Part shown: positions 1 through 64,000 of the stretch, one piece after another
Layout: each line of letters begins with the position of its first letter
How positions within the stretch are numbered: position 1 is the stretch's first letter
From: Fragilariopsis cylindrus CCMP1102
Lineage: Eukaryota; Bacillariophyta; Bacillariophyceae; Bacillariales; Bacillariaceae
DNA length: 64,000 nt
Assembly (NCBI GenBank): GCA_900095095.1
Contig: FMBT01000361.1
Coordinates: 172,272 to 236,271 of the forward strand
Reading direction: 5' to 3'
Notes under the pieces: generated by a model
Seen by the model: the letters and a program-made list of their open reading frames with translations, nothing else
Databases searched by the model: none
What the model was told of the DNA's origin: nothing
Position numbers and translations under genes: made by a program

Positions 1-1725
1 ATAAGAAAAATCATTTGTATCCTTGGTATGCCCTTCATGGTAACGGTCAAATTTGTCTATCTTAAATCTAGCACCAACACTGGATGCGTGCTTATCATCG
101 AAATTTGCAGCACTATTAAGTTTTTTTGATTTTTTCGAATCAGATTCATGCGAAATCTGGAAGCTAGAAGATGCACGAGATCGTTTCAAACCTTTCGATC
201 CCGAATCATTACTTGTTGTTGAAGAGGATAAATGCCTCCTAGCCATTCTCGGGTCAGGTTTCACAAGATATTTTAAAATGCCGCCATCTTGGTTCTTCTT
301 TTGAGCTTTTGTATGATTTTGTTCTGCGCCCATATTTCTCTCATTCAGTGGTTTGGGTTTGCGATTTTTGTATGGATCGTTTAATATTTTTGGTTGCGTC
401 GATAATAATTGCAAAAGGTCTCGTTTTTTCGACAAAACTGGTACTGGTACTGGTACACGTGCATCCTTTTGAACAGATTGCGTATTATCTACTGACCAGA
501 TTGGTATCGCATTCGATGTCGATGGCTCCAGTGATATATTTTTACCACGATTGGCCGATGCCGGACTAACAGTCCCGAGAAAGGACCAATCACCTTGAAA
601 TCGAGACATGAATGGAAAATGATCCGTGAAATGATGGTCGTCAACGTTATCTTCTGATGATATGCGGGCTGGGTTTAATGTTTGAATAGTCCCATCTGTA
701 TGGATTACTGGATGATAGAAAAATACAGCCTCGCTCTTTGCAAGGCGCTCCTCGTATTCGTTGATATCGATTTTCTGCTTGATTTTTTTTGGAAGAGAAT
801 TTAATATGTGACGGAATCGGACGGCGTCGTTGCGAAATGCGTTGTCACGTACTAGCTTGAATGCGCCAATCAAACCAATTCCATCTAATGTGTTAATACT
901 GTAATCAGAGCCAGCAAGAATACAACTCTGTACGAAAAGACGGACACCGAATCCCTTGCGCTTTGCTTGTCGCACGGCTAAGCGTCGAAGAATGCCTTCT
1001 AATGTGGTATTGTTGCTTGTGACTGCTTGTGTCGCGTTTTCGGCACTGGCCGACAACAGCCAATCCATGGAAATACGATCACAGGCTCCCGTCCCACGAT
1101 CAAGTTTGAATAGAATTGGAAATGACTTATGAGCAGCTGCGCTGTATACCAGTACGTCTGAATCTTCTGTTATTATCGCATCAACCAACCCATCCAAAAC
1201 AATCTTTACAAGCATTGAATCAGCCTCGTAAGGCGAAAAAACCACGTGCACAAATCCAAAACTATAATTATTGAACTCATTCTTGACATCCTTTATGACC
1301 GCATCTGTAAAGTCTTTCGTAATTCGAATTGTTGCCTTATACTTTTCTTCCGCTTTATGTCTCTGACCGCTTCGTTTGAATCTTCTCGCTTCTATCAAAT
1401 TTTGTTCACGTTTGTTTTCACGATCTTGAGTTTCATCTGCTTTGAGCGGACATCGTTTACCATCCATCACTAAATATATTCCTTTAATCCCGTATCCCTC
1501 GATCAATTCTTTGCACCTCGCAATGATGTATCTCGCAGAAACACGAACGCATTGTTCATCAACACGGCCGCTTTCCGTTGTCTCGCACAACTTTTCAGTA
1601 ATCGAATAAACACTTTTATGCATCCACGAAGATGTGTCAATCGCGATTGACTTGTTTCTATAACTTCTCAGATTGTCCTTCACAGTGCAGAATTTTAAAG
1701 CTTTATGCAGTCCCTTTATCCCCAT
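1..1725 (-). CDS. EXO1: Exonuclease 1 (EXO1), C-terminus beyond window edge
   Basis: This is a FEN1/XPG-family 5'-3' exonuclease and flap endonuclease, the EXO1 type used in mismatch repair and DNA end resection in the nucleus. The frame is open for 575 codons and leaves the window without a stop. It starts with the diagnostic N-terminus MGIKGLHKALKF, where the free N-terminal Met-Gly is part of the active site. It keeps IAIDTSSWMHK (about residue 30), YLVMDGKRCP (about 83), SPYEADSML, the metal-binding pair ITEDSDVLVY, and LAGSDYSINTLDGIGL of the helix-hairpin-helix. The order XPG-N, XPG-I, H3TH and the position of each acidic residue match EXO1 better than FEN1. From about residue 350 the protein is a Ser/Lys-rich, poorly conserved tail, as in other EXO1 proteins. 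The start at 1725 is chosen because MGIKGL must be N-terminal. No intron is seen. Confidence 0.93.
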   Translation of the reverse strand, partial: MGIKGLHKALKFCTVKDNLRSYRNKSIAIDTSSWMHKSVYSITEKLCETTESGRVDEQCVRVSARYIIARCKELIEGYGIKGIYLVMDGKRCPLKADETQDRENKREQNLIEARRFKRSGQRHKAEEKYKATIRITKDFTDAVIKDVKNEFNNYSFGFVHVVFSPYEADSMLVKIVLDGLVDAIITEDSDVLVYSAAAHKSFPILFKLDRGTGACDRISMDWLLSASAENATQAVTSNNTTLEGILRRLAVRQAKRKGFGVRLFVQSCILAGSDYSINTLDGIGLIGAFKLVRDNAFRNDAVRFRHILNSLPKKIKQKIDINEYEERLAKSEAVFFYHPVIHTDGTIQTLNPARISSEDNVDDHHFTDHFPFMSRFQGDWSFLGTVSPASANRGKNISLEPSTSNAIPIWSVDNTQSVQKDARVPVPVPVLSKKRDLLQLLSTQPKILNDPYKNRKPKPLNERNMGAEQNHTKAQKKNQDGGILKYLVKPDPRMARRHLSSSTTSNDSGSKGLKRSRASSSFQISHESDSKKSKKLNSAANFDDKHASSVGARFKIDKFDRYHEGHTKDTNDFSY

Positions 1726-2050
1726 CTTGATGGTACGATATCGAACAAGCTTTTCTTTTTCACGTTGTGTCCTGTCTTGATGCCTCTTCTTCTTTTTGCC
1801 CAATAATTTTGTAGTGTTTTGAGTTTGTGTTTGCTGATTTCCTGATCGTTTGCCGTGGTGTAATAATCTATACTATTATTACCCCTGTTTGCCGTGGCTG
1901 TGTGCTTTGCCTGCGCATTTTTGATTATTTTAAAAAAGTACAGTGGATTATTTTGGCGCGAACTAATTACTAACCGAAAAAAAATCATAAAAGTAAAAAT
2001 TATTACAAACTACACATTTAAACATTGCAAGAAATAACTACCTCCATGGC
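1726..2050. other. Upstream region of EXO1
   Basis: This AT-rich stretch lies 5' of EXO1. A minus-strand frame that runs through the start region at 1716-1988 is in a different phase from EXO1, is Lys/Asn-rich and matches no family, so it is treated as noncoding. No clear promoter element is visible. Confidence 0.4.
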
Positions 2051-2218
2051 ATGATGTCAACGAATAGAAGGAAAACAATAAGTATAGAATGGGTGGATTC
2101 AAGAGAAAAACATGCTATGAAGGTACCTGATAACTGGTGGGTTAGTCACAATGGTACAAACTTACACAATGGCAAGAAGATAGTATCATTCGATGAAGCC
2201 AACCAAAGCTGGAATTAG
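2051..2218 (+). CDS. Small ORF, 55 aa, unknown
   Basis: This ATG-to-TAG frame of 55 residues starts MMSTNRRKTISIEWVDSREK. It contains the well-formed stretch KVPDNWWVSHNG and ends FDEANQSWN. Its Trp-rich, balanced composition is unlike the random frames around it, which is the only reason to list it. No family is recognised. It could be a real microprotein, an exon of an unseen gene, or a leftover from a transposon. It lies divergently from EXO1 and about 1.2 kb before the IQ-repeat gene. Confidence 0.25.
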   Translation: MMSTNRRKTISIEWVDSREKHAMKVPDNWWVSHNGTNLHNGKKIVSFDEANQSWN

Positions 2219-3419
2219 TTATTGGATACTCAAGATGTTGCTGTTGTTGTCATTTGTTTAGCACAATCTCTGGACTACTTTTTTCTCCTTCCTCCCCTAC
2301 TTCTTCCTTCTTAAAGCAGTGGCAAGCTATGCTTGACTGTACGATGGTCTTTCAATTGACACCACTCTTGTATTAAAGGTTCAATTAATTACATTCCAAG
2401 CACACAGTTTACTGGCCCATTTCATTTATCTTGCAAAGTTTGTACCAGTGGCAATAGCTATACGTTAATAAGTCACTAAATATAAGGTTTCAGAACAAAC
2501 TACAAGAGAGCTCCTTAAAAGTTTGAACAAGATGATGTGGTTACAGTAAGAATTTTCTCTGTTCTACTGGAACATGATTTACATATGATTAAGTAGTATT
2601 TTTGGCCAAAATTGCATGTGTTTTTCACTTGTTAAACCTCAATTTTTATAGTTAATTTGGTCTCTACTAAAAAATCAATATCAGTACACTCCTGAAACCA
2701 AAGTAAGCACATTATCTTCTTCCTCATATGCAATAGAATAGATTGTTATATTTCTGTTAACACTTTGAGCATGATCTCTCCAATTTATCTGACACCCCAT
2801 GCCATACAGTAGTAGTCTTTTCCAGTAAATTCATATTTTTTCCACCTTTTTCTTGTAAAATGCGTGTATTTTATGATTTGATTTGATTTTTGATTTTTAA
2901 CTGAGACTGACTAGAGTACTACTGTAGTCCCAGTTTCTCTCGTATGATTATTTTTAATCTTTCATTGTTTAAAAATGTGAGAAACAAATGGCTCGCCTCG
3001 TGAAAAATGAGTGAAAATACTGGTTATAACGATATCTTTTGGAAGCACCAACTTGGCACATTTTTTTTTGCATACTGAATACTGTACCGACGCTAAAAGT
3101 CGGCTAATGTTCTTGTAACGTTATCCAAAATACCATTTCTTGTTGTTTCACATATATTTTGTAAGTGTAAATTTGTCGTCGTCGTCTACGAAGATGATAA
3201 AGAACTAGCACTATCTTTTGAGAACAACATCACAGACACTAAAAGTACGGTACAACCGTAGCATATATAATTATTAACAGTAGCGAATTTTCGCTGCTTT
3301 CGTGGGAAGGAAGACAGTCGGTGGAGTATCGCATTAGTGCTTCGGAGAGTTGCAGCGTGTAAAGATCTGGTATTTTCTTCCCTTCTACGTGAGAAGATAG
3401 TGATCCGAGACCGTAACAA
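2219..3419. other. Upstream region of the IQ-repeat gene
   Basis: This 1.2-kb AT-rich region has no supported gene. The last 250 bp before 3420 are less AT-rich and probably hold the 5' UTR. A minus-strand frame at 3186-3419 is rejected as chance. Confidence 0.4.
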
Positions 3420-6400
3420 ATGGTAACGCCCAGTGACTCGCCCTCCTCCTACCGCAACAGGGACAGTGGAGATTTTTTTTCGTCGTTTGAAAAGAGCAGC
3501 GTTAAAAGTGAAATGAAGAGCTCAGGAAATAACGATCGAAGCGCTGGTACGTACGATGGAGTGCAACGATCTTCGTGGAACGGTGTTAGTTCGACTAACG
3601 AGCATATTGGTAGTGAGGGTCACCGTCGTGGACCTTCGTTGCAATCTGGTTCGATTAGTATGTCGCCTGGTCGTAACAAACGCGGGACTAAGATCGTAAC
3701 CAACGTGAATACGACAAATAAAATGGAATCAGCCTCGTTCGCATCGCGAAAAAACGATCAATGGAACGTAAAACGAGATATTCCAACTGGTACGGTCCGC
3801 AATAATCCATTTTTACCACAACCCAAAACGCATTCACCTCAACTAAAGCACCAAAAGAGGCAATGTGATACGTCAAATATAACTCGAGGGTCAGTAGCAG
3901 CGCGTATACTAGAGTCCGATTCGCCTAGAAGCAAGAGTGGAGGAAATACTCCTATTTCACCATCCAAGACTACAAGAGGAAGCAACGGACGGCCATCACC
4001 ATCATCAACCAGTTTTCCCGGGTTTTCCCACGATGGCAATGATGGGCCAGCATCACTCACGAGCGACAGTTCACGCTCTAACGAACGGGGGAAATGCGTC
4101 ACTAATAATTCTCGTGTTTTTTCTCCTATGGGTGGCAGTTCTTCTTGGCAGACTAAATCTTTTTCAGTCTCCCCGGAGAAAAAAATACTGCAACAGCAAT
4201 CATCACAGCGTTCCAACAGCAACAACGAAAAAAGAGAAAAAGCCATTATGAATCGATCAGAACCCTCTCGGGAGGTTCCAAATGGAACGGTTAAAGCCCG
4301 TGTATCTACCATGTATAAGGAAACTAAGCCAACGGAGACGGCATCAAAATTGGAATATACGAAGACCAAAACCGTTGCGTACCATCAATCGGTGCGAGGG
4401 ACTGCCGTGAAAAAGACGATGTCGGTAGAAGACGTCAAAATCGAAAACGGGACCGATAATGACAACGACGAAGATCCTTGGATCATTCCCGAGCGAAACA
4501 CGGCAACTGCACAAGTCTTTGCAGGTGATTGGGGAGAAGCAGTAGTTCCGGCCAAGAGTACAGGATCGGATGATTGGGAGACACCTGCTAAAGACTGGAT
4601 CCGTTCCGGAGAATCTCAAACGGCATCTTTCCTCAACGAAGCGGAACAGAAGTCATCAAAAAGCCAAAAGACAAATTTTCACAATGCATCATTTCATAAT
4701 CAGCAACAACACAATACCTCTGGTATTCGAGATGGCGATGAAATAATCCCACAGTCAGCTAAAGGAATCGTACCAGTCTCCGATGAGATGATAGGCGCTC
4801 GTGTCCAGCCATTGCAAGCACATCACGTGATGGATGGTTTCCAGGATGGGAATTCGCGAAAAGCCTTGGACCGTACCAGAAATAGGTATGTCGCCCCAGT
4901 ACTAGCTCCTCCTCCCAAGGACGCAAATACTTACCATCGAGCTCAGGGACGAGTATCCAAAAATCGAATGAAGGAAGGCGTTGAGGCCATTAGTACAAAA
5001 TCCAATCCTTCGTCATCCCAAGCATTTGATAATTCTTTCGAACATTTTTCAACAAAAACAGGAATGATATCATCGATATCAACAGATAATGCTCAGTTAG
5101 GAAGCATCTTTGGTAAAAGTCGCGACCAACATGTTCATTCTAGACCTGTCTCTTATACTACTACTACTTCGACAATCCGGGCAAAGCAGACAGACTTGGA
5201 TACGAAGGTCCAGGAAAGCAAGAAACATCTCAGATCTTCAGATGCATTTGGATTTCCTCGGTCTTCTCATGAAATGAACGGAAATGAAAAAGTAAAAAAG
5301 GACATCTGCGAAGATGAATTTTTCGGAAAGGCGTCGTCAGATAAGACTTGCGATCATTCAAGAATTAATGAAAGGAATTCTTTGTCTCGTCGACCTTCTT
5401 CCACCATGTCGTACAATAGCAGCAAAAACGATGAAGATGAAGATGAAGACGAAGAAGGCTGTGATAGTAATGATGAATCGAATACCCCCACAGGAGATTC
5501 CAAGAAGAAGAAGAAAGGATTCTTCAAAGGATTATTCGGTCGGAAGAATAAGGAAAAGGATAACAGCAAGAACAAAGAAACAACTAAAGACAAAAATTAT
5601 AGTCAGAACCGGACGGGACGCTCTAACAGTAAAAGTAGTTTCACCGATTCTATGACGATGGACGATCCGCATTTCGTAGGGAATTCCAGATCCTTTAGTA
5701 ATAGCCAAGCGCAAACCAGCAAATTATCAAGTCAAACAGGCCTGCAGTCAGGAAATATGACTTTCGACACAATTGTTGATCATTCCACACAAGAAGAGAG
5801 CCATTCTGAAGACCTGAAAGGTCGCGAAAATCATGTTCTGAAAGGCGACACAACCGTTAGTGACATGGCAAACTCAATTGTCTTTAAGGATGTGTTTTGC
5901 CCGCCGTCTATGGCTTTGAAAGAACATATAGTCCCGGCACTATCAACAATCGGCGATATTCCAGACGAATCATTTACGCCCACAGCTTCTCCTGTGAAGT
6001 CAATCGTGGCTCGAGACAGTAACTTTAACGATATCGAACCTGAAAATCCTTCAGGTGTAAGTCTTTCGGAAACAACGGAAGTCGACGCGTGTGTTGATCC
6101 AGAGTTAGATCATTTAGATATAGATATGGAGATCGATAGCGAAGAAGACGAAAAAATGATAGCTCCTCTATCTAAGAGTATGCCGATGACACCACCTCCA
6201 CCACCTCCGCCACCACAACGAAAGCAGAGAAAGAGTGCAACCAGCAACGTACAGCAGAGCTCAAATGAGGAGAAAAATTCGTCTCAAAAGGACTTAAATG
6301 AAACCTTGCAAAATACTGAAGAGAGAGGTGAAGAAATAGCTGTTGAAAGCAAAAAATCCACCTTTGATTCGGAGACGATGGCAGGTACGAAAGAGGATAG

Positions 6401-9400
6401 CTCTTCTCCAAATGGTATGAACAAATCGGATCCACTGCTTCAAGAAATGGCGGAGGGGGGTTATTCCCCTACAGTGATAGCACAAACACAGGAAGATTCG
6501 GACAAAATGAATCCTGTACTTTTGCCCGATTATTCAGGGGGGAAAGTTCCTTCTCAAACTGGTACAAAAGAGGATAATAATCAAGATAGAACAACCTTAA
6601 TAGGAAGAACTCCTTCTCGAAATATTCTTCAACGTGATTCAGGACGACAAAGTAGTATCATGGATACGAGTCCTGTCCAAACGGTTTTGAGAGGGGTAAG
6701 TCCTTCTCGAAATGCGGTTAAGCTAGCAGGCCAAGCAAGAATTAGCAATGTAAGTCCAGAAAACAAAAATTCAGAGATGATTTCTAGAGGAGTGAGTCCA
6801 GCCAGAAATGTTGTGAAGTTTACAGGTCGGATGCGAATTAGGGATACAACAAGCCCGGGAAGCGTAGATACTCAGAAAACGACTACATCAAGAGGAACTA
6901 GTCCTGCTAGAAATGCGTTAAAGTCAGCAGGTCGAGTGAAACTTGGGGATGCTAGCCCAGCTCGCAAAGAAAAAACGCAGGAATCGACTGTGAAGGGAGC
7001 CCGAAAAAAATTCTCTAGTCCAGCTTCAAGAAACCTAAGAGTCTCAAGCCCTGTACGAAAGAATGTCGAACCAACGAAAAATAAATTTTCAAAGAGCTCA
7101 ATAGTCCCACAGAAGACACAACTTGACAGATCTTCACTACAGACAAGGCAAAGCGCTCAAGTTCATTTACAGCAATCCTTGATTATCCCCAAAGGACATC
7201 CAGTGGAAGAAACTAATATCCTTAGCAGATACAGGAAGAAAACTGTATTTAACAATGTGCAAAGTGTACCTATTGCTACTCATAGCAGCGGACATGTTCG
7301 TCAATTGGTATCAAGGAAAGCGCACAATATTGTAACTAGATCCCCGCGAAGCAGTTTCAGCTCTCAAACCTCTCAAGATACAACGGATGAAATTGGCAGA
7401 CAGAGTAAAAAATTCTCAAAGGCTAATCATGCTTATCGGAGTATTGTTGTGAAGAAGAACCGGAGTGAAGATATCGAAGATATCGAAGAGAACAGAAGGT
7501 ATCTTTCAATCCCTGAATCCTCAACAAGTGCTAGCGACTTGTCATGCTCCTCTTCGAAATACGACACTTACCAAAAAAAGCTAGCAGACAGTCTCAGGAA
7601 AGCAAACATTGGAACTCAAAGCTCAGCAGAATATTCAGTGCATTCACATAGGTCATTGGATGATTCAAGTATAGAATCTGATATTCGTATTCTCAGGTCA
7701 ATTCTTCGTCGTCCAAGGCTTGACCAGAATAATGAAAATGTGATCACGGCTAGCCGAAAGATTGAAGGATTTCCTACCTACGACGAAGAAAGCTCAACTG
7801 ATCCAATGCAACGAGTCGGGTTACGTCTTCTGTCTACTGCGATTATTCCTATACAAACCGAGGTCAGAAGATTCCTCGCTATGAGACAAGCTTTGACAAG
7901 AATGTGGGCTCTTATAGTTGTTCAGACTTATACGAGAAATTTTTTGGCGAAAAAACACTATCGCAAGGCTCTGAATTCCATCACCGTCATTCAGGCAACA
8001 TTCCGAGGACATCGAGCTCGAAACTATATCATTGACAAACATATATGCGCGATTGAAATCCAAAGATTCGTTCGTGGATATCTCGCAACGATGAAAGTTT
8101 ACGAAGAGATATACAAAGTGACACTTGTACAGAGCTTGGTCAGGAAGAGAATTGCGATGGATTACGCAGCTTATCGCATGGCCCTTATCATACAGCTCCA
8201 GGCAGCTGCTCGTAGATTTTTGGTACGCAGACGACGTTCTCGTCTTGATACTTCCGCCACATTGATTCAATCGTGTTGGCGTTGCTTCTATAACCGTCTG
8301 ACTTATCAGTTCGATCTCCTTGACATAATCATCGTTCAGAGTCTATGGAGGAAAAAATTGGGGATTCGTGCTGCTGCGAGAAAAGTTCTTGAGAAACAAA
8401 ACGCAGCTGCTACTGCTATTGCGGCGGAATGGAGAAAATATGACGCAAGGATGGATCTCGTATGTTATCTTGCTACTAGACAAATACAGACAACTTGGAG
8501 ATGTTATATTACACGAAATCGCTATACTGTCTACAAAGCTAGTACTAAAATCGCATCAGTAGCAAGGATGTTTTTGTCTCGGTGTCACTACGTTGATTAT
8601 CAAGCAGCAACTGTTATCACATCAGTAGCAGGAGATTTTGTGTAGGATTGATTTGTTGAACATCAATCATGCACTAAAATTGCGTCTGTAGCAAGGATGT
8701 ATATCTGTCGTAATGAGTATGTAAATTACCAAGCCGCCGTCATAATCCAATCAGTTGCGCGGAGATTCTTGGTCTATTCAGATTACAAAGAATACAAATC
8801 CGCGACGAAAATTGCGTCGATAGCAAGGATGTATTTTAGCAAAGTTGCGTATGTTGACTACAAAGCTAGTACTAAAATTGCGTCAGTAGCAAGGATGTTT
8901 TTGTCTCGGTGTCACTACGTTGATTATCAAGCAGCAACTATTATCACATCTGTAGCTCGGAGATTTTTGTGTAGGATTGATTTCGTTGAATATCAATCAT
9001 GCACCAAAATTGCGTCTGTAGCAAGGATGTATATCTGTCGTAATGAGTATGTAAATTACCAAGCCGCCGTCATAATCCAATCAGTTGCGCGGAAATTCTT
9101 GGTCTATTCAGATTACAAAGAATACAAATCCGCGACGAAAATTGCGTCGATAGCAAGGATGTATCTTAGCAAAGCTGTGTATATTGACTACAAAGCTAGT
9201 ACTAAGATCGCATCAGTAGCAAGGATGTACATGATGCGCTCCGACTACATTTGTTACATTGCTGCAAGAAGAATTCAGACACAATTTCGAGCCTCGACCT
9301 GTAGGAAAGACTATATTTTTTACATCGCTGCAAGACGAATTCAGACAAAATATCGATCCTCGACCTGCAGGAAAGACTATGTTACCTTTATAGCAGATTT

Positions 9401-12400
9401 GAAAGAGTACAAATCCGCGTCGAAAATTGCGTCGATAGCAAGGATGTATCTTAGCAAAGCTGCGTATATTGACTACAAAGCTAGTACTAAGATCGCATCA
9501 GTAGCAAGGATGTACATATCTCGCTCCAACTATATGTTTTACATCGCTGCAAGACGAATTCAGAATAAATATCGAGCGTCGACCTGTAGGAAAGACTATG
9601 TAACCTTCATAGCGGCACGAAAAATTCAAACGATCGTGAGATCGTATGTGTGCAGGAAGGAATATATTGAAAACTTTGCTGCCACGATGATCCAGACAAA
9701 ATGGCGATCATACGATTGTTCGTCAATGTATCACCGATACTGTGCTGCTAGAGTAATTTCTAAAACTTGGCGCTCGTATGACTGCAAAATGAATTATCTT
9801 CACTTTCTGGCAGATATTCTCATTGTGCAAAGCACCATCAGGCGTTTTTTGGTCCAGAAACAAGTTAAAGCGATGAAAAATCGCGCTGCAACCAAGATTC
9901 AACGAATTTATAGAGGCTATGCATGCCTTGTTTTCTACACCGAGACAGTTGCTGCAACAGCAATCGCGAGGACATGGCGTGGCTATGTATGTTACGCCGA
10001 CTATGAGGAATTTAAGGCTTCGAGGAAGGTCCAAAGTATTTGGAGACGATACACTTGTTTTGCGTTTTATAAAGAATACAAGGCATCGAGGAAGATTCAA
10101 AGCGCGTGGCGAAGGTATGCGAATAGGAGTTTTTACACAAGATGCCTTGCAGCAAGGAAGATACAGAGTGCGTTTAGGAGACATGTGACTTACAGTTATT
10201 ACACAAGATACATCACAGCAAGGAAGATGCAAAGTGCGTTTAGGATGCATGTGGCTTATAGTTACTACACAAGATATATCGCAGCAAGGAAGATACAAAG
10301 TGCGTTTAGGATGCATGTGGATTGCAGCTACTACACAAGATACATTGCGGCAAGGAACATTCAAAAATCGTGGCGCGGATTTGTGAACTATGCCGATCAT
10401 CAGGAGTTTTTGACTGTAAGGAAGATGCAAACTGCCTGGAGAAAATTCGTTCATTTCAACGCGTACAAGCGTCATGTCTCAGCAATAAAGATCCAAACTT
10501 TTTTGAGAGGGAAATTCTATTCTAATGTATACAAGAAAAATATTGCAGCAAGGAAGATCCAAAAAATGTGGCGCGGGCTAATATGCTTCATTGATTACCA
10601 TGAATATCTGACTGTGAGAAGAATCCAGACGATTTGGAGAGCTTATTTTCATTTGAATAGATACAAGCGATTTGTTGCGGCAAGAAAAATCCAAAGTATT
10701 TATAGAGGCTTTTCGTACAAAAGAAACTACAAACGAGAGAAGTCCACCATTGTGATACAATCTTTTTTGAGGGGTACTGTTTGCAAAAGAGAGTACAAAC
10801 GAGAGAAGTCCGCCATTTTGATACAATCAGCTTGGCGCGGATTCCTTATATATGCCGATTATATGTTTGAAGTAGCTGATATTGTAGTGGTTCAGAAACA
10901 GGTACGTGGTTGGTTGGCAAGACGTGAAGCCAATAGGAGGCGGCATAGTGAGAGAAATAATGCTGCGATCACCATGCAGAAGAATTGGCGTCGTTTTGTG
11001 AATGAGACCGAATTTGTATTGATAAAGTACGAAAACCGTGCTGCCACAACTATCCAGAAATGCTGGAGACGGTTTTGGTGCTTTTCAAATTTTATCATTG
11101 CGCTTGATTGTTCCATCCAGATTCAGGCACAGATGAGATGTTATCTCCAAAAGAAAGAATTTGCATCTCAAAAGACAGCCACCATTGCCATCCAATCTGC
11201 TTGGAGAAAGGCGCATGCTAAGCAGTTGACAAGTCGGTTGTCCATTATTCATGAAATAACGAAAACTAGTTTTGAAAAAGGAAAAATTCAGTCTGAAGCT
11301 GCAGTAAGGATTCAACGAGTATTCCGGGGCTCCCTTTCCAGAAGTGCACTTAAAGTTTACTTATCTGCAGTCAAAATCCAATCTAGGGTTAGAGGAGCAC
11401 AAGCACGTGTCGCAATCAAACTGTATCTGATGGTAAGAAAGATTCAGACCATTTTTAGAGGCCACACTAAACGCCAAAAGTATGTTTCATACATATCAGC
11501 ACGCAAGGTTCAGGCGACCTGGAGAGGCTGCCATTTACGTCAAAAGTATGTCATATATATCGCTGCACGCAAGATCCAGAAAATCTGGAGAGGCTATAGT
11601 CCACACCGTAGTTATGTTGCATTTATTGCTGCACGTTGTATTCAGAATAAATGGCGATACGTTAAGGCCAACCAAGAAGTTTTAATTATGAGAGGGGAGT
11701 TCATTGCGGCCTCGTTGATACAGAATTCCTGGAGAGGATTTGTAGCATACACCGATTTTGTTTTTACTCTATCGGATATAGTCGCTGCCCAAAGGATTGC
11801 TAGAGGCTACCTGACACGCAAGAAATACTCGACGATAATCCGATCCAACATTGTTCGAAAAAAGAACGAATTGAATGGCTCAATTTTGATTCAAAAAATT
11901 TGTCGAGGATTTCAAGCCAGACAAAATTATTGGTATACTCTCGGGTGCACAATGCAAATTCAAAGCTGGTGGCGTGGACAACTTGTCTCCCGTATTATTA
12001 AAAAGAACGACAAAGCAATTTTGATGCTGCAATGTTTTGCGCGTCGTTGCCTAGCGCGTCAGGAATATATGCAGCGTCGGTTTGTCTTTCTACTGATTCA
12101 AACCGCCGAGGCAGAGCGTTCTAAGAAAATCAAAGCACTCAGACTTCAGGAGGAAGTGCGAGAGGACATGGAGGAAATACAGCAGGATGCAGCAGCGCGT
12201 ATAATCCAACGTTTTTTCCTATTTGTCAAACATGAGGTCGACCAGCTTTTACTTGTCACCAAGCGGCGTAAGAAGTGGAGGAAACAAATGAAGGTAGAGA
12301 AACGCACAGACGATGTAGAGGAAGCCTTATTAGAAGACGTTTGGTTGGGTCTAGTAGCTCGGGGTAATATGGAAGAAGAACCATTTACTCGCCATTATAC

Positions 12401-12854
12401 AAACTTTGGTGCCGGGAGCGTTGGCGAAGATAGTATTGCTGGAAGCAGAGTGCGTAAGCAGCAACTGCGTCATCCCACCAGCTCTGCAGTAGTAGGATTA
12501 CACCAATACGATGACGATGATGACACAAGTGAATTCAGTCAATTGACAGGATCCACGATGGCATACGCGCCGCACCCTACTACCTCAATACGAATGATTA
12601 GGAAGGTCGATGCGATTGACATGGATGATGATTTCCAACTGGAGGAAGCCTTCATTGACGCGGAAATACATCACGCAAAGGAACGTAGGCATCTTGCAGG
12701 AAACAAGAGTAAGAAGAAAGATCGCCCCTCCTCCAGGAAGAGTGTAGACTATTCGCAGCTCGACTGGAAACAAGGACAACGCAATATCAATTCTCATAAA
12801 GCTAATAATAATGTTTCGACAATGAGCCGCATTTTGACCATGAGCAATCATTGA
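3420..12854 (+). CDS. Giant IQ-motif (ASPM-like) protein, frame broken once near 8640
   Basis: Read as one gene this spans about 3,140 codons. Residues 1-1475 are low-complexity, Ser/Arg-rich and probably disordered. They include an acidic DEDEDEDEEG run, then a basic-hydrophobic patch with KKGFFKGLFGRK (about residue 700), an eight-proline run (about 920), and four imperfect repeats built on TSPARN/VSPSRN (about 1060-1190). From about residue 1477 to 2900 there are dozens of tandem IQ-like units (A..IQ..WR/FR...), the kind that binds calmodulin or light chains. An acidic, Lys-rich tail follows. No calponin-homology or myosin motor domain was seen, so ASPM-like describes the repeat region only. 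In-frame stops occur at 8643 (TAG) and 8649 (TGA), but the frame on both sides is the same and is open from 3420 and to 12854. Three one-base losses in the first of two 330-bp repeat copies explain this. Likely roles are cytoskeletal or centrosome-like, by inference from IQ arrays. Confidence 0.8.
6601..6960 (+). repeat. Coding repeats with SPxRN core
   Basis: Within the IQ-repeat gene, three to four imperfect units of about 28-35 residues each carry RG(V/T)SP(S/A)RN followed by a basic stretch such as VKFTGRMRI and a closing SP. The Ser-Pro sites look like proline-directed kinase targets, which is an inference. Confidence 0.6.
8534..9190 (+). repeat. 330-bp near-identical tandem duplication in the IQ gene
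   Basis: Two adjacent copies encode about 110 residues (several IQ-like units) and are nearly identical in DNA. The shared string CAAAGCTAGTACTAAAAT is at 8534 and 8861 (327 bp apart). The later shared string GCAAGGATGTATATCTGTCG is at 8691 and 9021 (330 bp apart). The 3-bp difference is three separate one-base losses in copy 1 between about 8625 and 8655. Further, more diverged partial copies of the same units continue to about 9580. Confidence 0.85.
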
Positions 12855-13388
12855 ATATCAAGTGAAAAGAGACAGGAGGAGGACGGCTTTCTTTTGTATG
12901 TGGAACGTGGAGAAGAGACAAACATTACAACATTCTAATAAATAATTGATCTTAGATACTATTCTAGTAATATTAATTTAAAATGAAAAATAGCGAAGTT
13001 GACTACTGATATCTTTGAATGTACAGTGTATTTCGTTTTTGTGCAAGGCATTTTCATTTGATGAGCGTTGAAAACATTAAGTTCAATGATGTAAAAGTTG
13101 GGTAAATGGAATTAATTATAGATATAATAATAACAAGTATAATTAACACGATTTAACATTGCACACCTTATGTACACGATTTGTTAAGCTTAGGAAATAA
13201 CCTTCTTTTTTTTCTCGATGAAAAGTAGAGCTAGCATATGCGTCCTTTTCATCATTATCTCGTATTCAGTTATATTTGATCTAGACATGATTAATATTTT
13301 TTTCATCTACTCCTAAAAGTTCTCGTCACAATTTGACGTTATTGTTCACCGTAAACTGCTCCGAAATCAACTTGATTGATACCCACAC
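12855..13388. other. Convergent intergenic region
   Basis: This AT-rich space lies between two convergent genes. It should hold both 3' UTRs. No gene or strong repeat is seen. Confidence 0.5.
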
Positions 13389-14814
13389 TTATACATCCAA
13401 TAAAAGCTTGGATGGATCTGAAACTTTTTCAGCGATACTCTTCAGGAATGTGACGCCTTCTCTTCCATCGATCAATCTATGGTCGTATGTCAAGGCCAAG
13501 TACATCATAGGTCGAGCAACGACTTCACCCTTCTCATTTACCACTGCTCGCATCTTTGTTGCGTGCATACCCAAAACAGCAGACTGGGGCAAATTGATGA
13601 TTGGAGTTCCCATCAATGATCCGAAAACACCACCGTTCGAGATCGTGAAGGTTCCACCAGTCATATCATCCAAAGATAGGGTTCCATTCTTTGCCTTCTG
13701 AACATATGCCGCAATATTGTGTTCGACATCGGCAAAGGACATAAGTTCCGTATTTCTCAAGATAGGGGTAACCAACCCTTTAGGAGAAGCAACGGCTACC
13801 GAAATATCACAATAATCTCTGTAAACAATTTCGTTTGTCGCATCATCAATATAGGCATTAACCAAAGGAACTTCCTGCAAAGCAGCCGTGGCAGCCACAA
13901 CAAAGGCAGACATAAAGCCAAGCTTGATTCCATGTTTGGCAACGAATACGTCCTGATACTTCTTCCTCATCTCCATGAGATTTCCCATGTCACACTCTTG
14001 GAAGGTGGTCAGCATAGCAGCAGTATTTTGGGCACTCTTCAAACGAGATGCTACGGTCTGGCGCATACGAGACATTTTCGTACGACGTTCGCTGCGTTGT
14101 CCCATAAATACTTGAGCCTCTGCCTTGGGAGGAGGTGCAGGAGAAGACTTAACAGGTGCAGGAGCCGCCGGGGCGGGTGCTGCGGCAGCTTCTGGTGTTG
14201 TCTTTTGGGAGGTACCGGTCATGGGTGTTAATGTTTCTTCTTTCTCTGGCATTGGGTCGCTTGCACTTTCGGGAGCATCAGCATCAGTATCGATTCGATA
14301 AAGAGTAGATCCTACTTCGACAACGTCATCAATTTCCCCCAATACTTCCACTAAAACCCCACCTTCGGGTGCACGGACATCTACCGAGACTTTGTCTGTT
14401 TCTAAAACAACCACGACGTCATCCGGCTGGACATATTCACCAGGCGCCACTGGCATATCGACGATAGTTCCTTCTGTGATACTATCACCCATCGTTGGAA
14501 CCTAATCAGGATAAATAGACAGAGACAGCGGGAGGGGGCTAAATGTAAGAAGAATGCATTATGAAGTAATTCCTTCATACTGAGGGAAGAGAAGAAACAA
14601 CTGACTGATATCGCTACGACATGATTCAATCAAAATTCCTTACTTCGATAGTTTTGATAGGCATAGTCACACTCCAAGAGGGTGTAACGAAAGTGCGCAT
14701 GGAATTTGGACGGAATCGACTGGATAGAGTTGGCTTTATGCTAGCTGAAACGGCCCTTGCGGATTGGCGTGATGCTACAGAAAGATACACACGGCATGCT
14801 TGTGCAGAAAACAT
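13389..14814 (-). CDS. DLST: Dihydrolipoyl succinyltransferase, E2 of 2-oxoglutarate dehydrogenase (exons 14644..14814, 13389..14501)
   Basis: This is the mitochondrial E2 subunit that transfers succinyl groups from lipoate to CoA in the TCA cycle. Exon 1 (57 codons) is a Ser/Arg-rich, acid-poor mitochondrial presequence ending in PIKTIE. A GTAAGG donor and a TTAG acceptor remove a 142-bp intron (14502-14643). The join gives [14 protein letters not shown], the expected start of an E2o lipoyl domain, which proves the splice. The lipoyl-lysine motif is [10 protein letters not shown] Pro/Ala-rich linker follows, and no clear peripheral subunit-binding domain was noted, as is usual for short E2o proteins. 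The catalytic domain ends with [12 protein letters not shown], holding the active His and Asp. The total is 427 residues, normal for DLST. Confidence 0.95.
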
Positions 14815-16373
14815 AATGATTTATTGGAAATGTATTCAACGACAAAAATAAAGATAAAAAAATCAGTACAGAAGTAAATTGTATTGGCTCGAATACAATG
14901 CAAACTACTAAAACGGTTGGCTTTCAATCGAGCTCAATTTGAATGTTAATGGTGTTCTGGTGAAGAGTCTTGTGTCTTTGTTTATTAGATATCACACAGT
15001 TTAGTACTAGTGCTACTAGAACTAGCAGCTACAGTAGTACATCTTGTACAACGTTCGTTATTCGTGCTAGTAGTACGGTATGATACAAATAATTGTATTC
15101 TTTCGCCATTAATAGCAGATGTCGTGAAAAGAGTCGAGTCGAGTCGAGTCAGTCAAATTAACCCTAACCCAAAAGCGTAAGTAACCACATGTTTTCCACT
15201 TAAAGTAAATTGATTGACAATCATTTTGAATGAATCAATGATATCAAGATCTTGTGGGAGGAAATACAGCGAAGGTAGAATAGTAGGGTTATATCCAGCA
15301 GCAAAGAGGCAGATGCTGCAATACTACACTGTATACTTAACTTCTTATTGATACGGCCGGTCCAGTTCTGAGCAACTAACTTGTTGAAGCAGTGTCAGGA
15401 CATTTCAAACAAACACTAAAAAAACGAGCTATCACAAGACACAAAAAGACGTACTTTTTTGTGCAAGCTCTACAGCCAATAATAAATGGGAATACCAGCC
15501 TTCCAATGAGCTACTACATGATGTGAGACTTTACTATGACCAATCATAATAATACCTTAGTGTGGTTTGATATTATGCTGTAATCTCTGGTAAAATAATG
15601 AAAGTAAGTATACTACAATAAACTGAAATTTGAAGGTACTTCCCACATACAATACAATACAATACAATACAACACATTGTTGCAGATTTTTCATCTTTGA
15701 GGGAACCTGAATGATTATCAATGTTTGCTGTGCCTTTTTTCTTGCTTGGTAACTGGCATGGTGTACACCTGTTTTGTGAATAATGTCAGAAAAAAGTACC
15801 TCAAAGAGAAGATATAGAAGTTACTACTGTGAACAGCTGAATCCCCTCATGATTTCAATTACCAACATGAGGTGTTGATTTAACACACAAGCTTGAACTA
15901 TTGGATTATTAATGTTATCTGCCACCCGTGATATACCATAGGCCAGAGGAAAGGATTTGCCATTAGACTTTATTGCTAATGATCATGCTGCTGTTGACAC
16001 TGGTATTCAAAGAAGATTCAAATAAAGCCTCCTCATTGGGCATCCCAAAATCAACGAAAGATCATCATCATTTGGGGAATTTGATCAGGAAAGAAAAATG
16101 TTGATAGAAACATGCATGCCTTTACAGTCAATCTCGTATTGTTTTTCACTCATCTTTGTACTACAATATACAATATCTACTAAAACTAAGACAAAAAATA
16201 GTTACAGATTTTAACATTGCTTTTCATAAGGAATCATAATAAGTCATAGGTAGTTTTAACTGAGTTCGGGACGGATAAGGGATGCGGCCTCTTGTTATAT
16301 TGCGAATATATTGCACCACTGTCTTTATGTCCGTCGTTTTGACGCGAATAGGTCCATAGGGGTTGTATTATTA
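14815..16373. other. Intergenic region between two minus-strand genes
   Basis: This 1.56-kb region has no supported gene. It contains short simple repeats: a GAGTC run near 15131 and about five ACAAT units near 15647-15672. The part nearest 14815 should carry the DLST promoter, and the part nearest 16373 the 3' UTR of the small mitochondrial gene. Confidence 0.45.
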
Positions 16374-16863
16374 TTATTCCATCTTTCCTTTTCCAGTTGC
16401 CAGTTTATAATAACCCGAACCAAGTCTTAACAATCCCATTGCAGCAACGGCAAAGACAAACCCAGCGACCATCTTGTCAGATGATTGTTTCAACCATGTA
16501 GGATTAGCCTCTCCTTGCTGTGTTCCCCCTTTACATTGAATTTTTTTAATTTCGTTGACCTATAGCAATTTCGGAAATTAAATTAATGGAAATAAAAGGT
16601 CGATTTTTTGTGTGTGAGAAAAATAGTTAAGGCAATTAAAATAATCATATAAAAATAATGTATGTGGGTGAGATTTTACTCCGAAATTCCACGCTATGAT
16701 GTACCAATTATAATCTCTTATGTTCCAATTCGGGTAGTGAAGCTTTTAAACTTACTTTGTCGGGGTAGTTAGTTAAATAAGATACGATGGGGCGTTTTTG
16801 CACGGGAGCTACCCGACGAGTCATCACACGTACTGCGGCGATTCTGCTGACAAAGAGAGACAT
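16374..16863 (-). CDS. Small mitochondrial membrane protein, COX7a-like (exons 16756..16863, 16374..16559)
   Basis: This 97-residue protein appears only after splicing. Exon 1 (36 codons, MSLFVSRIAAVRVMTRR...) is a typical Arg-rich mitochondrial presequence. The intron 16560-16755 is bounded by GTAAG and TATAG and is phase 0. Exon 2 reads VNEIKKIQ, then NPTWLKQSSDKMVAGF, one membrane segment (about FVFAVAAMGLLRLGSGYY) and ends KLATGKGKME. A short N-terminal arm, an LK..SDK motif, one transmembrane helix and a basic C-terminus after Tyr-x-Leu-Ala fit cytochrome c oxidase subunit 7a. That family name rests on pattern likeness only. It could be another small respiratory subunit. Confidence 0.72.
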
Positions 16864-17036
16864 GACTGTTTCCTTTGGGACTTCGATTGACTTCTCTGAA
16901 AATTTATTAATTTCCTATTGATTGTCTAATCGATTATTAGTGTACGTTTGTTGTAATAAAAGTTCGCTCGTGATTGTTTTGGATGCTGGCTGTAACGTTA
17001 ATTGTTGAATGTGTAACACCACACGGCGACAGAGTT

Positions 17037-17261
17037 AACTTACTACTTCCTCCAGCGAACGTTTACTTCGTACGCGCTATCGTAAGGAATTTTCACACCA
17101 TAAAATAATGTAGAGTGAGTCGAAAACATTCAAAATCTCATTTTATTCTTTTAATTTCCTGTCGATTGGGTAGATTATAAGGGTTATGCACACATTTATT
17201 CTGAGAAAATTTCTGGCGATAGCGCGTACAAACTAAACGTTCGCTGGAGGAAGGAACTTAC
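17037..17261. mobile_element. MITE-like element with about 50-bp inverted repeats and 7-bp target duplication
   Basis: The left arm starts TACTTCCTCCAGCGAACG and includes GTACGCGCTATCG. The reverse complement of the right arm (about 17203-17254) reads the same with few mismatches. The core is only about 110 bp and codes for nothing. The direct repeat AACTTAC flanks both ends (17037-17043 and 17255-17261), fitting a 7-bp target-site duplication. It sits about 170 bp upstream of the COX7a-like gene start. The superfamily is not determined. Confidence 0.72.
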
Positions 17262-17406
17262 GTATGCTTTGTAATTGAAAAAAATGTACGGGGTACTGCT
17301 AACGGGCAGCTTCATATCATATATTAATACGTATGATACCTATGCAGAAGCTAGTTTTTTAGTTTATTAGTACTGCCTTCCGTACGGCAACATGACTATG
17401 GCATGA

Positions 17407-17663
17407 CCATCTTCCGTTCGGCGAATTAAAACAATATTCAAACATTACAAATATTCTCCTGGCCCCCTTGTCGCTGATTTCGCGCGGTTTTGCTTAATGA
17501 TGCTTACAAATAATAATGATGCTTACAAAAATAATGAGGCCTGAAATCTAAAATCATAAGGCGTCCTTAGTAAGAGCATAATATTTTAACTGCGCAGAAA
17601 TTGGGTTCAGGCAATTTTTGTTTTTCACACGATTTTTAAGCTCTCCGAGCGGAAGATGGTATC
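17407..17663. mobile_element. Possible second foldback element
   Basis: ACCATCTTCCGTTCGGCGA at about 17406-17424 faces an inverted partner CTCTCCGAGCGGAAGATGGT at about 17641-17660. The arms are only about 20 bp with some mismatches. The shared core CCATCTTCCG also occurs at the edge of the inverted repeat near 26.6 kb, which hints at a family. Confidence 0.4.
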
Positions 17664-18539
17664 GTGTCTCCTCTCAATTGATTATTTAACTTTCCATCCT
17701 CAGAAGCATAGTAAATGACCTCCTCTCAATCATAAAATATAATATAATATTTAGTTCTTAAGCTTGCTTTCATAGTATTGTGACAAAGGTCAACCTAAAG
17801 CAAGAGTAGATAGAGCACCAAGCTGCAAGACATACCACTAGACAGGGTTGGGTCCTGTAACTAGTGGCTGGCACCATTTGTGACATTTCAAAAACCCAAA
17901 GCATTATGAGCTATCACGAGAGCAAAGTACTATCATTTGGGGAACTCTGTACCAGCAAAACAAACAGCAAATTCCAGCAAACAATCTGTTCTAAATCAAA
18001 TCCAATATTATGGTAAATGGTTTGGTACTTGTGGTTTACTGGAGTCTCCACTCCTCCTTCATCATGGTCACGATACAGTACAGGGTGCCCCAAAACACAT
18101 CACATGAATAACTGTAGAGCTTCTGTTTACAATCGGCAGCTATGCAGTGGTCAAAAATCATTGTACAACCGACCAACCGACGGACAAATCAATCAATTAA
18201 TGTGTTAAAATAACAGCTCTTCAGCTATTGCCCAGGTAAGAGGGAGGGTTTTGGGCCTTTTTTAATTGGACATATCTCCCTCAAATAGGGACCTAGTGCC
18301 CCCTCTTGAGAAAGAGCACAACTCCTTTCAAAAACACACGCCTTCTTCTTAGTAAGATGAAATAAGTCCTGGTTGGTTTGTATGGCCTGTTCAGATAGTC
18401 CTGATTGGCTGCTGGTCTTCCTAAATACTGCCCTACACCTTTTGAATTCAACAAGTCACCCAAAATGGACAGGTAGAAGCCTGGATATTAAACGTTTTCC
18501 CCCAAAATTTTGAGTTATCTTTGATAGATAACACTCAAT

Positions 18540-18870
18540 GCATCAAAATATGATCAGAAGCAACCCCCAAAATATCGTCACACTTTGCAAATTAAAAATT
18601 GAGAATCATTACACACAGTTTTTTGTAAACAGCAGTAAGAATTGAAGTGGAAGATTTTTCCATCAACAATGTATGACAATGGGAATGTATCTTTTAGTTG
18701 GGGGGGGGGGGGGGTTGCTCTGCAGGTGCAATGAATATCAGAGTCAAATTTGGAAACCTCACAAGAGAGAGGAGAAATAAGAATCAAATAATAGAGTAAG
18801 AGCTAAGTGCATTATTATTACAGCCTTGAAAGGGGAACCATTATAAATGGGTATGTTTGATATGTTTGGT
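18540..18870. repeat. Dispersed repeat family, copy 1 (diverged)
   Basis: It shares the ordered blocks GAGAGAGGAG, a GAATCAAATAATAGA-like stretch, GAGCTAA, and the terminal motif ATAAATGGGTATGTTTGA with the copies at 24.5 and 34.1 kb. It contains a 15-G run (18700-18714). A related fragment lies at about 19.55 kb. Confidence 0.5.
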
Positions 18871-20227
18871 AAGAAAGAGCATCATTTGCGTCCCTATGCA
18901 GTTGACTCCAACTACATTCTCCACCTTTCCCCTTACATTAAACTATTGGTACATTTCAATCCAAAGGAATGATCAATTTGTTGCTGCTGTTGTTCAGGTA
19001 CAGGTACAAGTATGTTTTTGTTTAATGATGAATAGTATTATCACGGGATAACTGCGTGTAAAGTAGAATTCAGTTAAATCTAATTTTACAACAGTAAAAT
19101 ACGCTGCAAAACTAGTTGAAGGTGAAGGACGTGAGTTCAATATTGGGTGTGGTCCCAATACTTCTTCTGAAAGCTTTGTTCAAGGTTAGCTGTTACCCTC
19201 TGTAGAGGGTATGCGGGTACTTTATCTCTTATTACTTCATTCTTTTAATTCAACAACTGACTCTGAGTGGTTAACTATTATAGACAACAGTCTGTGCAGC
19301 TCCAAGTCCCTTCTAGTTGGAGAGCTGTCAACAGTTTTCCAGCTATGGCCAATATATTTTAAAGGGGGATGGATAACTCCCTCAAAAAGGGGAGTAAGCC
19401 CCCCTCTTGAGAGAGACCACAAGCCAACTAAATTACAATAGGTCCGTTTGCTTAGAGATTTCCAAAACAAATGCAGCAGTGAGTGCTAGATACAAAGAAG
19501 CATAGTATCTTCTTATTATCCTATGGTCTGGTAGTTGGTTCTACTATAAGTGCCTTGAAAGGAGACACTATAATTATTTCGAATAGTTTCTGTTGAATAA
19601 AATTGACTTCCAGTGTGAGTCTAAGCTACACCTCTATGCCGGTGGACCATTATCTCCACTATTTTCGTCAGACTGAACCTGTTATAATTCCAGTTTTTAT
19701 GTTTCAGTTGATATTTATCGATTGATATTCTCACTATTGTTGCAGTTGTAAGTTAGTGGCTACCTTCAGACAGAAAATGCTGTATTTTGTATCAATCACC
19801 GAGATATAATCTAAGGCTGAAACGGCAAATTTCGCTGAAAAATTATTCGTTTGTACAGAAGGTGAGCTAGTACCAACTCCACTCTCCAAGCGGTAGACTA
19901 GAACTGCGTCCATCCTTTTTTAGGGAACGAAAAACTACTTTTCCAATCTCTGTCTTGAAATGAAGAACGCGTTATTCGCCGGCAGAGAAGCGACTATCGA
20001 AACATCACATAGCTAGAAAGCCGTTGGAAGAAATCGAGGTGAAACAAACGAGCGATGGCACTAAAATGTCGGCCTTATCCACCAAATCTGAATTTGATAT
20101 AGAGACATCTTCAGATGTATCCTCTAGCTGAGGAGTAAGTCGGTAAATTTTCAAGCCTAACTATTAATCAGAACACCAACAAAACTGAAATATCAAAGCT
20201 AGGTAGTGCGTGGACGTGGCGTTGTTC

Positions 20228-21140
20228 CTATCCAAGTTGCTCTATCGGTGCCTTTCTTGCCAATGCATACACCTCCCCTAGCATTTCGATATCAAGGTCT
20301 CTAGGAAGATTCAGCCCATTGTAAACTTTTACGAAGGATGATCCATGCGTACAACAAAAACTCTTGGTTATTCTTCAGTCATACCTTCATTTGAACGTAA
20401 TTGACCAGTAATTTGATATATTGCTGAACATCAAACACTTTGTTGTTGACCTGGACTATCAGATCAACGACACACAGCATAAATATTTTTTCTTGCTGCA
20501 CCTCCGAGTCTAGTCACTAAGCAGAACAAATGTTTAAAACTCGGGCATTAATCATGTTTCATTTTCAGTGTAACAATACCTGAAACTATCCATCCTTGTA
20601 GCAACTAAATTCCTGTATTCGACTCAATTCATTCCTCCAATGATTCCTTAACGCCGCCCTTGAAATACTACGCAATCATAACGCTCGAAAAATGAGTGGT
20701 ACTGATCGCTTCTCGTTGATTTTTACCATACCTTCCTTATTATTAATCTTTCAGCTAAATCATTACTTACGTTTTCAGATATTTTGTACTGCTGTACTTC
20801 GAATCAAGCATAAAGCAATCAGTTGTTTCATTCGTTAAGTAAGCTTGACTACCCCTGACATGCTATAGAAAAAACTATCTGACACAACCTGTGAAGGGCG
20901 TTTGTATGCTAAGAAGAAGCAAAATCTTCAGGTTCAACTCTGTGTTCTTCGCATATGTAGTTGCTAACTTTTTGACAAGCCTCATTCATTTTAGCCATCG
21001 TTTGCTGTTGAATCCAAAGCACAAAACAACTCCCGATTTCTTTTTTACTAGTAGCAGCTACTCACTAATTTACAAATCTTGTCCTTGACCTTTGGAAAGT
21101 GGTCGGTTATTCTGATTCGAAGTCCCGAATCTCAATGTAC
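20228..21140 (-). pseudogene. Coding-like fragments of an unidentified gene
   Basis: Several stop-free stretches on this strand have protein-like composition and sit between plausible splice signals. They are about 21140-21070 (ends NNRPLSKGQGQDL), about 21013-20910 (QTMAKMNEACQKVSNY, then ICEEHRVEPEDF), 20513-20385 (VVDLIVQVNNKVFDVQQYIK, followed by GTATGA) and about 20350-20228 (VYNGLNLPRDLDIEMLGEVY). A fragment between them carries a stop. No family is recognised. This may be a decayed multi-exon gene or old transposon coding sequence. Chance cannot be excluded. Confidence 0.3.
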
Positions 21141-22661
21141 GCAACCGTTACACCATCTTCTTACTATTTAGAGTGTTATTAACTAGCTATAAACTGAGCG
21201 TTTCTAGTATTCCCACGACGGTTTGCTTAAGTTTTTATGAAGCTTGAATGCTTAAAATTTCAACTAAGCAGTAGAAATCTCATCAGATAACAAAGCTTCA
21301 GAAGGCAAGATCGTTCAAGTGTCTACTTTGAACAAGAAGACTTTAGGGAAAGAATCCAAGTCTATTCAAAAGCAACAGTGCCAACGATGTGAATTATATC
21401 AAGTTTGCTCAACCAACGATCTCTACTACTCCCTTGATGAGGTTTATCAGTTCTCAAACTATTAGATGATGGTAACGCATTGTAGAATGCTGCGTTTTTG
21501 CTAATTTCTACACCAGCTTACCGTAAAAGCAGTAACCTGAATTAGACTCAATCGCCTTTTATCAAGCCTAGTGATACTAGTGAATGTCAGATAATGGAAT
21601 GCTTTCGTTGCAATTTGACGGAAGATTGGCAACAACAGAGTAGGTCAGACTGACATCACTGATACAATATGCAAGATCGAAGCTAAAATTGCTTCTTAAG
21701 CTAAAAGTAAAGCGACTCGATTGGAAATTGATTGCTCACGAGAAAGGAATACCCTCCGGTTTAGGGTTACAAATTTGTAAAGTGAGAATAATTGCAGCGA
21801 AGAGAACTGACGCAACTTAGAAACATCTAGTTAGGCATTCAACAACTCCTAAAGCCAAAAACCAACCTAAAACGACTGTGCTAGTGGGAATTTTGTTTCA
21901 TCATCGCAATATAGAGAACTTTACGAAGAAATGCTTCCTTTATCGTGTAATAATCATTGTTTTACGGTGATAATGAGGAAAGTTTACATTCGACTTTTGT
22001 GTCCAAGGAACAGTTACTACCGATATACCCTTTAGGAGGATATAAGGATAAACGTTCCTCGTAAATGATCAAAGGCTCCTTCTCTATCTTCGCACGCTGA
22101 TATGAGATGAAGCCATATACCTCGGAGAAATACAGTCGAATTTTGCAGGATAAAACTGCACATGGAACATTCAGGAATCGGTTAAAAAGATCAGAAGAAA
22201 CTTGAGTTGGCAGCAAACTCAATTTATCAATGTCATGATTCTATTCGTGTTTGATATTTGTAGAAATGATGTCAGAGGAAGCTTCGATGCGTAAGGCGTC
22301 CGCTTTATGGGCAAGAATTCTACTTATAGCAGCTTCATCAGCTAATGTTATGCAAAATTCTAGTAAAAGCCCTGCAAACTCAGTAAAATTATCCAAAAAT
22401 GTCGATTTGTGCTAACTGAACGCTGCCCGTTTCAAACTTATAGGTGACAATATCCTGCATAAGAAAATTCTGCTGACTGATAATTCTCAAGTATCCATCT
22501 TCATTCAGCCACTTCAGTCCCGAAAGTCAAGATACGCCTTGAATTTCAGACTCATGATTCTTTCCTGAAGGATCGAAGTCCAAGTTCTTCGTCAAGTTAG
22601 CAGATCGAATCGTGGATAAATCACACAGTGCTTATTTTGTTATTGGTCACAGCACATAAAC

Positions 22662-22946
22662 GTGCAGTTCGTGTACATCGCGCCCGAAGGAGAATGCGTT
22701 TTATCGAAGAAACCAAGTGATTGTTTTAAATTAGGGTCTTCTCTTTCCCGGCATAAAAAGTTATCTGCTTCAAACGATGGAGATGACAATGATGAAATAA
22801 ATTCAAGAACCCCTGATGATTTTGTTATCGAATATGGAATAGTTGATGAGTTTGGTTCCCTTCTTCACTATCAAAATATGATCTGTAGCTATGGCCAACC
22901 GTTTAAAAGGCGTCAAACAAAGCATATTCCACTATCACAACAGTGA
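22662..22946 (+). CDS. Hypothetical 94-aa ORF
   Basis: This frame is acidic in the middle (DGDDNDEINS) and contains DDFVIEYGIVDEFGSLLHY. It has no recognised domain. It lies inside a decayed, transposon-rich interval, so it is more likely an exon or remnant than an independent gene. Confidence 0.2.
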   Translation: MQFVYIAPEGECVLSKKPSDCFKLGSSLSRHKKLSASNDGDDNDEINSRTPDDFVIEYGIVDEFGSLLHYQNMICSYGQPFKRRQTKHIPLSQQ

Positions 22947-22982
22947 GTCAGCTGTTAGAACTTGAGATGAGCCTTGCATTAT

Positions 22983-23215
22983 TTATATGCTTGTCTTCAA
23001 CAATAGCAAATCTTGACTCCTCGGTTCTGGAACAAGAATCATTAAGAGAATGATATCATTAGCCACACAAACAAACGGTTTCTTGCCAATGAACTCATTC
23101 CTTCTGCCCTTCTTTGACAGAAAGAAATGTGAGTAATAAGAAGAATTTCGTCTAATAATGCCGTTGTCTCGCATCCGCCGAAATAGAGTTAAAGGAAAAA
23201 TACGCGTGACTTTGA
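22983..23215 (-). pseudogene. Remnant of a Ty3/gypsy-type reverse transcriptase
   Basis: The minus strand reads FPLTLFRRMRDNGIIRRNSS, then YYSHFFLSKKGRR, VCVANDIILLMI and PEPRSQDLLLL. This follows the order of the Ty3/gypsy RT start (E.GIIR.S.SPYSSP...KK.G, then R.CVDYR.LN..T, then P.PRID.LL) with many substitutions and a small insertion. The catalytic DD motif region was not found downstream, and no LTRs were seen. It is an old fragment. Confidence 0.5.
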
Positions 23216-24469
23216 GGAGAGGAAGCTAAGAACTATTCAGTAAGAAAGATGCTCATTGTACATTATTAATGAGGCTTTCTAGTATAAGATTATTGGTAGG
23301 ATTAAGAATCAATCTACCAGAGAATCAGGTCTAAACATTTACTCCGAAATTTCTGTCTATTGGCAGTGCAAATTCAGTTTATTGTCAAAAGAGGAGATGA
23401 TTTGACCATCATTGTACAGACAGGTTTTGTTTGGTTAACTAATCCACTAACGACACAAATCATCGTTGATTCTATAATATTCTACAATGAATAACTGTAC
23501 TATGTGCCTATTTATTATGGGTACAGTATGTACTTTGAACTTGTAGCGAAATTCATAGGGACAGAATTTGCAACAAACTGTAGGAGTACGAAGACAATTT
23601 TCTACCCTTATATTTGTTTTACTGAAGATAAATTCAAAGTTTCTAATAAGCCCCCCCCCCTGCCACCCCCTTCATCTGCTATGAAATCAACACTCCTATT
23701 CAAATAGGCATGTTCTTGCTATCCTCTGTTTCATATGATTAAGCTTTGTGACTTCTATATAAAATTTGACTACTGTGATAACATTTTCCTTCATAGTGCA
23801 CAAAAACTCAAAAAGTTTGAAGCAATGCGTTTCATATCTGGGACAACATGCATAAGCAGCATGGGTTTATCATGTGACAATAATGCATAGGGGATTAAAC
23901 TAATAACGTCTACCTGATAGGATTCATCAAACTTGATCAAGTTCCGTGACTATGTTGAGATTACATGATGTGTTAAGTTTGCTTTTGACTGTTCTGATTA
24001 AATGTTGATCTTACTTACTAACATTCAATTTCCATCTTTATATGAGTTTTGCCCATTTGTATCTTTGGAAGTGTGCGATTGATGAATAAGTATTTTCAGT
24101 TTTTTACATGGAAAGAAGCTAGAAAAGCTTTGTGTTCTACACAAATTATCCTCCTGCATAATTAAACAAAGTTACCAGTGTAGTGGATCCATACGGCTCA
24201 GGAGCTAGAACTTCAGCAAAGATTGCTCCCAGTACATGGCAATTTCAACAAAACAGTCTCCCAGTCCTACAAGTAGGTAAGAATTATTATGACCAAATCA
24301 CCGTGTGCGCTACTTCTTAGTACATTATGGCAAGGAAATTTTTCCTGCTATGTGCATTAGAATTAAAGGAAGAAATCATCCACATCAACATGCCAATGTG
24401 AATTTGATTGACTGTATATTGATCAATAGGTCGGTTTGTTACGCAATAAGTAGGTTGGACTTATACACT

Positions 24470-24745
24470 CAGTATGGGTTAATAGGCAGAAAAAGTGTAA
24501 TTTGGTCATTTGGGGAAGATTTTGTGAGGTGGTATAGGGATGGCAGACAAATTTCAAATTGCCACAAGGGGTGCTTGAAGAGAGGAGGATTACGGATCAA
24601 ATAGTAGACAATGAGCTCAATGAAGAGTACAATATAGAGTCTATTATTATTGTTATAGTAATAAACCATCTAGTTAGGCTTATTACTATAGCCGTTTAAT
24701 TAAAAGAGGACCCATCATTAATGGGTATGTTTGAGGCAATTTTTG
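24470..24745. repeat. Dispersed repeat family, copy 2
   Basis: It matches the 34.1-kb copy over about 250 bp with the same order of blocks: TTTGGTCATTTGGGG-like, GGGATGGCA, GGTGCTT, GAGGAGGATTA, AATAAACCATC, AAAAGAGGACCCAT and GGGTATGTT. It has no coding capacity. Confidence 0.65.
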
Positions 24746-25523
24746 GAACAGAAAAGTATCATGTGTGTGTGGTAGAATCATATCCCACAAAATAAAGAAC
24801 AGCTGCACTTTGTTCTATGTTGCTGGGTGGACCATTGTCTCCAGCTTATTTCCACAAAGCTAATTTGATATCATTAGTTTGCTTTTTCAATAGGTGTACT
24901 GCTGGTAGACTGATCAATCTGCTGTTACTATTTTTCAAAAGGAAGGTACAGGCAGGTACAAGTACTGTGGTAATGCGCGTTGTTATCAAAACAGTCACTC
25001 TCCACAGTATATAGTGCGGCACAGGGTGGATGGTCTACTACTGGAATTTATCACTAATAATATTGCCAGAACAGCTCCTCCAAAAACACACTACTTTGCT
25101 CTGGCAATAGCTTGTGCTTCAAGTTTGCAAAATGTCACAAGTTTGCAGGTCACAAGCTACCTAGGACTGGACCACATCCAAAATATTCATACTGAACAAT
25201 AGTGTAGCTCTTCTAATTTGAGTTGGTAGAGGTTGGGTTTGATGGAGAAATGCTTGCGCCTACAATGGTAGAAGCAATTACTCTCTGAGGACTATCCTAT
25301 ATGGACAAACTCTTGTTAGTAATGGCTCATAACCTCTAGGAGTGACTACTCTAAAGGTATAGTATAACTAAGGATCTAGTAAAGGAGAAGTGAGTACTGT
25401 CTTGTTAGGGACAGTACTCGACTAATCTATTATATCTAATAGGGTCTAAGTGGGTACTTTGGAAGACAATAACTCATAGCTACACAGCACAGCGAAACAT
25501 CATACTTGTAGTTTTTGTGCTCT

Positions 25524-25739
25524 GTTTCAGGACCATGTTTACCCTAGCATGTTTTGGCTAATCAAGATTAAAAGAGAAACTAGTTTATGTAAAATGTGCC
25601 ATGGAATATCAAAACATACCAGCACAAAAACGGCACATTCTCAGTGGCACAAAAAGGGCACATTTTGAATAAATTGGTTTCTTTTTTCATTTTTAATATG
25701 CCGGAGCACGCTAGGGTGAACATGGTCCAGAGAAACAAC
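25524..25739. mobile_element. Foldback (inverted repeat) element
   Basis: Arms of about 80-95 bp pair across a very short centre. The left arm has GACCATGTTTACCCTAGCATG, and the right arm read in reverse complement has the same with few changes. Both continue through AAAGAGAAACTAG-like and AAAATGTGCC blocks. It has no coding content. Neither an insertion target duplication nor a family could be settled. Confidence 0.6.
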
Positions 25740-26254
25740 AAATATGTGATCCGTTGATCAATGGACCTAGAAGTATCTAGAAGGATGATATAGAAAAGGT
25801 AACAAAGAATGGATATGCATAGTGTGGAGTGCTGAGGGGCTATTGCTTTTGGAGGACCAATGCTACTCCACAAAGAATGCAACAAAAGTATTATCATTGT
25901 ACATTAAATTGACTCAAAACCAAATAGTGGATGCATAGAAACCAACAAATGGTTCAGAAGCACAAACAACTACAATTGTATAGTATTTATCAACATAATA
26001 ATAGTACAAGGCACTATAACAATCTATCATTTCTAAGCTTTACTATCTAATTTTTTTTACTGTTTATGTTTAGTTAGGTTGTAATAATCATCCTATCTTT
26101 CCTAGTCCTAGTCCTACATCTCCATGCACATGCATATGAAATGCCAAAATTTGGCACTTCTGTTATCAATTCCACCTTTTACAGAAAATTGCTCAACCTA
26201 CCAATTGAAAACACTCAAATTTCCCTTTTTGACTTCAGTTGAATTAGTCATTTT

Positions 26255-26615
26255 TTTCTTCCTACTTCCTCCGTGCAACGGAAAGTGCCGGTTGGCTATC
26301 CCGTGAAAAATTAGCACGTTATTAACACGCTATTACTCAAAACACTAAATAATGCCCAAAAAATAACTAGCAAATACTAGTAAAACTATTCATCATTCAA
26401 CTGTGTGCAACTCTATCAATAAACAATTTCTTTAAAAATTTGAAGGTTCCATCTAAACTATTATTCTACACAGATTTCATATATCAACATCCATAAGGCT
26501 ATATATTTCCTGCTGAAATAGGCATTCTGATAGACTAAATTAGCATTTGTGAAATGCACGTTAAAAAATTTCAACCAATAGCCCGCGCGGCACTTTCCGT
26601 TGTACGTATGAACGG
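26255..26615. mobile_element. Possible MITE with inverted GCAACGGAAAGTGCCG ends
   Basis: The left end carries CTTCCTCCGTGCAACGGAAA followed by GTGCCGG. The right end, reverse-complemented, carries CTTCCGTTCATACGTACAAC followed by GGAAAGTGCCG. Similarity extends weakly inward (GGCTAT...). It lies about 330 bp upstream of the SOUL gene start. Confidence 0.5.
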
Positions 26616-26949
26616 AAGATGGTCCAGCTGCTGAGAAGAAGGAACATCATAATTCTTAAAATTCTACTCGCGCAATATGCGCCGATTAAACTTCATTTGT
26701 GACTGACTCGTAATTACGACGTAATGATTGTTGTGTGAATAAGAAACACTTGTTACTTCGTCACCTATTACTGTAGCTACTGTAACACGTTACTGTTCAG
26801 TACAGTACAGCACTTTAGATGCCTGCCCTTTCGTCACCTAAATATTTTTCGTTACAATTTGTTTGTTTTGATAGCTTACTGGTGCACAAATACGACAATA
26901 AATCTTTCTTCCACAATCAAAAAAATTAAATTGTAATCAACTCGTAACA

Positions 26950-28215
26950 ATGAGACAATTTCTGCTGTATATATGGTTGGTATCGTCGCTACTTTTTTGT
27001 CAACGAGCTACGATTGATGCCTTTACGTACATAAACATATCAAAGCAATGTCGTGCGCCTAGTGCAACTAAATTATTCAAAGCATCGTCATCTACGGTAG
27101 TAGAAATGGATACTTCTCGTATTGAAAAAGTTCGCAAGTCCGTTGACAAGTTGAAGAAAGTTTTAGAAAGGGAGTATATTTCCTTCTTTGATCCGATGCA
27201 ATGCGAGTACTACAGTAACGATGTTACATTCGTCGATCCTATGACGTCGCTCACGGGGGTTGAGAAATACAAAGGCAACGTGGATATGCTTGCGTCAAGA
27301 ACACTATTTGGGAAATTCCTATTCGCAGATGCGGGGATCATTCTACATTCTGTAGAAGGTGGTGATGTATCTCTATCCGACGGTAGTATCTCCAATATTA
27401 CAACGCGTTGGACTTTAAAGGTAACAGTGACGAAACTGCCATGGACACCCACCGCGAGATTTACGGGCATATCAGTTTATGAGGTATCGGAAGATCCGGA
27501 AGGGGTGTTGGTCAAAGTAAACAAACAGATCGATTTTTGGGACTCAATCAACATAGTTGGTACTCAAGGAGAATATGGAAAAGTAGATAAATCGATTGCT
27601 ATTGCAGACTTTCTTGACCAGCTCAAGCCACAAAACGGTAATGCTGCTGCTTCTTTCACAGAAATGCCATACGAGTTATTGAGAAGAGGCAAGGATTACG
27701 AAATTAGACGTTACCCTGAGCATACTACCGCAGTAGTTCCCTACACTCGTCGTGACGAAGCTTTTGACCTACTCGGGAGCTTGACCAAAGGAATTGAACC
27801 TTTATCACCAGCATTAATGACGGTTCCAAATGATGACAATGCCAAAAAAACTATGGCTTGGCCACTTTTATACAAATCACCATCTGAATCATCAATCCCA
27901 CAGGTGCCTCAAAAAATTCTTGACAAGTTTCAAGATCCCATTTGGAGTGACTGCGAAATTGAAACAGTAGGAAGCAAGGTAGTTGCCGTTGGGACCTTTA
28001 GAGATGCAAGTGTCGCCCCAATAGTTCGAAAAGCCGACCGTCGTCTTCGAGAAGCCATATCTAGGGATGGAATACTCATTCCAAGTGAAAGTGATTCGTT
28101 CGTAAAGTTTGCTCAATATGATGCAATTTTTTCATTAGGTAAACGTCGCGGAGAGGTATGGTTAGAACTTAACTCAATTACCGGCCACCCATGGGCTAAT
28201 TCTAATTCTTCATAA
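26950..28215 (+). CDS. Plastid-targeted DUF2358 + SOUL heme-binding protein
   Basis: This single-exon gene encodes 421 residues. The start MRQFLLYIWLVSSLLF is a signal peptide ending near ATIDAF-TY, a Phe-containing cleavage site like those of proteins imported into secondary plastids. Residues about 55-210 are a DUF2358-type (NTF2-like) domain (KVLEREYISFFD, VEKYKGNVDML, FTGISVYEV). Residues about 235-415 are a SOUL/HBP domain (YELLRRGKDYEIRRYPE, FDLLGSL, then RRLREAISRDG and FAQYDAIFSLGKRRGEVWLE). Plant chloroplast heme-binding proteins have the same two-domain order. The expected role is tetrapyrrole binding or trafficking in the plastid. It is convergent with TXNDC9. Confidence 0.88.
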   Translation: MRQFLLYIWLVSSLLFCQRATIDAFTYINISKQCRAPSATKLFKASSSTVVEMDTSRIEKVRKSVDKLKKVLEREYISFFDPMQCEYYSNDVTFVDPMTSLTGVEKYKGNVDMLASRTLFGKFLFADAGIILHSVEGGDVSLSDGSISNITTRWTLKVTVTKLPWTPTARFTGISVYEVSEDPEGVLVKVNKQIDFWDSINIVGTQGEYGKVDKSIAIADFLDQLKPQNGNAAASFTEMPYELLRRGKDYEIRRYPEHTTAVVPYTRRDEAFDLLGSLTKGIEPLSPALMTVPNDDNAKKTMAWPLLYKSPSESSIPQVPQKILDKFQDPIWSDCEIETVGSKVVAVGTFRDASVAPIVRKADRRLREAISRDGILIPSESDSFVKFAQYDAIFSLGKRRGEVWLELNSITGHPWANSNSS

Positions 28216-28417
28216 GTAAAAACAAGTCAATTGCTCAGCAATTTAGCAATTTTTGTACAGGCTATATTAAGTTATTAGGTTTACCTTAAAATGATGTATT
28301 ACGGTTACGGTGTATGAATTGATTTAGCACGTGCCTTTTTTTGTTTGCTCTTGTGAATCAAGTAATATAATAATAACAGTAATGATAATAATAATAATAG
28401 AGCCTAGCTAGATATAT

Positions 28418-28442
28418 CCTAATATATATATATATATATATG
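28418..28442. repeat. TA dinucleotide run between convergent genes
   Basis: A short (TA)n tract lies just beyond the 3' end of TXNDC9 in the 246-bp space shared with the SOUL gene. Nothing else is seen in that space apart from AAT-rich simple sequence. Confidence 0.7.
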
Positions 28443-28461
28443 TATTTATTTTAAAAATTTA

Positions 28462-29506
28462 CTACTCAAATTCATCGTCGAATTCCGAATATCCTCCTTT
28501 CTTAGGGCCCTTACGAATTTTCATAGTATTGATACCTCTTTCTTTTAAAAATTCCTCGGAAATTTCTTCATCGTCTCTTAAGTCTGTAACACCATGAGTA
28601 CCGAGGACGTGGGCCAACATGTTCGTTGAAAATTCATCGCCGCCAAGTTCATCAAAACCTTTTATATGATGAAACGCTTTACGATCCTTTACTAAAACCA
28701 ATGTTGGCATTACTATCACTCCCAGTCGTTCGACTAAGAATGATGCGCCACCTCCCTCATTGTTATCACAACCTTCCACGTTGATCTTAACAAATTTCGT
28801 TTCTAAATGTTTTTCTGCAAGTTTGGACAAATGTGCATGGAAGTGATCACAATACCGAGTACTGGGACGATAAAAATGGATCACTATTCGATCACTCTCT
28901 TTAGACATCTGAAAAAATTCTTTGGCGATATCACGATTGTCATTTGTACTCCCCGTTCCTAATTCTGTATACACCCCATGACCTAAATCTTTCCATTTTT
29001 GTTGTAGCGAATATTGTTTCTGCAATTGTCGAAGACGTTTTTGTCGTAGGTCTTCAAGGGCGTCCTTTTTTTTCGTTATAGAAAGGCAGGATGGAGATAT
29101 TGAATCGGTGATGATCGGACCAAATCGATCGATTCGATGATTCAATCAATGAATCAATAGTAGGTTGGTTGTGGTTGGTGGGGCGTAATCATAGTAAAGA
29201 CAGTATATGTATTGATTTTTTGACGGGACGGGACGGGACGGGTCAGAGCGACGACCAAACGATAGAACGATAAAACGATAGAACATAATTACTAGCTACA
29301 TTGATCACAATAAGTACACACAAGAGTAATATCTATGATGTATATACTATTTCCCTCTCAACTCAGCTTACCTCATCGTCTAACAGTCGATCGTATTGCG
29401 CTAGTTCGTATTCAGCTTTTTTCTCTTCTGCCTCGGCAACACGAACTAAAGCGTTCGCTGTGGCCTGTCCAATTTGTTGGTTGTTACCTCCGAATCCTAA
29501 ATCCAT
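28462..29506 (-). CDS. TXNDC9: TXNDC9 / phosducin-like protein 3 (exons 29372..29506, 28462..29064)
   Basis: This thioredoxin-fold co-factor of the CCT chaperonin helps fold actin and tubulin. Exon 1 encodes MDLGFGGNNQQIGQATANAL through YDRLLDDE. Exon 2 continues with DALEDLRQKRLRQLQKQY, the helical segment before the thioredoxin fold, then WKDLGHGVYTEL, IVIHFYRPSTRYCDHFH, KHLETKFVKINVE, VMPTLVLVKD and GFDELGG. These match TXNDC9 in order. As in the family, the redox CxxC is replaced (RYCDHF), so no disulfide chemistry is expected. The 307-bp intron (29065-29371) has a GTAAGC donor and a CTATAAC branch-like site, and holds a GGGAC pentamer run near 29222. The total is 245 residues. Reading exon 2 upstream into the intron gives an alternative start at 29145, judged unlikely. 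Confidence 0.92.
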
Positions 29507-30237
29507 CGTGATGAAAAATAAAACGGTATGTTAAATCTAGGTATTATAATTGTCCCAGCTACTGTAGAGAGATCAGGTGACTTTAACCTGTGTTTGAGCT
29601 TCTCCGCTTACTTTTTTATTCATTATTTTACGCATTGGTAAGACTAACTTACTGGAGTCTTGTTTGAAGTCTTGAATCATTAAATTTGAAAATTGCTAGT
29701 TACTCGAATTAATTAAGCGAGAGTCATTCCAAGCTACTTAATAACTCTGTCAGTCACAACATACATATTTTTACCGAGACAAAATAAAAAAAAATTCCTA
29801 CCACAAACGACACAAAAAAAATCGAACAATTAATTTCTGCTGCGAATTCGATCCATTGCTTCAGTGCCTTTGCCTTGGTGGAGCCGCCACATTATATGCA
29901 AAATATTCAGTAGAAGAAGTAAAAGCGCAGCCACAACCGTAACCGCAACCGCAACCGCTGGTGAAGACTGGAGTATCAAAGCAGCTAGTCCTACTGTACT
30001 AAAGTGTGCTTTACATTTTTTGCTTATTCAATTAAGAGTGTCAAGTTTTATTTTTATTTTAAATTCTTGCTACGTCATTTTGTTCCCATTCTGGAATTTG
30101 AGTAGGTGCCGAACGGTCAGACCGTCGAAACCGTCAGAGCAACACTAATATCCATGTATCAATATTCATAATCTCAAAGTTGTATTTGACTACTCAGAGG
30201 CATTTGACATTTGACATTTTTTGTTGTTGTTGGAAAG
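29507..30237. other. Divergent intergenic (shared promoter) region
   Basis: This 730-bp space lies between TXNDC9 (minus) and the 30238 gene (plus). An open frame at 29864-30148 contains an ATVTATATAG low-complexity run and no domain. It is not called a gene. Confidence 0.45.
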
Positions 30238-33045
30238 ATGATGGTGGAAAATCGACAAATCAGTACGAGTACGAACGATGATAAAGACTCAGACGCAGAA
30301 AAAAAGGATAAGAAATCAGAAAAATCAAGAGAGAAGAAAAGCAAATCCGAAGGCAGATATAATAAAACTACTAAAACAGACCCAAACCATGACCATGATA
30401 AAAATAGTATAGAAAGGAGTAATAACGACGCCGACGGATTTAATACGAATTGTGAATGGAAGGTACAAGATTCAAGCAAAGAACGACCATCAGAGAGGGA
30501 TCCTCAGGAATTTTATCAACAAACAGACAATGTAGAGGCTTGGAATGATACACATGGACCAAATAGAGCTCAAGATCTTCCTTCTCCGACTCTTGCTGAA
30601 GTAGCATCTGGGCAGGGTGGTAAGTTATCTTCAGGCGAAGAAGCGTGGCCTTTCAAAAGTCCTTGTTCGTTTGAGGAAAAGAACAGACATAACCGAAGAT
30701 CACTCTAGTCTAACAAGATTTTGCCCTCTCATACTATTTTCTCCGTAGGATCTTTGAAAAAAGAAAAAAAAGGAATTAAAACAAAATCGGACAAATTTAG
30801 CGCAGAGAAAACTAATGATCATGATGATGTTGGTACCAATGATATTGATATAGACAAGAGCAAGAGTCAAGGAAAAGGAAAACATCGTAGCAGTAATGCG
30901 CCGACGAGGAAAGGATCTATAAAAGGTATTACTAATGCTCATTCTCAGGACTCAAGAGGACGTAAGGAGGACGCAAGACCTTTGGCACCCCGCAGAACAA
31001 AAGATAGGCACGAAATCGACAACAAGAGTACATGTATTGATAAACCTTCTTCAGAACCTAAGATTCGCGCAAATTCAACAATGCAGGAAGAAGATTGTGA
31101 TAAGGCTACAGTTGAGGATGGTGATGACAAACAACCCACAAAACCAGAAAGAAGAGGCGCACGTCGTCGGTCTCCCGAAAACGATGAGGCAAATGGCAAA
31201 GATGAAGATGAACTTGGTAATGGTTCTTTCCATACCTTAAGGCTGGACTCTGATAAACCAAGTTCAAGATCAAAAGAGAGACGAACAACTAATTCTACGA
31301 GTAGAAACAAGACTCCTTCTGGTGGAAAGCCGGATAGGCGACGAGTGAAGGGCAAGACCCTCGATTGCTCTGATCATCCCCCGGATGATAAACATATTGA
31401 GACAGATGATAGTGCGGATGACAGTGTGGATGACAGTGTGGATGACAGTGTGGATGATAGGGTTACCCAGGAGGATCTGAAAGATGAAGATAATGTTGCA
31501 CAGAGTAGTAGTACAAGATCAAGAAGAGATCGCCGCAAGATTCAAGAGCGCGCTCCATCAAACGACCGCGAATCGGAAACCCCCGATTCAAAAAGTTCAG
31601 ATGCATCTCGATCTGGTAGGAATTTAAAGAGAGGAGGAATTCATCGTTCTTATTCAGAGCGTTGGATGCGAAAAGTAGAGGGAGTCGATAGCGAAGGAGT
31701 AGATGATCCTACAGTGATTAGAAGACGAGCTGAAGAATCACTGAACCGAGCAAGTGATGGCTTGTCTCGGTCTACACACAGCAGGATTAGACGACATCAT
31801 AGTACCAATCTTGGTAAGATGAGTGGAGGTTTAAGTCACCGTTCTTACCATGGTGGAGATAGTGGTCGTCGTACTCCATCGGATGGAAGACGCACTCCGA
31901 GACGACCAATCCGACATCACGAAATGGTAGATTCTGCAGGGTCGTTTGGAGACGATTCTAATGACTCCTTTGGTGAGTGCACACGTTCGCAGGGTACACT
32001 TGAAAGCATTGATGATTTCGAAGATTTTGGTGAAGATTTTTACGGAATGGAGCTGCAAACTCCAGGCATAGTCGATTTTGACGAAGAGATGTTAGATCTC
32101 ATGCAAAGAGCAAATCCCGAAGTTACCGAACATTTGGATCGCAGGGTTCATCGTAAACGTGAAATGGTTGCATATGACCAGAATATGCCCATGATGACGC
32201 GACAAGCACTTCTAACGCGACAGGCTAGCGCTCAAGTGTCGAGGCAATTCTTGGATGGGAACACCATCGACAAGAAGCGACTATTGATCCGAAATGATTC
32301 CATGTCATCAACTAATTCTCGTGACGAACTTAAGTTGTCTAGTCATCGGTCAATACGCAGTGCACATGGAAGACGAGCACCTCCCCGCGCTAAGTCTTCT
32401 GGATTAGGTGCTATGGGACGACCTGGCTACATGCAATCGATTGGAGGTCCAACTAGGACGTCTGAACAACCAGACGACCGTCGTCGCGTTTTCCGGTCCA
32501 GATCATCGCACGGTGGCACTAACCAATTTTCTCAGAACAAACCGAATAAGGTACGATCTTTATCGCGTCGAGCATCTAGTGACTTGATTCAACCACACAC
32601 AGTGCGTGGACCACCACGGTCAAACGATCCCACGACACGCCGCAGAGCGCTTCAGAGAGCTAACTCGGCAACATCGTTGAGAAGACCTACTTCATCTGAA
32701 CATACCGCCCCCCATATGCCAGAGCGCAAGGGATCAAAAGAAAAATATCGTATCGATGACGGCAGTGATACTGACAGTGAAATTGGAAGTGACTGTGAAA
32801 GTCCCTCGTCTTCTTTGAAGAAACTATCGAGTGGCCCAACAAAATTAGATACATCGCGCGGAAAAAAGAAGGATATTAAAAGTGTTGACAAAAATGACAT
32901 GAGAAACAAGAAAAATCGTACCAAGTTACACTTGCTAATGTACAAAACAAAGATGTGTGTGGACATGAATGTCTTGTTCAAACACGCTAGAGAGGGTGAA
33001 ACACCGAGATCACCCTCTCTATCTTTGAGGATGCCGTCGCCTTAG
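30238..33045 (+). CDS. Large disordered Arg/Ser/Asp-rich protein (exons 30238..30619, 30749..33045)
   Basis: This protein of about 892 residues has no recognised fold. Exon 1 starts MMVENRQISTSTNDDKDSD and is Lys/Asp-rich. A GTAAGT donor at 30620 and a CCGTAG acceptor at 30748 remove a 129-bp intron that holds an in-frame TAG (30706), so splicing is needed for the full frame. Exon 2 is charged and Ser-rich: a DDSV tetrapeptide run (about 31409-31460), RRSPEND, SYSERWMRKVEG, a short acidic, aromatic segment with DDFEDFGEDFYGMELQTPGI, and many RRxxS sites. The C-terminal end (KLHLLMYKTKMCVDMNVLFK) is the only markedly hydrophobic part. RRxxS density suggests basophilic-kinase targets and a scaffold or nuclear role, but this is inference. 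Confidence 0.8.
31409..31462 (+). repeat. 15-bp coding minisatellite (DDSV)
   Basis: GATGACAGTGTG-type units repeat three to four times in frame, encoding repeated VDDS residues in the disordered protein. Repeat number may vary between alleles. Confidence 0.75.
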
Positions 33046-34876
33046 TGTAATCCTAACTCTCTATTAAGTTGTCTTAAACGAATTCAATCTTTTTGCTCGT
33101 TCTATATGAGATTGTGTCGTTACAAGGTTTTTGAATTTTTTCTTGGCCTTAATAGTCGAAGTAGGTCTACTGACAACTTCCAAGATTTTCCAACAGTATT
33201 ATTTTGACATGATGCACACAATATGAGGTGTGCATTAGCTTGTCTTTCAACTTAAATGACCACTACTTACTCAAATTTGTTTCAATTTTTATTGTGCATC
33301 TCTATACATGTCATATGCAAACCTCTAAAGCACAAGTTAATGTGTTTATTGAATTAAACTCATTGGTTTATTATATAATTCTGAACACATATTTATTAAT
33401 CTAGCTAATTTCTATGTTGATATTATGTATAGCAGACAGTATTCCGTCTTTATTTTGCCTCCTTGAAGTGATAGAGTCTAACATCACCCCAGAAGAAGGA
33501 TGTATACCTTGATAGAACAGTATGTAAAGTGTGTACCTTAGTGTTCAGGAAAATTTGGTTCTCAGTTGATTTAGTGATTAAACAAGATATAATAGAGATA
33601 ATAAGTTGTTCGTAGTTGCATGTTTCCATTGAAGGTTTTTTTGTTGAATGTGTTGTATTATAATAGTGTGAGGTTGATCCTTGATTTCATTTCTTTTGTT
33701 GTGGCAATCCTGGCTAGACCTCTATGAGTGGCTTGGGCTTTGTTGAACTGGGTTGGCTGGCATCTGCAGTAAGTGTCTGTTTGCGGTGGCCTCTCGCTTG
33801 ATCTAGCTAGGGGGTATAAGTTCCTATGCATGATACCTCGCAACAAGGGAAATTATTAAAGAATTTTAATGAAGAAATCATTCAATTAATACAAGAATGG
33901 GATTTCACTCAACCATCCTTTCATTGATAAAGATCTGTTTAACACAAACTTACCAGACAAATCCAAGATATCTGTAACCTTAAATAATAGGGAGGAAGAG
34001 TTTCAGTGTATTTTGGTCATTTAGGGAAAATTCTGTAAGGTTGTATAGAGAGGGATGGCAAGAAATGTTTCAATCACCACCACAAGAGGTGCTTAAGGGA
34101 GGAGGATTATGCATTGAATAGTATAATATGAGCTAAACGAATGTTGATGCAGTAGTCTAATATTACTGTTATATTAATAAACCATCCAGTCAGTTTTACT
34201 ATTAGAGCTTTAAAAGAGGACCCATTACTGGCGGGTATGTTGTCATGTATCTTTGAAAGAATCTGATCATGTTTCTCTTTTTAGAAGGAAGTTTATGAAC
34301 GTAAAATCCATTCAAACAGAAGCAGGAAAGAGTGGGCAACAGCTCAATTCCATGAATGTGGCATTGTCTTGCCTTTTGTATAGCTCCTAGCATCAGACCA
34401 AATGGTCGAATAATGATGATGTGGTTCATATGGTGTTGAAAATACAAGAATATTGTTTTTCTTCTGCATGGGTGCGCGGTGTTTACTTTCCCCCCTGATT
34501 ATACTAAGCTTTTAACACTAAGAGGAGCTCTCTATCAACCTAGACCAGCTACACTATTTAACAAGATTTCTGTTACAAGTAAGTGTTTTTGGAGGTTTAC
34601 GGACTGTTTTTCTGCTAGCAAAACACCGTGTTATCTTTCGCAATGCGTTGTGGGGGGGGGGGGGGGATGCGATTTAAAAAAAAAAAATCCCATACAATTT
34701 TAACAACATGAGCTCTGTCTCTCAACCACGAATATCTACTGTACGTACAATACTAGTAGGCGGCAACTACCGTGTAGGCCCAACAATACAATTTGTGCTG
34801 GAGACAAAAGATATTGCGATAATAGAAGTGCAAAGTAAAGAAACCTAGTTTGAGATAGATACCGCAGACAAATTTT
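33046..34876. other. Intergenic region with a dispersed repeat
   Basis: No supported gene. It contains dispersed repeat copy 3 (about 33990-34255) and a 14-base G tract at 34653-34666 followed by an A tract. The last 150 bp before 34877 should hold the PRMT5 promoter and 5' UTR. Confidence 0.5.
33990..34255. repeat. Dispersed repeat family, copy 3
   Basis: It aligns in order with the 24.5-kb copy: TTTGGTCATTTAGGGA, AGAGGGATGGCA, AGAGGTGCTTAAGG, GGAGGATTA, AATAAACCATCCAGT and TTTAAAAGAGGACCCATTA, then GGGTATGTT. It is noncoding, and both ends are undefined. Confidence 0.65.
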
Positions 34877-37307
34877 ATGATGGTAGAGGGAGGCAAACTT
34901 GTTGTTGGTTTACATCTTCCTCAGACTACACGTAAGTAAAAAGAAGCGAAACGTTGGAGGACGATACGGTAGTTTGGTGGTCGTTCAGGTTTCTCACTTC
35001 ATCTTGAAATTACATTTTACCATTGCTATACTTCCGTTACCATTACCATTACCATTACCATTACCATTACCATTACCATTACCATTACCATTACCATTAC
35101 CATTACCATTACCATTACCTACAATTTATCTACTTTGATAGCGGATGCATCGCAACTTTTGAAGTCGGCGCGAGAAGATGGATACGATTTTGTAACGACG
35201 ACTCTTCCTTCCAACCAAGGGGCGAGAGCGGATGTTACTGCATTGACGGGTCGTTGGTGGAGGACGTCGGTGGTGGGTGTCGTACAGGAAGAAAATTCTT
35301 CTGAAGCCCTGTTCGGGAAAGTAGCTAAGCAAATAGAATGGGCTATCCATATGGGGATTCCAGCAGTGATCTTGCCATCTCCTCCCTTGGGCGGGATACC
35401 TGAGTACGCAAGAGTGATATTATCATTAGCCATGGAGGCCCAAGCAAGCAATGTACAAATTTGGATCAAAACGCAATTGAACGACTCATCTCTGGAGGAG
35501 TATGAAATTCTGCATCGACTTTGTGACGGAATGTCGAATATTGGAATGATTTTATCGATGGAACCGATTTCTACAATGAATTCTGCGGAGGCAACCGTTG
35601 GCAAACAAATGATTTTGATCCACAAAGCTATAGGGATGCAACTCAAAGCCATCAGATTCCCTGTTAAATATTTCTTGACAAATAAGAAAGGATATCCCAC
35701 ATTAGCCAAGAGTCATCAAGTTCTATTTCAGAAAATTATGATGCGTGTAGGTAGAACTTTGAGGTAGGCTTTCACTAGGAAGAACTATTTTGCAATGTAT
35801 CTATCATAAATAGATCTAACTGTTTTTCCTTCTCTGCTCTACTGTATAGGGTTCTGGTAGACGGTCCATCTTTGCACGACGAGCTTCCTAGTGCGGGCGA
35901 GACAAAATGTATGTCATACCTGCAGTACATAAGACATCTACGAGCACGGGATGAAATTGCCAATGTTCTTGATACAGAGGAGGCTACAATGGAAACTCCA
36001 TACCTTGACAGCCTACAACGACCATTGCAGCCTTTGAAGGACCATCTGGAGTTTTCCATGTATGAAACTTTTGAGAAAGACCCTGTTAAATATGCTAAGT
36101 ACCAAGAAGCCGTTTACTTGGCACTTAAAACGATGGATTTGACTTCCGACTCTTCGAAACCAATTGTAATCGCTGTCGCGGGTGCAGGGAGGGGACCGCT
36201 CGTTATGCGATCTATTCAAGCATTTCGTCAATTGCAGATTCCTCTCAAAATCCAAGTCTACGCACTCGAAAAGAATCCTTCCGCAGTAGTATATTTGGAA
36301 AGTATGGCACAGCACAACCCATTGTGGCAAGGGATTGTCACTGTTGTAAATACAGATGTGAGACAATTGAATCAAGATCATTTACACGGAAGGAAGATTG
36401 ACATCATCGTTTCGGAGCTACTAGGATCATTTGGTGACAATGAGTTATCTCCAGAATGCTTAGATCCACTTCTTGCATCTGAATGTTGCACAAGCTCAAC
36501 AATATCTATTCCCATGCAGTACACATCTTTCCTGGCACCTGTATCCAGCTGCCGATTGCATACTGAAGCTACACAGCAAGCGCAAGTTCCACACGACGGT
36601 GCACAACCTTTAGGTATGCAAAGAGCCATGGAGACTTCGTATGTTGTACGAACACATTCTGCTAGCCAAACGCATATTGAACAACCGTGTTGGAAGTTTG
36701 ATCATCCTTGTACAACATCTAACAAGGAGAGAACAGCAAGTTTGGAATTTTCACCGGATCCAACATTCGCTACTCCATATGGGTAAGTATAACATGCATC
36801 ATCGCTCTTGCGTGAAGGAGAACGATAACAGATTCGATGTTGATAGCTTCTGACTTCTTCCCTTTTTGATTTCGTCGATATCGTTGTGTTATCATACTGT
36901 ATTGTCATGACCATTATCGTATCAGGAGTGGATATGGTCCTGTCGATCCTACCATATCTAAAATTGTTGCCCAGGCTCCTGAATCTTCGTCTGGTCCTAT
37001 AACTATACATGGCCTCCTTGGTACATTTACAGCCGTTCTCTTTGCCAAGGGAGAATCCAGTTGCGATATTTCAATTGCACCGCATCATTTCTCCAAAGGC
37101 ATGTTCTCTTGGTTCCCTATTTACTTTCCATTTCGTGAACCCATTCGTGTACCTGAAGGTAGCAACGTAAGTGTAAAAATGTGGCGTAAAACTATGGAGG
37201 GACGAGTGTGGTATGAATGGTGTGCTATAGTACACCGCAAAGGGGAGATTATCGAAATGACGCCCATCCATAATCCGAATGGGAGGTCAAGTTATGTATC
37301 AATGTGA
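34877..37307 (+). CDS. PRMT5: Protein arginine N-methyltransferase 5 (exons 34877..34931, 35142..35763, 35850..36782, 36926..37307)
   Basis: This type II arginine methyltransferase makes symmetric dimethylarginine on histones and spliceosomal Sm proteins. Exon 1 gives MMVEGGKLVVGLHLPQTT. The splice to exon 2 creates QTTPDASQLLKSAREDGYDF, the expected start of the TIM-barrel domain. Introns of 210, 86 and 143 bp all have GT-AG ends (donors GTAAGT, GTAGGC, GTAAGT) and keep frame. Diagnostic motifs include YETFEKDPVKYAKYQEA, the SAM site VAGAGRGPLV, the double-E loop VSELLGSFGDNELSPECLD, IPMQYTSFLAPVSS, and the C-terminal beta-barrel with GMFSWFPIYFP, VWYEWC and HNPNGRSSYVSM. The total is 663 residues, normal for the family. 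Intron 1 is partly built of a CCATTA repeat. Confidence 0.96.
35036..35119 (+). repeat. (CCATTA)n hexanucleotide repeat in PRMT5 intron 1
   Basis: About 14 near-perfect CCATTA units fill some 40% of the 210-bp first intron and end 22 bp before the AG acceptor. It reads as Leu-Pro or His-Tyr repeats in two frames, but these are not coding. Confidence 0.95.
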
Positions 37308-37690
37308 TAAGGTTATTGTAGCGTAATAGCGGGTTAAATTAATATGAAATCTTATCGGCCGGTGTTGATGATGATGCTATTTTTACTGTATTTTTAAAGA
37401 TTAAAAATAGTTAGTACAGTATTCAGACTTATAGTGGGCAACAGAAAAGATATACTGTATATTTCATGAAATATTATAATAATTTATGCAAGCGCTTTGG
37501 CCTTCTCGATTACTGTGCCATCACAAACAAAATTATTCTTCAATCGTAATTATCCCTCCGTATTTTTTCACATATGACAGCTCTTGCAGATAAATTTTAC
37601 TATTGGAGTAGCTTTTATGCCAGGAAATAGTGCTTAAGCATGAGGTACGAGCAGTAAATTCACGACCTTCCTCACCAACCCCCATTATAA
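37308..37690. other. Convergent intergenic region
   Basis: This 383-bp AT-rich space lies between PRMT5 and the HtrL-like gene. It presumably holds both 3' UTRs. No other feature is seen. Confidence 0.5.
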
Positions 37691-38923
37691 TCATTTATCT
37701 TCAGTCTTTTTGTCGTATCGCCAGTATTTGTACTCGCCTCCAAAATGCAATATATGTCTTAAGCCAAAATAGTGGTTGTCTTTCACTTCAGAAAAAGGCG
37801 CATAGGCACAAATTTCAGGATGAGATAAGCACGTACTCTGTAGCACAGCTTGATCCTCAACGATGATCATATTCTTTTCTAAGAAACGATCAATCGTATC
37901 TAGGAAATATTCATGAAATTTTTTCCATGTGTCAATATACCCGGCAAATTGCGATCCACTGTGATAGAAATTAGACTTATGTTTATATTTATTGTTGAAC
38001 AATTCTTCCTTGGGAGGATTCGGTTTGTGGTGAGCCATTTGAAGCATCTCATGAGGTGGCACTTTTTCACGATGCATGATCATTGTCTTGGAGTTGTAAG
38101 TTGTATCACGGAAACAACCAATATCTGACCAAACAAATAGATCACTGTCGTAGACGTTAAGTCGGATGGCCTGCATCACGCACCACGTTTTGCTGAGCCA
38201 GATCCAGAATAGTTGATAAGATCGATGTATACCTTTTTCTGGGTCACGTTCTAGCTGATCTTGCCAAAAACTAGCTGGGAAAACTTTAGCATATGGCAGA
38301 TCCTCGAGAACCATCGGAATGATAATAGTTCGATTCACTGCGTGTTTCCTTAGGTCTTTGATTTGGTCTACAAGGTCAGGCTGTGTGAAAATGACCATGG
38401 CATCCTGTAGGCTCAACATATTACGCATCCATCCATCGTATCTACCGGCCACAAATTTCGACGGAACTCTAAAATAACTGGTTACTACACAGTTTTTTGA
38501 TTGAATTAAACGTGCTTGGCTATCCGACCCATTGGAATATAGTTTAATTATATTTGAATCGTCAAAGGGAGGTGCGCTCGTCAATAGTAATTTGGCGGAA
38601 GGTAGATTCAGGTCGTCCGCTTTTTGAATTTTTTTATTTTGGTTGTTGTTATTATTGTCTTGATTGTCTTTAGCTTCACTAATATACTTAGGTGTCGTCA
38701 CTCCAACCCCTATCGGATTCCAAAGCAATGTATTGTAATGAAGATCTTTCTCACTCGTAGCTGACTGCAGTTGTTTCAACAAACTCCCGTTGTATATAAC
38801 GGCCAATATTATCATTAATGAAAATCCACGTACAAGTCTTTTATTTGCTGTAGATTTTCCGCGGACAGAACATGATGTTTTACCTCCCTTCATTGTGTTT
38901 ATTCTCCTGGTTGGCTTCTTCAT
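37691..38923 (-). CDS. HtrL/YibB-family type II membrane protein
   Basis: This single-exon gene encodes 410 residues. A basic N-terminus (MKKPTRRINTMKGGK...) precedes one membrane segment (about FSLMIILAVIYNGSLL), giving a type II topology typical of Golgi enzymes. A low-complexity stem with an NNNNN run follows. From about residue 145 the domain resembles the HtrL/YibB (WlaTC) family: KNCVVTSYFRVPSKF, YDGWMRNMLSL, AMVIFTQPDL, then YQLFWIWLSKTWCVMQAI, LFVWSDIGCFRD with the acidic WSDIG motif, HSGSQFAGY and IVEDQAVLQSTC. Bacterial members sit in glycan loci, so a glycosyltransferase-like role is likely but unproven. It is divergent from CRY-DASH. Confidence 0.82.
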   Translation of the reverse strand: MKKPTRRINTMKGGKTSCSVRGKSTANKRLVRGFSLMIILAVIYNGSLLKQLQSATSEKDLHYNTLLWNPIGVGVTTPKYISEAKDNQDNNNNNQNKKIQKADDLNLPSAKLLLTSAPPFDDSNIIKLYSNGSDSQARLIQSKNCVVTSYFRVPSKFVAGRYDGWMRNMLSLQDAMVIFTQPDLVDQIKDLRKHAVNRTIIIPMVLEDLPYAKVFPASFWQDQLERDPEKGIHRSYQLFWIWLSKTWCVMQAIRLNVYDSDLFVWSDIGCFRDTTYNSKTMIMHREKVPPHEMLQMAHHKPNPPKEELFNNKYKHKSNFYHSGSQFAGYIDTWKKFHEYFLDTIDRFLEKNMIIVEDQAVLQSTCLSHPEICAYAPFSEVKDNHYFGLRHILHFGGEYKYWRYDKKTEDK

Positions 38924-40402
38924 TTTTGGCTACCTGCTTTTCCTCGTTTCCAAAGTTACCACGAATATATTCTACTTTGGTGTCATTTCAGGTTGTCTCG
39001 ATTGCCGATTGCGTTTATTAGCTTCGGTTTTTTTCCTTCTAATCGAGCCAAATGAAGTATGACTACCGGTACATGACTACATTCGAACATACACAGTAAT
39101 ATTGTAATATATATTGTACTGTACAGAATACAGTGATCGAGTTTATGAGGATTAAAAATTGTGAAAATCGAAAAAAAAATCGTAGCCCTCCATCGATACG
39201 TATGAATAATATTATTATGTGCAATATTTTTATGTTGTAATTAATTCTGAAAATATGATAGTAACAATTGGTTGGGAGAGGGGTGACATGCAAAGTAAGA
39301 AGAAGAAGAAGGAGATTGTACTACGTTTGCTTTTGAATCTTTGTAACTACGTCTTCTGGTCAAAAGAAGAACAAAAAACAATGAGTGACTGGTAACTAGG
39401 TATAACTCAAAATTGCATTATTGTTAATAACTCAGGACAGGACAAAATACCAGGCTTCCTACATACAATAATGTAGAAATGTAGAATTAATTCATAGCTC
39501 AGACTCAATGTCATTTATTCTCTCTATTCTTATTCCTAAAAGGGCATGCCTGCTCCGTGATCAATCTGTCTAATGGCCATTGCTGTTTTTAATAGAGCGG
39601 AACTTGTAAAAAAAATAGGTGTGGGTCTCTTTTGGAGAAATGAACAGTCAGAATGATAAGTGTTATGAGCTTTTATGAATAAATTTCTCAATGTGCACGC
39701 CAACTACTAGCAAAATGTGATGTATTACACTACACATCATGGTTTTAACATTATAATTGGGTTTAGAACTGATGCTGAGACTTACTAGATCAAACGCAAA
39801 GGAAGGAGCACACAAATGATTTCCACCTAAAAAAATCAGTCCCAATCAAAAGGTTCTTTATGCTTTACATTATCTGTTAGGAATATTGGGCTGAAGACTG
39901 AAATGAAGGCAGTAGAAATATATACATATCGAAACGAAATCATCCATACTTGAGTACAGTAAGGGGATCGACGGACTCGCGTTTTTTTGTCTTTTTATTT
40001 GTGTTTCAATTTAAATAATATTGTTTTTTGATGACGTAGTGTGCAGATACAGCACGCACTAGCCTAGGTGCCTACGTACAACATCATGTACAGTACAATA
40101 TGTACTATTAAATACGATTTTTTACTCCTATACCGGTAGTTTCAATACGAGTAGGTTTTACAGTAGAGTAAGAAGACGCATGTGTGATTGATTGATTCGA
40201 TGATGGATTCTTCATCGAAGTTGTGATTCATTCATGGATGAGTCAAAATCGAGTCATCATCAATCATCAGTCATCATCAATATGCACAAGTGCAATGAAA
40301 TGAACAATATCGATAGCGAAAAAGAAAGGTTGTTTACGATGCAATGCTTTCATCTTTACATGTACTACAAAAACATCTGCGTTTGCTAACTGCTGATCCT
40401 AA
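38924..40402. other. Divergent intergenic region
   Basis: This 1.48-kb region lies between the HtrL-like gene and CRY-DASH and probably contains both promoters. Near 40190-40280 there is a cluster of short GATTGATT/CATCATCAAT-type simple sequence. No gene is supported. Confidence 0.45.
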
Positions 40403-42447
40403 ATGAATATTTATTCCTTCATTGTTGCCACATTCGTTATCATGGCTTCAAGAGGTGTTGTTGGTTTGACCACACAACCTGCATCAAGAATTTCTTATTC
40501 GAATGGCCAGCATGGGGGGTTAGTATTTTACTGGTTTCGGTTGGGTGATTTGAGACTCCACGATAATCCAGGTCTAGAACGAGCTGCAGCCTATTGCAGG
40601 GAAACACAAAGTAATCTTATCCCTCTATTTTGCTTTGATCCACGTATCTTTGGAGCGGCGGCGATTACTGAGTTCGGTTCAATGAAGTGTGCACCACGTA
40701 GGGCTAAATTTGGTAAATATTCAACATGTCAATATGTTAATAGTCAATATACTTATTTTATTCTAAAACATATACCTTCTCATCTTTTCTTTCTATTCCC
40801 TATTCTACTACACATTCGTAGTAATTGAAAGTATTGACGATTTAAAACGATCTTTAGAGGAGAGAGGGAGCAAGCTTTTAATATCAAGCGAGAAACCAGA
40901 AGAACTGTTTTCCCGTATCTTGAAAGATGCGAGTTCCGAAACTCATAACAAGATAATATATCAACAAGAAGTCTGTTCGGAGGAAATAGAAATAGCGAAC
41001 AATGTCGAGAAATTGTTTAAATCCAGTGAAGCTGTATGGGGATCTACTGTAAGTAGAAGTTGAAGGTAATTTGTTTACGCTGCTAATCATAAGAAGTGGA
41101 AAGTTTAAAACTGTGATCGATCTAATCGTTTTTCTCTTATTCCCTTAGTTGTATGATCTGAAAGACTTGCCATATGATGATAGTTTGGAAGATATGCCCA
41201 ATGGATTTACTGCCTTTCGAAACAAGGTCGAGAAGAATTGCAGTATAAGAGGACCTTTGCCTATTCCGAAAGATTTAAACACAATTTCAAACAACCAGGA
41301 CCTAACTTCAATGATTGATCAGTACTCGATCGAGCTGCCAAGTCTTCAGGACTTAGGTTATACGCTGGATCAAATTGATCACGCCAATTTTCAAGACCCT
41401 CGAGGAGTAATGACATTCAGAGGTGGGGAGACTGCAGGCTTAGCCCGGGTGAAAGAGTATCTTTGGGATAAAGATCTGTTGAAAACCTACTTCGACTCTC
41501 GCAATGGCATGCTAGGGTCGGAATATTCATCCAAGCTCTCGCCATGGCTAGCTCATGGTAATATCTCACCTCGATATCTTGCCAGTGAATGCAAGAAGTA
41601 CGAAGAAACACGTGTAGCGAATAAATCCACATACTGTAAGAACAATTGTTCGTTTATTCCCAATGACACTGTCACCGTGTTCTTATAATCCGTCCATCCA
41701 TTTCTAACAAAGAATGCTTTAATCATTACTAATACTGTATCATTCATTTGCTCAGGGCTCGTTTTTGAAGTTCTCTGGAGAGACTACTTCAAATATTTTG
41801 CTAAGAAACACGGCGACAAAATATTTTCCGCGGGTGGAATAACAGGAAGTTCCCCAGAGTGGAAACATTATGAAAAGAATCTACAGGCATGGATTGAAGG
41901 AAAAACAGGTTTTCCTTTGGTTGACGCGAACATGCGTGAACTAGCTGCTACTGGATTTATGTCGAACCGGGGTCGTCAAAATGTGTGCTCTTTTTTGGCC
42001 TTGGAATTGAATCTAGATTGGCGGTACGGTGCCGACTATTTTGAAAGCGCTCTGTTGGACCATGATGTCCATTCGAACTGGGGAAACTGGTGTGCGGGAG
42101 CAGGTATGACTGGTGGCCGAATTAATAAATTCAACATCGTCAAACAAGGCAAGGATTATGACCAACATGGTGAATATGTTCGACATTGGCTCCCTGAGTT
42201 AAAAGACGTACCAACAAATATTATCCACCAGCCATGGAAGATGTCGCAGTTTCAGCAAATAGAGAGCAACTGTCGTCTTGGAGTGGACTACCCAAATCCT
42301 ATCGTCAAGCCATACTCCCCAAATCCAAAGAATAGTGGCAGAAGCAAAGGAGACAATAGCAAACCATCACCAAACAACAATCGTGGACGTGGCCAACGAA
42401 AGGACATGAAGAGTATGAAAAAAGGTAGTTATGACATAAGAGGCTAA
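40403..42447 (+). CDS. Cryptochrome DASH (exons 40403..40712, 40822..41048, 41149..41635, 41756..42447)
   Basis: This CRY-DASH flavoprotein belongs to the photolyase family, which repairs pyrimidine dimers in single-stranded or looped DNA and may sense blue light. Exon 1 begins with a hydrophobic leader (MNIYSFIVATFVIMASRGVV), suggesting organelle targeting, then the photolyase N-domain FYWFRLGDLRLHDNPGLERA. All three introns (109, 100 and 120 bp) are GT-AG. The joins give RRAKFVIESIDDL and NKSTYWLVFEVLWRDYFKYF, both as expected for DASH proteins. The FAD-binding region includes GGETAGLARVKEYLW, SEYSSKLSPWLAHGNISPRY, GFPLVDANMRELAATGFMSN, RGRQNVCSFL and WGNWCAGAGMTGGRINKFN. The tail is Gly/Arg-rich (NNNRGRGQRK). 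The total is 571 residues. Confidence 0.95.
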
Positions 42448-42468
42448 GCGTTAATTAGCAATCTCTCT

Positions 42469-42503
<35 letters not shown>

Positions 42504-43263
42504 TATATGTGTGCATGATCTAGTGCGTAGTCTTCCAAAAAAAGTCTCAATCCAGTTAGTAATTCAACACTATTCATGAGTTCAAATCTATCTTCTTAAG
42601 TGTATCTATCACATAGACTGTCAAAGACACCTAGATCATAATGCTTTAGCACTCCTGTTTAGCTTAGAGGCGTGAGAAATAAATCCAATAAAACAATGAA
42701 GTAGCAGCTAAGATTAGGATATTTTTGTTGTCTCTTTCTATAATACTATCAAATAGTCAAGTTGGTTTTATCTTAGAGTGTTAGAAGGGGGGATCCACTG
42801 TGGACGGGTACTTTGACATATTTTTACACAAAAATCGCACAATGCGTGTTTACCTCTGACCACCACATAATGTATTATTGTATTTGATGAAACTATGATA
42901 CTAAACTAGTGACAAACTTCAATTACTCCAACTGATAATATTAACAAGGAATTAATATACAAGTTCAAAGTGGTACTGTACAATAATATTTGCGCACACA
43001 TACCTGTTCACGTACAGACGGCACTTTTCAGATTGATGCCGTGTTTTAGATATTCTAATAAAAAGAAATCTACGCGTTCATTTTATCACGTTACTACGAA
43101 GTACGGTATTAGAATGCAGAACACCAACTTGCAACTCGCAGCTTCTTCGACTTCAAACTTCATACAATAACTGTTAGTGAAAAGAAAGAAGCAAAGTGAA
43201 AGAATATATAGAAACGCAAATTGCCAAATATAAAATTTGCCTAGGTGAAAAGGAGAAGAAATA
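42448..43263. other. Intergenic region with (CA)n-(TA)n microsatellite
   Basis: A (CA)n run at about 42468-42484 passes directly into (TA)n at about 42485-42502, a sequence type prone to Z-DNA and cruciform formation. A short stretch near 42770-42830 (GAGTGTTAGAAGGGGGGATC) ends in a GGGTACTTTGACATAT string similar to the end of the dispersed repeat family. No gene is seen. Confidence 0.55.
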
Positions 43264-44094
43264 ATGAAGACTGCTATTATTTTGGGGCTCTTATTGAGAG
43301 CAAATTATTATTGTGTTACCTCGTTCAGCTCCTCTTTAGTAACATTCGAGAGTCGATCACGTCATGCGACAGCGACAACAAAGGCCTCCGTATTATTACC
43401 ACCGCTAGCCATGTCTGCACCACTGGTAGATACAACCGCGAAGAAGAACTTCATTGATACGGAATTGCGAGGAGCTGCTATGAAGTTACATACAAGATTT
43501 CAGGCACCAAAAGAAGGGCAAGCAAAAGAAAAGAAGACTGAGATTGAACCGTACGTTCCGACACATGATGATTATACGGCATTTCTCGTCGACTCACAAT
43601 ACGTGTACCAGGCCTTTGAAGATATCGTCAATAATGTTGAGGAGTTGAGTGTATTTAGAAATTCACCATTAGACAGGGTTACAAGGCTAGAATCGGACAT
43701 AGACTACATGGTAAAGGAGTTCCAAATCCAGAAACCAGTTGTCGGTAAAGCGGGGTCGGATTATGCAGAAGTAATTCGACAATTGGGGAAAAACGGTTCC
43801 ATTGCTGAATTGATATGTCATTACTATAACTTTTACTTTGCGCATACAGCGGGAGGTAGAATGATCGGAAAGAAAATGAGTTCACTTCTACTGAACAAAA
43901 AGACGCTTGAATTCTACAATTGGGACGGTGATCTGAACAAAATCAAAGAAAGTGTAAAAGCAGACATTGAAACAATTGTAGCGGAATGGTCTCAGGAAGA
44001 AAAGAAGAGATGCACAGACGAGACTGCAGCTGCTTTTAAAGGTGGTGGAGGTCTAAACAGTTATTTATCTGGGGGGGGACGATCTCCTCATTAA
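43264..44094 (+). CDS. Heme oxygenase, plant (HY1/HO1) type, plastid
   Basis: This enzyme opens heme to biliverdin, using reduced ferredoxin, the first step toward phytochrome and bilin pigments. It is single-exon, 276 residues. The N-terminus MKTAIILGLLLRANYYCVTS followed by F is a signal peptide with an aromatic plastid-import site. The mature part starts near residue 70 with RGAAMKLHTRFQAPKEGQAK, whose His is the expected heme ligand. Then follow YTAFLVDSQYVYQAFEDIV, the distal-helix region ELICHYYNFYFAHTAGGRMI, GKKMSSLL, LEFYNWDGDLNKIKESV and EEWSQ-like AEWSQEEKKRC. Order and spacing match plant HO1 closely. It ends in a Gly-rich tail. Confidence 0.93.
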   Translation: MKTAIILGLLLRANYYCVTSFSSSLVTFESRSRHATATTKASVLLPPLAMSAPLVDTTAKKNFIDTELRGAAMKLHTRFQAPKEGQAKEKKTEIEPYVPTHDDYTAFLVDSQYVYQAFEDIVNNVEELSVFRNSPLDRVTRLESDIDYMVKEFQIQKPVVGKAGSDYAEVIRQLGKNGSIAELICHYYNFYFAHTAGGRMIGKKMSSLLLNKKTLEFYNWDGDLNKIKESVKADIETIVAEWSQEEKKRCTDETAAAFKGGGGLNSYLSGGGRSPH

Positions 44095-44959
44095 CTTTAG
44101 TCCAGTTACCAATACGTAAACATGTAAGCAACGGCAAAAGTTCAACTCATAGAAAAAGTAATAGTGGTGAATAAGCAAACAGGTTCGACAGAGTTGGACT
44201 GATGCAACTTGCACATATTTTGATAAGCTTAGCCAAGGACTACTTTTATACAAAGAGTTAAAATACACACACTTATGTTATATTCCACTTTTAATTTTTG
44301 GACTATTTAATTTATTCTTCTCGCAATCAACTTGAAGGAAATAATTATCACATTAGAGACTTACTGACTCCTTCGTTCGCTAGAGATTATATTTCTGGAG
44401 AACAAAAAAGAAATATCTTGGAAAAGCTTTGTTGGAAGCCTTATGTCTGTTTTTGTAGAACATAGTGCTGCTTAAATCCCACAGGTCTAAATATAAAGCA
44501 TTCTTATATTACCAACCCAACAAATAATGAAAGTATACATATGCTATATCATTTTACTATGGGACGATAACCTTTGAATTTTTCCTCTCAACTTCTTTAA
44601 GAGGTTAACTATCACAACTATGTCTGACAATGACGATCTTTGCTGTACAAAGGAACACATAATACCTAAAAACAATTTGCTGCTGGAAGACTTTGTGTGA
44701 TATGACTGCTCTTTGCATCACACCATAATGTGTAGACTCAAACATTATACTGTTACTATTATCATATTGTTAACTAACCGGATCAAATGGTTGTTCATTC
44801 TTAAGATGAGTCATCCTGATGAAATGTAACAAGGAATTATACTAACACAACCAATAGCGCTACTTTTCTTCTATTCTTCTTCTCTATCTGTATTCTAATT
44901 GTAAGTAGTCCATATTTACCTACCCTTTTACTCAAGGATTACATTGGAACATGCCATAT
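44095..44959. other. Intergenic region
   Basis: This AT-rich region lies between heme oxygenase and the ATP synthase gamma pseudogene. Part of it may be the decayed 5' end of the pseudogene, but no presequence could be read. Confidence 0.4.
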
Positions 44960-45735
44960 CTAGTTTCTAACCAGATCCAATCGACAAAAGTTATTAAAAA
45001 GATCACGTTGTTAATAAAATTGGTTTTGGCTGCTATGGTAAAGGGAGACGAAACACGCCTCCTCCTAGAGGCTGCTACACCCTTCAACAAATGTACATAG
45101 TATGAAATTTATTCTGAACCTACCCTTACGGAAGGTGCAACTTTTGACAAGCTTCCTAAAAAGTTGCTGTACCCTTTATACTTCCAACAAAGGTTGCTGT
45201 GGTGGTGCTTACTCTTACATTTCTTGTGATGTGAGAGATATGGTCAAGGAGTTGGAGGCACAAGGAAAAGAGGCAGATATTGTTGTTGGTGAGAAGTGCC
45301 GGTCCCAGATGTGGAGAACAGTAGGTGATCACGTCACGTGCGCAGCAACCTATGTTGTGGCTCCTGGAAGTTACAAATTGGCTTTGACTCTTCTGACTTA
45401 GTTGATTGCTGCTGGTGTTGAGGATTGTAATGCCATTATTCTGGTTCACAGCCCTTATATAAACGCCATGGTGTACAATCGGATGTAAATAGTTGTTACT
45501 CCTTTATCAAACCACAGCAAAGAAATCCTTCATACAACCTTGATTCTTATAAAATTGAATACATCATGGATGGTCCAGCTGCCAAACAGTCAGTTTGCAT
45601 GACTGCTATGGAAAATGCTTCCGTTAACGCAGGTGAAATGATTGATTCATTAAATTAACCTTACAGTGCACTACAACCAAGCTTGTCAAGCTCGCACCAG
45701 CACGGAACTTATAGAGATTGTCTCTGAGCTTCAGC
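44960..45735 (+). pseudogene. Decayed copy of mitochondrial ATP synthase gamma subunit
   Basis: Fragments in three frames follow the gamma subunit from start to end: LVSNQIQSTKVIKKIT, then AAMVKGDETRLLL and EAATPFN (about 45035-45090), NKGCCGGAYSYIS, VRDMVKELEAQGKEADIVVG, EKCRSQMWRTVGDHVT (about 45185-45340), LIAAGVEDCNAI (about 45400), QSVCMTAMENASVNAGEMID (about 45580-45640), and the C-terminal signature YNQACQARTSTELIEIVS (45672-45730). Several stops and frameshifts break it and no introns are visible, so it is probably a retrocopy. The functional gene must lie elsewhere. Confidence 0.88.
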
Positions 45736-46272
45736 CATTGAAGATTAGAGGATTCTGTGTGGAAGAAAATGATCAAAAAAGAATACTGTAAAAATCACGG
45801 AAATTCTCGTTGAAATTGAGAAAACAAAACATTGAGAGAATGACTAAAATTATTGATCTTTTTCTTTGTGATTCTTACCTAGATCTTCATATTAAAGCCG
45901 TTCTTGTTGTTCTTGTTGTTGTCAATGATACTAGATCAACCCCATATTTGTTTCAAAGAAATTCAAGGAAAAACCTATCAAGTCTACAGTAGCAATGAAT
46001 GATCATAATGTATCAAAAATACATTCTGACATACTTTAGTTTTTTTTTGACAACATAACTTAACTCTGTATTATTTTGTCAATTGATTCGATTTTCGCGC
46101 GTTTACTGTATCACTCACACAAAAAAAAGTTCACACATAAACAGAATTGTAGATCATAATATATTATATTACAACGGTTCAGAAAGGATACATCATCGCA
46201 TGTCGATAAAGATACGCACAAGGATCCCGACCATCTTGATACATTTGCCTGCTTGCTGCGTAGATTGGTGTC
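45736..46272. other. Upstream region of the SAC3-like gene
   Basis: This AT-rich region has no supported gene. It contains a run of GTT-rich simple sequence near 45900-45920 in the tail of the retrocopy and is otherwise unremarkable. Confidence 0.4.
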
Positions 46273-48047
46273 ATGTCCGGACTCGATAAGAAAATAAAGC
46301 ACAGAAAGAAGAAGAATAAGAAGGGGAAGAAATCCCCCACCGATAACGTAGCTTCGTTATACAAAGAGGACATTGGATTCGAAGGTGTGAAGAAAAGAAG
46401 GATGTTATTGACGAACGATAATATTGGACCATTTGAATTACCAGTTAACGAGAAAGAAGAGAGTAAACGCCAGAAACGAATGGTAAGAGATTGGTCCGGC
46501 TCATGGCGCGTACGATTTCATTCTTTAGTAATCGCAGAAACTCAACTTTTGCGGCTCGCTCCGTCTTGCATTTTAGGAAAGATTTGTCAAACATACGACA
46601 AATCTTTGGGAGGGAAAAGGAACAAAGGCACAAGGAACAATTTCCAGACTGGTCTTCGTCGTCCATAAGTAATAAGAAAAGCAATGATGTCAAAGGTGAA
46701 AATCCTTATGGTCTGCTCAGTGACAAGAAGCTTGTGGGTATAAACACGTCATTGGAAAAACCTTACATGCGACTAACTACTTTTCCGAAGGCAATTGATG
46801 TACGACCTTTACCGGTCTTGAAGAAAGCTTTAGCTCATATCAAGGTGCATTACATCAATAATGAAGACTTTGACTTCGCTAATGAACAACTCAAGAGTAA
46901 GCTTTGTCTCGTTTCGTTTCGTATTGTTACTATTGTTCGTTACAGTCCATCATACATCAGACATTGTTTAAATCAAATCGTAACCCTCATTAATTTGTAA
47001 TATTATACTACTTTTTGTAATGAATTGAGAATTTAGGCCTTCGTCAAGACATAATTGTCCAACATCTTCGCAACAATTTTGTCGTTGAAGTTTATGAGAC
47101 CCATTCGAGAATTTGTGAGTAACACGTTAGATGAATCTCATTGAAGCTTCCTTTCAATAATTGATAAAATAGAGTCATTTTGCCTTCATTTTGTATCTGT
47201 CTAATCTTATTTTTCCTTCTTGTCTCTTTCGTTCTTCTAGTACTCGAACATGGGGATCTGAATGAGTTTAACCAATGTCAGACTATGATTCGAAGTTTGA
47301 CTGGCCCGAATAGTTTGGATGAAACTAATGGTACCATTATGAATGGGATTCAAAAAAAGAATCTGAATAACGATAGAAATGATTCTATCCGACAGTCTGA
47401 CGAGGCTACAGACGAATTTCAGGCATACAGTTTGATATATAATGTTGTGCAGAACTCGTGGTGTGATTTGACTGTGGGGTTTTCGTTGATTAAAAAAAGA
47501 AATGAAATTAAAGATATAGAATCTGGTCTTTCAACACAGAGTCTACCACCGATAGCCCAAGGATCTTCGGTTCTTCATGCTTTGAATGTGGTCAAGGCTA
47601 TTATTCACGATGATTACCTAGCATTTTTTCGTTTGTATGAATCAGCACCTCATAGTACGTAAGACACAAGAACTTGCAAAAGCAACTGCAATCGAATCGT
47701 CGTCGTCGTATTGACGACTTCTTTTTCTCTTGTTAATCTCTTTCTAACATATTTCCATTTTCGGAAATCTCTGTTTTTCTTTCTTTCTTTTCGTCTCAGT
47801 GTCAGCCTATCTAATGGATTACTTGGTTCGTCGAGTCAGAAATGTGGCATATGGACGCACGATTGCTGCCTACAGACCGTCAATTTCTACGGAACACTTT
47901 CGCGAAGTTCTAAAATTTCGAGATTTAGAAGAAACACGCACATACTTGAAAGAGAAAGGGGCGATATTTCTGAACGATTCTGATAACCTTCCGTTCTGGG
48001 TTGATTGCAAGGCTACTCACGCATTATTCCAAGAAGATGGAAACTAG
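46273..48047 (+). CDS. SAC3/GANP-domain protein, LENG8/THP3 type (exons 46273..46482, 46577..46896, 47037..47114, 47241..47654, 47800..48047)
   Basis: This is a PCI-like SAC3/GANP protein, a family that links transcription to mRNA processing and export in the nucleus. Exon 1 is Lys-rich and ends ESKRQKRM. Exon 2 then reads ERF, the usual RxxRF junction of the family, and later carries EKPYMRLTTFPKAIDVRPLP, VLKKALAHIKVHYI and FDFANEQLK. Later joins are clean: QLKSLRQDIIVQHLRNNFVV, EVYETHSRILLEHGDLNEFN, NQCQTMIRSL, then ESAPHMSAYLMDYLVRRVR. All introns are GT-AG. Between 46577 and about 46640 the frame must shift by one base (ERF frame versus REKEQRHKEQF frame). An extra G in the GGGAGGG run would explain it. 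The exon 2 start is therefore less sure than the rest. The last domain ends CKATHALFQEDGN. Confidence 0.85.
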
Positions 48048-49091
48048 ATTGGATCTATTTATTTATTATCTAACACAGGACTGGTAGAAGGGGAAGTGTC
48101 AAATTGTTCAGATATGGCCAGTACTTGTAGTAACTTTTAACTTCTAGTTATTTTTATGAATTTCTCTCTCTCTCTCTCTCACCACACCACACCACACCAC
48201 ACACACACACACAGACGCTCGAATAATTGTACCACCCCACATACATAATAAGCTCTGAAGAGAAAGGATACAAGATATCTAACCACCGCTAACATCCATG
48301 CTCAACTTAAGTAGTAAATAAAATTCATTCTCAGAACTGCTCAAGTCATGTCAATCGCAGCTTTAAACCTTTTCTGAAATAAGGAATTCAAACTGTGATT
48401 TTTGGATTGTGTGGGTGGTGGCTTAGCAATTATCCGGTAAAGTTTTTCCATTTGCTGCCTATTCTTTTTCCTAATTTCATACTAGTACTGTGAAACTGCC
48501 ATGTATATGTATGTATGACAGCTTTTTACTGCATCATGAGCCAATTTTGAATTTTTCTAAACTTGTGACAAAAAATTAGATAGGCATTAAAGCTGACATA
48601 CTGTACCTAAAATGAATAATATCAACATGCTCCTTGTCATTTCTCTTTACCACACACTACTCACAACAAACACTTTCAGACATTTATTTGTTTTAGAAAG
48701 CAGGTTTGTGGTCAAAAAATTGAGATTAATTATTAGTTTTCGATCAACACCCCACGCTGTTAACAGTGCCGGAAGTCAGAAGGACAGAGCTTAGAGATTT
48801 TCCCTCTTCACACGCCTGCCCATCTACCCGTCGGTCCTTTCTACATGTGCTGACGTTCGGTCGATCAACTACAAACGACGTAAACCGTTTAAACGAATTT
48901 ACTTTGAATTGTAGATGAAGACAGCAGAAGTACCGAAGCTAGTCTCATCAAGCAAGCAACAATATTTAAAGTACAACTAATAAGGCACATCAAAGCTTGT
49001 ACCATAGGTATCGCAAATATAAATAGTATTCATTATTGATCGTTAGAAGCACCCACCCAGTCGAATTAAAAAATAAATATTGTCGACAAAA
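48048..49091. other. Intergenic region with microsatellites
   Basis: (TC)n at about 48163-48180 is followed by ACACC and CA repeats to about 48213. No gene is supported. The last 150 bp should be the SEC62 promoter and 5' UTR. Confidence 0.5.
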
Positions 49092-50253
49092 ATGGTATCA
49101 AAAACAGAAAACGATGACCAGACGGAAAGTCTTTCGTTTTACGAAGATACAGAGAATTTAAAGAAATTGTGTAATTTTTTGCTAAGTGGAGAAGGACCGA
49201 GTTTAAGGGAAGCTTTGCTAATGGAGAAACGCGTTTTGTATTTGAAAGGTGGGTTATATTAAATATATATGTATACATACATAATACAGTGCAATACAAA
49301 ACAATAAACACGATGTTGTCTTTTGTTATCTCCTTTTTCTGTTCTTCAAAATTTACGACGACTCGACTCCTCTCTCATAATTATCTCCGTTCTCTCTATG
49401 TCTACACCCGATAGGAGAAAAACTCGTTAATTTTTTATTTGAACCCAAGAAGGGGACAAAGTGGCCAAAAACTTTGCCTCGATTCAAAAGTCGACAAGAA
49501 GCCATCGTGGTTTGCAAAGAAATGTGCAAACTCCAGTTTATTTTGAGATGTGAAAAGCAAGGGAAGGGTGAACTCGGCATGATGCGAAACCGTGATTTTG
49601 ATGAATCTGGATACTTCACCTGGGTTTATCAGGGAGACAAAACAGTTAGTCATCTAATGACAGCTGCTCTGGTTGTTGGTTTCTTTTGTTGCGTCTGTTT
49701 TCAGATGTGGCCTACGTTTTTGAGGGTATTTGTGTGGTATTTAGCCGTCAGTCTTCTGCTCTTTATTTTCGCCCTTGTCGGTTCTAGAGCTTTCCTTTTC
49801 TTATGTGTGTGGATAATTGGCTTCGATTTGTGGTTTTTGCCAAATCTTTTCGACGAGCAATTAGGTTTTTATGATTCTTTCAAGCCCATCATTTCATGCG
49901 AACGAACACGACCTGGTCAATTCCCATATAGAATCGGTGTAGGAGTTGCCTTCTTTTCTTTCTGTTACTGGGCTATCACTCAACCCTCGGAATTCGATGG
50001 ATTCGTAACGGCTCAAGGTGACTTTGTGAAGGACCTGTACGCTGGAACTTTACTGTCTGACATGTCACAGGAAGATAAAGAAAATATTGACAAACCGAAA
50101 ATGCAATCACTTGAGGATTTATTGAAAGATTTAGATTCTAGCGAGAATGAAGATATGCGAAAAGAAAAAGAGGTAGACGAGGAAGGAGAACTTGATTCCT
50201 TGCTTGACAATCTCATTGACGAAGAAGAGGACATTGATGAGGACGAAGAGTAA
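49092..50253 (+). CDS. SEC62: Translocation protein SEC62 (exons 49092..49248, 49415..50253)
   Basis: This ER membrane protein works with SEC61/SEC63 in post-translational protein import. Exon 1 (MVSKTENDDQTESLSFYED...) ends RVLYLKG, and a GTGGGT donor with a GATAG acceptor removes 166 bp. The join reads LKGGEKLVNFLFEPKKG. The cytosolic domain contains RFKSRQEAIVVCKEMCKLQF. A conserved linker (ESGYFTWVYQGDKTVSHLM) leads to two membrane segments around MTAALVVGFFCCVCF and FVWYLAVSLLLFIFALV, then FLCVWIIGFDLWFLPNLFDE and the family's GFYDSFKPI. A third hydrophobic stretch follows at about residue 230. The tail is highly acidic (LDNLIDEEEDIDEDEE). The total is 331 residues. Confidence 0.93.
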
Positions 50254-50479
50254 GTCGACTATTAGGTTTATTATAGTTATATAAAAAAATCATGTTTTGA
50301 TTTGACTGCATGATTTTTTTTCTACTAGTACTGCACGTGTAGCTAGTAGAATGTGTCTAAAGTAAATTTGCACAGTTTATTTACAGAGTGCAATTTGGCT
50401 ATGCCGAGAGTCGGTTCTACACCATAATTTAAAAATAAAAAATAAATAGCTAAATTCAATATCTCTCTTAGATACTATG

Positions 50480-52209
50480 TCAGCCAGCATTACTGAGACC
50501 CCGCTCCAATTCTTTCCGAAAAGTAAGCCGTAAAGCTTTATCCCGTTGCATACTCGCACTTGTAAATTGACCCAGAATTATTGCCAAAAAAACATTGTAT
50601 GCGAGACATTGGAAAAACATGTAATTTGCGTTACCGTTGTTGACATCAAGCCACATCCAATGATCAACAATGTTTAAAAGCACTGGTACCATGAGACAAC
50701 ACAGCGCAACGAATGCAGATGAGCCCATTCGCGCCAATGATTGAGGAGAGAAAAGAAAGAAGCAAAGAGCCAGATTTGCATCATAGAGCACCTGAACTGG
50801 ACGATAAATTGTCCATACCATCGACAAAGTTGCAATCTATAGAAAGAACAAGGACGTAAAAAGGCATGAGAGTTTATAATATTGTGGAGGGAATTCCTCT
50901 GCGTAGTCAAACTTTCAAAAATTGTCTAGAGATGATATCCCCCCTGCTTTAAAACGAAGGAGATACAAAAGCTTACCAGTACTCCAGGGTATTTAATAAA
51001 GCGGATGAAAATAGGGCCAACCAATACAAATGGAAATAAGGCAAATATTGTGCCGAAGTATGCACGAAATCTGCTAAAAATTTGCATGCGAAAATACCAC
51101 TGCATTGATAAGTTAGGACCACTAGTCAACCAGGTATTCCCATAAACAGTTCCCAAGACTTTCCAATAATTTTTTGAACCAACAAGACTGTAAGTTATTC
51201 CTTGTAAACAAAACGACCAAACGGCAAAGAGAACAATAACAAATATTGCAGATTTGATCGTCGTTGTATTATTTTTCGAAGCTGAAGTCGAATGTATAGA
51301 CGTTTGGTTGAAATCATTGACATATGACATCATGATGACTGGAGCCAAAAAAACTATATGATGTGGTTCCATATATGCCGCAACTGCAAGGTAAAAAGAT
51401 GCCATGGACAAAGATCCAGATGAAGAATGACAGGAAGATTCGTAGACGCTTGCGACGAGGAAAAGAGATGGAATATTTTGCCAGCAATAAAAGAGTCCTG
51501 TTGGTAAGAAAGTGAATGGACTCCAATAATATATTTGTGCAGATAGTAGTGGAATATTCCTCATTTTAATCAAAGGTTCTGGCCTTCGCATGTTACTTTC
51601 TTGTTTCGATGATCCTTTCAACGTGGATATACTGTCTAAATCACTTCTGTTGATTGGAAAAATATGATCGTTTTGCGGTCGAATCGTATCAGGTAATCTT
51701 GGTTGAAGATCATCTTCCTCTATCGGTCGTGGAAGCTGTGAACCAATACTATCATCCGGTGGGGAACGATATTTCACCAGCAGTAATTGGACTCCAATTT
51801 GTTCAAGCAAATAAGAAATTAAGAAATCTACCAATATCAAAATAATCGACAACCACAGTCCGGGATTAGAAGTCTCCATCAAGGGGGAGAATAACACGAG
51901 CAGCAAAGGAGGTATCCGGATCGAATCATTTCCTAGATATAAACTTGAAAAATTATTTGACTTGGACAAAGTCTGAATAGCGCGTGCTTCTTCCAAGTAC
52001 GCCAGACTTTCGTGAGGACGAAATAATATAGAAAGAAAGGAGGGATTGTAGAGCCATTTTCCTGTTGTCTGTGTCCAACCAGAAATAGTTCTAGTCGTTG
52101 CCGAGGGGATTAGATATGGCAATATTATCAAAGCCAATCGGATCAAAGTAACCCAATAAGTCGATGGTTTTCTCAGGAAATTCGAATCATTTGTTTTTCT
52201 TTGAGACAT
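50480..52209 (-). CDS. PIGU: GPI transamidase subunit PIG-U (exons 50977..52209, 50480..50836)
   Basis: PIG-U is a multi-pass ER protein of the GPI transamidase complex, which attaches GPI anchors to proteins. Exon 1 has PHESLAYLEEARAI, a luminal-loop region, DSIRIPPLLLVLFSPLM, IPLLSAQIYYWSPFTFLP, then GPNLSMQWYFRMQIFSRFR, the counterpart of the NxxLxWYFxxxxF motif, and PFVLVGPIFIRFIKYPGVL. GTAAGC and TATAG ends remove a 140-bp phase-0 intron, and exon 2 continues IATLSMVWTIYRPVQVLY and MWLDVNNGNANYMFFQCLAY. The total is 529 residues, with many predicted membrane spans. A long Ser/Asp-rich insert lies at about residues 150-215. It is convergent with SEC62, 226 bp apart. Confidence 0.9.
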
Positions 52210-52449
52210 GATTCTAGTCTCCTTATTTTATATCAATCTTGGTCACTAAAAGGTGTCGTCTACAGTATAGTCGATTGCAAGGAGCGAATAATTTTTAAAG
52301 CCATGACTTTCAACTTTCCCATTAACTAACTATTTTTATTTTAAAGTTAAAAGTCTAAAGAGTGTGTGTTTTTGTGTTTTTATTCTTAGATTTTTCTTCG
52401 CGCATCTTCGAATCTCGACATCCTCAATCCCGTAACGCAGTTTGACAGT
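52210..52449. promoter_or_regulatory. Short upstream region of PIG-U cut off by a retrotransposon
   Basis: Only 240 bp separate the PIG-U start codon from the left end of the retrotransposon, so the PIG-U promoter must lie in this stretch or inside the element. The 12-mer CAGTTTGACAGT ends at the left boundary and occurs again at about 62837 beyond the right end. Confidence 0.5.
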
Positions 52450-52627
52450 TTGACACGCAGGTCCAGCAAGTGCAGTGATGAATTCGCCTCCTGCGCGTAC
52501 AACCTACGCGCAAGGAAGGCGGAGGCAGAGTGAAATAGTATACACCTATTACACTCTCATTCTTTGTCAGATTTGACCTATGTCGTCGAAAAGACTCGAC
52601 TGAAGTAACCTTACTGTATATGCTTTC
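52450..52627 (+). repeat. Terminal repeat A1
   Basis: This is the 178-bp left end of the element, starting TTGACACGCAGGTCCAGC and ending TATATGCTTTC. It matches A2 with a single visible difference (CAAGGAAGG versus CAAGAAAGG). It contains a hairpin GCGCGTA-CAAC-CTACGCGC flanked by CGCCTCC and GGCGGAGG. Confidence 0.95.
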
Positions 52628-53803
52628 TTGGGCTACACCAACAGTAAGAGTATCAACACACACTTCACAACAGGACACAGATCAATGGAACCACCAATTT
52701 CCGTCAAAAAACTCGACACCAGAGCCACGACGACGCGAAAATCAATACTTGGGTGGGTTGTAGACAGTACAACACAAACATTTGAACAACGACAGCGCCA
52801 TAGCACCACACTCCACAGCGGAGCAACGGTCTGCCATCGTCTGGTTCAAGAATCGACCTCCGGTCTCATAATCCTCACACCGGTACACACCGAGAGGACA
52901 ACCAAAGGTGCAACGACACCATCAGCTCTCGCATCAATCACAATGCAAAAGCAGTAAACCAATACAGATTCGGTCCAAATTTTTGTGACAGCGCACGCCG
53001 CGCTCACGTCACCAAAAACCAGCCAATTGCACTTAAGGACTGCCACCGGCACGTCATTTTTAGTTTTCACTTTCACTTTACTACCACAATACGAGGAACA
53101 ACGGAAACACCACCGCACACAAGCGCGCCTTTAGGGATCTCGACGCATACGTCGACGAACCTTCAAAACAGCCGGCACTACGGGCTATAAACACTATCAG
53201 CACGCGCCAGCCACTCATACCTTTTATCATTTACGGTTGGCTCGCCACACGCCGTCAGGCACAACTCATCGTTACGATCACCTTTTAACATGATAAGGCA
53301 AAACGCGAAACACCTTTTCGCTCACAAATCACATGTGGTTTCTCCACCTGCTACCACGGGAAAGAACAATGCCGGAATCAAACTTCCATTCCAACGCTCG
53401 ACACCAGCGTACGATAAATTCAACGCCACCGTACAAATTCAACGCCGGAGTGAATCCTTATATGCCGCTTATTTCAAATTCACGAATGTTCTAAGTACAA
53501 CAACATTGCAACAACATTGGCGACAACCATATAGGGAACGAGCACCTTTTCTGTGCACTCTCGACTCCGTCACAGGTTACATACGAACCAACGGTAGCGT
53601 CAAACGCATTAGATCACGCAAACGGAACCAACGCTTCCGTTAGAGCTATATTTCCTTGCCCTAACGCTCAAATGAACAACATTTGACAAAGATTTACTTA
53701 AAATATTCTTTTACACTCTAGTATTCCACCGAAATTTTACTTGTATTTACGTTAATCTACACGACTTTCATAGCATTTCCGTCGTTCATTTCAAACCTAT
53801 CAA
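52628..53803 (+). other. Leader region of the retrotransposon, possible ORF0
   Basis: This 1.2-kb A/C-rich stretch lies between A1 and the gag-like ORF. The longest frame with an ATG is 53290-53643 (117 residues, Arg/Lys-rich end with RSRKRNQRFR), without a known domain. Other frames are broken. It may be an untranslated leader or a degraded ORF. Confidence 0.45.
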
Positions 53804-55300
53804 ATGTTCCGGTCTCCTTCTAGTCACAAAACAAACTTGACTTCAAATCAAAACCTTCTTTGCAACTCAACCAACATCAACGTTTTCTTAGCAATCATGT
53901 CTCTTCAAAACACACTTGCATCCCTCCTTTTGTCTGAGGCACATCGCCCAGCACAGGACACAGCGTTGTTCAACACAGCGTCGTTCGAAACAAACTCGGA
54001 ACATTTCCCCGTCTCGGATGCTTGGTGGAACACCGGATCCATTTGCGTTGCTATGCTCCAACACGAACCAGGAGTGGTAACAGCGATGATGATCGTAGGA
54101 GTTGAAGGTGACAAACGTTACGCCATCACTCTCGAGTCCACTCCGAAACTCGTCGAATTCACCACCGACGACCTGATGCAAATCCCTATGAAGTTAGCAA
54201 AAGTCAGCACCCAAAAAGACACAAAACTTTTTGTCCCTACATCATGCGCCAACGGCCTCCGCCGTGGTCTTCGCATTGCCCCACTCCGAACGGAGTACTT
54301 GCATTTCGCTTTCAACGAGGACGCCACCCCGCGCCATCCTCATGAATTCTACCATGCCCTGAAGGATATCAAGGACGGCAATGTCCGCATGATCCAAGCT
54401 TGGGCAAAGGCAGCTTGCCTTAAAACCAGCTCGCTCACAATTCGAAGTGCAATCGAACTCTCTCCTACTATTCTGCCACAGTTTGCCGATCCAATCGCAT
54501 ACCAGAAGTACCGAGACATCTCTGATGCCTTCGTCGATGAAGATGATGCTCACGACGTCTTTGTCGCTGCACTCTTAAAGGAATTCAACCCAATCATCCG
54601 AATGGAGCCAGATAACGCCGCCGTTACTGAGGACCGTCCACAAGCTCAAACTGAACGTCCACCACAGCCAGCAGACGACGACTCCGACATCGAAGACGTC
54701 ACTCCGGCATACGCAAGTCGCAACAATCAGGACCGGCAACACACCCGCCGACCAAGTACCACGTCTCCTTACAACGAGCAACGTTCTCAGGGACGCTACC
54801 CAAACAGGTGCGTCCAATGGAACACCAGCGACAACCTCGAATGCCCTCCACTAGCGTCGGAACATTTCACAGCACGCACGAACTACGCTGCCATGGATTC
54901 CAACAGCTACAACAACAATTCTGGGACCCATCCTTGGACTCAAACTCCAAGAAACTCATGGGGAGCTCACTCGGGACCACCTTCTATCAATCGGCACAGC
55001 ACAGGCACCTCCACCTTCAGGTCACGTGAACCGAACATTTTCACCACTTCCACCAGAGCAAGCTCTAGCCTGAGTCCCTTTGGCTCCAGTCCGTCATCGA
55101 GCGCGGCCGATAAACTCAAAGAACTCAGCGAGTTGTGCACTCAACGTCCGCCAACAACATCAGAAATGAACCAGTGGAACATTCTCAATGCCATGATCGG
55201 TTCACCTACTACATCGGCCACTGACGAAACCAAGAAGAATTTCTTGGCATGCAACAGTTTAGCGTCCTTGCATGGGCAAACGTACATCCAAACGACGTAG
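53804..55300 (+). CDS. Gag-like ORF1a of the retrotransposon
   Basis: This frame of 498 codons (a second ATG at 53897 is an alternative start) begins with SLQNTLASLLLSEAHRP after the second Met. The first 270 residues look globular (FPVSDAWWNTGSICVAML, LVEFTTDDLMQIPMKL, RYRDISD-like KYRDISDAFVDEDDAH). After that it is Pro/Ser/Asn-rich. No nucleocapsid knuckle occurs here. It ends at 55300 within a 52-bp overlap with the next frame, which carries the likely RNA-binding part. The first-ORF position argues for a capsid role. Similarity to known gag proteins cannot be shown by eye. Confidence 0.6.
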   Translation: MFRSPSSHKTNLTSNQNLLCNSTNINVFLAIMSLQNTLASLLLSEAHRPAQDTALFNTASFETNSEHFPVSDAWWNTGSICVAMLQHEPGVVTAMMIVGVEGDKRYAITLESTPKLVEFTTDDLMQIPMKLAKVSTQKDTKLFVPTSCANGLRRGLRIAPLRTEYLHFAFNEDATPRHPHEFYHALKDIKDGNVRMIQAWAKAACLKTSSLTIRSAIELSPTILPQFADPIAYQKYRDISDAFVDEDDAHDVFVAALLKEFNPIIRMEPDNAAVTEDRPQAQTERPPQPADDDSDIEDVTPAYASRNNQDRQHTRRPSTTSPYNEQRSQGRYPNRCVQWNTSDNLECPPLASEHFTARTNYAAMDSNSYNNNSGTHPWTQTPRNSWGAHSGPPSINRHSTGTSTFRSREPNIFTTSTRASSSLSPFGSSPSSSAADKLKELSELCTQRPPTTSEMNQWNILNAMIGSPTTSATDETKKNFLACNSLASLHGQTYIQTT

Positions 55301-56391
55301 ATTACCTTAACAATCACAACAATTACTTTTGGCCTAAACTCAATGCTTGCAAAAACAAACCCGACGCACGGCACGTCGTACGAACGGAGATGTTCCAACA
55401 TCTCATACACAAGCACCCGAAACTCATCACCTGCCTCCACGACGATTTGATCGAGACCATCATCAACTTTCGCTTCAAGCCGGTGAACCTAGAAAGCGAC
55501 AAACCAACATTAGGATTAGGTCCTATGGCATTCGTACCTCGAGATCGCCGGGAAATTGAGATGATGTCTCATCAGATATCCATCAACGAACAATCCGATT
55601 CACCAACAACTTCGGATATTGACAAAACACGCCTCGGGCGTCCAAAAATTCCAGATGGCGCATCCGGCACCACCTCTACCATCGAATCATGCGCATTGGT
55701 CAATGATTTTTTGTGGGCTCCCAGATGCCCTTATGTCAACCTCGCACAGGGCAGCCTTCTAGCACTGTATGAGGGAAATCAGCATTACGAACACCAAACC
55801 AGTTTCGGCACCACCGTCGGTGCAGAATGCCTATTCCAGCTCACACGCGGAGCGGAACAGTTCTTCGGCCAAGCTACAAGCGAACGCCAACTACTCCAAG
55901 GACAGTTACCGACCTTAAATTTCAATTTCCTCATCGAGGGTATCCGAAACAACAATCTCAACACGTCACAAACGCGTCCTTCGCTCTTCGTACCAGCGCA
56001 AACGAAAGCACGTCCTGCACCAGGAACACCACGTGGTCCAAAAACACCCAAGGTTAAGGGTCCAGGCAAAGGCGCACCACCAGCCACGCAACCACCAAAG
56101 TCTAGCACTGTTACTCGTCAAATGGGAAACGGCATGACCACGCTTATCAACGATTGGAAAAAGGCACACAATAAGGCCCGTATGCCTAATATATTAGATT
56201 TTAGAAAGGCAAGCGACATTGCTGACGACGCAGCGCTCCAAACGCTACTCAATCTCAACACCGCCACCTGCATCCGCTGGGCACTACTAGGTAGCTGCCG
56301 CAGTAACTGCAAACGCGATCATCCTCAAACAATTACAGGCTTTGCAGAAACAGCGGCAGAGGACATCCTCCGCAAAGGTCTTCCAGAGTAA
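55249..56391 (+). CDS. Gag-like ORF1b with Cys/His motif
   Basis: This frame of 380 codons is in the -1 phase relative to ORF1a and overlaps it. It could be reached by frameshifting, by its own ATG at 55249, or the two may be one ORF split by an indel. It contains EMFQHLIHKHPKLITCLHDD, a Pro/Lys-rich basic linker (PGTPRGPKTPKVKGPGKG) and, near the end, CIRWALLGSCRSNCKRDHPQ, a C-x8-C-x3-C-x3-H array that could bind zinc and RNA like a nucleocapsid. It then ends shortly before the RT frame. Confidence 0.6.
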   Translation: MQQFSVLAWANVHPNDVDYLNNHNNYFWPKLNACKNKPDARHVVRTEMFQHLIHKHPKLITCLHDDLIETIINFRFKPVNLESDKPTLGLGPMAFVPRDRREIEMMSHQISINEQSDSPTTSDIDKTRLGRPKIPDGASGTTSTIESCALVNDFLWAPRCPYVNLAQGSLLALYEGNQHYEHQTSFGTTVGAECLFQLTRGAEQFFGQATSERQLLQGQLPTLNFNFLIEGIRNNNLNTSQTRPSLFVPAQTKARPAPGTPRGPKTPKVKGPGKGAPPATQPPKSSTVTRQMGNGMTTLINDWKKAHNKARMPNILDFRKASDIADDAALQTLLNLNTATCIRWALLGSCRSNCKRDHPQTITGFAETAAEDILRKGLPE

Positions 56392-56529
56392 GACACATCT
56401 TGCTGCTCTACGCGTACGCGTGTATTTACATCTCTTTACGTTGCTATACTAAACTACCTATAAAATACTTTTTGCATCACTAAATCTATTCTATTCTTAT
56501 ATTCCTACTCTGCTTAACGCTCTATAACA

Positions 56530-57891
56530 AAGACGCCCTAACCTAGAACATAGGCCAGCGGCACCTCGGGTTAGCAACAGTCAGAGATACTCACATCAGC
56601 ACAACACTCGCTACATCTCCTGCAATTCCGAACAACGGGCATTCGAGGAAAACGAACAACTCAATCGACTAGCTGCCACACGAAACTCTTCCACTCAGGA
56701 AATCATAGACCACGCACGCCATCGAGCAATACATGTTTCACAGCTACCGACAGCACCACCTACGCCTACCCCAGCGCAGCTACCTGCAACACCTCCACCC
56801 CTGCGACCACGAGGAGGAGGACCATCAACGACTGAACCACCGGCACACACGCCAATACAAAGTAAGTTACCAAAATTTAAGGGGCTCATGCTCCCGCGTC
56901 ATGAAGTTTTAACACACCCTGCAGGTCCAGACCTCCTCCGATACGCAGTCGATGGTTGCCCTGTTGACTGTGGCGACCAATGGTCTCGCGAACGAATCGA
57001 AGCAGCAATCGAAAAAGGAGCCCATGCCAGCGCAGAAGCTCCAGGAGCAGCAGAGGCATGTCGTAAAGAAGCACTCGAAAGAGTTGCTGACGGATGCTGT
57101 CGCCTCGTCACTTGGGACAAAATCAAACACAACATCCCTCCTAACTTAAAGGTCTCACCAATAGCTGCAGTACCGCACAAGTCTCGTATTTACCGCATGA
57201 TCCTGGATTTGTCATTCCAAATCACGCTGAACGGAAAAAGCTACAATCGGTAAACGAAACTTCCGACAAATCTTTGCACCACAGCATGCCATGTACGAAC
57301 TCGGCAACGTCATCCCACGCATCATTTGGGCAATGGCAACATCGCACGACACCACAACACCATTTCTGTTCACGAAAGTCGACCTCAAAGACGGGTATTG
57401 GCGGATGTGTGTTTAACAGCGACGACGCCTGGAACTTCGCTTACGTCCTTCCAGGTGGTCAAAAATCAGATCCAATCCAGTTGGTCATACCGGAGGCCCT
57501 ACAAATGGGATGGGGAGAATCACCCCCGTTTTTCTGTGCAGCAACCGAAACGGCACGCGACATTGCACAGGAAAAATTCGACAACCATACTCCGGTCCCA
57601 GCACAGCCTATGGAGGACATCATGATGGACATCGATTGGAACACCGTCCCAAGTCCAGTCCCTCCACCAACAACAGAACGTTCCAAGCGCCAATTCGTCA
57701 ACCTTCTCGAAGTGTACATCGATGATTTCATCGGCCTCATTCAAAGCACAAACAAAGATCATCTGCTCCAATTTTCACGCACAATCCTCAGCGCAATAAC
57801 GGACGTTTTCCCACCACCAGAAATCACCAACAGTGCAATGGGTCCACCAGTTTCCATAAAAAACTCATTGCCGAAGGCACTTGGGAAATAA
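56530..57891 (+). CDS. Reverse transcriptase of the retrotransposon (frame-broken)
   Basis: The RT starts with a Pro-rich leader (PPTPTPAQLPATPPPLRPRG) and then VSPIAAVPHKSRIYRMILDL. Motif A is FTKVDLKDGYWRM, followed by DDAWNFAYVLPGG, PEALQMGWGESPPFFCAATE and motif C VYIDDFIGLI with the catalytic Asp pair. This is the DIRS/Ngaro type of RT rather than gypsy or copia. The conserved domain runs through different frames: shifts are needed near 57250 (TAA after KSYNR), 57272 (a T missing in a T run), about 57412 (an extra T) and about 57860 (an A missing in an A run). The order and content of motifs are complete. Confidence 0.82.
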
Positions 57892-59176
57892 GGAAGGAAA
57901 TCCTAGGATGGTTGTTCGATGGCATCGCACGAACTATAGAACTGCCAGAAAACAAAGGCAGAACTATACGAACCGAAGTCAAACGTATACTGCGAGGAAA
58001 ATCCAAACGAGTACCAACACAGACTTCCAAAAAGTTCACGGCAAACTCCAATTCACATCGATAGCAATCCCATGTGGCAAACCACTTCTAGGTCCTCTCG
58101 ACCAGGCCATCGCCATCGCAGAACGACACAACAGACATCATGTAACATTGACAGACGACATTCGACTCTGCCTCAGGGATTGGATTGCACTCATTCGACA
58201 GTTAGGCCAACGCCCTACACACGTCAACGAATTAGTGTTGCACAAAGCTTTGTATCAGGGTTTCGTCGATGCATCAAAATGGGGCGTAGGAGGAGTATGG
58301 TTCGGAGGAACAAACCAAATTTCACCAATCGTTTGGTTCTGGGAATGGCCTACAGAGGTTCGAAACAATCTCGTCACCTCCTCAAATCGAAAAGGCCGCC
58401 TAACCATCTCCGATCTAGAACTAATGGGCATCCTGCTCCACTGGCTCGTCCTAGAAGCATCGGTGGACAACGACACTCTTACACACTCCAGCATCGCCAT
58501 TTGGTGCGACAATCTACCAGCAGTGTCTTGGATATACAAAATGCGCACCAGCACATCACCGGTTGCTTCACGCATACTTCGAGCCTTAGCAGTTCGACTC
58601 CAGCATCAACAATCGGGTCTACTCGCAATCGACCACATCTCAGGAATTTACAATATTATGGCGGACGTCGCTTCACGCAAGCATGTTTCTAACCCTACAC
58701 AATTCCTCGATTATTTTACAAAAACTTTCACTCCTCCTCAGGGAAACTTCTGGACTTTGTTCCAATTTCACGACAATCTATTATCAAAGATCTCTTCCGA
58801 GATGTTGAACGCTCCGTCGTCCTTGGCATCGTGGAATCAACTGCCAACGAAAAAAGGCGTTTTTGGTCGGCTTGGTGCAATTTCCTCGGACTCAACTTTC
58901 CCAAACTTGACCCAAAAATGCGTGCTCTCACTCCACCTCAACGAGTCGAACTGCTGGCTGCCTTCGCCCACCATGTGCGTTCCGGAGGCGTTTCTAGACG
59001 AACTCAGCAAGTTCGCACCCAAACAGTCGAGGTGGCGCTTCGCGCCATCAGCACGATGTTCCAAATGGACCATGAACCTAGTCCCTTGGTTACGTCGCAA
59101 GGAAAGTATACGAAAAAAATCGGCCAGCTTCTTGAAAGCTACCGACGCGAAGATCCTCCGTCAAAACCGAAATTAG
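57881..59176 (+). CDS. RT thumb and RNase H of the retrotransposon
   Basis: After one further shift near 58028 this frame reads FQKVHGKLQFTSIAIPCGKP, the connection after the RT palm. The RNase H domain follows with its acidic residues in place: GFVDASKWGVGGVWF, LTISDLELMGILLHWLV, IWCDNLPAVSWIYKM and YNIMADVASRKH. The end of the frame (NQLPTKKGVFGRLGA) overlaps the recombinase frame in the +2 phase, so RT-RH and YR are probably separate, overlapping ORFs. No methyltransferase motif typical of DIRS1 was seen between them. Confidence 0.82.
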   Translation: MGNKEGNPRMVVRWHRTNYRTARKQRQNYTNRSQTYTARKIQTSTNTDFQKVHGKLQFTSIAIPCGKPLLGPLDQAIAIAERHNRHHVTLTDDIRLCLRDWIALIRQLGQRPTHVNELVLHKALYQGFVDASKWGVGGVWFGGTNQISPIVWFWEWPTEVRNNLVTSSNRKGRLTISDLELMGILLHWLVLEASVDNDTLTHSSIAIWCDNLPAVSWIYKMRTSTSPVASRILRALAVRLQHQQSGLLAIDHISGIYNIMADVASRKHVSNPTQFLDYFTKTFTPPQGNFWTLFQFHDNLLSKISSEMLNAPSSLASWNQLPTKKGVFGRLGAISSDSTFPNLTQKCVLSLHLNESNCWLPSPTMCVPEAFLDELSKFAPKQSRWRFAPSARCSKWTMNLVPWLRRKESIRKKSASFLKATDAKILRQNRN

Positions 59177-59954
59177 CTATACCGTTATCTGTCCCAACAT
59201 ACTTAGTACTCTCGGGTCTGTCGTCCAATGCACCCAAGCAACAAACAGTAGGAAATATGGCCACCATAGCTTTTCACTACCTCTCCGAGGAGGAGAATAC
59301 ACGTTCGTCGATCCCAAGCAACGTCGACGAACTAAACAGTTTCGAGTCTGTGACGTAACATTTTGGAACAACAATACCATCCTTCCGCACTCACTCCCAA
59401 TCGACGTTTTATTTCGTGAAGCAACAGAGGCTACCCTCCATATCTCGAATCAAAAGAATGGCAAAAGAGCACAAACAATTCACCAAGATGTAACAGATAC
59501 ACCACCTTGCCCAGTTCATGCCTTAATACGTCAAATAAAACATATATTAGCGCATACAACAGATACCGCTACAATTATAAGCACCTTTTTCGACAAGAAA
59601 TATCCAACAGGACGAGCGCTACGCACTGGGTGCATGACACGCGCGTTACAAAAAGCAGTCACACATCTACGCCTTGATCGACAAGGCATTCACCCAAGCG
59701 AAGTCAGCTCACATAGCCTGCGAGCCGGCGGCGCGACAGCCATGCATCTAAACGGAATTTCGGATCGTACCATACAAAAAATGGGACGCTGGAGCAGCGA
59801 TACATTCCTCATATACATACACGAACAAATCGCCGCTTTTTCAAGGGGCGTATCTAAACAGATGGGCCAGCACGTTAATTTCAAAAACATACGACGCACG
59901 TTTGAGCCAATCAACTCGCCAGAACTCCGTATCGCAACAACGGTGCAAAACTAG
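58780..59954 (+). CDS. Tyrosine recombinase (YR) of the retrotransposon
   Basis: This is the integrase of the element. The N-terminal SAM-like region reads EKRRFWSAWCNFLGLNFP and LTPPQRVELLAAFAHHVRSG. The catalytic domain begins AFHYL-LRGGEYTFVDPK, where a one-base shift at about 59281 splits the first catalytic Arg region. It then continues QFRVCDVTFWNNN, SSHSLRAGGATAMHL (the H-x-x-R pair) and MGRWSSDTFLIYIHEQ (Trp/His position and nucleophilic Tyr). With the shift ignored, all YR signature residues are present. It would recombine the circular cDNA into short identical target sites. The start is uncertain because the frame is open upstream inside the RNase H ORF. Confidence 0.85.
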
Positions 59955-60083
59955 TAACGGTTACATTTTCGCGATTTCTACACCATCACACAACAAAACC
60001 AAAACGGATATTCCACGTTGGTTGATACAACTACTTTGTACTCTTAGCACCGTTTTACCAACAGGCTCATAAAACCTATAGCC

Positions 60084-61596
60084 ATGAACAACAAAGAACC
60101 AGCGCCAATTTCTAAACCAGCACAAGCCCCAGCAGCGTTATCGCTACCCGCCTCCGCGGGAGTCGCTCCAATTTCAGATTCATCTGCCGAAACGGACGAC
60201 TCCAACGTGGAAATCACAACAACCGACACTTCGAATACACGAGAATCAACGACGGTAGTGAAATCATCTTTGAGAAAACAAACAACAATCAATAATTTCT
60301 ACGTGAAACGACCACTGCAGATAATCAGAACAAATCTAAAAGCTCACAATCCGAAAAAGAGGCTTCACACAAACACTTCTTCTACACCATCATTAACAAA
60401 TTCAACCAATTCTGCAACAATGGTATCAACACCTCCACCAAAACGTCCAAAGTTCCCAGTTCCAACTCAGCAATCCATGGCATCCATGGCTCAACTCAGT
60501 GGACTCACACCGGAACAAATGGAAACAGCATTCAAACAGTACAGGCATTCGCGTCACCACGTTACGTCACTCCTGCCGCTCATCCTCGACAGGATCAGGC
60601 CCCTTTCGTTAGAGTACCACCTCGTAACCTCAACAACAACTTTCCAGAGTATTCCGCCTCGGACTACGACTACCACAGCGCAGCTGAGTCCATCTCATCC
60701 GGTTCAGACGATTCTGTGGGACAACACCATCGTTCAGCCCGCCCTATTCGTCAAGAAAAACGGGTTGGACTCACGAAGCGACACGGTAAAGGTAGCAACA
60801 AGTGGTTCAAGCCAACTGAAGTCATCGAGGCACTTCAACGATACTACGCTTTTCGCGTTGGACATGGATACAGGCTACGACTCAACTCCGGCGTTAATCG
60901 CCTCCAACGCATTTTCGCCTTGGCGACCAAAATCGTAGGCACAACTTTGTCGCCAGACCAAATCTCAGTTATTGCAAAGGGCAAAGCTGACCTAGTCGAT
61001 CCAGCAACCCGCGTCAACCGTTTGAACCTCCAAACTGTCACAACCCACGATGCAGACCACTACGATACACATGGGGTTGGATTCGAACTCCATGACATTC
61101 TCCTCGGAATCAGAGGCAGTCTCTACAGCGATCCACGGAATCTCCCACCAAGTAACTGTGTCATCATCTTGCAATGCGAAGCAAAAGTCCCCAAAATCAG
61201 TGGGACCTGTTACGAGCACGCACTTTTCCTCCCCGACATCCTCATGCTCATCACCATCAACGATTTCGTTGATATGAAGGATAAACACCAACGTGTCGAA
61301 ACACTTGGATCATGAGAGATCAGTTCTACGAGGAAGTCAAAAACACTACCCTACTAGCCGGTAGACGCGACGTCTGCAACAAACGCATCGGAGGAAAGAT
61401 CTTTGGAGGAGGAGCAGGAACGACTGTCACATTGAAACGAGCAGTCATCGTTTCCAAAACTCCATAAGACACAAATGCACCACCATTTGCGTCCACCAAC
61501 AACACATTCATCCAACCGACTCTGTACAAAAGAGTCAACGATCGCAACGAAAGCATCGACACACGTGTCTGCATCGTCGAGCGCATCTTTACTTAA
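60084..61596 (+). CDS. Unidentified 3' ORF (ORF3) of the retrotransposon, frame-broken
   Basis: This coding region lies downstream of YR. It starts MNNKEPAPISKPAQAPAALS, is Thr/Pro/Ser-rich to about residue 150, then changes phase near 60545. The second frame contains SDYDYHSAAESISSGSDD and KRHGKGSNKWFKPTEVIEAL, then a more globular part: GFELHDILLGIRGSLYSDP, NCVIILQCEAKVPKISGTCY, EHALFLPDILMLITINDFVD. A third frame segment follows (QFYEEVKNTTLLAGRRDVCN, KIFGGGAGTTVTLKRAVIVS), with a stop at about 61467. No methyltransferase DPPY-type or SGNH-hydrolase GDS motif was seen, so it does not fit the known accessory domains of DIRS/PAT or Ngaro elements. Function unknown. Confidence 0.5.
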
Positions 61597-61963
61597 GCAC
61601 TGACGCTATACATAAGACGTCAACAACAATACTCTGATTTCACGACACAGCTTAGCCACTGTCGAACAACATCAGCAAGATATTCGTTTATAACCACATT
61701 CAATTCTAATACATATAATTTCTGTAATGATCAACAACATACTACATCTATAACCTAGTCAGTAACAACTCTAGAACTACATAGATTCCAGCACTAGTAT
61801 TTTCTATTACACGAAAAACCTCCATTCAGTCCGACTATTATATACTCGTACCTCAATCTAGACCCGCCTCTAACGCGGACTAACACACCCACGTTATTGA
61901 GGATCTAGATTACAGGTTTTCCACGATCATGGGCCTTGCCACCTACGGTAGCTTTGGTTTGTG
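61597..61963 (+). other. 3' noncoding part of the retrotransposon before B1
   Basis: No open frame is supported. It contains A/C-rich then AT-rich sequence. Near 61855-61915 there is an imperfect palindromic stretch TCTAGACCCGCCTCTAACGC facing GTTATTGAGGATCTAGAT. Confidence 0.45.
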
Positions 61964-62262
61964 GAGAAAGCATTTTTCAGTATTCATAGTAGCACACGGA
62001 TTCGAAGCCAAATTCCCCTCAAAAAGGGAAATTTGACGCCGGACCCCAGCGCCACCATAGTTCACCTATGATTCAGTCCCGAGTCGTTTCACGACCCAAC
62101 AATCAACCATAGGAAGAATCGGAAGACTGTCTGCTCCAGAAGAGAGTAGACCCATAGATCTGTGTTACGACATTGGTAAAATATAACAAGGAATGAATCA
62201 CGAGCGGATTGTCTGGTACCTAACTTAGGCTAAATTATTGGTCTTTGTGTCACTAATTTAGT
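61964..62262 (+). repeat. Internal repeat B1
   Basis: This 299-bp repeat starts GAGAAAGCATTTTTCAGT and ends CTAATTTAGT. It is identical by eye to B2 and runs directly into A2, sharing one T at the junction, as expected for the joined ends of a circular intermediate. Confidence 0.95.
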
Positions 62263-62439
62263 TGACACGCAGGTCCAGCAAGTGCAGTGATGAATTCGCC
62301 TCCTGCGCGTACAACCTACGCGCAAGAAAGGCGGAGGCAGAGTGAAATAGTATACACCTATTACACTCTCATTCTTTGTCAGATTTGACCTATGTCGTCG
62401 AAAAGACTCGACTGAAGTAACCTTACTGTATATGCTTTC
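62262..62439 (+). repeat. Internal repeat A2
   Basis: This 178-bp copy of A1 immediately follows B1. It ends ATGCTTTC, the exact reverse complement of GAAAGCAT at the start of B2, leaving a 24-bp loop between them. Confidence 0.95.
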
Positions 62440-62461
62440 CCACAACCAAACCTCACTCCTA

Positions 62462-62760
62462 GAGAAAGCATTTTTCAGTATTCATAGTAGCACACGGATT
62501 CGAAGCCAAATTCCCCTCAAAAAGGGAAATTTGACGCCGGACCCCAGCGCCACCATAGTTCACCTATGATTCAGTCCCGAGTCGTTTCACGACCCAACAA
62601 TCAACCATAGGAAGAATCGGAAGACTGTCTGCTCCAGAAGAGAGTAGACCCATAGATCTGTGTTACGACATTGGTAAAATATAACAAGGAATGAATCACG
62701 AGCGGATTGTCTGGTACCTAACTTAGGCTAAATTATTGGTCTTTGTGTCACTAATTTAGT
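62462..62760 (+). repeat. Terminal repeat B2
   Basis: This is the right end of the element, 299 bp, identical by eye to B1. Beyond CTAATTTAGT at 62760 the sequence changes to unrelated AT-rich DNA (AATAAATAACATC). Confidence 0.95.
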
Positions 62761-63250
62761 AATAAATAACATCAAATAAAAAGATCTGAGAAAATTCAAA
62801 ATCATGACTTCTGTCCGTCGTCGCTCATCAAATCACAGTTTGACAGTAGTGTTTAGTATGGACGATCACAAATTTAGAGATTGATCATTGACGATGTCGA
62901 AATGGTCTAAAAAAAAAGCATCAGAAATAATAATAGGAGCCAAAAATTATCGGCTACTGAATGATGATACATGCATTAGGAGGTAGATAGGAAGGACAAA
63001 TACAGATTCAATTTTGTAACTGGTAATAAATAATAAATAATAAATAACAAAAAAAAACTATCAAGATGATGAATAAAACGATAACAACAAACAACAACCG
63101 CTGCTGCTGTGCTCGTATTGCAACAGAAACAGAAGCAGAAAGGATGTCAGCATCGTCGTCGTCGTCGTCGTCAGAAGCTGGTATTATTTTCGTCGTCGTC
63201 GCCGTCGTCGACATCATCAACGACCACGATCGTCACTTTTTCATATTTTG
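62761..63250. other. Region upstream of the lipase-like gene
   Basis: This AT-rich flank has TAATAAATAA repeats near 63022-63050, a (TCG)n/(GTC)n run near 63153-63172 and another near 63193-63212. Open frames here are made of these triplet repeats and are not called genes. Confidence 0.45.
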
Positions 63251-63967
63251 ATGATGAAATTATTATTAGCCGTAATATGCTGCTACTTCTACTCATACTC
63301 CACGAACAACAACAACAACAACAACAACAACAACGCGAAATCTGCGTTCTTCTGCATGGCATTTACTACTACTACGACTACTACTAATACGGTAGTATCG
63401 CCATCATTACCATCGTCATCATTACTATCATCATCGTCGTCGTCCTATAACAATAACAATAACAATAACAATTACTATGATGAAATAAAGAATCTACAAC
63501 AAATGGTATATGCATCATCTTTATCATATTTATCATCGTCATCATCAGAATCAAATATAAATAAAAATGCAAATACCAATACAAATACAAATAAGAAGAC
63601 AATGGAATTATCACCATATTTTATATCAAGTCAACTAATACCATTAATTCAAATTGTTGATCCAATAAGTCAATCGGGTGTAACTATATTTGAAGATTCA
63701 TCACCAACGGATATAACAACAATACCAACGGAGACAGATACTACTACTAGGACTAGCAGCAGTAGTAGTATTAGTAGTAGTAGTAGAACTACTTGTACTA
63801 CTACTAGAACTATTGTTGTTGCATTTCGTGGTAGTGCAACACCAATTAATTTTAGTACAAATTTAAAATTTCGACTTGTTCCGATTGATGATGAATTATT
63901 ATCCATGTCATCATTGTCTAGCATTACAGCTACCAGTAGTAATTCTACTTCTAATAATTCAAATGAT

Positions 63968-64000
<33 letters not shown>
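63251..64000 (+). CDS. Class 3 lipase-like alpha/beta hydrolase, 5' part
   Basis: The start MMKLLLAVICCYFYSYS is a signal peptide. A long low-complexity region follows (Asn, Ser and Thr runs from CAA, TCA and ACT triplets). Within it NLQQMVYASSLSYLS and YFISSQLIPLIQIVDPI look structured. IVVAFRGSATPINFSTNLKF followed by RLVPIDDELL is the N-terminal signature of Lipase_3-type domains (VAFRGT...W.TNL...LVP). The nucleophile GHSLGG is not yet reached. The frame meets TGA at 63968 where a (GAT)n run begins. With one base fewer before the run it would read Asp-Asp-Asp, so the stop may be a miscount or real. The gene continues beyond the window. Confidence 0.65.
63967..64000 (+). repeat. (TGA)n trinucleotide repeat at window end
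   Basis: At least ten TGA/GAT units run to the end of the window. They give stop codons in one frame, Asp in another and Met in the third. Confidence 0.95.

Follow-up and report, generated by a model that had tools for sequence, protein, structure and literature searches.

A family of split-direct-repeat tyrosine recombinase retrotransposons in Fragilariopsis cylindrus with a shared +1 shift inside the reverse transcriptase

A 64,000-nucleotide stretch of the Fragilariopsis cylindrus genome (the window) carries a 10.3 kb repeat-bounded element, raising the questions of what kind of element it is, whether this copy is intact and whether its family stands apart from those described. A repeat scan found two direct-repeat pairs, one of 299 nt (100% identity) and one of 178 nt (99%), which bore out the order A1–ORFs–B1–A2–B2 proposed in the initial annotation (Table 1). 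This order and the encoding of reverse transcriptase (RT), RNase H (RH) and tyrosine recombinase (YR) are the features of split-direct-repeat YR retrotransposons, and the window very probably holds a copy of such a family (order DIRS), with a cycle as in the PAT/Ngaro model. B1 abuts A2 with no spacer, and complementary sequence brackets B1–A2 both here and in a second family (family 2), whose putative A2 was assigned from its position between the two B repeats. Since A starts with TTGACACG and B ends with AATTTAG in the copies compared, the element was placed at 52450–62759, one base less than first given. All four repeats could be positioned, as had been claimed to the base, but the right end had been set one base too far and the element's two outer borders are not safely those of one insertion. 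The interval 51500-63900 contained no inverted repeats reaching 30 nt, and Rfam and tRNA scans of the window gave no matches.

Table 1. Features of the element and its right flank (window positions).
Feature	Position	Strand	Basis or remark
A1, left terminal repeat	52450..52627	+	99% direct repeat with A2; starts TTGACACG
gag-like ORF, 847 aa in copy C635	53804..56391	+	window frame broken once
Zinc-knuckle-like motif C-x8-C-x3-C-x3-H, Gag C-terminus	56269..56322	+	present in family 2 too
RT part A, up to motif A (...FTKVDLKDGYWRMCV*)	56888..57416	+	open over 296 aa in 8 other copies; window frame broken
+1 shift site inside RT, GTT TAA C	57411..57417	+	copy comparison
RT part B, RNase H and C-terminal tail, +1 frame	57415..59176	+	open over 633 aa in C341 and C532; window frame broken
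Tyrosine recombinase (YR)	58693..59954	+	420-aa open frame in C523, C60, C81; LLRGGEY, HSLR, Y; window frame broken once
Overlap of RT/RH tail frame and YR frame, 484 nt	58693..59176	+	frame comparison
ORF4, fourth ORF, after YR	60084..61467	+	window frame broken; end placed by relatives' C-terminus
Complementary segment, before and at B1 start	61953..61973	+	complementary to A2 end plus spacer
B1	61964..62261	+	direct repeat with B2; ends AATTTAG
A2	62262..62439	+	direct repeat with A1
Spacer A2/B2, 22 nt, CCACAACC..CCTCACTCCTA	62440..62461	+	conserved in family 2
B2, right terminal repeat	62462..62759	+	direct repeat with B1
Right flank, probably belonging to a different insertion through mis-joining	62760..64000		flank comparison

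Twelve near-full copies were found in the 67.9-Mb genome, their main pieces 98.1–99.7% identical. The whole A2–B2 unit occurs at 11 places including the window, and additionally on C81 with a single B. Constant termini are followed by ten different right flanks among the copies compared, and the family is recently active. A homologous empty site on C424 reads gaagtataata where the joined flanks of the filled site read gaagta and taata; over about 11 bases this would agree with insertion without duplication of the target. The site, which concerns a copy other than the window's, is a paralogue or allele, 86-90% identical and with extra sequence near the junction. The same genome also encodes silicon transporters, in keeping with a diatom. 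Light-harvesting genes are by themselves no such mark, as two pieces of this kind had the multi-domain LHCI protein 9vfj as best match and not a protein named as from a diatom.

The window copy itself had been called near-intact and a good reference copy, and neither description held. At 11 sites it is one base shorter than most of the other measurable copies (from 6/10, in YR, to 11/11), and eight of these single-base losses fall in ORFs, namely gag (1), RT (4), YR (1) and ORF4 (2), breaking all four frames; the 'full tyrosine recombinase' ascribed to this copy is among them. The contig is, in addition, probably mis-joined at the element, since sequence matching the right flank at 100% identity (rounded) opens C57 and closes C648, and in the homologous empty site on C424 this same right flank sits next to the left flank found on C792/C376. 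A true insertion rearranged by ectopic recombination between two copies would also account for such a pairing, and recombination of 99% identical copies is possible, while the window's left flank matches only itself in the genome. We regard this as highly unlikely, however, as two different left flanks (C166, C648) precede this right flank, which is also the start of contig C57, and as six other contigs have a common left flank, five of them with differing right flanks and each of the five ending 1180 bases beyond a second A1. Six copies have an opposite-facing A1 at a distance of 6.8 kb; a composite element was considered on this account but rejected, as one left end adjoins five different right flanks.

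The coding order gag–RT/RH–YR was confirmed. The initial annotation had not noted the fourth ORF, the frame shift in RT, the overlap of RT and YR, the broken frames of the window copy or the contig join. YR matched Pfam Phage_integrase at 28.1 bits, above the cut-off of 27.1 (window positions 59136-59954); the YR of P0002 scored just under that cut-off at 26.7 bits and the family 2 YR well under it at 16.8 bits, and a PDB sequence search with YR returned nothing. The presence of RT and RNase H also stood. The family's own RT frames gave no match to Pfam RT models at E up to 1, and their identification as RT/RH is based on the conserved motifs found by a motif scan in a natural copy and on the predicted fold of the 82%-identical relative P0010. 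That model (pLDDT 84.5, poor from about residue 668 onward) had cauliflower mosaic virus (CaMV) RT as its best PDB match (E=5.6e-14, TM 0.32/0.49). An RT/RH profile run against PDB by sequence returned two weak Pol chains (E 0.0027 and 0.0057), and scans of viral and GTDB contigs with the relative P0012 confirmed no relatives. The overlap of RT/RH with YR measures 490 nt in family 2, and a tail of at least 140 aa follows RT/RH in 78 of 81 listed relatives having the RNase H end motif, the 39 others of the 120 listed having been left out for lack of that motif.

The RT frame is interrupted between part A and part B at a position common to the copies. GTGTGTTTAAC stands at this site in 11 of the 12 copies, C648 carrying one extra T, and none of the 12 has an in-frame length there. 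On the sequence evidence, it is about evenly balanced whether +1 frameshifting at GTT TAA C recodes the RT mRNA so that a single RT/RH polypeptide is made. In favour of a tolerated shift are its recurrence in 11 of the 12 copies, a database protein (P0009) that begins exactly at the junction, and the synonymous-rich shared variants described below. Such a shift is dispensable for the lineage, as RT is uninterrupted in family 2 and in the relatives P0010-P0013 (80-83% identity). Among the papers listed in a literature search on this element group, none showed a stop-associated +1 shift in mid-RT, which is not proof of its absence in print.

Two other readings of the shift were weighed. A systematic sequencing or assembly error in nearly all copies would fit an assembly that is error-prone in this repeat, given many private single-base differences among copies and up to 55 private single-base deletions in C648. 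Those private errors are scattered, however, whereas the RT shift is common to the copies, and the database protein P0009 (39 members on 8 contigs, from sources lgn and ena) begins exactly at the RT junction and so appears to be broken at the same place; we consider such an error unlikely. Part of the copy variation may nonetheless be assembly error or gene conversion, and C605, C706 and C774 have a divergent RNase H segment common to all three. Somewhat more credible, if still doubtful, is a family that is non-autonomous for RT, its founder having lost the frame and RT being supplied by another element. The lack of an in-frame length in 12 copies (11 with GTTTAAC, one with a further T) would agree with this, as would stop-free RT frames, 58% identical, at seven other places (C81:434252, C324, C340, C349, C299, C209, C260). 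Against such a supply from elsewhere, no intact RT outside the family exceeded 58-59% among the 55 matches listed, and the family 2 B repeats were not among 51 matches to the A2–B2 of the window family.

Variation among the copies bears on the same point. Variants shared by 2-10 copies were counted as nonsynonymous (N) or synonymous (S), in ten one-sided, uncorrected tests, and were rich in synonymous changes. Those in RT part B/RH were all synonymous (0N:9S, p=7.8e-06), which argues against a family non-autonomous for RT, and part A gave 2N:5S (p=0.021), a weak signal taken alone. The corresponding counts were 1N:6S for YR, 11N:16S for gag and 13N:16S for ORF4, the private variants of which look neutral (102N:43S, p=0.34).

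ORF4 is about 460 aa long in relatives (457 aa in P0006) and matched no Pfam family. A profile search recovered the same three proteins as the single-sequence search, a scan of viral contigs with the ORF4 alignment confirmed no relative, and the structure model, built on an alignment of three sequences, was unusable (pLDDT 34). GxSxG, GDS and DPPY-type motifs were absent from all four ORF4 sequences scanned. A Dam-type methyltransferase (MT) was found by Pfam in none of five family proteins and none of 41 RT/RH relatives. An SPPF in RT, considered as a methyltransferase motif, was rejected since it sits within a GESPPFF stretch of RT, which we take to be RT motif B. The reported lack of both methyltransferase and hydrolase was therefore upheld as far as tested.

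This double absence does not in itself mark a separate lineage, since described Ngaro elements can be without both: those of Cafeteria are given as gag, RT/RH and YR, with neither MT nor hydrolase (PMC8547959). The Ngaro elements of Cafeteria burkhardae (PMC8547959) and Ectocarpus (PMC12477816) resemble the window family in the order A1-[ORFs]-B1A2B2, in gag, RT/RH and YR, in lacking MT and in their stramenopile hosts. The window family differs in its greater length (10.3 kb, where the Cafeteria elements have about 6 kb; PMC8547959) and in its 484-nt RT/RH–YR overlap, its ORF4 and its RT shift. Membership of the Ngaro group proper, which split direct repeats past the last ORF and the missing MT would favour, falls a little short of an even chance in our estimate; ORF overlap is said to be usually absent in Ngaro and Viper (PMC3266345), which makes the extensive RT/RH–YR overlap unusual for that group.

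Each of the other groups shares some features with the window family. The PAT-like elements (Pat1, Toc, Kangaroo) also have split direct repeats, and RT and YR overlapping over a long stretch are reported for elements of order DIRS (PMC6681497), but no Dam-type MT was found in the window family, and the YR of Kangaroo is inverted where that of the window family is not. In nematode Pat1 and Kangaroo the internal repeats lie between MT and YR (PMC4157794), whereas those of the window family lie past the last ORF. VIPER/TATE elements of kinetoplastids have split direct repeats and different hosts (PMC6681497), and Viper is said to be without MT (PMC3266345, PMC4157794). DIRS1-like elements share the RT/RH–YR overlap and insert without target duplication, as the window family may; DIRS1, however, has inverted terminal repeats, an internal complementary region and MT in place of split direct repeats. 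The family may represent a lineage separate from DIRS, PAT, Ngaro and VIPER. As far as sequence comparison goes, what is new at family level is the shared +1 shift in RT, the YR–RT/RH overlap, an ORF4 with no Pfam match and the complementary bracket at B1–A2.

For split-direct-repeat YR retrotransposons the step from RNA to circular DNA is described as a model (PMC6681497). In the window family, RT/RNase H would copy the element RNA into cDNA. The internal B1–A2, in which a B end lies on an A start without spacer, would be a copy of the joint between two element ends and could act as a bridge for the formation of circular cDNA. YR would then recombine the presumed circle into a target that is not duplicated. 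More tentatively, and with appreciable doubt, we suggest that RT is made only via programmed +1 frameshifting at the stop between RT motifs A and B, that an RNA stem bracketing B1–A2 assists closure of the cDNA, that this stem is the split-repeat counterpart of the DIRS1 internal complementary region, and that ORF4 is a lineage-specific factor of the cycle. If true, a stop-associated +1 shift in mid-RT would be an unusual control of RT dose. A young family of about a dozen near-identical copies, together with a second family and a conserved complementary bracket at B1–A2, offers concrete sequences for testing the RNA-to-circle step.

Comparison of the element copies in this genome revealed a shift inside the reverse transcriptase (RT) that the whole family carries in some form. 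GTTTAAC comes right after GGATGTGT in 11 of 12 copies, among them that of the window; its TAA terminates the RT frame directly past motif A, and RT homology restarts in the +1 frame at AACAGCGAC (NSDDAWNF). The remaining copy, on contig C648, has one extra T at the shift site, and an in-frame length was found there in 0 of the 12 copies. RT is uninterrupted in four related database proteins at 80-83% identity (P0010-P0013), which read RMCVNSDD or RMCVNADD, and likewise in family 2, a second tyrosine recombinase (YR) family of the same genome. The first residues of the related protein P0009 (39 members, 8 contigs, sources lgn and ena) are MFNSDD, as would fit a GTG start called at the shift junction.

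Variants among the 12 copies were counted as shared (in 2-10 copies) or private, after removal of those confined to the C605/C706/C774 trio, of sites within 5 columns of a gap and, for RT part B and YR, of the overlap region. Shared variants were synonymous-rich in all five ORF regions. Because constraint persists downstream of a shift present in every copy in some form, these counts argue, short of proof, that the family RT is still produced. The reading favoured here is +1 recoding at GTTTAAC to yield RT; possibly, RT is instead supplied to the family by another element.

Nonsynonymous (N) and synonymous (S) variants in 12 copies; p one-sided, uncorrected over ten tests, transition weight of 2 assumed
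Region	Shared	p	Private	p
gag	11N:16S	2.7e-04	19N:26S, plus one nonsense	6.7e-06
RT part A	2N:5S	0.021	8N:9S	0.025
RT part B/RNase H	0N:9S	7.8e-06	5N:7S	0.022
YR	1N:6S	0.0021	5N:8S	0.0095
ORF4	13N:16S	0.0018	102N:43S	0.34

The window copy is one base short of most measurable copies at 11 sites (each site could be measured in 9 to 11 of the 11 other copies), eight of them in ORFs (gag 1, RT 4, YR 1, ORF4 2), where agreement against the window ranged from 6/10 (YR) up to all measured copies. These losses are either mutations or assembly errors, and private indels are many in other copies too. Natural copies have open frames of 847 aa for gag (C635), 633 aa for RT part B/RNase H (C341, C532) and 420 aa for YR (C523, C60, C81). 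The 518-aa ORF4 frame of C523 extends beyond the ends of the related proteins P0006 and P0007, and is therefore perhaps shifted near its end.

A 484-nt stretch (490 nt in family 2) is shared by the RT/RNase H and YR frames, and there the third frame has stops. Of 81 relatives carrying the RNase H end motif, among 120 listed of 353 matches, 78 retain a tail 140 aa or longer. No Pfam RT model matched the family's own RT frames, and RVT_1 matched 16 of 41 relatives; a Pfam methyltransferase was found in 0 of 5 family proteins and 0 of 41 relatives. The predicted structure of P0010 (41 sequences, pLDDT 84.5) comprises RT and RNase H, the tail being poorly predicted from about residue 668; the best 50 PDB matches listed were all RTs, CaMV RT at the top and the others retroviral, with TM to query of at most 0.34. 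Gag ends with a C-x8-C-x3-C-x3-H motif in both families. Distant YR proteins elsewhere in the genome are possibly Cryptons or other YR elements.

ORF4, the fourth ORF, had three protein-database matches, at 97%, 75% and 34%, among 7,995 scored candidates sharing most words. In family 2, an ORF4-like frame in the corresponding position (20% identity in an alignment of five sequences) is plausibly its homologue, and a third ORF4 group, at about 41% to that of family 2, lies on C298, C260, C398 and C209. At E values up to 1, ORF4 matched no Pfam family, and GxSxG, GDS and DPPY-type motifs were absent from all four ORF4 sequences scanned; that it acts in replication through nucleic-acid binding is a guess. 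Publications already describe split direct repeats, methyltransferase loss and RT/YR overlap, as well as Ngaro and PAT-like elements of stramenopiles (PMC8547959, PMC6681497, PMC4157794, PMC12477816, PMC3266345, PMC3783388); neither this ORF4 nor a shift within RT was reported in the portions of the YR retrotransposon literature searched.

Two direct-repeat families in all, A and B, were found between 51500 and 63900. Across fetched copies A starts with TTGACACG and B ends with AATTTAG, and the bases outside differ between copies. B1 and A2 abut (0 nt between), while 22 nt lie between A2 and B2. A 12-mer, CAGTTTGACAGT, is present at the left border and a second time in the right flank, which may be chance, because the flanks probably derive from different loci.

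Coordinates of features (window positions unless a contig is named)
Feature	Position	Details
A repeat pair	starts 52450, 62262	178 nt, 99% identity; repeat search
B repeat pair	starts 61964, 62462	299 nt, 100% identity; repeat search
12-mer in flanks	52438-52449; 62836-62847	left; right
PIG-U-like gene left of element	50926-52227 (-)	Pfam E=3.6e-35; open frame starts ~220 bases left of A1
Divergent RNase H segment	equivalents of 58116-58217	common to C605, C706, C774
C81 copy	C81:411729-422348	
Family 2 (L041)	C324:79001-89000	YR family with repeated B (274 nt); RT 58% identical
Other loci with ORF4 relatives	C81:436921; C166:143615; C282:4503	
Distant YR proteins	C184:663684-664904; C762; C593; C88	23-32% identity

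TTTGGTTTGTGG/AGAAAGCAT, before and at B1, are complementary to ATGCTTTC/CCACAACCAAA, the A2 end and spacer. This bracket pairs at -28.4 kcal/mol versus -12.4 (sd 3.0) for shuffles, with 0 of 500 as good, and when the element was tiled into 1028 stretches, the bracket itself was the only one as good. Family 2, whose spacer and bracket are similar, gave -20.9 versus -12.1 (sd 2.7), with 2 of 500 shuffles as good and four of 997 tiles equal or better, two at the bracket and two elsewhere. A competing hairpin, in which the A2 end pairs with the start of B2, spans the spacer (z -4.7). We infer that the bracket is an RNA structure delimiting B1–A2, which would aid strand transfer or circle closure.

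The A2–B2 unit was matched over at least 491 of 499 bases at 11 places, the window's among them, in the 67.9-Mb genome (818 contigs). A twelfth near-full copy, on C81, keeps A1 and a single B but lacks A2, and contains an internal repeat; it looks like B1–A2 loss via B-repeat recombination, or assembly collapse. Against the window copy, identity of the main pieces is 98.1-99.7%, and that of the 3' part of C635 is 92%; the C341 copy holds about 6.6 kb of additional sequence (A1 to B2, 16.9 kb), and further remains comprise a deleted copy on C184 and contig-end pieces on C792, C376 and C64. The divergent RNase H segment of the trio suggests gene conversion or a subfamily. The right flanks comprise ten distinct sequences, two of them on two contigs each (C166, the window's contig, with C648; C60 with C341), and thus the family moved recently and repeatedly. 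Six contigs (C523, C706, C605, C532, C306, C774) share a common 6.8-kb left flank with a second A1 in opposite orientation and end about 1 kb past it, and all five with right flank beyond the element differ there; the shared arrangement at these contig ends is an assembly artefact.

The window's 3' limit is the end of C166. The left flank of the window copy is single-copy in the genome, and the 1,240-base right flank matches C57 from base 11, and the C648 end, at 100% (rounded). C424 holds a 90% homologue of this right flank that leftwards matches the C792/C376 left flank at 86%, up to their A1. As C424 thus pairs both flanks, the window's right flank is most likely that of the C792/C376 insertion. 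Joined, the C792-left and C57-right flanks read gaagta|taataa, and C424 reads gaagtataatag at the same site; this 86-90% homologous site would fit a C792/C376 insertion without target duplication.

In the same genome, the silicon-transporter family gave 27 matches, the best two covering nearly the full profile, and the light-harvesting family 104. These matches speak for a diatom-like alga as host, with other silicifying algae as a possible alternative. The frames of family 2 are all uninterrupted (gag 930 aa, RT/RNase H 836 aa, YR 416 aa, ORF4 600 aa), and for describing the lineage family 2 is a better basis than the window copy.
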